33,209 bases of DNA. Origin: Rhodospirillaceae bacterium (GTDB lineage Bacteria > Pseudomonadota > Alphaproteobacteria > Rhodospirillales > Rhodospirillaceae). The stretch's first letter is position 1; every line of letters starts with the position of its first letter. Positions 1 to 33,209 of this stretch are shown in pieces. Location of the stretch: contig SHVO01000019.1 of assembly GCA_009694245.1 (NCBI GenBank), forward strand, positions 1 through 33,209, read 5' to 3'. Below the pieces are notes generated by a model. That model was not told where the DNA came from. It made no database searches and saw only the letters and a program-made list of their open reading frames with translations. The position numbers and the translations under genes are program-made.

Positions 1-149
1 CACATGAGCGGCGGAAACGCGAGCCATAGCAGCGGAGTAATAGAATACGGCGCATAGGCGAAAATGGTCAGGCCACCAGCAACAAATGCGGCAACCAGCC
101 GGCGCCAGCCAGAAAGTCGGGATAGTGTGTGCGCTATCCCCGCGATCAT
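1..149 (-). CDS. lnt: apolipoprotein N-acyltransferase, N-terminal fragment (truncated by window edge)
   Basis: Reading the minus strand from ATG at 149 gives about 49 residues running off the window edge: a basic start (SRLSGWRR), a hydrophobic stretch, then AYAPYSITPLLWLAFPP. The pattern of a first membrane segment followed by an A-Y/F-A-P-Y-x-x-x-P-L-x-W motif is typical of the N terminus of Lnt, the inner-membrane enzyme that adds the third acyl chain to lipoproteins. The gene directly follows corC, the usual alphaproteobacterial order phoH-ybeY-corC-lnt. No good ribosome binding site lies directly before this ATG. The frame is closed upstream by the corC stop, and only CTG/CCC codons precede the ATG. 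The catalytic nitrilase-type domain lies outside the window, so the assignment rests on the N terminus and the context. Confidence 0.72.
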   Translation of the reverse strand, partial: MIAGIAHTLSRLSGWRRLVAAFVAGGLTIFAYAPYSITPLLWLAFPPLM

Positions 150-181
150 GGGCAGCCCGGCCGCATGGAAGCGGAATCCAT
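146..181 (-). CDS. possible 11-codon leader ORF coupled to lnt
   Basis: Directly after the corC stop there is an AGGAG followed by CTTT and an ATG at 181. This ATG opens an 11-codon frame (MDSASMRPGCP) whose TGA overlaps the lnt ATG as ATGA (146-149). The Shine-Dalgarno signal therefore points to this small frame and not to lnt itself. Either the mini-ORF couples translation into lnt, or lnt really begins here and a one-base indel separates the two. Nothing more can be said about a function for the peptide. Confidence 0.3.
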   Translation of the reverse strand: MDSASMRPGCP

Positions 182-188
182 AAAGCTC

Positions 189-1121
189 CTATTTCCCCGC
201 AGGCGCCGGCGCCGGCAAGCCGCGCAGGCGCAATTGCCTGATCCGCCGGGGATCGCCCTCGATCACTTCGAACTCCATTCCCGAGGAATGCTTCACCAGT
301 TCGCCTCGACCCGGAACGTGACCGGCGAGGCGAATAACCAGGCCGCCCAAAGTGTCCGTGGCCTCGCGCTCCTCGTCACTGAAGACGCGGCCGAAGCGGC
401 TTTCAAACTCTTCCAATGTTACGCGCGCATCGGCGGCGGCCGTGGAGTCGGAGTTATCGACGAGAGTCGGAGCCTGATCACCATCATGTTCGTCCTCGAT
501 TTCACCAACGATCTGTTCGACAACGTCCTCGATCGTAACAAGGCCATCTATGCCGCCGTATTCGTCAACCACGAGGGCCATATGCGCGCGCTTGAGGCGC
601 ATTTCCATTAACAGATCCAGAACGCGCACAGCCGGCGAAACGAATAGCATGTTGCGGACTATATCGCGCAAAGACGGCATGGCGCCGGCCTCGGTCGCGC
701 CGCGGTACGCGGCCATGACGGCAAGATCTTTGATGTGGACCAACCCGACGACGTCATCGAGCGTCTCGCGATACACCGGCAACCGGGAGTGACGCTCCTT
801 CATGAGTAGCGTCAATACTTCGGGCAGTGGCGTTTCCAACTCAACCGCGACAATATCGGGCCTGGGCACCATGATATCGGACGCGGCCACTGTACGCATC
901 TTCAGCACATTTCCCAGGAGCAGGCGTTCGTTGGGATCGATCACCGGGCCGCCGTCGGGCGGGCCCTCTTCGTTGCGCTCCTCGATCAATTCCTCGATGA
1001 CGTCGCGCACGCTTTCGGCCTCAACGCTCCCGGGAGTCAGCCAGCAACGCAAGGTATGAAACAAGCCCCGTTTGGGCTCGACCGGCGCCTCCGGGCCTGG
1101 CGGGCGGGTTTGCTCGTTCAT
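189..1121 (-). CDS. corC: CorC/HlyC-type CBS-domain protein (Mg/Co efflux family)
   Basis: The 310-residue product has a hydrophilic N terminus, two CBS domains (about residues 80-140 and 145-205, including SRLPVYRETLDDVVGLVHIK and ALVVDEYGGIDGLVTIEDVV) and a C-terminal CorC/HlyC transporter-associated domain (about 225-305, with EREATDTLGGLVIRLAGHVP). It has no transmembrane DUF21 domain, so it is the short cytosolic CorC form linked to magnesium and cobalt efflux. The transport role is known only from the family. Its ATG overlaps the ybeY stop as ATGA (1118-1121), so it is probably translated from the phoH-ybeY-corC-lnt transcript. The stop is TAG at 189. Confidence 0.9.
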   Translation of the reverse strand: MNEQTRPPGPEAPVEPKRGLFHTLRCWLTPGSVEAESVRDVIEELIEERNEEGPPDGGPVIDPNERLLLGNVLKMRTVAASDIMVPRPDIVAVELETPLPEVLTLLMKERHSRLPVYRETLDDVVGLVHIKDLAVMAAYRGATEAGAMPSLRDIVRNMLFVSPAVRVLDLLMEMRLKRAHMALVVDEYGGIDGLVTIEDVVEQIVGEIEDEHDGDQAPTLVDNSDSTAAADARVTLEEFESRFGRVFSDEEREATDTLGGLVIRLAGHVPGRGELVKHSSGMEFEVIEGDPRRIRQLRLRGLPAPAPAGK

Positions 1122-1717
1122 CGACCAAGCAGCCTTTTTCCGATGGCCGCCCGCGCCGGTGGTCCACCGGGCGCTAAGGCGTAAGGGTCCGAAATCTTGA
1201 GACCAGCAAGAATTTTTTTCTCCAATCGTTCCATAATTGCGGCTTCATCATGGCGTTGATGATCATAGCCCAAAAGATGCAAAACACCATGCACGACCAG
1301 ATGCGACAAGTGAGCCCTCAAGGCCTTGTGCCCGGCCTTGGCTTCGCGGACGAGAACTCCGTAGGCCAGCGCGACGTCGCCCAAATATTGAACGGTACCG
1401 CGTGGCGTCGCCCGGGCGGCCGCGGCCCGGGCCTTCGCATCGGCAAAGGCCGGGAAGGAGAGCACGTCGGTGGTCTTGTCCGTGCGGCGGAATTCGGCAT
1501 TCAGCTTCCGCACGGCACCGTCGCTTGCCAGCAATATGCTCAGCTCAACCGCCGACTTCGGGACAGCCACGGCGAGCGCGCTCAAGGCGGCACGACGCGA
1601 GACCGCGACGGCATTGGGTAATGATCGGGTCCAGATGCGCGCGCCGAGAATAATATTGACTGTGGAGTTGGTGGCAATCTTGGCCGTCCGCGGTGTCTTT
1701 CGGCCCAAGCTGCTCAC
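1118..1717 (-). CDS. ybeY: endoribonuclease YbeY, 16S rRNA maturation
   Basis: The 199-residue product carries the YbeY zinc motif H-x3-H-x5-H in HGVLHLLGYDHQRHDE near residue 140, plus the conserved LNAEFRRTDKTTDVLSFP segment. YbeY is a single-strand endoribonuclease needed for 16S rRNA 3' processing and 70S quality control. The start chosen is GTG at 1717, which overlaps the phoH TGA as GTGA. The family core begins near TVNIILGARIW (about residue 18), so the first residues are an extension and no ATG start lies close to the core. It is translationally coupled on both sides, with phoH upstream and corC downstream. Confidence 0.93.
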   Translation of the reverse strand: MSSLGRKTPRTAKIATNSTVNIILGARIWTRSLPNAVAVSRRAALSALAVAVPKSAVELSILLASDGAVRKLNAEFRRTDKTTDVLSFPAFADAKARAAAARATPRGTVQYLGDVALAYGVLVREAKAGHKALRAHLSHLVVHGVLHLLGYDHQRHDEAAIMERLEKKILAGLKISDPYALAPGGPPARAAIGKRLLGR

Positions 1718-2769
1718 TCCCTCTCACTCGACTGCCCGCTCGGAAGTTTAGCCGCCTCTGCCCGTTTGGCGTCGCGTTTGTCGTAGGCCTCGACGATGCG
1801 CGCCACGAGGTCGTGACGCACGACATCTAGATGGGTAAATGAGACGCGACCTACGCCCTTCAAGTAGCCGAGCGTCTCGAGCGCATCCGCGAGACCGGAC
1901 TTGGTTCCGCTCGGTAAATCAGTCTGGCTCAAATCACCGGTCACGACCATGCGCGAATTCTCACCCATACGCGTCAGCGCCATCTTAATCTGCATCGGTG
2001 TGGTGTTCTGGGCCTCGTCGAGAATTATGAACGCGCTATTCAGCGTGCGGCCGCGCATGAAGGCCAGCGGCGCCACCTCGATTTCTCCGGACAGCAAAAG
2101 CTTTGCGACATAGTCGCCGGGGAGCATGTCGTAGAGCGCGTCGTATAGTGGCCGTAGATAGGGATCAATCTTTTCGCGCATATCGCCGGGCAAGAAGCCG
2201 AGACGTTCGCCGGCCTCGACGGCGGGGCGCGAAAGGATGATCCGGTCCACCGTCCCTGCGAGCTTCAAGGCCACGGCCTTGGCGACCGCCATATATGTCT
2301 TGCCCGTGCCCGCCGGTCCCAGCGCGAAAACCAGCTCGTAGGTCTGCAACGCCTGCAGATAGGCGGCTTGACCGGGGGTCCGTGCCGAGACGTGACGTTT
2401 GCGCGTGCGGATCGAAAGATCTTCTCCTGCGCCGTCGTCGTCCTGCATCAACCGCTCCTCCATCTTTTCCTGCACCAGACGGGCTACGCCATCGACATCA
2501 CCGCTCTCGACCGGCAGGCCCTGCAAGAGCCGCCGATAAAGCCGCTTCAGCGCAGCCTCGGCGCGCGCCGCCCGGACCGGCGGCCCCTCGATGGTCACGG
2601 TGTTTCCGCGACTGTGCAGCACGACATCGAGGCGCTGCTCTAGACGGGTCAAATTTTCGTTGTGCGGGCCGACAAGCTGCTGCACCAGCCCGTTGTCCGA
2701 GAATTCGCAAGCGAGATGATTGGTTTCACTCACAGTCGTGTTGATCCGAGACCGTCGATCATGCGCCAC
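1714..2769 (-). CDS. phoH: PhoH-like P-loop ATPase (YbeZ type)
   Basis: This 351-residue PhoH-family ATPase has Walker A GPAGTGKTYMAV near residue 150 and Walker B FIILDEAQNTT near 250, followed by the VVTGDLSQTDLP segment (sensor-like). The N terminus resembles a KH-like nucleic-acid-binding region. In many bacteria the protein is encoded with YbeY and is thought to act with it in RNA metabolism. The open frame begins with GTG at 2769. A second GTG at 2733 (VSETNHLAC) is an alternative closer to the usual family start. Only 17 bases separate it from the miaB stop, and its own stop overlaps the ybeY GTG, so it sits in the middle of a polycistronic run. Confidence 0.93.
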   Translation of the reverse strand: MAHDRRSRINTTVSETNHLACEFSDNGLVQQLVGPHNENLTRLEQRLDVVLHSRGNTVTIEGPPVRAARAEAALKRLYRRLLQGLPVESGDVDGVARLVQEKMEERLMQDDDGAGEDLSIRTRKRHVSARTPGQAAYLQALQTYELVFALGPAGTGKTYMAVAKAVALKLAGTVDRIILSRPAVEAGERLGFLPGDMREKIDPYLRPLYDALYDMLPGDYVAKLLLSGEIEVAPLAFMRGRTLNSAFIILDEAQNTTPMQIKMALTRMGENSRMVVTGDLSQTDLPSGTKSGLADALETLGYLKGVGRVSFTHLDVVRHDLVARIVEAYDKRDAKRAEAAKLPSGQSSERE

Positions 2770-2786
2770 CGGTCATGTGTCACCGC

Positions 2787-4226
2787 TCACGCGTGTGCCG
2801 CCTGGGTGCGCGGCCGCGACGCTCGAGAGTCCGCCCAGACCGCGCCCAGACTGTACGCCTCCACCGAGACAACGGTCAGCGACACGATCGCGCCAACATA
2901 TGCCGGGTCCGCCAAGACGTGGACGGCTTGCAAGTAGGGGCTGCGGCCAACCAATTGGCCCGGGTTGCGGCCACGGCCCGTCAGCAATACGTCAAAGGTG
3001 CGCCCGACACACGAGGTGTTGAAATGACGTAACTGCGCATCCAACACCTGCTGCAGGATGTGTAAGCGTGCGGCCTTAACTTCGTCAGCGACTTGCGGCT
3101 TCAGGATCGCGGCGGGTGTGCCGGGGCGCGGGCTGTACTTGAACGAGAAGGATTGCACGAAGCCGATCTCATTGACGAGTTCCAAGGTATCGTCGAAATC
3201 ACGATCAGTCTCCCCGGGATAGCCGGTAATGAAATCCGAGGAGAGCGCCATATCTGGCCGCACCTCCTTGAGCTTGTAGACAATCCGGCGATAGTCGTCC
3301 CGGCCATGACCGCGATTCATTGCCGCCAGAATCTTGTCCGATCCCGATTGCACCGGCAGATGCAAGAACGGCATGAGTTGCGGAACATCGCGGTGCGCGG
3401 CGATCAGGTCGTCGTCCATGTCGCGCGGATGAGATGTGGTGTAGCGGATGCGCGCAAGGCCGTCGATTTCCGCGAGCTCTCGGATCAGACGCCCCAAATT
3501 CCAACTCACAGCTGCCTCAGGCCCAGCCCCGTGGTAGGCGTTGACATTTTGGCCGAGCAGCGTGATTTCACGCGCGCCGCCGGCGACCAGCCCGCGCGCT
3601 TCACGCAAGATGTCTGCGGCAGGCCGCGAGTACTCGCTGCCGCGCGTGTAAGGGACAACGCAGAACGTACAAAACTTATCACAGCCTTCCTGCACCGAGA
3701 GGAAGGCCGTGGGACCATCAGCTTTGGGGGCGGGCAAATGATCGAATTTCGGCTCTGCCGGAAATTCGGTGTCCAATACGCCGCGCCTTGATTGCGGCAT
3801 TCCGGCTTCGTCACGCGATCGCGCGGCTCGCGCCACCATTTCCGGCAGTCGGTGATAGGTTTGGGGTCCAAGAACGATGTCGACAAAGGGTGCGCGGGCC
3901 ATGATCTCGGCGCCCTCGGCCTGCGCCACGCAGCCGGCGACGGCGATGATCATGTCTCTGCCGGCTGTGACGCGGCCGGTTTTCAGCACGCGTAGGCGCC
4001 CCAAATCCGAAAACACCTTTTCGGACGCTTTCTCGCGAATGTGGCAGGTATTCAGGATCACCATGTCGGCGTCATCGGGCCGGTCTGTCGAGCTAAAACC
4101 CAAGGGGGCCAGCACGTCGGCCATGCGTCCGGAATCGTAAACGTTCATTTGACAGCCGTAGGTCTTGATGAACAGTTTCTTGCTGCGCGCGGCGATTTTG
4201 GCGGTGTCGCCCATCGTTCGGTTCAA
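2787..4226 (-). CDS. miaB: tRNA-2-methylthio-N6-dimethylallyladenosine synthase MiaB
   Basis: The product is 479 residues. The N-terminal UPF0004 domain has the three cluster cysteines ([27 protein letters not shown]). The radical-SAM motif CxxxCxxC appears as [16 protein letters not shown] near residue 190. A C-terminal TRAM-like domain begins near [13 protein letters not shown]. MiaB adds the methylthio group to i6A37 of tRNAs reading UNN codons, using two [4Fe-4S] clusters. The ATG at 4226 (MNRTMGDT) is the longest start, and the ATG 12 bases inside is also possible. The C-terminal tail (about 20 Ala/Arg-rich residues) exceeds the usual length. A 358-bp repeat-rich gap separates it from olsA upstream. 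Confidence 0.95.
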
Positions 4227-4338
4227 CGGCCTTTTCAGGTAAGTCCGGTCTCGGCATACGGTCGGGGCCGGAAGGCCTCGCCGAACGCCGGTTTCTCATA
4301 CTCTATCGGGGGCCGTCAAAGCAAAGGGGCGAGAGGCC

Positions 4339-4421
4339 TAGAGCGTGTTCCGACGAAATGGGTACCGGTTCGCGCCGGCGAAGGCCGGCATTAATCAGAT
4401 GCGCGCCTTCGCGCGCGCCGG
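4339..4421. repeat. modular palindromic repeat, copy A (beta module, partial)
   Basis: The segment starts TAGAGCGTGTTCCGACGAA and contains CCGGCGAAGGCCGG and GCGCGCCTTCGCGCGC palindromes. It matches the first 80 or so bases of copy C (15935-16078) and the reverse complement of copy B (9421-9565), then diverges after about 4421. It lies in the 358-bp gap between miaB and olsA (4227-4584), which holds repeat modules and no gene that I can see. Confidence 0.75.
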
Positions 4422-4443
4422 AAACCGCGACTAAATCAAGAGT

Positions 4444-4486
4444 CTAGACCGCTCCATTGATTCAAACTGAACGAAAAGCGGTCTAG
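4444..4486. repeat. 43-bp palindromic repeat module (gamma)
   Basis: A perfect 10-bp terminal inverted repeat (CTAGACCGCT / AGCGGTCTAG) encloses a 23-base centre. The reverse complement of this 43-bp unit matches 18416-18458 at about 35 of 43 positions with the same total length, so it is a dispersed module. Confidence 0.75.
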
Positions 4487-4536
4487 CGCGCTTCCCGGAA
4501 AAGTGGGCTTCCGGTTTTCCGACAGGAAGCGCGCTA
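4484..4536. repeat. 53-bp palindromic repeat module (delta)
   Basis: A perfect 12-bp inverted repeat (TAGCGCGCTTCC / GGAAGCGCGCTA) shares its first TAG with the end of the preceding module. Its centre contains GGAAAAGTGGGCTTCCGGTTTT, related to the GAAAAGTGGGAACCGGTTTT motif of copies B and C. Confidence 0.7.
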
Positions 4537-4550
4537 TTCATATGAATCTG

Positions 4551-4586
4551 AACCCTTTCCCGTTTCATGAGAGCCGGGAAAGGGTT
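4551..4586. repeat. hairpin overlapping the olsA stop codon
   Basis: A perfect 12-bp stem AACCCTTTCCCG / CGGGAAAGGGTT has a 12-base loop. The right arm runs into the olsA TAA (4585-4587). No T tract follows on the minus strand, so it is not a classical intrinsic terminator, although it could still protect the mRNA 3' end. Confidence 0.6.
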
Positions 4587-5352
4587 AAGCCACGGAACGT
4601 CCCGACAGCAGGCAGGCCATCTCCGTGCGCACGACGTGGTCGCAATGGGCCGCGAGCGCCTTCCGGTTGGGAAAATCGGCCAAAGTCACGGGCGGATGAA
4701 AAGTGACCTCCACGGTTAGCGTGCCTAATTTTGCCGCATGCCAGAGGTGGGGGCCCAACTCCATATCGCCGTACCACGCGACATAGGGCCTCCAGCCGAC
4801 ACCAAGCGGAAGTCCGTTCAGACGGGTATAGGCAAGCGACACCGGTTGAACCGCGATACTTCGGCTACGTCCGAGCGAATCAGTCACTTGCCGCGTGGCT
4901 ACCGTAAACAGCGCACTTTTGAAGGGTTTCACGTAATTGCCGTCACCGGATGTGGACTCCGGAAACATGATCAAGGTGTCGCCGGCGTCAAGGCGATCCT
5001 GGATTTGATCGCGGGCACCCGTGGTCGCGCTAGGCCGGCGCTCGATGAAGACGCTTCTGCCTGCCTTGGCCATGACGCCAAAGATTGGCCATTTGGCGAT
5101 ATCGGCCTTGGCGACAAAGTCGCCGGCAACCAGCGAGCCGAGGCCAACAATATCAAAGTACGAAATATGATTGCTGATTACGAGATGCGGCCGTTCCGCG
5201 TTTTGCAATCCCCGGACCACGACACGCAGGCCGACAATCTTGGTCACAAGGCGGTAATACCCTCGGCGAAAGGGTGCCGAGTTCACGCTTATTGCATTTA
5301 AGCATCCGGAAATGACCGTCGCCAGCAGCGAAATGACCAAGAAGGCCGTCAA
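4585..5352 (-). CDS. olsA: lyso-lipid acyltransferase, PlsC/OlsA family
   Basis: The 255-residue PlsC-type acyltransferase has a hydrophobic N terminus (MTAFLVISLLATVISGC). The catalytic H-x4-D motif is NHISYFD near residue 77, and FPESTSGDGNYVKPFK is the acceptor-binding block III. The enzyme transfers an acyl group from acyl-ACP to a lyso-lipid at the inner membrane. The gene lies 56 bases downstream of an OlsB-type N-acyltransferase on the same strand, so I infer that it is OlsA, the second step of ornithine-lipid synthesis. A general 1-acylglycerol-3-phosphate acyltransferase (PlsC) cannot be excluded from sequence alone. Its TAA stop lies in a hairpin at 4551-4586. Confidence 0.82.
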   Translation of the reverse strand: MTAFLVISLLATVISGCLNAISVNSAPFRRGYYRLVTKIVGLRVVVRGLQNAERPHLVISNHISYFDIVGLGSLVAGDFVAKADIAKWPIFGVMAKAGRSVFIERRPSATTGARDQIQDRLDAGDTLIMFPESTSGDGNYVKPFKSALFTVATRQVTDSLGRSRSIAVQPVSLAYTRLNGLPLGVGWRPYVAWYGDMELGPHLWHAAKLGTLTVEVTFHPPVTLADFPNRKALAAHCDHVVRTEMACLLSGRSVA

Positions 5353-5408
5353 TCGCAGGACAGCAACGGCCGACCCGACGGCCGTCGTCGGCAGCGTCGA
5401 GTCTGAAT

Positions 5409-6482
5409 TTACGAAGCTCTTTTGAATGATTCGGTCCCGCGGCGCTCAGCGACGTCAAAATGGCGCGTGTAACGCCCGGCGATCATTTCGGTTCTGACGA
5501 CCACGCAGACGTCTGTGGTGTTGAATTGATGATCGACCACGGCGCCGTCGCCGACGAAGGCCCCGATCCGCAAGTAACCCTTCAATAGCGGCGGCAGGCT
5601 GGCGAGGGCGCGCTTGGGGTCGATCGCGCCCTTTGCCAGGAGATTCATGCTGGCGAAGCGATGGGGCAGGGCCCGGGGACGAATCGCCTCGGGCGCAAGA
5701 TGATAGTGATAGAGGTAGGATAGCTGGATGGCCAACTGCTTGGGGTCGGTTCCCGGTAGGCTTGCGCAGCCAAACATCAGATCAATGTCGTGGGAATTCA
5801 GATACTCGGCGATGCCCCGCCATAAAAGGTTGAGTGTGGCACGGTTGCGATAGGCCGCATCCACACAGCTGCGGCCCAATTCCATTATGGTGCCTGGAAA
5901 ATTCGTCAGGGGGGCGATGTTGTACTCTGCGGCCGAGTAAAACCCGCCGGCAACGCCGGCGTGCTCGCGGCGCATGAGACGGTAGGTGCCGACCACTTGC
6001 GTTCCAGTGGGCCGCTGCTGGTCGACGACAATGAGATGATCGCAAGCCGTGTCGTAACGGTCGAAGTCACGCTGGGTCGCGGCCATCGCCGGCAGCGGAT
6101 GCGCGCCCATCTCGTCATAGAACACGCGATAGCGCAGCGCCTGAGCCGCATCCAGTTCGTTAGCTGATGTTGCCAGGCGGATGATTTGACTGCCGGTAAT
6201 CACCGGCTCGAAGCGGCACTGAGGACCGCGCACGAATTCGGTGCCCGCAGTGGTGACCTCGGTGGTCTCGGCTGGCGGATTTTGGCCGGCGGCCTTGGGG
6301 AATAGGATCGTCATGTTCAATCCGCGTCCATGTCTGCTGCTGGGCCCGGGCTTGCTTTGTCCCAGAAACTGTAATGTCAATTGGAGCGTCGACTTCAAGG
6401 TCGACTTGGTCTTGCGGTTGATCTCGATCGTCGACTGCAATGTCGATCTTGCGAGGCCACGGATCGTTGCAGGGATTCCCAC
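5409..6482 (-). CDS. olsB: L-ornithine N(alpha)-acyltransferase, OlsB-type GNAT fold
   Basis: The core carries blocks typical of OlsB and related acyl-homoserine-lactone-synthase-like acyltransferases: ALRYRVFYDEMGA, VVGTYRLMR, GGFYSAAEYNIAPL, MELGRSCVDAAYRNRATL and DLMFGCASLPGTDP. OlsB transfers a 3-hydroxyacyl group from ACP to ornithine to make lyso-ornithine lipid. GTG at 6482 is chosen because AAGGAGG sits 8 bases upstream. It gives 357 residues with a 56-residue Thr/Lys/Ser-rich extension absent from most relatives. ATG at 6314 (MTILFPKAAG) gives a more usual length of about 301 residues but has a poor ribosome binding site. The olsA-like gene follows, making an olsBA pair. Confidence 0.82.
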   Translation of the reverse strand: MGIPATIRGLARSTLQSTIEINRKTKSTLKSTLQLTLQFLGQSKPGPSSRHGRGLNMTILFPKAAGQNPPAETTEVTTAGTEFVRGPQCRFEPVITGSQIIRLATSANELDAAQALRYRVFYDEMGAHPLPAMAATQRDFDRYDTACDHLIVVDQQRPTGTQVVGTYRLMRREHAGVAGGFYSAAEYNIAPLTNFPGTIMELGRSCVDAAYRNRATLNLLWRGIAEYLNSHDIDLMFGCASLPGTDPKQLAIQLSYLYHYHLAPEAIRPRALPHRFASMNLLAKGAIDPKRALASLPPLLKGYLRIGAFVGDGAVVDHQFNTTDVCVVVRTEMIAGRYTRHFDVAERRGTESFKRAS

Positions 6483-6595
6483 CGCATTCCCCTCCTTGGG
6501 GCACCATTGTTACGTATTTGTGACGGAAATCCTAGGCTTTCCATCCCACCTATCGCAAGAATGTACCCGGGGAGCCACAATATGTCGTGTTATCG

Positions 6596-7027
6596 TTATG
6601 TTTCTTTTTCAGAACCCATTGGAACGACGAACAACTCCAGCCGGTGACCCACAAGCTTGTAGCCGTGGGCCCGGGCGATCTCGTGCTGGAGGCGCTCGAT
6701 TTCGTCGTTGCTGAACTCCGTCACCTTGCCCGAGCGCATATCGATCAAATGGTCGTGGTGAGTGGTCGGAGTTTCCTCGTAGCGTGCCCGGCCATCGCCG
6801 AACTCGTGGCGTTTAACGATCCCGGCGTCTTCGAAAAGCCGCATGGTACGGTAGACCGTGGCGATGGAAATGCGTGGGTCTTCAGCAGCCGAGCGGCGAT
6901 GAACTTCCTCGACGTCGGGGTGGTCCTCTGCATCCGATAGCACGCGGGCGATAACCCGCCGCTGCTCGGTCATTTTCATACCCTTCTGGGCGCAGATTTG
7001 CTCGATGTGGGATGCTGCTCGGGTCAT
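6596..7027 (-). CDS. fur: Fur-family metalloregulator (alphaproteobacterial Fur/Mur)
   Basis: The 143-residue Fur-family repressor has a winged-helix DNA-binding part (about residues 15-80, with QRRVIARVLSDAEDHPDVEE and ISIATVYRTMRLFEDAGIV) and a metal-binding and dimerisation part (THHDHLIDMRSGKVTEF, HGYKLVGHRLELF). The position where Escherichia coli Fur has Cys in HHDHLxCLDCG is IDMRSG here, without cysteines. That is usual for alphaproteobacterial Fur proteins, many of which act as manganese-responsive Mur. Whether it senses iron or manganese cannot be read from the sequence. It lies upstream of olsB on the same strand with a 113-base gap, and faces the tusA-like gene divergently across about 240 bases. 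Confidence 0.93.
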   Translation of the reverse strand: MTRAASHIEQICAQKGMKMTEQRRVIARVLSDAEDHPDVEEVHRRSAAEDPRISIATVYRTMRLFEDAGIVKRHEFGDGRARYEETPTTHHDHLIDMRSGKVTEFSNDEIERLQHEIARAHGYKLVGHRLELFVVPMGSEKET

Positions 7028-7039
7028 ACCGCCTAGCTT

Positions 7040-7067
7040 ACACTATGATCCGGGGCGGCGCTGTAAA
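7040..7067 (-). promoter_or_regulatory. possible fur promoter
   Basis: On the minus strand TTTACA (7062-7067) and TAGTGT (7040-7045) are separated by 16 bases and lie just upstream of the fur ATG at 7027. The very short leader this implies makes it a weak call. Confidence 0.3.
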
Positions 7068-7267
7068 CCGCTCCGGTTTCGCGATCATAGGGGTTTGGGC
7101 CGCGCCTTGAAACGGGAAGCAGGGTTCGCCGGCAGCGATACCGTGATTAATAGGGCCGGACAAGCGCCGAATCCCGGGGGGTCACCTCATCCAGACACTA
7201 TATATTATTGTAACCCCTAGCCCCATAAATCCCGAAGGCTCGCCCAAGTGCGTAACGAAGTTCACCG

Positions 7268-7522
7268 ATGAACCCAAACGAGTATTTTATCGACATCACC
7301 ACGGACGTCTGCCCACTCACGTTCGTCAAAACGAAATTGCTTCTCGAAAGAATGCCGCCGGGAGCCATGGCGACCGTACGTCTCCGCGGCGCACAGCCTC
7401 TCGATAACGTGCCGCGTTCGGTAAGGGCTCATGGTCATGACGTGATTTCACTCACGCCTGAGGATGCGCAAGCCGCACCCGATCCGCGCCTGCCGCATAT
7501 CATGATCGTGCGTCGCTGCTAA
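7268..7522 (+). CDS. TusA-family sulfur-carrier-like protein
   Basis: This is a small protein of 84 residues. The N-terminal block FIDITTDVCPLTFVKTKLLL matches the TusA/SirA family, in which a single cysteine in a CPxP motif carries persulfide sulfur. Here the motif is CPLT, so the cysteine (residue 15) is kept but the second proline is replaced by threonine. The rest (GAMATVRLRGAQPLDNVPRS, HDVISLTPED) fits the beta-alpha-beta fold. The protein probably takes part in sulfur transfer, but its partner cannot be told from the context. It is convergent with rimI, and a palindromic repeat begins at its stop codon. Confidence 0.8.
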   Translation: MNPNEYFIDITTDVCPLTFVKTKLLLERMPPGAMATVRLRGAQPLDNVPRSVRAHGHDVISLTPEDAQAAPDPRLPHIMIVRRC

Positions 7523-7576
7523 AGCGGAATGATCTAATATGGAATCATCCGCACCGCTTTGACCTAAAATCATCCC
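7521..7576. repeat. palindromic repeat between convergent genes (empty-site copy)
   Basis: AAAGCGG (7521-7527) and CCGCTTT (7554-7560) form an inverted repeat, followed by CTAAAATCATCCC. Read as reverse complement, the unit matches the two outer halves of the repeat at 22939-22963 and 23059-23084, but without the 95 bp that interrupt that copy. The left halves agree at 23 of 25 bases. It occupies the gap between the tusA-like stop and the rimI stop (7594). Confidence 0.65.
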
Positions 7577-7593
7577 ACCCTTGTCTCCAGTCC

Positions 7594-8064
7594 CTAGAGT
7601 TCGACGGAGCGCATCATGACAACGGCATCGGCGGCGTCCCGCGTTGGAGTGCTGGCGTAGTAGTTGGGCCGCGTTCCGCAGACCGTAAAGCCGTGCCGCG
7701 TGTAGAGAGCGCGCGCCATGGCGTTGTCGGTGGCGACTTCCAAGAACCAGCGCGCGACCTGACCGGCCTGCAAGTGGGAGCGCGCTGCTTCGAGTAGCCG
7801 CGAAGCTACGCCCTGACGCCGATGTTCGGGCACGACAGCCAGAGTCAAGATCTCGGCCTCGTCGGCGACGGCACGGATCAGGATGAATCCAAGGGGACAT
7901 TCGGACCGTTCCGCGATCAAAGCCATAATTCCGGGCTGGCGCAGCAGGATTTCAAACTCGGTTACTTGCCATGGCGAAGCAATGCAGTGGGCATGCAAGG
8001 TCGCCAACACTCCAGCCTGTTCGGGCCCGGAACGTGCAATCCAGTTCATGGCCCCCGGTCTCAT
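7594..8064 (-). CDS. rimI: ribosomal protein S18-alanine N-acetyltransferase RimI
   Basis: The 156-residue GNAT acetyltransferase has the acetyl-CoA-binding block EILTLAVVPEHRRQGVASRL (Q/RxxGxA/G motif near residue 85) and the C-terminal ALYTRHGFTVCGTRPNYY typical of RimI. RimI acetylates the N-terminal alanine of ribosomal protein S18. Its start overlaps the tsaB stop as ATGA (8061-8064), and tsaB-rimI adjacency is widespread in bacteria, which supports the name over a generic GNAT. The ATG at 8064 is used, and an internal ATG at residue 6 (MNWIARSG) is also possible. Confidence 0.88.
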   Translation of the reverse strand: MRPGAMNWIARSGPEQAGVLATLHAHCIASPWQVTEFEILLRQPGIMALIAERSECPLGFILIRAVADEAEILTLAVVPEHRRQGVASRLLEAARSHLQAGQVARWFLEVATDNAMARALYTRHGFTVCGTRPNYYASTPTRDAADAVVMMRSVEL

Positions 8065-8744
8065 GGTCTTAACCGCCCGCCGTGTCGCGGTATCACCGCC
8101 TCTGGGGGACGGACATAAACCGGCACCGGCCCGTCGGGCCTTGGATCGCGCCGCGCCGCAAGCCGCGCGAGGATTGCCGGTTCAGGTAGGGCATCGGCCG
8201 ACGACAACAAAGCGCGTGGGCCGATGCTGGCGATGGCGATGGCGGCGGCGTCTCCTGCCACCAGCAACGGGCCGGGCTCAGTCCATTCCGCAAGGCCGTT
8301 CGGCGCCATGGCCCGCACAGGTCCGGCTTCGCGCAGGGCGCGGTCGAATTGTTGGACGTAGAGGTCGCCGCGCTTGGTATCGATCGCAGCGAGAACGTGC
8401 GCGAATTCACCCGCGCTTTGGCGTTCAGCATCGCTCACCGATGCCGCCAAGATCTCGGTGGTCGTCACGCCGACGATCGGTTTGCCCGCCGCCAGCCCCA
8501 AGCCACGCGCAGCGGAAAGCCCGACACGCACGCCGGTAAACGATCCCGGCCCGACGCTGACGGCGATCCGATCCAAATCGGCGTAAGTCGCGCCACCCCT
8601 TGCCATGACCTCTTCAATAAGCGGCATGAGCGCTTCGGCCTGGCCCTGATCCATCAGCACCCGCCCGGACGAGAGCACGGCTTCGTCACGCCACAGGACG
8701 GCCGAACAAGCGCCGGCTGAGGTATCGAATGCGAGAATCAGCAT
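8061..8744 (-). CDS. tsaB: tRNA t6A37 threonylcarbamoyladenosine synthesis protein TsaB
   Basis: The 227-residue ASKHA-fold protein begins LILAFDTSAGACSAVL and contains DRIAVSVGPGSFTGVRVGLS, the TsaB/YeaZ signature. TsaB is the non-catalytic partner of TsaD in the complex that transfers threonylcarbamoyl to A37 of ANN-decoding tRNAs. tsaD itself is encoded about 6 kb away in this window (14593-15648). The gene is divergent from the D-Ala-D-Ala dipeptidase gene, and the 83 bp between them (8745-8827) should hold both promoters, though I see no convincing boxes. Confidence 0.95.
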   Translation of the reverse strand: MLILAFDTSAGACSAVLWRDEAVLSSGRVLMDQGQAEALMPLIEEVMARGGATYADLDRIAVSVGPGSFTGVRVGLSAARGLGLAAGKPIVGVTTTEILAASVSDAERQSAGEFAHVLAAIDTKRGDLYVQQFDRALREAGPVRAMAPNGLAEWTEPGPLLVAGDAAAIAIASIGPRALLSSADALPEPAILARLAARRDPRPDGPVPVYVRPPEAVIPRHGGRLRP

Positions 8745-8827
8745 GAGGGGTTCACATCGTAATGGACTTGCGACAAGGCCTAAGGATATGCGCTATCACA
8801 GGATAATCGTTATCAGGACCAGCGACC

Positions 8828-9409
8828 ATGCCCTCCGTTGCAAGCCTCGTCGAGATCGCGTCGCCGGCCTACGATGTCGATATCTTTATCGCTTATGCCA
8901 CGCCGAACAATTTTACCGGCAAGCCGGTTTATGGCCGGCCGGGCTGTTATCTGCATCCCGATGCGGCGGCGTGCCTAGGCAAGGCCATCGCCCTTGCCAG
9001 GCCGCTGGGCTTGCGCTTCAAAATCTTCGACGCCTTTCGTCCTTCGGAAGCGCAGTGGGTCCTGTGGAATCACACGCCCGACCCTGAGTTCCTGGCCGAT
9101 CCGCGGCGCGGCTCGCCCCATTCTATGGGCGCGGCGATTGATTTGACGTTGATCGACGCCGGCGGTGCCGAACTTGATATGGGCACGGCCTTCGACGCGT
9201 TCACGCCGCGGTCCCATCATGGCGTGCGCGACATTGGCGCCGAGGCCCAGCGCAATCGCGCGCTGCTGCTCGGCATCATGACCGCGGCAGGTTGGGATTT
9301 TTACCGCAACGAGTGGTGGCACTATCAGCTCTTCAATCCGCGCGGACGCTACGAGGTCCTGAGCGACACCGCGTTGCCTGAGCCGATGATGCCGGCGCCA
9401 CGCGCCTGA
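8828..9409 (+). CDS. ddpX: D-alanyl-D-alanine dipeptidase (VanX/DdpX family, M15D)
   Basis: This 193-residue peptidase carries all M15D landmarks. FKIFDAFRPSEAQ supplies the catalytic Arg. SPHSMGAAIDLTL is the S-x-H-x(6)-D zinc-binding motif, and EWWHY supplies the catalytic Glu and third zinc ligand near residue 160. The family hydrolyses D-Ala-D-Ala. In Gram-negative bacteria without vancomycin-resistance genes it is usually linked to peptidoglycan recycling or nutrient use. No vanHA-like genes are nearby, so resistance is not implied. No clear signal peptide is visible, so the protein is probably cytoplasmic. A 145-bp repeat follows the stop. Confidence 0.9.
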   Translation: MPSVASLVEIASPAYDVDIFIAYATPNNFTGKPVYGRPGCYLHPDAAACLGKAIALARPLGLRFKIFDAFRPSEAQWVLWNHTPDPEFLADPRRGSPHSMGAAIDLTLIDAGGAELDMGTAFDAFTPRSHHGVRDIGAEAQRNRALLLGIMTAAGWDFYRNEWWHYQLFNPRGRYEVLSDTALPEPMMPAPRA

Positions 9410-9420
9410 CGGCCCTGCTC

Positions 9421-9565
9421 TAGAGCAAGCAGCGCGAATTCGGCATCGCTCCGCTTGCTCAAACTTTTTGGTGTCGCATCGTTTTGCGCGCGAAGGCGCG
9501 CATCTAGTTAATGCCGGCCTTCGCCGGCGCGAAAACCGGTTCCCACTTTTCGGCACGATGCTCTA
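9421..9565. repeat. modular palindromic repeat, copy B (145 bp)
   Basis: The unit is bounded by TAGAGCA ... TGCTCTA. Its first 41 bases are the alpha module (GAGCAAGC ... GCTTGCTC), nearly identical to 30440-30481. The rest holds GCGCGCGAAGGCGCGC and GCCGGCCTTCGCCGGC palindromes and an AACCGGTTCCCACTTTTC segment. By eye it is an inverted copy of 15935-16078 at roughly 90% identity. It sits between the convergent ddpX and hemY genes. Confidence 0.85.
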
Positions 9566-9578
9566 AAATCATCAAGCG

Positions 9579-10829
9579 TTAGATTTGCGCCAAAATATCG
9601 GCGGCTGATTTCGGTTTGCGGACGGCGCGCGCTCCGCCCTTTTGAATCTCAAGCGCCAGCTGCAGCCACTCGGCGGCTTTGCCGGTATCACCACGCTCGC
9701 GCCTTTCGATGTCGGCCAATAGTTGCGCGGCGCGCGCCCGAACGTCCGGCGAAGCGTCGGCGCCGGTCAATCCCACCAATCGGTTGCGCGCCTGACTCCA
9801 TGACTCGATGCTAAGCGCCGCTGACGCCACCGCCAGGCGGCTTTCGGGATGATCGGGCGCCGCCTTCGCCAGTCCATCGATCCGGCGCGCCCATTCCTGC
9901 GCCGACTCGCCGTCGACCAAGCTCCGGTAAGCGGCGAGAAGTTCATGGCTTGGCTCCGATGCCCAAGCGCGTTCCACGGCGCTGGCGGCCTTGCGGCCCT
10001 TACCCTGGGCCGTCATCGCCTTGGCGAAGGCCGCGACGGCGGCGCCATTGGTTTCGTCACCGTCCATCGCCTTCTTCGCCAGGTTGGCGGCGGACGGCGC
10101 ATCGCCAAGGCCGAGCGCGGCATTGGCTTGCTTCGTCAGCAACCGTGATTTCAGGCGTTTCAACTCGGTCGGTGTGTAGGCCTCGCGCGCCAGCTTGCCG
10201 TCGAGGGTCGCGAGTGCCTCTGTCCAGCGTTCCCCCGCGATCTCCAAATCGAGCACCAGCAGCAACGCCCAGGGCGGCGCGTCCTTGCGCTCCAGCGCAC
10301 GCCGGCCATGACCAAGGGCAGTGGCGGCGTCGCCGTCGGTAACAGCCCCTTCAGCCAGTGCGCGCAGGCCTGCAAGTTCGGTTTCCGGCCGTGACAAAAG
10401 GGCAAGCGCCACCTCCTGCATCTCCCGCACATCGCCGGCGAGCGCCGCCGCATCTTTGCGCAGCACAAGCACGGCCGGATTGTCGCTTAAAAGCCTGGCG
10501 GCTTCCCGCGCGAGCTTTTGCGCGGCCGGGCCTTGTCCAGCCTGCACGGCGGCAAAACCATCGCCCAGACTGAAAAGTCCCCGCTTGAAACGCCGTTCGC
10601 GACGCGCGGCGCCAAAGGCCTGGACAGTTCCGCTGATGAGCGAGAACAGGCGCATCACCAGAAGTATGGCGATCACCAAAGCAACCATTGTGATCACGAG
10701 AATGCCGACGGACGTGTTAACCTGCCAGCCGCGCCAGGTCAGGCTCACGGTGCCCGGGTCGTCGGCGAGCCACACCGAGGCAGCCACCAGAGCCGCGACG
10801 CCCAAGACATAGATAATGAGACGCGGCAT
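9579..10829 (-). CDS. hemY: HemY-type membrane TPR protein
   Basis: The 416-residue protein has two N-terminal membrane segments (about residues 3-22 and 42-66, MPRLIIYVLGVAALVAASVW and GILVITMVALVIAILLV) and a HemY_N-like region (AARRERRFKRGLFSLGDGFA). A long alanine-rich helical TPR array follows, up to about residue 385. The gene lies 4 bp downstream of mic60 in the hemD-mic60-hemY order seen across Alphaproteobacteria. The enterobacterial-type HemY protein is linked genetically to late heme synthesis but has no established enzymatic activity, and it is unrelated to the Bacillus protoporphyrinogen oxidase of the same name. Confidence 0.88.
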   Translation of the reverse strand: MPRLIIYVLGVAALVAASVWLADDPGTVSLTWRGWQVNTSVGILVITMVALVIAILLVMRLFSLISGTVQAFGAARRERRFKRGLFSLGDGFAAVQAGQGPAAQKLAREAARLLSDNPAVLVLRKDAAALAGDVREMQEVALALLSRPETELAGLRALAEGAVTDGDAATALGHGRRALERKDAPPWALLLVLDLEIAGERWTEALATLDGKLAREAYTPTELKRLKSRLLTKQANAALGLGDAPSAANLAKKAMDGDETNGAAVAAFAKAMTAQGKGRKAASAVERAWASEPSHELLAAYRSLVDGESAQEWARRIDGLAKAAPDHPESRLAVASAALSIESWSQARNRLVGLTGADASPDVRARAAQLLADIERRERGDTGKAAEWLQLALEIQKGGARAVRKPKSAADILAQI

Positions 10830-10833
10830 GCCT

Positions 10834-12321
10834 TCAGCGACCGCTGGTCAAGGGCTTGGGCAGGTCGACGCTGCTGCCCGTTGCCGCCACGGCCTTGGTG
10901 GTTGCGTCTGCCGCCGCCTTTTCGGCCGCGACACGGGCTTTGGCGTAGGCAAGCCAAGGCGCTGCTACCTTGGCCACGTCCACGGCCAAGCCATTCATTT
11001 CCGCGACCGCCGCCGCCAGATCACCTTCGGTCAGGCGCCGCTCCGCGCGCGCGAGCACAGCCGAAATGCTGGAGCCGGCAGCCTCGCCGTCGAGGCGGCG
11101 CACTGTGACGATTGAAAAGACGCGGTCGAGAATTCGCCGGTACCAGGCGCCTGCTCCATCCGGAATGACGCCCGCCCGCATGATCGCTGCCGCCGCCGGC
11201 TCGAAGCGCCGCTCCAGTTCCTGCAAAGTCGGAATTCCGCGCGCCGCGAATATGGCGAAGCCGCCGTCGTCAATCGATTGTCCGCCGGCGCGCACCGCCA
11301 ACATCTTGGCTGTCTCCAGTTCAACCGTGAAAGGCCGACCCGCGAGCACCGCCTCGCGCCACTGCGCCACGGCCATGAGCAGCGCGATGTTGCCGCTTTG
11401 CTCTACGAGGGTTTTGCGTCCGGTGGTCTCGAGCACGGTCACCCGGTCCGAAAGCGCGAGCACGCTGTTGGCTTCGGCGCTGCGGCCTTCGAGCATGTTC
11501 AAGCGCTTGCTCAAATCTTCGAGCCGCGCTGAATTTCCAATGGCGGCCTCCAGGGTCGCTAGTCGCGCGCTGACGGCGGTCAGCTGCTCGGCCTGACTCG
11601 CCAGACTGTCGCCCAAGGAAGCCACGGCTTCGCCGCCCCCGCTTCCGCCGGCGCGCGACTCCACTGCCGCAAGACGTTGTGCCAGGGCTTGCGTCGTGGC
11701 GTTCAGTCCGTCGGGCGATGCCGGGTTTCCAGGGCCTCGCTCCAACGCGGCCACCCGCGCCTTCAGGGCCGCGATTTCGGATTGAAGGGCGACGACCGGA
11801 TCGACCGGCACCGAAACGGATTCCACAACCGAAGGGGCACCCCGGACGAATTGCTTTATGCGCGGCACCCACAGGGATGCGGTGCCGACCACGGCCGCGG
11901 CTAAGATCGCCAAGAATACGAAAAGCGCCACGGCCCGGCCCAGGCCGCCGCTCTCCCTGCCGCCAAGAACTTCGGCCGCCGTGGTTGCATCGATCCGCTC
12001 CGATGGCTCCCCTTCCGGCGCCGGGACTTCGCTATGCCCTAGGTACTTGAAGCGTTGATCCTTGGCGCGCAGGTCCGCCGCGTCCTCAGCCAAAAGACGC
12101 GCCGCGTGCCCTCCGCCGCGGGGGGCAGTCCTGGGTTCGCCTGCCGCCGGCGCACCGGAGTCTGCCGACGCTAGCTTCTCCGCCGCATTTTCTAATTCGG
12201 CCGCCGGCATTTTTGCTGGCATGAGCTCTGACACGGGCCGTCTTTCCTTGGCTAGCGGCCTGCCGATTCCGGGATCAGGCTCGGACTCGGGTTCGACCGC
12301 AGGCGCAGCGCGCGCCGTCAT
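10834..12321 (-). CDS. mic60: bacterial Mic60/mitofilin (COG4223)
   Basis: From ATG 12321 the 495-residue product has a Pro/Ala/Glu-rich N-terminal region and one transmembrane segment (RAVALFVFLAILAAAVVGTA, 11870-11945). A periplasmic coiled coil follows (LQSEIAALKARVAALERG and onward). The C-terminal mitofilin-like helices come near ERRFEPAAAAIMRAGVIPDG and WYRRILDRVFSIVTVRRLDG. Mic60 shapes inner-membrane invaginations and is the ancestor of the mitochondrial MICOS core. The frame remains open back to 12645, but codons before about 12470 read as shadow sequence. The real coding signal there is in the HemD frame, 1 nt out of phase. ATG 12321 overlaps the HemD frame by 47 bases and has a poor ribosome binding site. 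A frameshift-joined fusion with HemD is possible. Confidence 0.82.
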   Translation of the reverse strand: MTARAAPAVEPESEPDPGIGRPLAKERRPVSELMPAKMPAAELENAAEKLASADSGAPAAGEPRTAPRGGGHAARLLAEDAADLRAKDQRFKYLGHSEVPAPEGEPSERIDATTAAEVLGGRESGGLGRAVALFVFLAILAAAVVGTASLWVPRIKQFVRGAPSVVESVSVPVDPVVALQSEIAALKARVAALERGPGNPASPDGLNATTQALAQRLAAVESRAGGSGGGEAVASLGDSLASQAEQLTAVSARLATLEAAIGNSARLEDLSKRLNMLEGRSAEANSVLALSDRVTVLETTGRKTLVEQSGNIALLMAVAQWREAVLAGRPFTVELETAKMLAVRAGGQSIDDGGFAIFAARGIPTLQELERRFEPAAAAIMRAGVIPDGAGAWYRRILDRVFSIVTVRRLDGEAAGSSISAVLARAERRLTEGDLAAAVAEMNGLAVDVAKVAAPWLAYAKARVAAEKAAADATTKAVAATGSSVDLPKPLTSGR

Positions 12322-14479
12322 TGTAACCGATGGATTGATCTCCGCTACGGCGATGGTCGCGGCGGATGTTTCCTGGGGCGGCTTTGGGGCCGTCGGCGAA
12401 AGCAGCTTTCGCTCTAGGGGCCCTGGCTCGGGCGTTTGGGGTCCCTGCACCGGCGCGTTGCCGACGTGCCCCTCCCCGCATTTGCCAGACCGCCGCGCGC
12501 AGATCTTCGCTTGGCGCAGCGGCAAGGCGTCGCTCCAGCCAGACCTTAAGCCGCCCACTCCAGCCCTTGAGGACCTGCCCGCGATCCGGCTCGTCGCTCG
12601 GCTCCTTGTCATGCGCGAGACCCTGTTCCTCGGCCTTTTCCACATCCGACAACTTCGCGGTGTCGAGGGCGATGTGCTGGCGTTCAGCCTTCTCGTCGGC
12701 CAGGCGCTCGCGCTCCAACCGGTCGCGCTCGGCCCGCTTCTGAGCCCGGGCTTCGCGTTCGACTATTTTGGCGACCGCCTTCTCCAGGGCGATGCGATCG
12801 CGCTCGTTGCGCTCATGAGCCAAGCGTTCTTGTTCGACTCGATCCACCTCGGCGCGCGCCTGGGCCAAGCGTTCGCGTTCCAGCCGATCGCGGTCCGCCC
12901 GCTCCCGGCTCAGCCGTTCTCGCTCGGCCTCCTCTATTGCCGCCCTCCCTTCGACAAAACGGCGGCTCTCGGCATGTTCCTGGGCGAAGCGCGCTTGTTC
13001 GAGCTGGGCCAACATCGCTTGCTCTTGAGCGGCGCGCTTGCGTTCGAGCCCCGCGGCCTCCGACTTTTCCCGGGCGATGCGTTCGTGCTCGGCGCGTTCC
13101 TCGAATAAGCGCTCTTGCTCCAGCCGATCCAATTCAGCCCGCTCCTGAGCCACACGGTCTCGTCCGATCCTTTCGGTCTCCGCGATGTCGCGGGCGATAC
13201 GCCCGCGCTCGGCCTTTTCGACGGCCAAGCGTTCGCCTTCCAGGCGGTCGTACTCCGCGCGCTCGAGGACAATCCGCTCTTGTTCCGTTTTCGCCAGCGC
13301 GATTTTTTCTTGAGCCAAGCGACTCCGTTCAGCGCGTTCCTCGGTTTGGCGTTCGCGCTCGATTGCCTCACGTTCGGCCTTCTCTGCCCGCGCCACCTCG
13401 GCCGCTCGCGTACGCAGTAGCTTCTCTCGGGTGGCTTTCTCGCCGGCAATCCGCAAGCGCTCGGCTTTTTCGCGCGCCGATCTCTCGCGTTCAAGTTCTT
13501 CACGCTCCGCCTTCTCACCTGCAGCCTTCTCCCTTCGGGCGCTTTTTTCGGCGGCGCGGGCCAGTTCAGCCAGGTGTCGTGCCTTAGCTTCCTTCTCAGC
13601 CGCGGCGCGGGCGACCGCTGCCGCTGCGCGCAGCCCCTCGGTTTCTTGGCTTTCCAACCGATCCCGTTCGACGTGCTCAAGCTCAAAGCGCTCGTGTTCG
13701 GCGCGTTGACGCTCGGCCTCTTCGCCCGCGCTCGCTTCACGGGCGGCGCGCTCTTCCTCGACCCGGTCCACGAGCTTGACGTCCAGAACGCCGAACACCG
13801 TGTCGAGGTCCGCTCCAGCCGGTACGCTGACGCCACCCAATTTCAAGGCCCGTAGCGGTGCGGCGACGACCGGTGTCGCCGCGACCGTGGCAAGCGACGA
13901 GACCAGCGGTTCCATTCCCGCCTTTTGGATCAGGGCAACAAAAGCGCGGGCTTCGTCGGCGGTTAAGAAAAGCGCCGCATCGACCGCGCGATTGCGCAAT
14001 GCCGCCTCCAGCTCTGCGGGAATCGTGGCGACGCGTTTAAGCGTGTAGAGCGGCATGGGCCGCACGGCGAAACCCATATTGCTGAGCATCGTCGGCAGGT
14101 TGATCGGCGCGGCGGTACTGCACGCATATATAAGCGCACCATTCGCGGGCGTGAGGCTGCGCTCGACCAGCCGCGCGAGGTCCGCGGAATCGTCCTTGGC
14201 GGTCGCGATTTCCGTAAAACCAAGGCGTCGGAGTTCAGCGGTTGTCACCGCGCTATCGGTGAATACCGGGAAGGTCCGCACGCCGACATGATCCGCCAAG
14301 GCCCGCGCGCCCTCGGCACTGGTCACCAAAAATCCTTGCGCTCCGGCAAGATTAATTTTCGGCGGCGGCGTGCGCTCGGCGGTGACCAAAGGAACCGAAA
14401 GGCCTTGGTGGCCGCGAGCCTTCAGAGCGGCAACCGAGCTGCCGGCATCCTCCGCCAACTGTGTAATCAGGACCCGCAT
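12275..14479 (-). CDS. hemD: uroporphyrinogen-III synthase HemD with long coiled-coil extension
   Basis: The frame from ATG 14479 (MRVLITQLAEDA) encodes 734 residues. Residues 1-240 match HemD: FLVTSAEGARALADH, ALIYACSTAAPINLP, MPLYTLKRV and ALFLTADEARAF. HemD closes hydroxymethylbilane to uroporphyrinogen III and is normally about 250 residues. Residues 240 to about 640 are an unbroken Glu/Arg/Ala-rich helical region with repeats of the form xDRLExERLAxERAE. A short amphipathic piece follows (LKGWSGRLKVWLERRLAAAP). From about 12470 to the stop at 12275 the frame reads as Arg-rich shadow of the mic60 frame, so the genuine HemD coding signal ends near 12470. hemC is not adjacent, and the gene is divergent from tsaD. 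An upstream extension to 14569 is unlikely. Confidence 0.82.
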   Translation of the reverse strand: MRVLITQLAEDAGSSVAALKARGHQGLSVPLVTAERTPPPKINLAGAQGFLVTSAEGARALADHVGVRTFPVFTDSAVTTAELRRLGFTEIATAKDDSADLARLVERSLTPANGALIYACSTAAPINLPTMLSNMGFAVRPMPLYTLKRVATIPAELEAALRNRAVDAALFLTADEARAFVALIQKAGMEPLVSSLATVAATPVVAAPLRALKLGGVSVPAGADLDTVFGVLDVKLVDRVEEERAAREASAGEEAERQRAEHERFELEHVERDRLESQETEGLRAAAAVARAAAEKEAKARHLAELARAAEKSARREKAAGEKAEREELERERSAREKAERLRIAGEKATREKLLRTRAAEVARAEKAEREAIERERQTEERAERSRLAQEKIALAKTEQERIVLERAEYDRLEGERLAVEKAERGRIARDIAETERIGRDRVAQERAELDRLEQERLFEERAEHERIAREKSEAAGLERKRAAQEQAMLAQLEQARFAQEHAESRRFVEGRAAIEEAERERLSRERADRDRLERERLAQARAEVDRVEQERLAHERNERDRIALEKAVAKIVEREARAQKRAERDRLERERLADEKAERQHIALDTAKLSDVEKAEEQGLAHDKEPSDEPDRGQVLKGWSGRLKVWLERRLAAAPSEDLRAAVWQMRGGARRQRAGAGTPNARARAPRAKAAFADGPKAAPGNIRRDHRRSGDQSIGYNDGARCACGRTRVRA
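12686..13252 (-). repeat. degenerate 45-bp (15-residue) repeats in the HemD coiled coil
   Basis: Within this stretch of hemD the translated sequence returns at a 15-residue spacing: YDRLEGERLAVEKAE, LDRLEQERLFEERAE, RDRLERERLAQARAE, VDRVEQERLAHERNE, RDRLERERLADEKAE. The DNA shows matching 45-bp similarity. It is an internal protein repeat rather than a mobile element. Confidence 0.7.
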
Positions 14480-14592
14480 GGCTGTTACCGAGGGCCTTTC
14501 CCTAGCGCCTACCGCCCAAGTGTTGTAGAGGCTGATACCTAACGTGAAAAGCCGGTTTGCGGACCACAAACTGCGCCGATTGAAGGCCCTCT

Positions 14593-15648
14593 ATGATCGT
14601 TCTGGGCATAGAAACCAGTTGTGATGAGACTGCCGCCGCCGTGGTGGAAGGCGATGGCCGTGTACTGTCCCACGCTGTCCTTAGCCAAATCGCCGAGCAC
14701 CGGCCCTACGGCGGCATCGTTCCGGAAATCGCGGCGCGCGCTCATCTTGCCAACCTCGACCGCCTGGTCGTCCGGGCCATGGCTGATGCCGGCATCGGAT
14801 TTCCCGAACTCGACGGCGTCGCCGCCACTGCCGGCCCCGGGCTGATCGGTGGTGTCATTGTCGGACTTATGACGGCCAAGGCGATCGCCGCCGTTCATAA
14901 GATTCCACTTATGGCCGTCAATCACCTGGAAGGTCACGCGCTGACGGCGCGACTCACGGACAAGGTTGCGTTTCCCTATCTCTTGCTGCTGATCTCCGGC
15001 GGGCACTGCCAAATTCTGGCCGCCGAAGGCGTAGGACGTTATCGCCGCCTCGGCACAACGCTCGATGATGCTGCTGGCGAGGCGTTCGACAAAGCCGCGA
15101 AAATGTTGGGCCTGGGTTATCCCGGCGGTCCAGCGATCGCGCGCGCGGCCGAGTCCGGCGATCCCGGGCGCTTTGCCTTTCCCCGGCCGCTCAAGGGACG
15201 GCCCGGCTGCGACTTCTCATTTTCCGGCCTGAAGACCGCCGTCCGCCTGGCCGCGGAGTCGCTTCCCCCCGGCGCGTTCGCGGAAAAAGACATTGCCGAT
15301 CTCGCGGCCTCCTTCCAGGCGGCGATGGTTGACTCGATTGCCGATCGGGTGGCGCGCGCCGCCGAGATTTTTTGTCGTGATTACCCCGACGGCGAGGCGC
15401 TGGTGGTCGCGGGCGGCGTCGCCGCCAATGCCGCGCTCCGTGCGCGTCTCGTCACGACCGCGGCGAATTCCCACTTGTCGTTCATCGCGCCGCCGCCGGC
15501 GCTGTGTACGGACAACGCGATCATGATCGCCTGGGCCGGTATTGAACGGATGAAGCTCGGTCTTTCCGACTCACTCGACTTCAAGGCGCGCCCGCGCTGG
15601 CCGCTCGATCCCACCGCGCCCAACGCCGCCGGCGCGCGCGCGAGGTAA
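14593..15648 (+). CDS. tsaD: tRNA N6-adenosine threonylcarbamoyltransferase TsaD
   Basis: The 351-residue catalytic subunit of t6A37 synthesis begins [19 protein letters not shown]. It contains the metal-binding [11 protein letters not shown] motif (two His) and the [19 protein letters not shown] and [20 protein letters not shown] blocks. [12 protein letters not shown] comes near the C terminus, and [15 protein letters not shown] carries the third metal ligand. It transfers the threonylcarbamoyl group from TC-AMP to A37 together with TsaB (encoded here) and TsaE (not in the window). GAAGG lies 7 bases upstream of the ATG. It is divergent from hemD over 113 bp. In many relatives hemC occupies the neighbouring divergent position. 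Confidence 0.97.
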
Positions 15649-15934
15649 GGCGACTAAACTTTAACGCGGAGCGCGTCATCGATTCAAATCAGGTGTGAAG
15701 CGCCCTGGGGCGGGTCGATTTGCCGTTGAATCGCCCGCGTGTGTCGAGACGACACGGCCGCTTCTTCACCATTGTCACCCCCCCCCGCGCCCCGTTTCTG
15801 TCGGCGAGCGAAGCAAGCCTACTGAAACGGGCGCCCCGCCAAGGGAAAGCGGGGGTCCACCCGAGCTAAATACGCTGGTCGGGCGTTACTTTGTACGATG
15901 GATCCCCGATCTGCGCCTCGCCTTGCGGCTCGAC
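15649..15934. other. gene-free stretch after tsaD
   Basis: I see no credible gene here. A hairpin CCCGTTTC (15791-15798) / GAAACGGG (15824-15831) with a 25-base loop follows a run of nine C. The end (ATCCCCGA, 15902-15909) pairs with TCGGGGAT at 16081-16088 across the inserted repeat C, suggesting an older palindrome that was split. Confidence 0.45.
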
Positions 15935-16078
15935 TAGAGCATCGTGCCGGAAAGTGGGAGCCGGTTTTCGCGCCGGCGAAGGCTGGCATTAACTAGATGC
16001 GCGCCTTCGCGCGCGGAACGATGCCACCACAAAAAGTTAGAGCAAGCAGGGCGATTCCGAAATCGCGTTGCTTGCTCT
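15935..16078. repeat. modular palindromic repeat, copy C (144 bp)
   Basis: The unit starts TAGAGCATCGTGCCGG and ends TTGCTTGCTCT. It is the inverted counterpart of 9421-9565, with the same module order when read on the opposite strand and about 15 differences by eye. It appears to interrupt an older palindrome whose arms are 15902-15909 and 16081-16088. Confidence 0.85.
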
Positions 16079-16127
16079 CGTCGGGGATGACGACCTTTTT
16101 GATGATCAGAGCTAAATTCATCTCGCG

Positions 16128-16180
16128 CTAGTGGATCGGCCTGACACTTGGTTTCCCCAAGTGTCAGGCCGATCCACTAG
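16128..16180. repeat. 53-bp perfect hairpin
   Basis: Two perfect 24-nt arms begin CTAGTGGATCGGCCTGACAC and are separated by only 5 bases (TTTCC). There is no T tract on either side. It lies 82 bases beyond the stop of the UDP-glucuronate epimerase gene and 479 bases beyond tsaD. I see no second copy in the window. Confidence 0.85.
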
Positions 16181-16197
16181 CCAACCTTTATGATGTA

Positions 16198-16243
16198 GTC
16201 AAAATCCAACACAATCGATGGGATCGAAGCGTTAGATTTTGAC
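16198..16243. repeat. 46-bp imperfect palindrome
   Basis: GTCAAAATCCAAC (16198-16210) pairs with GTTAGATTTTGAC (16231-16243) with one mismatch in 13. The right arm shares AAGCGTTAGATTT with the hemY stop region at 9574-9586. Confidence 0.55.
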
Positions 16244-16261
16244 CACGAGGGCGGGATGTTT

Positions 16262-17272
16262 TTAGACTCTGTAGTAGTCGCGAAACCATGCGACGGTTTT
16301 TGCCAGGCCTTCGTCGAGGGAAATCTTGGGCTGATAGCCGATGGCGCGGTGCAGGGCGCTGACGTCACACCAGGTGCCTTCCACATCCCCCGGCTGCATC
16401 GGCATGAAATGCCGCACGGCTTTCTTGCCGACGTGCTTCTCGAGCGCAGCGATGAAATCCATCAGGTCAACGGGCGCGCCGCGTCCGATGTTGAAGATAC
16501 GAAACGGCGCTACGCCGCTCGCATCCGGCGCCGGCTTCTCCGGATCCCATGATTCGTCGGCCACGGGCACATGATCAATGATGCGCACCACACCCTCAAC
16601 GATGTCGTCGATGAAGGTAAAGTCGCGCATCATCCTGCCATCGTTATAAACCTCGATCGGGTCGCCGGCGATTATCCGCGCGGTGAATTTCTGCGGTGTC
16701 ATGTCGGGTCGCCCCCACGGTCCATAGACCGTGAAGAACCGCAAGCCCGTCACCGGAAATTTAAAAACATGCGCATAGGAATGCGCCAAGAGTTCATTGG
16801 ACCGCTTGCTCGCCGCATAGAGGCTCAAGGGATGCGCCGCGCCGTGGTGTTCGGCGAAGGGCATGGCTTTGTTGGCGCCGTAGACCGAGCTTGTCGAAGC
16901 AAATACAAGATGCGCGACCCGCAATGTCCGCGCCGCTTCCAGCACATTCATAAAGCCGGTGAGGTTGGAATCGACATAGGCCTGGGGATTGTCGATGCCG
17001 TAGCGCACGCCCGGCTGGGCAGCCAGATGCACGATACGCGTCGGCGCGATCCGCTCGCACAGCGCGAGGAGCCCGTCCTTGGTTGCCAGATCCAGGCGGT
17101 GTCCGGTAAAGCCTTTTCGACCGTCAAGCCGCGCCCAGCGCGCCTCCTTCAACTTCACGTCATAATAAGGTGTGAAGCTGTCGATGCCGTGCACAGCCTG
17201 TCCGTCGTCCAGGAGACGCGCGGCGACATGGGCGCCGACAAACCCCGCTGCTCCGGTCAGAAGAATCGTCAT
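16262..17272 (-). CDS. UDP-glucuronate 4-epimerase-like NAD-dependent epimerase
   Basis: The 336-residue extended short-chain dehydrogenase has the N-terminal NAD-binding motif TGAAGFVGAHVAARL. HLAAQPGVRYGIDNPQAYVD is characteristic of UDP-glucuronate/UDP-GlcNAc 4-epimerases such as LspL, WbpP-like or Cap5I. STSSVYG and YAASKRSNE supply the catalytic Ser, Tyr and Lys. The reaction would interconvert UDP-glucuronate and UDP-galacturonate for capsule, exopolysaccharide or LPS. The substrate is inferred from these motifs. The gene stands alone on the minus strand, divergent from gpsA over 136 bp, with a palindrome-rich region after its stop. manC, also a nucleotide-sugar gene, lies about 1.3 kb away. 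Confidence 0.88.
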   Translation of the reverse strand: MTILLTGAAGFVGAHVAARLLDDGQAVHGIDSFTPYYDVKLKEARWARLDGRKGFTGHRLDLATKDGLLALCERIAPTRIVHLAAQPGVRYGIDNPQAYVDSNLTGFMNVLEAARTLRVAHLVFASTSSVYGANKAMPFAEHHGAAHPLSLYAASKRSNELLAHSYAHVFKFPVTGLRFFTVYGPWGRPDMTPQKFTARIIAGDPIEVYNDGRMMRDFTFIDDIVEGVVRIIDHVPVADESWDPEKPAPDASGVAPFRIFNIGRGAPVDLMDFIAALEKHVGKKAVRHFMPMQPGDVEGTWCDVSALHRAIGYQPKISLDEGLAKTVAWFRDYYRV

Positions 17273-17408
17273 GGCATTGGTCTAGGCCGATTTTGTTAAG
17301 TATTGCAACGATCTTCACCTGAATTTGCACCCCTCGACATAGCCCTAAGGCCCATGCCAAGACTTTGGTCGGGCGAGGATTGCGGTAGGGGAGGTCTCCG
17401 GACAGATC

Positions 17409-18419
17409 ATGCAACGCGTGGGAATCATCGGCGCCGGCGCCTGGGGCACGGCCCTGGCGGTCGTGGCGCGCCGGGCTGGCCGCGACGTCGTGATCTGGGC
17501 CCTGGAGCGCGAGGTCATAGCCGCCGTCAACGACCGGCACTGCAATACGCTCTATTTGCCCGAAGTCGCCCTGGACCCGGCCATCATTGCCACCGCCGAT
17601 GTGGCGCGGTCGGCCAACGTCGATATCGTCATGCTCGTGGCCCCGGCACAGCATCTGCGCGGGGTCTGCGTGTCCTTGGCGCCACATCTAAAACCGGGAA
17701 TTCCGGTGGTGAGTTGTGCCAAGGGCATTGAACGTGGCACGTCGGCGCTCATGACCGACGTGGTGGGCGAAACCCTGCCGCAAGCAGTCATGATGGTGCT
17801 CTCGGGTCCGACCTTCGCCCGCGAAGTCGCTCTTGGCCTGCCGACCGCGATAACTTTAGGCGCGGCCGATCAAGCCTTGGGCCGCCAGGTTGCCGAGGCC
17901 ATTGGCACGCCGGCCTTTCGCCCCTATCTGACCGACGATGTGGTCGGCGCCGAGATTGGCGGCGCCGTAAAGAATGTGCTTGCGATTGGCTGCGGCATGG
18001 CTGAGGGCAAGGGTCTAGGCGCCAATGCGCGGGCGGCGCTTCTGACCCGGGGCCTCGCGGAAATCGTACGGCTCGCGCTGGCGCGCGGCGGCCGGCCGGA
18101 AACCCTTATGGGGCTTTCCGGGCTCGGTGATTTGGTGCTCACCGCTACGTCGCTGCAGTCACGCAATTATTCACTCGGCGTTGCCTTGGGCCAGGGCCAG
18201 ACCCTCGACCAAGTCCTAGGAGCGCGGCGTTCGGTCACCGAAGGCGTGACGACGGCCGAGGCGGTCGCGACACTGGCGGTAAAACTCAAGGTCGACATGC
18301 CGATTTGCGCCGCCATCGACAAGGTGCTCAACCACGGAGCCGCCATCGACGATATGCTACGCGGACTGCTAGAACGCCCGTTGCGCGACGAAGTTGATGC
18401 GGCCGTCAAGCGCATCTAA
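17409..18419 (+). CDS. gpsA: NAD(P)H-dependent glycerol-3-phosphate dehydrogenase
   Basis: The product is 336 residues. The N-terminal Rossmann motif is VGIIGAGAWGTALAVVARRA. The signature VMMVLSGPTFAREVALGLPT follows, with the catalytic-lysine region IGGAVKNVLAIGCGMAEG and MGLSGLGDLVLTATS. The enzyme reduces dihydroxyacetone phosphate to sn-glycerol 3-phosphate for phospholipid synthesis. GGGGAGGT lies about 12 bases before the ATG. tsaD-gpsA proximity is common in Alphaproteobacteria, but here the epimerase gene on the opposite strand and a repeat-rich gap separate them. The TAA stop lies within the first arm of a palindromic repeat (18416-18458). Confidence 0.96.
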   Translation: MQRVGIIGAGAWGTALAVVARRAGRDVVIWALEREVIAAVNDRHCNTLYLPEVALDPAIIATADVARSANVDIVMLVAPAQHLRGVCVSLAPHLKPGIPVVSCAKGIERGTSALMTDVVGETLPQAVMMVLSGPTFAREVALGLPTAITLGAADQALGRQVAEAIGTPAFRPYLTDDVVGAEIGGAVKNVLAIGCGMAEGKGLGANARAALLTRGLAEIVRLALARGGRPETLMGLSGLGDLVLTATSLQSRNYSLGVALGQGQTLDQVLGARRSVTEGVTTAEAVATLAVKLKVDMPICAAIDKVLNHGAAIDDMLRGLLERPLRDEVDAAVKRI

Positions 18420-18520
18420 ACCGCTTTTCGTTCAAGCTGAATCGATCGTGCGGTTTAGTGTATTGATTTGGTCGCATTTTCTACGACGAACCGGTACCCA
18501 CTTCGTCGGAAAACGCTCTA
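18416..18520. repeat. modular palindromic repeat, copy E (gamma plus beta end)
   Basis: The first 43 bp (CTAAACCGC ... GCGGTTTAG) match the reverse complement of 4444-4486. Positions 18481-18520 match the reverse complement of the start of copy A (TAGAGCGTKTTCCGACGAA, GGGTACCGGTTCG). It is thus an inverted, internally shortened copy of the arrangement at 4339-4486. It contains the gpsA TAA (18417-18419). Confidence 0.75.
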
Positions 18521-18547
18521 GCGCATCTTGATCGCAAGGAGACAAGC

Positions 18548-20242
18548 GTGAGTAAAGCCGTCCGCCTCTATCCGGTGATTCTATCCGGCGGCAGTGGCTC
18601 GCGGCTCTGGCCGTTGTCGCGCGAGGAGTTTCCGAAGCAGCTGCAACCGCTGACTTCCGAGCGCAGCTTGCTGCAGGATACCGCTCTACGGCTCGATCAA
18701 GCCCGACGCGGGAACTTTCAGCTCCAGGCTCCGATCGTGGTTTGCAACAACGCCCATCGCTTTGTGGTCGCCGAGCAGCTGCGCGCCGTCGGCATCGAAC
18801 CCAAAGCCATCATCGTCGAGCCCGAGGGCCGCAATACCGCGCCGGCGGCCTGCGTTGCCGCGCTGCTTCTTGAAGGTGAGCCGGACGCGCTCATGCTTGT
18901 CATGCCGTCGGATCATCTCGTGCGAATGCCGGAAGCCTTCTTTGAGGCCGTGACCAAGGCCGTGCCCGTGGCGCAAAGCGGACGCCTTGTCGCCTTTGGC
19001 ATCCGCCCGACCGCACCGGCCACGGCTTACGGTTATATCAAACAAGGTGAGACGCTGGAGGGCGCCGCCCATGCCGTCGCGCGGTTTGTCGAAAAGCCCA
19101 ATGCGGCAACGGCGGCGGACTTCGTGAAATCCGGCGACTACTTCTGGAACGGCGGCATCTTCCTGTGGCCCGTCGGGCTCTATCTCAATGAACTCGCCTC
19201 CGGTGAACCACAAATTCCGCCGGCGTGTCGGATCGCGCTCAGTCAAGGACAAAACGACCTTTTCTTCTTTCGCCTCGATGCCGCGGCCTTCGCGAAGGTG
19301 CCCGTGCAGTCCATCGACTACGGCGTCATGGAGCGCACCAAAAAGGCCGCAGTTGTCGCCGTCGACATGGGATGGTCGGACGTCGGCTCCTGGAGTGCGC
19401 TCCACGACGAGGCGGTCCGCGACGCCGCCGGCAATACCATCCTGGGTGACGTCGTTGCGCTCGATACCCACAATTCCTACGTCCGTACCGATAAGCAATT
19501 GACCGCGGTCATCGGCATCAAGAATGCCATCGTCGTGGTTACCGCCGACGCCGTTCTGGTCGCCGATAAAGCCCACGATCAGCAGGTCAAGCAAATCGTC
19601 GAGCGCCTCAAGGCCGCGGGCAGAACCGAGGCCACGGCCCAGGCGCGCACGCACCGGCCCTGGGGATGGTTCCAAACCATGGACGAAGGCCACCGCTTCA
19701 AGGTCAAGCGGCTTTGCGTCAAGCCCGGCGCGAAACTCTCCTTGCAGAAGCATTGGCACCGCAGCGAGCACTGGATCGTTGTCACAGGCTTGGCGCTCGT
19801 GACACGCGGCGACGACGACTTCACCCTGCGCGAAAACGAATCCACTTATATCGCCGCCGGCACGCTCCATCGCCTCGCCAATCCCGGTCAGTCTGAGTTG
19901 CACATGATCGAGGTGCAGTCGGGCGAATACGTCGGCGAGGATGACATTGTGCGCATCGCCGACGACTACGGCCGAAGCGCCGAAAGTGATGCCCGATCGG
20001 GGTCACGGCCTAGGCCGAAGGCCAAAGCAAGAAAAGTCACCGCCAAAAATCTTACGGGCAAGAACCTTGCCGGCAAAAAGCGGCGGCGCAAGTTAAGGCG
20101 CAAGGCGGATCCCGCTGCCGCGCGCCGTCGGCGTGTGAGTCGACATCCCGTGCGCCCATCGACCAAGGTGACCACCAAACTTCGTACCAAAAGGCCTTCG
20201 CCGAAGAGACCGCCACCCAAGCCGCCGCGCAAGCGGCGCTAA
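18548..20242 (+). CDS. manC: mannose-1-phosphate guanylyltransferase/mannose-6-phosphate isomerase with basic C-terminal tail
   Basis: GTG at 18548 follows AAGGAG by 7 bases. Residues 1-340 are the GDP-mannose pyrophosphorylase domain, with the nucleotide-binding LSGGSGSRLWPLSREEFPKQ and RFVEKPNAATA. Residues 355-475 are a cupin isomerase domain (RPWGWFQTMDEG, KRLCVKPGAKLSLQKHWHRS, HWIVVTG). This bifunctional type II enzyme turns fructose-6-phosphate into mannose-6-phosphate and mannose-1-phosphate into GDP-mannose. The usual protein ends near DDIVRIADDYGR. Here about 90 further residues are rich in Lys, Arg and Pro, resembling a histone H1-like or disordered nucleic-acid- or polyanion-binding tail. 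The frame is intact and codon use in the tail remains GC-rich, so a simple late frameshift is possible but not evident. Confidence 0.9.
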   Translation: MSKAVRLYPVILSGGSGSRLWPLSREEFPKQLQPLTSERSLLQDTALRLDQARRGNFQLQAPIVVCNNAHRFVVAEQLRAVGIEPKAIIVEPEGRNTAPAACVAALLLEGEPDALMLVMPSDHLVRMPEAFFEAVTKAVPVAQSGRLVAFGIRPTAPATAYGYIKQGETLEGAAHAVARFVEKPNAATAADFVKSGDYFWNGGIFLWPVGLYLNELASGEPQIPPACRIALSQGQNDLFFFRLDAAAFAKVPVQSIDYGVMERTKKAAVVAVDMGWSDVGSWSALHDEAVRDAAGNTILGDVVALDTHNSYVRTDKQLTAVIGIKNAIVVVTADAVLVADKAHDQQVKQIVERLKAAGRTEATAQARTHRPWGWFQTMDEGHRFKVKRLCVKPGAKLSLQKHWHRSEHWIVVTGLALVTRGDDDFTLRENESTYIAAGTLHRLANPGQSELHMIEVQSGEYVGEDDIVRIADDYGRSAESDARSGSRPRPKAKARKVTAKNLTGKNLAGKKRRRKLRRKADPAAARRRRVSRHPVRPSTKVTTKLRTKRPSPKRPPPKPPRKRR

Positions 20243-20268
20243 CTTAGAATAGAGGGAGTCATAGACTC

Positions 20269-20553
20269 ATGTTCGTTGCCATCATTTGTTACGACAAACC
20301 CAACCACTTGGACCTGCGGCTGAAGACCCGGCCCACACATCTGAGCTACATCGAGAACAGCAATGTAAGGCTCACCTACGGCGGCCCGCTTCTGACCGAT
20401 AACGGCGAAGCGCCCATGGGCTCGCTTTTTGTCGGTGAGTTCGACAGCCTGGACGCGGCGCGCGCCTTCAACAAGAACGATCCCTATAGCCTGGCGGGGC
20501 TGTTCGAAAAGGTCTTGGTCCATCCCACGCGCAAGGTATTCCCGGCGGCGTGA
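20269..20553 (+). CDS. YciI family protein
   Basis: The 94-residue protein has the YciI/YCII pattern: FVAIICYDKPNHLDLRLKTR, PTHLSYIE, GGPLLTDNGEAPMGSLFVGE and PYSLAGLFEKV. The family has a ferredoxin-like fold with conserved His and Asp residues that suggest a small enzymatic role, but its function is unknown for most members. AGGGAG lies 9 bases before the ATG. The stop overlaps the start of the Rieske gene (GTGA, 20550-20553), so the two are probably made together, downstream of manC. Confidence 0.88.
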   Translation: MFVAIICYDKPNHLDLRLKTRPTHLSYIENSNVRLTYGGPLLTDNGEAPMGSLFVGEFDSLDAARAFNKNDPYSLAGLFEKVLVHPTRKVFPAA

Positions 20554-20900
20554 CATGCCAAACCCCTATGGTTGAGCAGGTTCTCTGCCGACTCACCGAT
20601 CTTGACGCCACCGGCGCCAGGGAAATCGTGCTCGACCGGGACGGCGCGCGCTTTCCGGTCTTTGTCGTGAGAGTCGGCGCAGAGATCCGCGGCTATGTGA
20701 ATTCCTGCCCGCACGCGCGGCTGCCGTTGAACTGGAAGGAAGACGCATTCTTCGATGCCATGCGTAGCCACCTTGTTTGCGCCAATCATGGTGCCCGTTT
20801 CGACATCTTGACCGGCAAGTGCCTGCGTGGCCCGTGCAAGGGCCAAAGCCTCGTGCAATTTCCGGTGCGCGTTAAGGGCGAGCGCATCGTTGCGGCGTGA
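20550..20900 (+). CDS. Rieske-type [2Fe-2S] ferredoxin-like protein
   Basis: This is a 116-residue single-domain Rieske protein. The cluster ligands are Cys53 and His55 (SCPHARLP) and Cys77 and His80 (VCANHGARFD), followed by TGKCLRGPCKGQSL. The proteins resemble small Rieske ferredoxins or nitrite-reductase small subunits (NirD-like) and would carry electrons in the cytoplasm. No partner oxygenase or reductase is nearby, so the role is open. GTG at 20550 overlaps the YciI stop, and ATG at 20568 (MVEQVLC) is an equally reasonable start. The next gene downstream is acsA, 85 bp away. Confidence 0.88.
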   Translation: MTCQTPMVEQVLCRLTDLDATGAREIVLDRDGARFPVFVVRVGAEIRGYVNSCPHARLPLNWKEDAFFDAMRSHLVCANHGARFDILTGKCLRGPCKGQSLVQFPVRVKGERIVAA

Positions 20901-20985
20901 CGGCACGCCGCTCGCTATTCCCACGTGACTCCGCCGACGGCGCTTGGCTATCATCGGGCACGAGGACTTAAGGTGAGGGCGTGTC

Positions 20986-22923
<1,938 letters not shown>

Positions 22924-22931
22924 GCGGGATT

Positions 22932-23091
22932 CTAGTGCGGGATGATTTTAGGTTGAAGCGGTGGTGATGATAATTAGGGTCAGAGTAAAATTCCGCACGC
23001 GGTTTGAATATTTCACGACAGCGGAGCGCGGATTTTTACTCTGACCCTAATTATCCGGCGGATGATTTCGGCTAAAATCATCCTGCCCTAG
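22932..23091. repeat. outer palindromic repeat split by an insertion
   Basis: The outer arms CTAGTGCGGGATGATTTTAG (22932-22951) and CTAAAATCATCCTGCCCTAG (23072-23091) are inverted with 18 of 20 matching. The left half (22939-22963) and right half (23059-23084), joined, align with the reverse complement of 7521-7576. The right arm provides the TAG stop of the TPR-like gene (23088-23090). Confidence 0.75.
22964..23058. mobile_element. inner 95-bp palindromic insertion (MITE/REP-like)
   Basis: The terminal inverted repeats at 22970-22996 and 23028-23054 (starting ATAATTAGGGTCAGAGTAAA) match at 26 of 27 bases around a 31-base centre. Comparison with the uninterrupted copy at 7521-7576 shows that these bases are absent there. 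It has no coding capacity, so any mobility would need a transposase supplied from elsewhere. Confidence 0.65.
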
Positions 23092-24482
23092 CGCGCGTTC
23101 TGTGCCGCCAGCATCAGCAACACTTGATCGCGCTGGCTTTCCACGATCTTCAAATTGCTCTCGAGATTGAATTCGGTGAAAACCTGCCCGGCCTGGTCGA
23201 ACGCGTTAGCCGCTTGGCGCAGGCAATCAACATTGCGGGCCGCGACGCCTTTTTCCTTCAGGGCGCTGCCGATGTTGGCCAATGCGGTCGCCCAGACCAG
23301 GGGTGCTGCCGTGCGGCCGCGGGCTTCAGCGATCCTCACGAATACCGCCATGGCCTTGTCGAACAGGTTGGGTTGCTGGGTGAGGCGGCCCATGGTGATC
23401 AACAGACTGCCCAACGAGTTTTGAATGTCGGCCCAGCGTTCCGGCGCCTCGGTTATGGTCCAAATCGCGGTCGCGGCCGGGAAGGCATCGGCGGCCTCCT
23501 TCAAGTGGGCCGGATCGTTTGTCGCCTCGGCGAGGTTGTGCAGCGCCAAACCCAATCTGGTTTTCAATGCCGCATAATCGTCGGCGAAGACTTCCTTGCG
23601 AACCATGGTCAGGGCGGCGCGGTAATATTCGACGGTCTTGTCGGCAAGCTTAGGGCGTTCGCTCTGTCCGCTGATCAAGGACAGCGCGTCGGCGATATGC
23701 GTGCCGATCATGGCGCGTTCGTGGACCGGAAAGGCATCCTCGCCCAGAATCAATGCGCCTTGATAAACCGAAACCGCGCGCTCAAGCGTCTTGATGTCGC
23801 CCGTGCGCGCACCTTCCAGCAGCAGCAGCGCTGCATAGCAGGACTGTGCCGTTGCGCATTCGGCAACCGTGCCGACGGAATCGCCTTCGGCAAATCGCAT
23901 GGCGGCTTTCAAGACCGGCCGAAATAATGCCGCGCGGGCGCGTATGCCGTCGGCGGACTCGACATTGACTGCCGCCAGTGCCGACCCGAAAACCAAGTCG
24001 CCGGTGGCGTCGTCGAACAACGCCGGCACCTCTAAGCGTTCGAGAGCAGAGACCGTCGCGCTATGGGGATGCAAGGGGGTCGCGCGCCCCAAGAAGCGCA
24101 AACGCCAGGACCTGCCGTGCGCCGAGGCTACGCTTTCGCCCCAGATCAAGAGTTCGGCGTTCTCGCGCTTCAACCATCTACGGCCCAGGTCAACGGCCAT
24201 GGAAACGAAAAGAGCTTGACTGTGATCGGCGCCGGGCGCCGTCAGGGGCCGATCGGCAACGGTAATGGACACTCCCATGCGTCCCGACAAGCGGTCATGG
24301 ATATGGCGGGCGGCAAGTCCCTGGATGTCGCCGGCCAGCGGACTGATGAGGATGCGCAATGGATCGATGCCGTAGAGGGCGTCATCGGACTCGTCGGTCG
24401 CGAAGACGTCGGCGTGCGGCGCCTCCTTGCGGGTTCCGGCCGCGGTCGATCGCAACAGATCTATGAACGGCCCGAACACCAT
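23088..24482 (-). CDS. TPR-like protein of unknown function
   Basis: I do not recognise a named family. From ATG 24482 the product has 464 residues. The N-terminal region (about 1-170) has an alpha/beta pattern (GIDPLRILISPLAGDIQGLA, AELLIWGESVASAHGRSWRL). The remainder is helical with TPR-like repeats (TLERAVSVYQGALILGEDA, AALKTRLGLALHNLAEATND, WADIQNSLGSLLITMGRL, WATALANIGSALKEKG), ending in a short coiled segment. Similar TPR arrays occur in proteins that assemble complexes or accompany signalling proteins. No signal peptide or membrane segment is visible. TTG at 24542 would add 20 residues. The stop lies in a palindromic repeat. Confidence 0.75.
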   Translation of the reverse strand: MVFGPFIDLLRSTAAGTRKEAPHADVFATDESDDALYGIDPLRILISPLAGDIQGLAARHIHDRLSGRMGVSITVADRPLTAPGADHSQALFVSMAVDLGRRWLKRENAELLIWGESVASAHGRSWRLRFLGRATPLHPHSATVSALERLEVPALFDDATGDLVFGSALAAVNVESADGIRARAALFRPVLKAAMRFAEGDSVGTVAECATAQSCYAALLLLEGARTGDIKTLERAVSVYQGALILGEDAFPVHERAMIGTHIADALSLISGQSERPKLADKTVEYYRAALTMVRKEVFADDYAALKTRLGLALHNLAEATNDPAHLKEAADAFPAATAIWTITEAPERWADIQNSLGSLLITMGRLTQQPNLFDKAMAVFVRIAEARGRTAAPLVWATALANIGSALKEKGVAARNVDCLRQAANAFDQAGQVFTEFNLESNLKIVESQRDQVLLMLAAQNAR

Positions 24483-24601
24483 AGCGCTGGTTTGTCCTTG
24501 AAAGAGTCGAGATCGGGAAACCCTACCGTACCGGCGAAGCAAGAGCCGGAATCAAACGGTTAGCAGCCCGGGTTTAAAAATCTATTGAGGAATCAGAGGC
24601 T

Positions 24602-24841
24602 CTAGAAATCGGAACAGCGGCCCTTGCGCTCCCAGTCGCCGAAGCGGGTGGGCTCAGGACCTTTGGGGCCGCCAACCTCTTGCGGAGGATTCTCGGCTAC
24701 GGCTGCGCCTCCGCGATCGCTCCGTAAGTTCGCTTGCGGGCCGGGCGCGGCAGGAGGTTTCAGCGCGGCCGCAGCCGGCGACAACGCAAGGGGCGCCGGG
24801 ACGGATGACGGCTGGGACTTGGACTCGGCTTCAGAGATCAT
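24602..24841 (-). CDS. sdhAF4: succinate dehydrogenase assembly factor 4 family protein (DUF1674)
   Basis: This is a 79-residue protein with a disordered Pro/Ala-rich N terminus and the diagnostic C-terminal block GGPKGPEPTRFGDWERKGRC-SDF. That G-P-E-P-T-R-[FY]-G-D-W-E motif defines DUF1674/SdhAF4. In mitochondria and some bacteria the protein binds the flavinylated SdhA subunit and helps it assemble with SdhB. It lies divergently next to rsmB, an arrangement common in Alphaproteobacteria. The sdh genes themselves are not in the window. The 141-bp gap to rsmB (24842-24982) should contain both promoters. Confidence 0.92.
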   Translation of the reverse strand: MISEAESKSQPSSVPAPLALSPAAAALKPPAAPGPQANLRSDRGGAAVAENPPQEVGGPKGPEPTRFGDWERKGRCSDF

Positions 24842-24982
24842 GGCTGGTGAAGCTAGCCTATCGGCGCCGATCTGACACGCCTTGAGATCGCTCCAAGGAC
24901 TTAAATCTAGGTCCGGGCCTCGGTCCTATTTCGCTTAATTTTCCCAAAACCCATAAATTGACAATGCCGCGGTCGTGACGCC

Positions 24983-26341
24983 ATGTGGCCCCAAATGTCG
25001 CCCCCCATGTCGAAACCGCCAACCGCACCCCCGCCGGGCCCCGCTGACGGCCACGAACTTGCCTCTCGTGCCGCGGCGCTCTCCATCATTGAGGGCGTCT
25101 TCTCGCGGGCCAAGTCCGCCGACGATCAGTTTGACCGCGCGGTCGTAAAGCTTGAGCCTCGCGACCGCGCCTTTGTGCGACTGCTGGTGGCAACGTTATT
25201 GCGCCGCCTCGGCCAGATTGATCTGGTCTTGGGCAATTTTGTCGAGCGCCGCCCGCCGGACCGTGTCGGCATGGTCCTTCGTCTCGGTGTTGCGCAGCTC
25301 CTATTCATGGCCACACCGCCCCATGCCGCCGTAGCAACCTCGGTTGCACTCGTCAAACAAGGCGACGAACGCCACGCCGGCCTGGTCAACGCCGTGCTGC
25401 GGCGGGTGTCCGAAAAGGGAGCTGCGATGATCGCGGCGCAGGATGCCGCAAGCCTCAATACGCCGATGTGGCTGTGGAAATCCTGGGTCGCCGCCTACGG
25501 CGAGCCGGCGGCGCGGGCAACCGCCGAGGCGCACTTGGGCGAGCCCCTGCTCGACATCACGATCAAGGATCCGGCAACGCAAGCCGAATGGGCGCGGCGG
25601 TTGGACGCGCGCGCGCTGCCCATCGGCAATCTGCGACGCACGGACGGCGGTCGTATCCAGGACATGGACGGCTTCGCCGAGGGCGCGTGGTGGGTCCAGG
25701 ACGCCGCCGCCACCTTGCCGGCGAAGATCCTGCTCCATGCCCTGGGAGACCCGCGCGGCAAAACCATCATCGATCTCTGCGCCGCCCCCGGCGGCAAGAC
25801 CGCGCAACTTGCCGCGGCGGGCTCAACCGTGACCGCCGTGGATTCCTCCGGCGAGCGTCTCGATCTCCTCAGGGCTAATCTCAAACGCTTGCGCCTGCCG
25901 GCCGAAGTCGTCGATGCCGACGCCATGACGTGGCGTCCGCGCGAACCGGTCGATGCCGTGCTTCTGGATGCCCCGTGCTCCGCCACCGGCACCATCCGCC
26001 GCCATCCCGATCTTCCCTATATCAAGCGCGCTGAAGACATCGCCGGATTCGCCGCCCGGCAGGCCCAGCTGCTTGCCGCCGCGCTCGCCATGGTCAAGCC
26101 GGGAGGACTGGTTTTCTGTACCGTCTGCTCGCTGCAGCCGGAAGAACGCCGCCCCGTGGTCGAGGCCGTGCTCGCGGCGAATCCCGAATTTGCGCGGGTG
26201 AAAATCTCCAAGGACGCCGTCGCCGGCGAATCGCAGTTCATCGACCATCTCGGCGACCTGCGCACCTTACCCAGCCAGTGGCCTGAACTCTCTAGCCTCG
26301 ACGGGTTTTACGGCGCACTCTTGCAACGCGCCGAATGCTGA
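24983..26341 (+). CDS. rsmB: 16S rRNA (cytosine-967-C5)-methyltransferase RsmB
   Basis: The 452-residue product has an N-terminal NusB-like domain (about residues 25-155: AALSIIEGVFSRAKSADDQF, VAQLLFMATPPHAAVATSV) and a C-terminal Rossmann methyltransferase domain. SAM motif I is DLCAAPGGKTAQLAAAGS. Motif IV is DAPCSATGTIRRHPDLPYIK, with the product-release cysteine. Motif VI is TVCSLQPEE, with the catalytic cysteine. It methylates C967 of 16S rRNA. Starts at 24983 (ATG), 24998 and 25010 (MSKPPTAP) are all possible, and none has a strong Shine-Dalgarno. The stop overlaps the next frame (ATGCTGA), suggesting coupling. Confidence 0.93.
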   Translation: MWPQMSPPMSKPPTAPPPGPADGHELASRAAALSIIEGVFSRAKSADDQFDRAVVKLEPRDRAFVRLLVATLLRRLGQIDLVLGNFVERRPPDRVGMVLRLGVAQLLFMATPPHAAVATSVALVKQGDERHAGLVNAVLRRVSEKGAAMIAAQDAASLNTPMWLWKSWVAAYGEPAARATAEAHLGEPLLDITIKDPATQAEWARRLDARALPIGNLRRTDGGRIQDMDGFAEGAWWVQDAAATLPAKILLHALGDPRGKTIIDLCAAPGGKTAQLAAAGSTVTAVDSSGERLDLLRANLKRLRLPAEVVDADAMTWRPREPVDAVLLDAPCSATGTIRRHPDLPYIKRAEDIAGFAARQAQLLAAALAMVKPGGLVFCTVCSLQPEERRPVVEAVLAANPEFARVKISKDAVAGESQFIDHLGDLRTLPSQWPELSSLDGFYGALLQRAEC

Positions 26342-27159
26342 CGCCGTCAATTTCCTCCGCCGCCGAACACAGCAGCGCCATCATGACCAAGAAAGCCAAC
26401 GAAGCCAAAACCCACGACTCGAACGTCGCCGCCCAATTCGGTCCCCGGGCTGCCGCCTATGTGGCGAGCCCGGTTCACGCCGCTGGCGAGGACTTGGCGC
26501 AAATCTCCGGACTCGCCCAAGCCCGAAGACCTTCTCGCGCCCTGGACCTGGGCTGCGGCGGCGGCCACGTCAGCTTTCAGTTGGCGGCCCACGCCGGCGA
26601 AGTCGTGGCCTTTGACCTTTCCGACGACATGTTGAATGCGGTGATGAAAGAGGCGATCACACGCGGGCTTGCCAACATCGTTCCCGGCCAAGGCAGCGTC
26701 GAGCAAATTCCCTTCGCCGATGGCGCCTTCGACTTTGTCGCCAGCCGCTACAGCGCCCACCATTGGCGGAATATCGGCGCCGGCCTTGCCGAGGCTCGGC
26801 GTGTCCTCGCCCCTGGGGGCGCGGCGGTGTTTGCCGATTCGGCCTCGCCTAAGAATCCCCTCCTCGACACCTACCTGCAGGCCATCGAATTGCTGCGCGA
26901 TTCGTCCCATGTACGCGATTATTCCGCGGCCGAATGGATCGCCAATCTAAGAGCCGCGGGTTTTGCGCCGGGCCAGCCCGTGATGCGCCGGGTCCGCCTG
27001 GAATTCGCATCCTGGGTCGCGCGCATGGCCACGCCCGAGGTCCAGGTGCGCGCGATTCGCGCGCTCCAGCAGTCCATGCCCGGCGACGTTGCCGAATATT
27101 TCGCGCTTGAAGCTGACGGTTCCTTTACCATCGACGCCATGACCATTGAGGCCTCATAA
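26335..27159 (+). CDS. class I SAM-dependent methyltransferase (UbiE/type 11)
   Basis: The product is a 274-residue methyltransferase. Motif I is ALDLGCGGGHVSFQLAAHA near residue 67, the acidic end of beta-2 is VVAFDLSDDML, and IPFADGAFDFVASRYSAHHW together with ARRVLAPGGAAVFAD are motifs typical of UbiE/type 11 enzymes acting on small molecules. The substrate is unknown. The longest start (26335) overlaps the rsmB stop. ATG at 26383 (MTKKANEAKTHD) is closer to the family start and would give 258 residues. It is followed after 50 bp by an MFS transporter on the same strand, so an export or modification pair is conceivable but unproven. Confidence 0.88.
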   Translation: MLTPSISSAAEHSSAIMTKKANEAKTHDSNVAAQFGPRAAAYVASPVHAAGEDLAQISGLAQARRPSRALDLGCGGGHVSFQLAAHAGEVVAFDLSDDMLNAVMKEAITRGLANIVPGQGSVEQIPFADGAFDFVASRYSAHHWRNIGAGLAEARRVLAPGGAAVFADSASPKNPLLDTYLQAIELLRDSSHVRDYSAAEWIANLRAAGFAPGQPVMRRVRLEFASWVARMATPEVQVRAIRALQQSMPGDVAEYFALEADGSFTIDAMTIEAS

Positions 27160-27209
27160 ATGGCGCGGCGTCCTCACCGGCGACAAAGTAAGAAATTCCG
27201 TGGGCGGCA

Positions 27210-28424
27210 ATGACCGAGAGAAAGCCACTCCATTGGGAATGGATCGTGCTGGCCGCCGCCGGCATGCTCATGGTCACCATGGGTTCGCGCCAGTCGCTCG
27301 GGCTTTTGATAGCGCCGATTGACGTTTCCACCGGCCTCGGGGTCGCCGCCATCAGCCTTGCCTTGGCCGTCTCTCAGTTCGTTTGGGGCGCCGTGCAGCC
27401 GATTGCCGGCGCGGCCGCCGACCGCTACGGCCCCGGGCGCGTGCTCTGCGTCGGCCTTTTGCTGCTCGCTGCCGGCACCGCGCTCACGCCGTTCGCGTCC
27501 TCGGCCGCCGGGCTTACGCTCACTCTTGGCGTCGTGGCTGCAGCAGGTTCGGGCACCGCCAGCTTTTCCGTGTTGATGGGAGCGGCCGGCCGGCTCCTGC
27601 CGGTTGAAAAGCGCGGCTTTGCCTCGGGCGTCATCGGGGCGGGCGGCTCCTTCGGACAATTCATCTTCGCGCCGGTCATGCAAAAACTGATCGTTGCCTT
27701 CAGTTGGATGAGCGCTTTGTGGTTTGTGGCCGCGATCGTGACCGCCGCCTTGCCGCTGGCGGCGATTCTGCGCCAACCTCGCGAGACCCCAACAGCCGCC
27801 CCGATCGTTGCTTTGGGCGGCGGTCTTGGCGCGGCCGTTAAAACCGCGCTCAAGGACCCGAGTTATCTTCTGTTGCATGCAGGATTTTTCACCTGCGGTT
27901 TTCATATTGCCTTTCTGGTCACCCACCTGCCCGGCGAAATCGCGCTGTGCGGCTTGTCGGCCTCGGTGGCGAGCTGGTCGCTCGGCATTATCGGCCTTGC
28001 CAATATCTTCGGCAGCCTCGCCGCCGGCTGGGGTGTCAGTCGATTCTTGAGCAAACACGTGCTGTTCGCGATGTACGCCTCGCGGGCGCTCATGATCCTC
28101 GCCTACCTCGGTGCGCCCAAGACCGCCATGACGTTCTATATTTTTGCCGTCGGCCTCGGCGTAACCTGGCTCGCGACCGTGCCGCCCACGGCCACGGTCG
28201 TCGGTAAACTCTTTGGTCAGCGCTACATCTCGACCTTGTTCGGGCTGACGCTGTTCTCGCATCAGATCGGCGGCTTCTTCGGCGCCTGGCTCGGCGGCCT
28301 CGCGGTCACGCGCTTCGCCACCTTCGACGGCATGTGGTATGCCGACGCGGCCCTGGCGGCGGCCGCGGCGCTCCTCAATCTACCCATCCGCGAACCGCAC
28401 CGCGCCCGTGAGGCGGCGGCGTAA
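27210..28424 (+). CDS. MFS transporter
   Basis: The 404-residue protein has about 12 hydrophobic segments from WEWIVLAAAGMLMVTMG to the C-terminal WYADAALAAAAALLNLP. The loop after TM2 reads GAAADRYGPGRVLC, the G-x3-D-R-x-G-x-R/K motif of the major facilitator superfamily, and its counterpart LAAGWGVSRFL appears in the second half. The pattern resembles the oxalate/formate or monocarboxylate-type MFS branch. Substrate and direction cannot be assigned. It lies in the inner membrane and is probably cotranscribed with the methyltransferase upstream. Confidence 0.9.
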   Translation: MTERKPLHWEWIVLAAAGMLMVTMGSRQSLGLLIAPIDVSTGLGVAAISLALAVSQFVWGAVQPIAGAAADRYGPGRVLCVGLLLLAAGTALTPFASSAAGLTLTLGVVAAAGSGTASFSVLMGAAGRLLPVEKRGFASGVIGAGGSFGQFIFAPVMQKLIVAFSWMSALWFVAAIVTAALPLAAILRQPRETPTAAPIVALGGGLGAAVKTALKDPSYLLLHAGFFTCGFHIAFLVTHLPGEIALCGLSASVASWSLGIIGLANIFGSLAAGWGVSRFLSKHVLFAMYASRALMILAYLGAPKTAMTFYIFAVGLGVTWLATVPPTATVVGKLFGQRYISTLFGLTLFSHQIGGFFGAWLGGLAVTRFATFDGMWYADAALAAAAALLNLPIREPHRAREAAA

Positions 28425-28442
28425 GCTGCGGCGCGAAGGCGC

Positions 28443-28485
28443 CTGTCCCACTGTCCCGGTGCCTAGGCGTGGGACGGTGGGACAG
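28443..28485. repeat. hairpin after the MFS gene
   Basis: Arms CTGTCCCACTGTCCC (28443-28457) and GGGACGGTGGGACAG (28471-28485) pair at 14 of 15 positions around a 13-base loop. No T tract follows directly, though a G3A6 run is at 28493-28501. It could act as a terminator or an mRNA-end stabiliser, or be a REP-like unit. Confidence 0.6.
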
Positions 28486-28581
28486 ACGTGGTGGGAAAAA
28501 AGGGCGCGCCGACAAATAGGATCGATCCCTACTACGCCCGGTTTGGCAGCCTAAGTTTTCCAATGAAATTCCGGCGGTTGA

Positions 28582-28657
<76 letters not shown>

Positions 28658-28712
28658 GCACCAACGCCTAAAGAAGCGAGCAAATTCGCCGCGCCCCCAA
28701 AAAAGCGCGCGG

Positions 28713-28741
28713 AGGATGGGTCGAAAGCGGTGCGAAGTCAA
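28713..28741 (-). promoter_or_regulatory. probable promoter of tRNA-Ala
   Basis: On the minus strand TTGACT (28736-28741) and CATCCT (28713-28718) are separated by 17 bases, about 55 bases before the tRNA 5' end. A strong -35 with a weaker -10 is usual for alphaproteobacterial stable-RNA promoters. Confidence 0.5.
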
Positions 28742-28918
28742 GGCGCGCTGTGGCGCTGCTATGCTTCCTTAACCGTTTGTTTTAGCGCCTGTTTTCGGCT
28801 TTTTCCGGTCGCTTGCGCCCGCCCGATTCGCTCAGTAGGGTAGTCTCCAGGTTATTGTTGAACCGACCAGCCTGCGCCCGGTGGCGCCGCGCGGTCTAGA
28901 AAGGTCTGCCGGCGCGCC

Positions 28919-29221
28919 ATGAGCACCATTGTCATTCCGTTGCTTCAAGTCTTGAGCGACGCCCTCGGTCTTTACAAATGGGTGGTGGTGATCTGGGTCG
29001 TCTTGAGCTGGCTGGTGGCCTTCAATGTCGTCAACAACCACAACCCGCTCGTCGGCAGCATCGGCCGGGCCCTGGACCAAATCGTCGAGCCGGCCTTGCG
29101 GCGTATCCGGCGCTACGTGCCCTTGTTCGGCAACATGGACATTTCACCGGTGCTTTTGTTCCTGGTCATTCTGTTTATTCAGCGCATGATCGGCCGTCTC
29201 ATCATAAATATGGCGCTATAA
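28919..29221 (+). CDS. YggT family membrane protein
   Basis: The 100-residue protein has two hydrophobic segments (about residues 18-38, LYKWVVVIWVVLSWLVAFNV, and 76-97, ISPVLLFLVILFIQRMIGRL). The connecting loop NPLVGSIGRALDQIVEPALR-RIRRYVP has the conserved P-x3-R-x3-P spacing of YggT. The family is poorly characterised and has been linked to ion homeostasis, membrane organisation or chloroplast nucleoid and cytochrome assembly in relatives. AAAGGTC precedes the ATG by 9-10 bases. It is followed 4 bp downstream by the DUF167 gene and then folD, a common alphaproteobacterial order. Confidence 0.92.
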   Translation: MSTIVIPLLQVLSDALGLYKWVVVIWVVLSWLVAFNVVNNHNPLVGSIGRALDQIVEPALRRIRRYVPLFGNMDISPVLLFLVILFIQRMIGRLIINMAL

Positions 29222-29225
29222 ATTC

Positions 29226-29534
29226 TTGGCATTCTTCGAAGCCGACAAGGACGGCTTGGTGATCGCCGCCCGGGTCTCGCCCAAGGCCTCGCGCACCGCT
29301 ATCTTGGGCGTCATGCCCACGCCCGACGGCGAGGCTCTGAAAATCGCGGTTACCGTGCCCCCCGATCGGGGCGAAGCCAACGCCGCCGTCATCGCGCTGT
29401 TGGCGAAAATATTCGGCGTTGCTAAAAGCAGCATCGAAGTGATCGCGGGGGAAACCGACCGGCGCAAGAGATTACGCATCGCGGGCGACCCCGCCGCCCT
29501 CGCCGCCATCGCCCGACAATGGGTCAAGGTATGA
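29226..29534 (+). CDS. DUF167 (YggU-like) family protein
   Basis: The 102-residue protein has the DUF167 blocks [35 protein letters not shown] and [20 protein letters not shown]. The family has a small alpha/beta fold and no established biochemical role. The only start that fits is TTG at 29226, 4 bp after the yggT stop, implying translational coupling. The TGA overlaps the folD ATG (ATGA, 29531-29534). Confidence 0.9.
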
Positions 29535-30442
29535 CAACCGCTACCATCATCGACGGCAAGGAAGCCTCCGCCCGGCTTAAGGACTGCGTCGCGAAAGCGG
29601 TCGCGGATCTGAAGGCAAAGCATGGCCTAGTGCCCGGCCTCGCGACGGTATTGGTGGGCGAAGATCCGGCGAGCCAGGTCTACGTCGCGAGCAAGCAAAA
29701 GACCGCCCATGCCCTGGGCATGAATTCCATCCAGCACAATCTCCCGGCCGCCACATCCGAGGCCGATCTGCTCAATCTGCTGCGGAGCTTGAATCCCGAT
29801 CCCGCGATCAACGGCATCCTCGTGCAGTTGCCGGTGCCCAAACATATCGACACCATCAAGGTCATCACGACAACCGCCGTCGCCAAGGACGTGGATGGAC
29901 TCCATCCCGAAAGCGCCGGACGGCTTATGTCCGGCAGAGCGGCGCTAGTGTCGTGTACTCCCATGGGCTGCCTCATGCTGATCAAGGACGTGCTTGCCGA
30001 TCTCACGGGGCTCCACGCCGTGGTCGTGGGCCGCTCAAACCTCGTCGGCAAGCCCGTGGCTCATCTCCTTCTGAATGAGAATTGCACGGTTACGATTGCC
30101 CACTCGCGCACGAGGGATCTCGCCGCGATCTGCCGCACGGCCGACATTTTGGTGGCCGCCGTCGGTCGCAAAGAAATGATTCGCGGCGACTGGATCAAGC
30201 CGGGCGCGACGGTGATCGATGTCGGCATCAACCGCGTGCCGGCCGCCGGCGGCAAGAACAAGCTTTATGGCGACGTCAACTTCGCCGAAGCCTCCGCGGT
30301 CGCGGGCGCGATCACGCCGGTGCCCGGCGGCGTCGGCCTCATGACCGTAGCCTGCCTGATGGTCAACACTTTGAAGGCTTGTGTGACGCAGAACGGTATC
30401 ACCGACGTCGCGCTGCCGATGCGTCTGCCGCCGCGAGTCTAG
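29531..30442 (+). CDS. folD: bifunctional methylenetetrahydrofolate dehydrogenase/methenyltetrahydrofolate cyclohydrolase
   Basis: From ATG 29531 the product has 303 residues. [20 protein letters not shown] contains the catalytic Lys (YxxxK). [17 protein letters not shown] and [20 protein letters not shown] (NADP-binding) are followed by [16 protein letters not shown], all FolD signatures. It interconverts 5,10-methylene- and 10-formyl-tetrahydrofolate in one-carbon metabolism. The 29531 start is preferred because it overlaps the DUF167 stop as ATGA. An in-frame ATG at 29519 adds four residues. The TAG stop is the first three bases of a 42-bp palindrome. Confidence 0.96.
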
Positions 30443-30481
30443 AGCAAGCAGCGCGAATTCGGAATCGCTCCGCTTGCTCTA
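30440..30481. repeat. modular palindromic repeat, copy D (42-bp alpha module)
   Basis: TAGAGCAAGC (30440-30449) and GCTTGCTCTA (30472-30481) are perfect 10-bp inverted ends. The unit is nearly identical to 9421-9461 in copy B. It begins with the folD TAG and ends with CTA, the enoyl-CoA hydratase TAG on the other strand. Confidence 0.85.
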
Positions 30482-31243
30482 AAACGTGCTGAAATCCGGC
30501 GCGCGTTTTTCAAAGAACGCGGTCGCGGCCTCTTTGAATTCCGCCGAGGCCAAGCGTTCGGCAACCGCCTTGTTCTCCAAGGCAACGCGTTCGGCGATCT
30601 CTCCGGCATTGCCGCGCAACAACGCCTTGGCCTGGCGCAAGGCCGCCGGCGGCTTCGCCGCCAGTGCGCCGGCCTTTTGCGCGACCACCGTCGTCAAGTC
30701 CTCGGGCGCCACGATCGCATTTATCAGGCCGAGCGCGAGCGCCTTCTCGGCGCCGAAGGTGTCGGCCAAAAGCAATAACTCGGCGGCCCACGCCTGACCG
30801 ACGAGGCGCGGCAGCAGCAGCGTCGAGGCGAATTCCGGCACGATGGCAATGTTGACAAAGGGCAGGTGAAACTTTGCTCCCGGCACGGCGTAGGCCAGAT
30901 CGCAGTGGAGCAGCAGCGTTGTGCCGATGCCCACGGCCAGGCCGTTGATGGCGGCAATCACCGGCTTTGGAAATGTCGAAAGGGTCCGCATAAAGCGAAA
31001 CACCGGCGCATCGCCGTCCACGGGCGGGTTTTCCAGGAAATCCTTCAGGTCGTTGCCGGCGGTGAAACTGTCGGCCGTGCCCGTGATCACCACCACGCGT
31101 ATGGCGGCGTCGGTGGCAGCCGCCTTGAGCGCGGCATCGGCATCGGCGTACATGGAGGAGAGCAGCGCGTTCTTCTTCTCGGGCCGGTTGAAGCGCACCG
31201 TCAGGACGCTACCCTCATTTTCAGTGATGACATGTCCGCTCAT
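30479..31243 (-). CDS. enoyl-CoA hydratase/isomerase family protein
   Basis: The 254-residue crotonase-fold protein has LTVRFNRPEKKNALLSSMY at the N terminus and the oxyanion-hole segments TAGNDLKDF and NGLAVGIGTTLLLHCDLAYA. AKFHLPFVNIAIVPEFASTL contains a Glu where many hydratases and isomerases carry a catalytic acid. The family includes enoyl-CoA hydratases and delta3-delta2-enoyl-CoA isomerases, and the exact reaction cannot be told. A short gap (26 bp) follows the argG start region of the same strand, with argG upstream, so the two may share a transcript. Its TAG stop is part of the 42-bp palindrome shared with folD. Confidence 0.9.
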   Translation of the reverse strand: MSGHVITENEGSVLTVRFNRPEKKNALLSSMYADADAALKAAATDAAIRVVVITGTADSFTAGNDLKDFLENPPVDGDAPVFRFMRTLSTFPKPVIAAINGLAVGIGTTLLLHCDLAYAVPGAKFHLPFVNIAIVPEFASTLLLPRLVGQAWAAELLLLADTFGAEKALALGLINAIVAPEDLTTVVAQKAGALAAKPPAALRQAKALLRGNAGEIAERVALENKAVAERLASAEFKEAATAFFEKRAPDFSTF

Positions 31244-31269
31244 GGCGCTCGTCTCCCCCGGGTGAAGCG

Positions 31270-32481
31270 TTATTTCTTCTCGCGCGCCATCTTACCCAGC
31301 CGCAGGCGTAGCGCATTGAGTTTGATGAAGCCTTCGGCGTCAAACTGATTGTAAACCGAGTCTTCCTCGAAGGTCACGTAGTCCATGCGGTAGAGCGAAT
31401 TGGGCGACTTGCGGCCGGTGACCGAGGCCGAGCCCTTGTAAAGCTTCAGCCGCGCGGTGCCGTTGACCCATTCTTGGGTCTGGTCGATGGCGGCCTGGAG
31501 CATTTCGCGCTCCGGCGCGAACCAGTAGCCCGTGTAGATCAGCTTGGCGTAGCGCGGCATCAACTCGTCCTTCAGGTGCATGGCCTCGCGGTCGAGGGTT
31601 ACGCTTTCCACGGCCCGGTGCGCCACGTGCAGCAAGGTCCCGCCCGGTGTTTCGTAGACACCGCGGCTTTTCATGCCGACATAGCGGTTCTCCACCAGAT
31701 CGAGCCGGCCGACGCCGTGTTTTCCGCCCAGCTCGTTGAGCTTGGCCAGCAGCTTGGCCGGCGAAAGCCTCTCGCCGTTGACGGCGACAGCATCGCCGCG
31801 CGCGAATTCAATCTCGACATACTCCGGCGTATCGGGGGCTTTCTCCGGCGACACCGTCAGCCGGAACATGTCGGCGTGGGGTTCCGTCCACGGATCCTCA
31901 AGGACCTTACCCTCGTAGGAGATGTGCAAAAGGTTGGCGTCGGTCGAATAGGGGGCGTCGCCACGTTTGTCCTTCGGAATCGGGATCTGGTGCTTCTCGG
32001 CGTACGCGATCAGCTTGGTGCGCGAATTCAAATCCCACAGACGCCAGGGCGCGATCACCTTGATGTCCGGCTTTAAGGCGTAGGCCGTGAGTTCGAAGCG
32101 CACCTGATCGTTGCCCTTGCCCGTGGCGCCGTGGGCAATGGCATCGGCGCCGGTCTCGACGGCGATCTCGGTCAGGCGTTTGGCGATCAAGGGCCGCGCG
32201 ATCGAGGTTCCCAGCAGATAGATACCTTCATAAAGCGCGTTGGCGCGGAACATCGGGAAGACAAAGTCGCGGACGAACTCCTCCTTCAGGTCCTCAATGA
32301 AGATCTGTTTGATCCCCATCAGCTCGGCTTTCTTGCGCGCCGGCTCCAGCTCCTCGCCTTGGCCGATGTCGGCGGTAAAGGTCACGACCTCGCAGCCCTG
32401 CTCGACCTGCAGCCAGCGCAGGATGATCGACGTGTCGAGACCGCCCGAATAGGCCAGCACGACCTTTTTTGCTTTCGCCAT
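31270..32481 (-). CDS. argG: argininosuccinate synthase
   Basis: This 403-residue, full-length enzyme has the N-terminal ATP-binding motif [18 protein letters not shown] followed by [35 protein letters not shown] (citrulline and aspartate binding) and [20 protein letters not shown] are also present. It condenses citrulline and aspartate with ATP in arginine synthesis. The ATG is preceded by GGAGCG about 7 bases upstream. argF and argH are not in the window. A plausible promoter lies 45-70 bases upstream. Confidence 0.97.
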
Positions 32482-32525
32482 TAAGAACGCTCCGCGAGGA
32501 ACCGAGATGTCCGGAAAAGTCGCGC

Positions 32526-32553
32526 GCAGTATAGGCAGGACGAGTTCGGGGGC
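32526..32553 (-). promoter_or_regulatory. probable argG promoter
   Basis: On the minus strand TTGCCC (32548-32553) and TATACT (32526-32531) have a 16-base spacer, and the ATG lies about 45 bases downstream of the -10. No repressor site was recognised. Confidence 0.5.
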
Positions 32554-32604
32554 AAGGGTAGGAACGCGAATCGCTCTCGCCCTGAAGGACGGAGAGAACG
32601 GGCG

Positions 32605-33009
32605 TCAAGAGAGAATCGTGCTCCTGAGCCGATAGCGTTCGTAGACCGGCAATGCGCGCCGGTCACAAGTAATCAATTCGGCGCCGTGGCTGGCGGCGGT
32701 GGCCGCTACCAGCGCATCGTAGGCCGCGCCGCCGGTCACGCCGTGGGCGGGCAGGCCGAGAACGAAACTTCGATAGGCTGGTTCGCTCAGCCGTAGGAGG
32801 GGTTGAGGGAAACGGGCGGCAAGAAAATCGCGGACGAGCTCCGCCGCGACGCGGTGTGGCGGTGGTAGCCGCGTCAGGACCGAATAAGTCTCGAGCGCGC
32901 AATGCTCGATCAACCGTAGTTCGCCATCAAGGACGCGCCGCGCGGCTTCATGATGGTCGTGCCAGGACGCGAAGGCGGCGACCACGACACTCGTATCGGC
33001 CGCCTTCAC
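32605..33009 (-). CDS. PIN-domain toxin, VapC family
   Basis: The 134-residue PIN domain carries the expected acidic residues: Asp5 (KAADTSVVVAAF), a Glu in ALETYSVLTRLP near residue 40, and Asp in AAYDALVAATAASHG and LITCDRRA near the C terminus. VapC toxins are Mg-dependent ribonucleases that cut tRNA or rRNA and are neutralised by the cognate antitoxin. The start is GTG at 33009, overlapping the antitoxin TGA as GTGA, which indicates coupled translation with antitoxin first. It lies upstream of argG on the same strand with 123 bp between. Confidence 0.88.
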   Translation of the reverse strand: MKAADTSVVVAAFASWHDHHEAARRVLDGELRLIEHCALETYSVLTRLPPPHRVAAELVRDFLAARFPQPLLRLSEPAYRSFVLGLPAHGVTGGAAYDALVAATAASHGAELITCDRRALPVYERYRLRSTILS

Positions 33010-33209
33010 CGCCGCACGCGTTCCAAGGTTTCTCGAACCTGCTCGGCGGTCAGAGTGGGCAGTTGCGCGTCGGGAACCGCAACCACACCCTTTCCGCGTT
33101 TCTTGAGCTGCATCGCGGTCGGCGCGATTTCGATTTCAAGGCGCCCGTCGCCCGCCCGGATATCCAGGGGCTGGCCGGGCTTCAGGTCCAGGGCTTGGCG
33201 CAGCGCTTT
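33006..33209 (-). CDS. AbrB/MazE-type antitoxin, C-terminal part (truncated by window edge)
   Basis: The minus strand from 33209 to the TGA at 33006 encodes 67 residues. The segment begins LRQALDLKPGQPLDIRAGDG, the second half of a SpoVT-AbrB swapped-hairpin DNA-binding domain, and ends TLTAEQVRETLERVRR, a tail that would bind the toxin. The N-terminal part lies beyond the window. The frame overlaps the PIN toxin GTG by four bases, so the two form a VapBC-like module. The antitoxin would be expected to autoregulate the operon from a promoter outside this window. Confidence 0.8.
   Translation of the reverse strand, partial: KALRQALDLKPGQPLDIRAGDGRLEIEIAPTAMQLKKRGKGVVAVPDAQLPTLTAEQVRETLERVRR

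Follow-up and report, generated by a model that had tools for sequence, protein, structure and literature searches.

Mic60, whose gene lies in a heme cluster, is the component of the crista-organising machinery that came to mitochondria from alphaproteobacteria. In the accessible part of PMC7641849, this cluster is described with HemD and IMMP/mitofilin as separate genes, and the alphaproteobacterial neighbour is a diverged HemX homologue that is also homologous to mitofilin. HemD is absent from the main text of PMC12136173, PMC12631773 and PMC9764997, as far as these were accessible, and titles and abstract openings yielded no report of a HemD-Mic60 fusion, which may be described in earlier Mic60 papers. 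Here, we analysed a stretch of 33,209 nucleotides from a Rhodospirillaceae bacterium (contig SHVO01000019.1; hereafter the window) in which a HemD frame runs into a long coil and then into a Mic60 frame (Table 1). In the account that we consider likely, the window carries a single hemD-coil-mic60 gene with a private one-base break, its HEM4 domain is probably a former synthase kept as a module of Mic60, and a HEM4 gene linked to hemB would have taken over the enzymatic role.

Two minus-strand frames meet in the window. Its ORF list gives the HemD frame as 12275-14569 (764 codons), with an ATG at 14479 that agrees with the conserved N-terminus of relatives, and the Mic60 frame as 10834-12645. 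The first-pass annotation had proposed that coding passes from one frame to the other at a G-rich site, 12469-12477, by skipping one base. Both points held: the frames swap at GGGGAGGGG, where the window has one base more than G010, its closest relative, the alignment placing the extra base at 12473. A map of codon-position GC also bears out the switch, with second-position GC in the HemD frame at 38-54% down to 12530 and at 66-80% in blocks from 12529 on. G010 reads through the homologous stretch in one frame, and the HemD-frame block ending in AVWQM and the Mic60-frame block VGNAPVQ...GGHAARLLAEDAADLR are contiguous in a single frame in G010 and the other intact relatives aligned. Of the other indels between the window and G010, those within listed genes are offset by a neighbouring indel, change the length by a multiple of three or fall in the coil; a few further ones are intergenic. 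With G010 reading straight through the window's site and the unbroken frames of other relatives (below), the fusion is, by this comparison, real in the window's genus. The break is private to this assembly (a metagenome assembly, 76.5% complete), either an assembly error or a strain mutation, rather than programmed slippage.

Table 1. Features of the fusion locus and its neighbours in the window.
Feature	Position	Strand	Basis
HEM4 (uroporphyrinogen-III synthase fold) domain, residues 1-236	13772..14479	-	Pfam HEM4
E/R/A-rich helical coil, ~400 residues (E 0.23, R 0.18, A 0.19)	12566..13759	-	translation, composition
Coil end, short block GW..RLKVWL.RR...AVWQM in the HemD frame, similar form in relatives	12479..12565	-	linker alignment
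GGGGAGGGG, where the frame breaks; one base longer than in G010	12469..12477	-	G010 comparison
Proline-rich linker in the Mic60 frame, HVGNAPVQGPQTPEP...PSVTM...	12118..12468	-	linker alignment
Strongly conserved block ahead of the membrane helix, GGHAARLLAEDAADLRAKDQRFKYLGHSE	12028..12117	-	linker alignment
Predicted membrane helix AVALFVFLAILAAAVVGTA, mean hydropathy 2.62	11878..11934	-	hydropathy scan
Mic60 coiled coil and mitofilin C-terminal domain (Pfam core 10912-11247)	10837..11877	-	Pfam Mitofilin
HemY-type TPR protein, next gene of the cluster	9579..10829	-	Pfam HemY_N 63.6 bits; TIGR00540 93.8 bits, below cut-off 142
Presumably tsaD-like gene (named from its sequence), ORF of 351 aa, head to head with the fusion gene	14593..15648	+	ORF

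A single HemD/coiled-coil/Mic60 protein of ~1,200 residues, masked by a one-base break, had been one of the possibilities raised at first pass, and relatives speak for it: in 13 of 18 same-genus genomes a single frame of 1,180-1,457 codons spans HemD, a long coil rich in E, R and A, and Mic60. The remaining five comprise three loci truncated at contig ends, up to which the HemD frame stays open (G011, G014 and G018), and two with breaks of their own, not at the window's site. G010 has two frame shifts, both in the coil, in a region with a 487-base insertion; G012 is broken within HemD, at a different sequence. Separate hemD and mic60 were found at no complete locus in the genus, so the search of relatives for separate full-length genes favours a fusion within it. 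The 18 other genomes of the family have one frame (12), a locus split over contigs (2), separate genes (3) or no locus found (1), and a single HemD-Mic60 frame is present in six of 24 genomes from other families of the order. Judged by reading frames, the fusion is widespread in alphaproteobacteria, with at least 24 cases among the 94 mitofilin-bearing genomes of a class-wide sample of 192. In some class-level ORFs HEM4 begins only at residue ~300-340, which gave rise to the idea of a HemC-HemD-Mic60 triple fusion; Pfam found no HemC in the two tested, and the upstream part is therefore probably an open GC-rich frame.

The break itself admits other readings. A programmed +1 frameshift would yield both a HemD-coil protein and the full fusion; the switch does coincide with a G-rich run that has a coding-like frame on either side, and the net HemD-to-Mic60 shift of G010 has the same phase. 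Yet G010 is single-framed through the window's site and shifts only amid its coil insertion, G012 is broken in other sequence inside HemD, and 13 of 18 relatives need no shift. As the site is not common to relatives, we rejected programmed slippage at GGGGAGGGG, which the first-pass annotation had entertained and which we regard as extremely improbable. Its proposal of overlapping genes, in which mic60 would have its own start at 12321, fared hardly better and seems to us highly improbable: separate genes do exist in three of the other family genomes, but relatives have one frame through this position, the Mic60-frame sequence before it is conserved with G010, and the Met is I or L in six of the relatives aligned. 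The linker alignment thus led us to reject this start. There is also some chance, though we lean against it, that the break is a real strain mutation, after which cells would make the HemD-coil protein and little or no Mic60. Slippage in G-runs is a common mutation, and across the aligned stretch the listed genes of the window have, the coil apart, no other lone frame-breaking indel against G010. Against this, the Mic60 frame continues past the site without a stop and its C-terminal part has a dN/dS near 0.2; consensus errors can also occur in an assembly of this completeness.

The HemD end is the new part of these results, for the fused domain of this clade (the genus and its neighbours) has lost residues that are near-invariant in 27 other HemD. 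Pfam HEM4 matches window residues 16-226 with 67 bits (cut-off 27.5), and in this domain D75-S76, N127, D175 and E176 replace the V-G, D, R and T of canonical HemD. Among the 23 fused copies of the clade, the canonical residue is kept in 0 (V), 2 (G), 0 (D), 0 (R) and 0 (T). The V-G pair is present in 27/27 and 27/27 of the canonical set, in 15 of 17 other fused ORFs (from 19 hand-picked long HEM4 ORFs of the class sample) and in all five solved chains of uroporphyrinogen-III synthase (U3S) aligned, two of which are near-identical human-type enzymes. It is the only one of these features common to distant solved enzymes, D, R and T being canonical in the order and not in the solved chains; taken as a mark of U3S, it is missing from the window's fused domain, its catalytic need being putative. 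At least 85% of the 27 canonical HemD agree in each of 62 columns; of these, fused clade copies retain a median of 36 (34-41) and the canonical set 60 (53-61). The window scores 71.3 bits with the NCBIfam U3S equivalog NF006621 (cut-off 223), which a canonical relative also fails to reach (130.4). In a quick Mic60 tree (25 rows) the degenerate fused group forms one side of a branch (SH-aLRT 94), which suggests a single origin.

Some features point the other way. A conserved Tyr is kept in 21 of the 23 fused copies, and all 12 PDB hits at E<=0.001 in a fold search were U3S (TM-scores 0.34-0.44), the query being a low-confidence model (pLDDT 58) built from six sequences and used only for this search; a PDB sequence search with the window HemD alone found no U3S. 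U3S enzymes tolerate wide sequence change. Because of the Tyr, the fold of the weak model and this tolerance, the fused domain might have U3S activity. Still, from the lost columns we infer that it is probably no longer a uroporphyrinogen-III synthase.

A second, standalone HEM4 is a direct neighbour of hemB in 20 of 20 loci. Each of these genomes has one hemB match, except that in G002 it is split over two contigs. The standalone HEM4 has the key residues V (19/20), G (19/20), D (19/20), R (17/20) and Y (20/20), and in G019 and G022 it stands in a run of hemA-like, hemC, HEM4, hemB and cysG-like genes. On the 62 canonical columns it keeps a median of 23.5, below the 36 of the fused domain, because these columns were picked on the canonical lineage. 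We found no standalone HEM4 of this kind in G000, G018 and G024; hemB had no match at all in G000 and G024 and only a partial one in G018, which suggests a missing region, although G024 is rated 99% complete. The HEM4 on G000:C54 was discarded as the missing synthase: it belongs to a different HEM4 group, far off on the tree and present in 5 of 19 genus genomes, and the heme and cys genes searched for were all absent from the loci around it. Where the fused HemD of a family or order genome is canonical, it is the sole HEM4 over the cut-off. Gene context and residues together make the standalone HEM4 the probable uroporphyrinogen-III synthase of the clade. It lies alongside cysI- and cysH-like genes in 12 of 17 genus loci, so a role in siroheme only is also conceivable.

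If no longer an enzyme, the fused domain is nevertheless under purifying selection, as judged from substitution patterns: its dN/dS is 0.16-0.17 against G010, and in all 120 pairs among 16 genomes it is better conserved than the standalone HEM4. Slow change alone is no mark of a new role, since canonical HemD is likewise slower-evolving than its Mic60 (351/351 pairs). The other end of the protein carries a C-terminal mitofilin domain, Pfam Mitofilin scoring 56.8 bits on the window's Mic60 frame (cut-off 27.4). The hydropathy of the helix ahead of it was taken over 19 residues in a scan that is not a topology test; in the other ORFs listed it averages 1.56-3.15. The coil has no clean heptad, its periodicity showing no peak in the window copy and one near 3.65 in two of five relatives tested. 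Membrane bending and a role at contact sites, which characterise Mic60, would be putative functions of this part.

We propose that the intact product of relatives would be one inner-membrane protein. Its N-terminal HEM4 domain would lie on the cytoplasmic side, and a helical coil rich in E, R and A and a few hundred residues long would lead from it to a conserved juxtamembrane block and a single membrane helix, with the Mic60/mitofilin part beyond, in the periplasm. The U3S role would have passed to the separate HEM4 gene next to hemB, and selection may have retained the fused HEM4 in the cytoplasm as a module for docking or assembly of Mic60, which the coil would hold away from the membrane. 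A more specific version, to which we give about an even chance, has an ancient HemD-Mic60 fusion hand ring-closing to the hemB-linked HEM4, HemD now serving as a non-catalytic cytosolic recruiting or sensing head of Mic60 that perhaps binds tetrapyrroles. One might instead suppose that the fused HemD is still a working U3S for heme, tethered to the membrane beside Mic60, and that the hemB-linked HEM4 is a siroheme isozyme. The kept Tyr, the fold hits, the purifying selection and the cysI- and cysH-like neighbours of the second HEM4 would all suit such an enzyme, as would the V-G of fused HemD in other lineages and the want of another HEM4 over the cut-off in relatives with a canonical fused copy. 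But the V-G, D, R and T columns are lost in all or nearly all clade members, and the second HEM4 adjoins the only hemB, in two genomes within a hemA-like-to-hemB run, which makes a working fused enzyme rather unlikely in our view. The first-pass annotation held that a fusion would tie a heme-synthesis enzyme to Mic60. This fits other alphaproteobacteria, where the fused HemD looks canonical, and is only partly supported in this clade, where near-invariant residues are lost and the hemB-linked HEM4 probably does the chemistry.

The fusion of HemD and Mic60 in many alphaproteobacteria hints that both act in one place. A clade with a conserved but seemingly non-catalytic HemD half allows one to test the structural value of HemD to Mic60 apart from heme synthesis. 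It also carries a warning for annotation, as the hemD label may here be attached to a gene for something other than uroporphyrinogen-III synthase.

How does this protein compare with known systems? Like the HemD/HemX fusion (NF005411, PRK06975), it joins an N-terminal HemD to a membrane protein, there of the HemX type. It differs in that its HemD part is degenerate and is separated by hundreds of residues of coil from a partner with a match to Pfam Mitofilin. The curated NF005411 model is a weak hit of a canonical HemD and was matched neither by the window's two halves (E up to 1) nor by its HEM4 domain (0.001), in a scan that took these separately. With canonical HemD (PF02602) the window shares the HEM4 domain and, in the modelled fold, PDB hits to U3S; it differs in lacking V-G and other columns near-invariant in 27 related HemD. 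With alphaproteobacterial Mic60/mitofilin (PF09731) it shares the membrane helix and a C-terminal mitofilin domain over the Pfam cut-off. The hemD-mic60-hemY order, head to head with the tsaD-like gene, also fits the arrangement given in the accessible part of PMC7641849. To this Mic60 plan the window's protein adds a HEM4 domain at the N-terminus and a long coil rich in E, R and A, both presumably cytoplasmic.

HemD and Mic60 lie in one frame of 1,180-1,457 codons in 13 of the 18 same-genus relatives of the window; three others are cut by contig ends and two are broken (G010, the closest relative, and G012). The first-pass annotation had listed a single HemD/coiled-coil/Mic60 protein as one of three explanations, and these relatives bear it out. 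The frame switch that it described at GGGGAGGGG (12469-12477) was also recovered: the HemD frame is coding-like up to ~12480 and the Mic60 frame beyond. G010, whose HemD is 92% identical to that of the window, is one base shorter here and is read across the site in a single frame. Its own break consists of two shifts in the coil region with a 487-base insertion, and that of G012 falls inside HemD. Breaks at unlike places in three genus genomes do not amount to a programmed frameshift site, and the earlier suggestion of programmed slippage is not supported. The break in the window stems either from an error of assembly or from a mutation in the strain. The assembly, in which the window is contig 51, has 1.64 Mb and a completeness rating of 76.5%. 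The insertion in G010 (locus L062) is perhaps a tandem duplication or a repeat misassembly, and the coils of G011, G014 and G018 run out at contig edges.

Features of the window in and around the fused gene
Feature	Position	Strand	Basis or remark
HEM4 (HemD) domain	starts 14479	minus	profile match and ORF
E/R/A-rich coil, long	after HEM4	minus	translation
Proline-rich linker	between coil and membrane helix	minus	
Membrane helix	between linker and Mic60/mitofilin domain	minus	predicted
Mic60/mitofilin domain	ends at 10834	minus	profile match
HemY-type TPR gene	9579-10829	minus	next after Mic60
tsaD-like gene	from 14593	opposite to fusion	name presumed

The tsaD-like gene is separated from a gpsA-like gene by an NAD-dependent epimerase-like gene (16262-17272), all three names being our presumption from the sequence. 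In the gene order described in PMC7641849, tsaD is followed by gpsA.

The fusion extends well beyond the genus. Of the family's 18 other members, 12 carry the fusion, two are split across contigs, three have separate genes and in one it was not found; six of the 24 other members of the order are fused. Of 192 genomes sampled across the class, 94 have a mitofilin match, which is in the same frame as HEM4 in at least 24, judging by equal contig, strand and frame length of the two matches (three of the 24 score below the cut-off for mitofilin). The figure is a minimum, as a custom Mic60 profile adds long HEM4 ORFs, e.g. in G163, G148 and G238. The fused or separate state requires six changes on a quick Mic60 tree (52 rows), hence there were several gains or losses of the fusion. 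Five named relatives come from environmental assemblies and their labels are unreliable: one is Caenispirillum bisanense (which is a Rhodospirillales name), two are Candidatus Marinimicrobia, one is an uncultured bacterium and one a Rhodospirillaceae.

We aligned 75 HEM4 domains and retained 62 columns, each at least 85% conserved in a canonical set of 27 HemD, 16 of them from the order and 11 from the family. The clade of the window has 23 fused copies (18 from the genus, with the window counted, and one each from G019, G020, G022, G024 and G026), and they keep a median of 36. The V of the V-G stretch, the D of AGDL and the R and T of SPRT occur in none of them and the G in two, and the conserved Tyr is retained in 21. 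Solved chains of uroporphyrinogen-III synthase (U3S) aligned by the canonical profile have V-G in 5/5 cases, two being near-identical human-type U3S, and do not share the canonical D, R and T. Among 19 long HEM4 ORFs hand-picked from the class sample, 17 include Mic60 (three at <20 bits), and 15 of these 17 retain V-G. Three class-level HEM4 ORFs are without the normal V-G pair (L145 in G149, L146 in G220 and L136 in G211), with Mic60 in the same ORF in G220 and weakly in G211; these are possibly independent losses. In the quick Mic60 tree a branch with SH-aLRT 94 sets the degenerate group apart (25 rows; G012 and G035 labelled by similarity). In the HEM4 tree, also a quick one and with a warning of long branches at the other two HEM4 groups, a long stem (0.97, support 100) leads to this group, which lies amid the family's canonical HemD.

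From its rate of change, the fused domain is not decaying. Its dN/dS against G010 is 0.16-0.17, compared with 0.14-0.21 for HemY and 0.20 for the Mic60 C-terminus. When 16 same-genus genomes are compared pairwise (120 pairs), identity averages 65.7% in fused HemD, against 55.7% in the Mic60 C-terminus and 49.9% in a separate, standalone HEM4, and in every pair the fused domain is more conserved than the standalone one. Yet slow change alone is not evidence of a new role, since canonical HemD is likewise more conserved than its own Mic60 (47.8% vs 33.1%, 351/351 pairs). All 12 PDB matches of a fused-domain model (pLDDT 58, six sequences) with E≤0.001 are U3S, at low TM-scores.

PF02602 detects the standalone HEM4 in G019, G020 and G022 as well as in 17 of the 18 same-genus relatives, and a profile search adds G026 and, in part, G035. 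It stands before hemB in 20/20 loci. In 12 of the 17 genus loci it is accompanied by genes we take to be cysI- and cysH-like, in G019 and G022 by hemC and a hemA-like gene. hemB has a single match per genome of this set, except that in G002 one match is split over two contigs. Profile searches found no standalone HEM4 in G000 (the window's own assembly), G018 and G024; hemB has no match in G000 and G024 and a partial one in G018, so that the region may be absent from these assemblies, yet G024 is rated 99% complete. With only a degenerate fused HEM4 and no hemB match, G024 either has a gap in its assembly or represents a lineage that lacks a heme pathway of its own. Family genomes with canonical HemD (n=11) have one HEM4 each; among members of the order, G039 shows a second match below cut-off and G051 has two. 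The fused genomes G139 and G237 of the class sample also carry a second HEM4, hence two HEM4 genes alone are no proof of replacement. A HEM4 protein of another group, found in 5/19 genus genomes, is encoded in the window's assembly (L107, contig C54, 93-920); its best NCBIfam match, PRK05928.2-1, is below cut-off at 139 bits.

On the simplest reading of the sequences, relatives with an intact frame make a Mic60 that sits in the inner membrane and reaches into the cytoplasm with a long arm, at the end of which is a HEM4 head. The coil, taken as the longest charged stretch by an ad hoc rule of ours, measures 288-688 residues in the 13 genus members with intact frame and 236 in G026, and if helical would span tens of nanometres. 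Short blocks follow, with a W..R and a W.M motif and then GGRAARLLAEDAADLRAKDQRFKYLGHSE ahead of the membrane. We infer that the head may have lost its enzyme role once the hemB-linked HEM4 existed, and that it would now act as a module for docking or assembly. The chief alternative has both HEM4 working as enzymes, with heme served by one and siroheme by the other. The neighbours of the standalone HEM4 could indicate siroheme only, its overall match to the 62 canonical columns is low (median 23.5), it evolves fast, and three genomes gave no copy. Of the key residues counted above for the fused head, it retains V, G and D in 19/20 copies each, R in 17/20 and Y in 20/20.

In the literature searched, which did not include the main Mic60 papers, we found no description of a HemD-Mic60 fusion or of a degenerate HemD on Mic60. 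NCBI has a curated model for HemD-HemX fusions (NF005411), so a HemD fused with a protein of the HemX type is of a known kind. Because this model covers a similar fusion, the joining of HemD to Mic60 is in itself probably nothing new.
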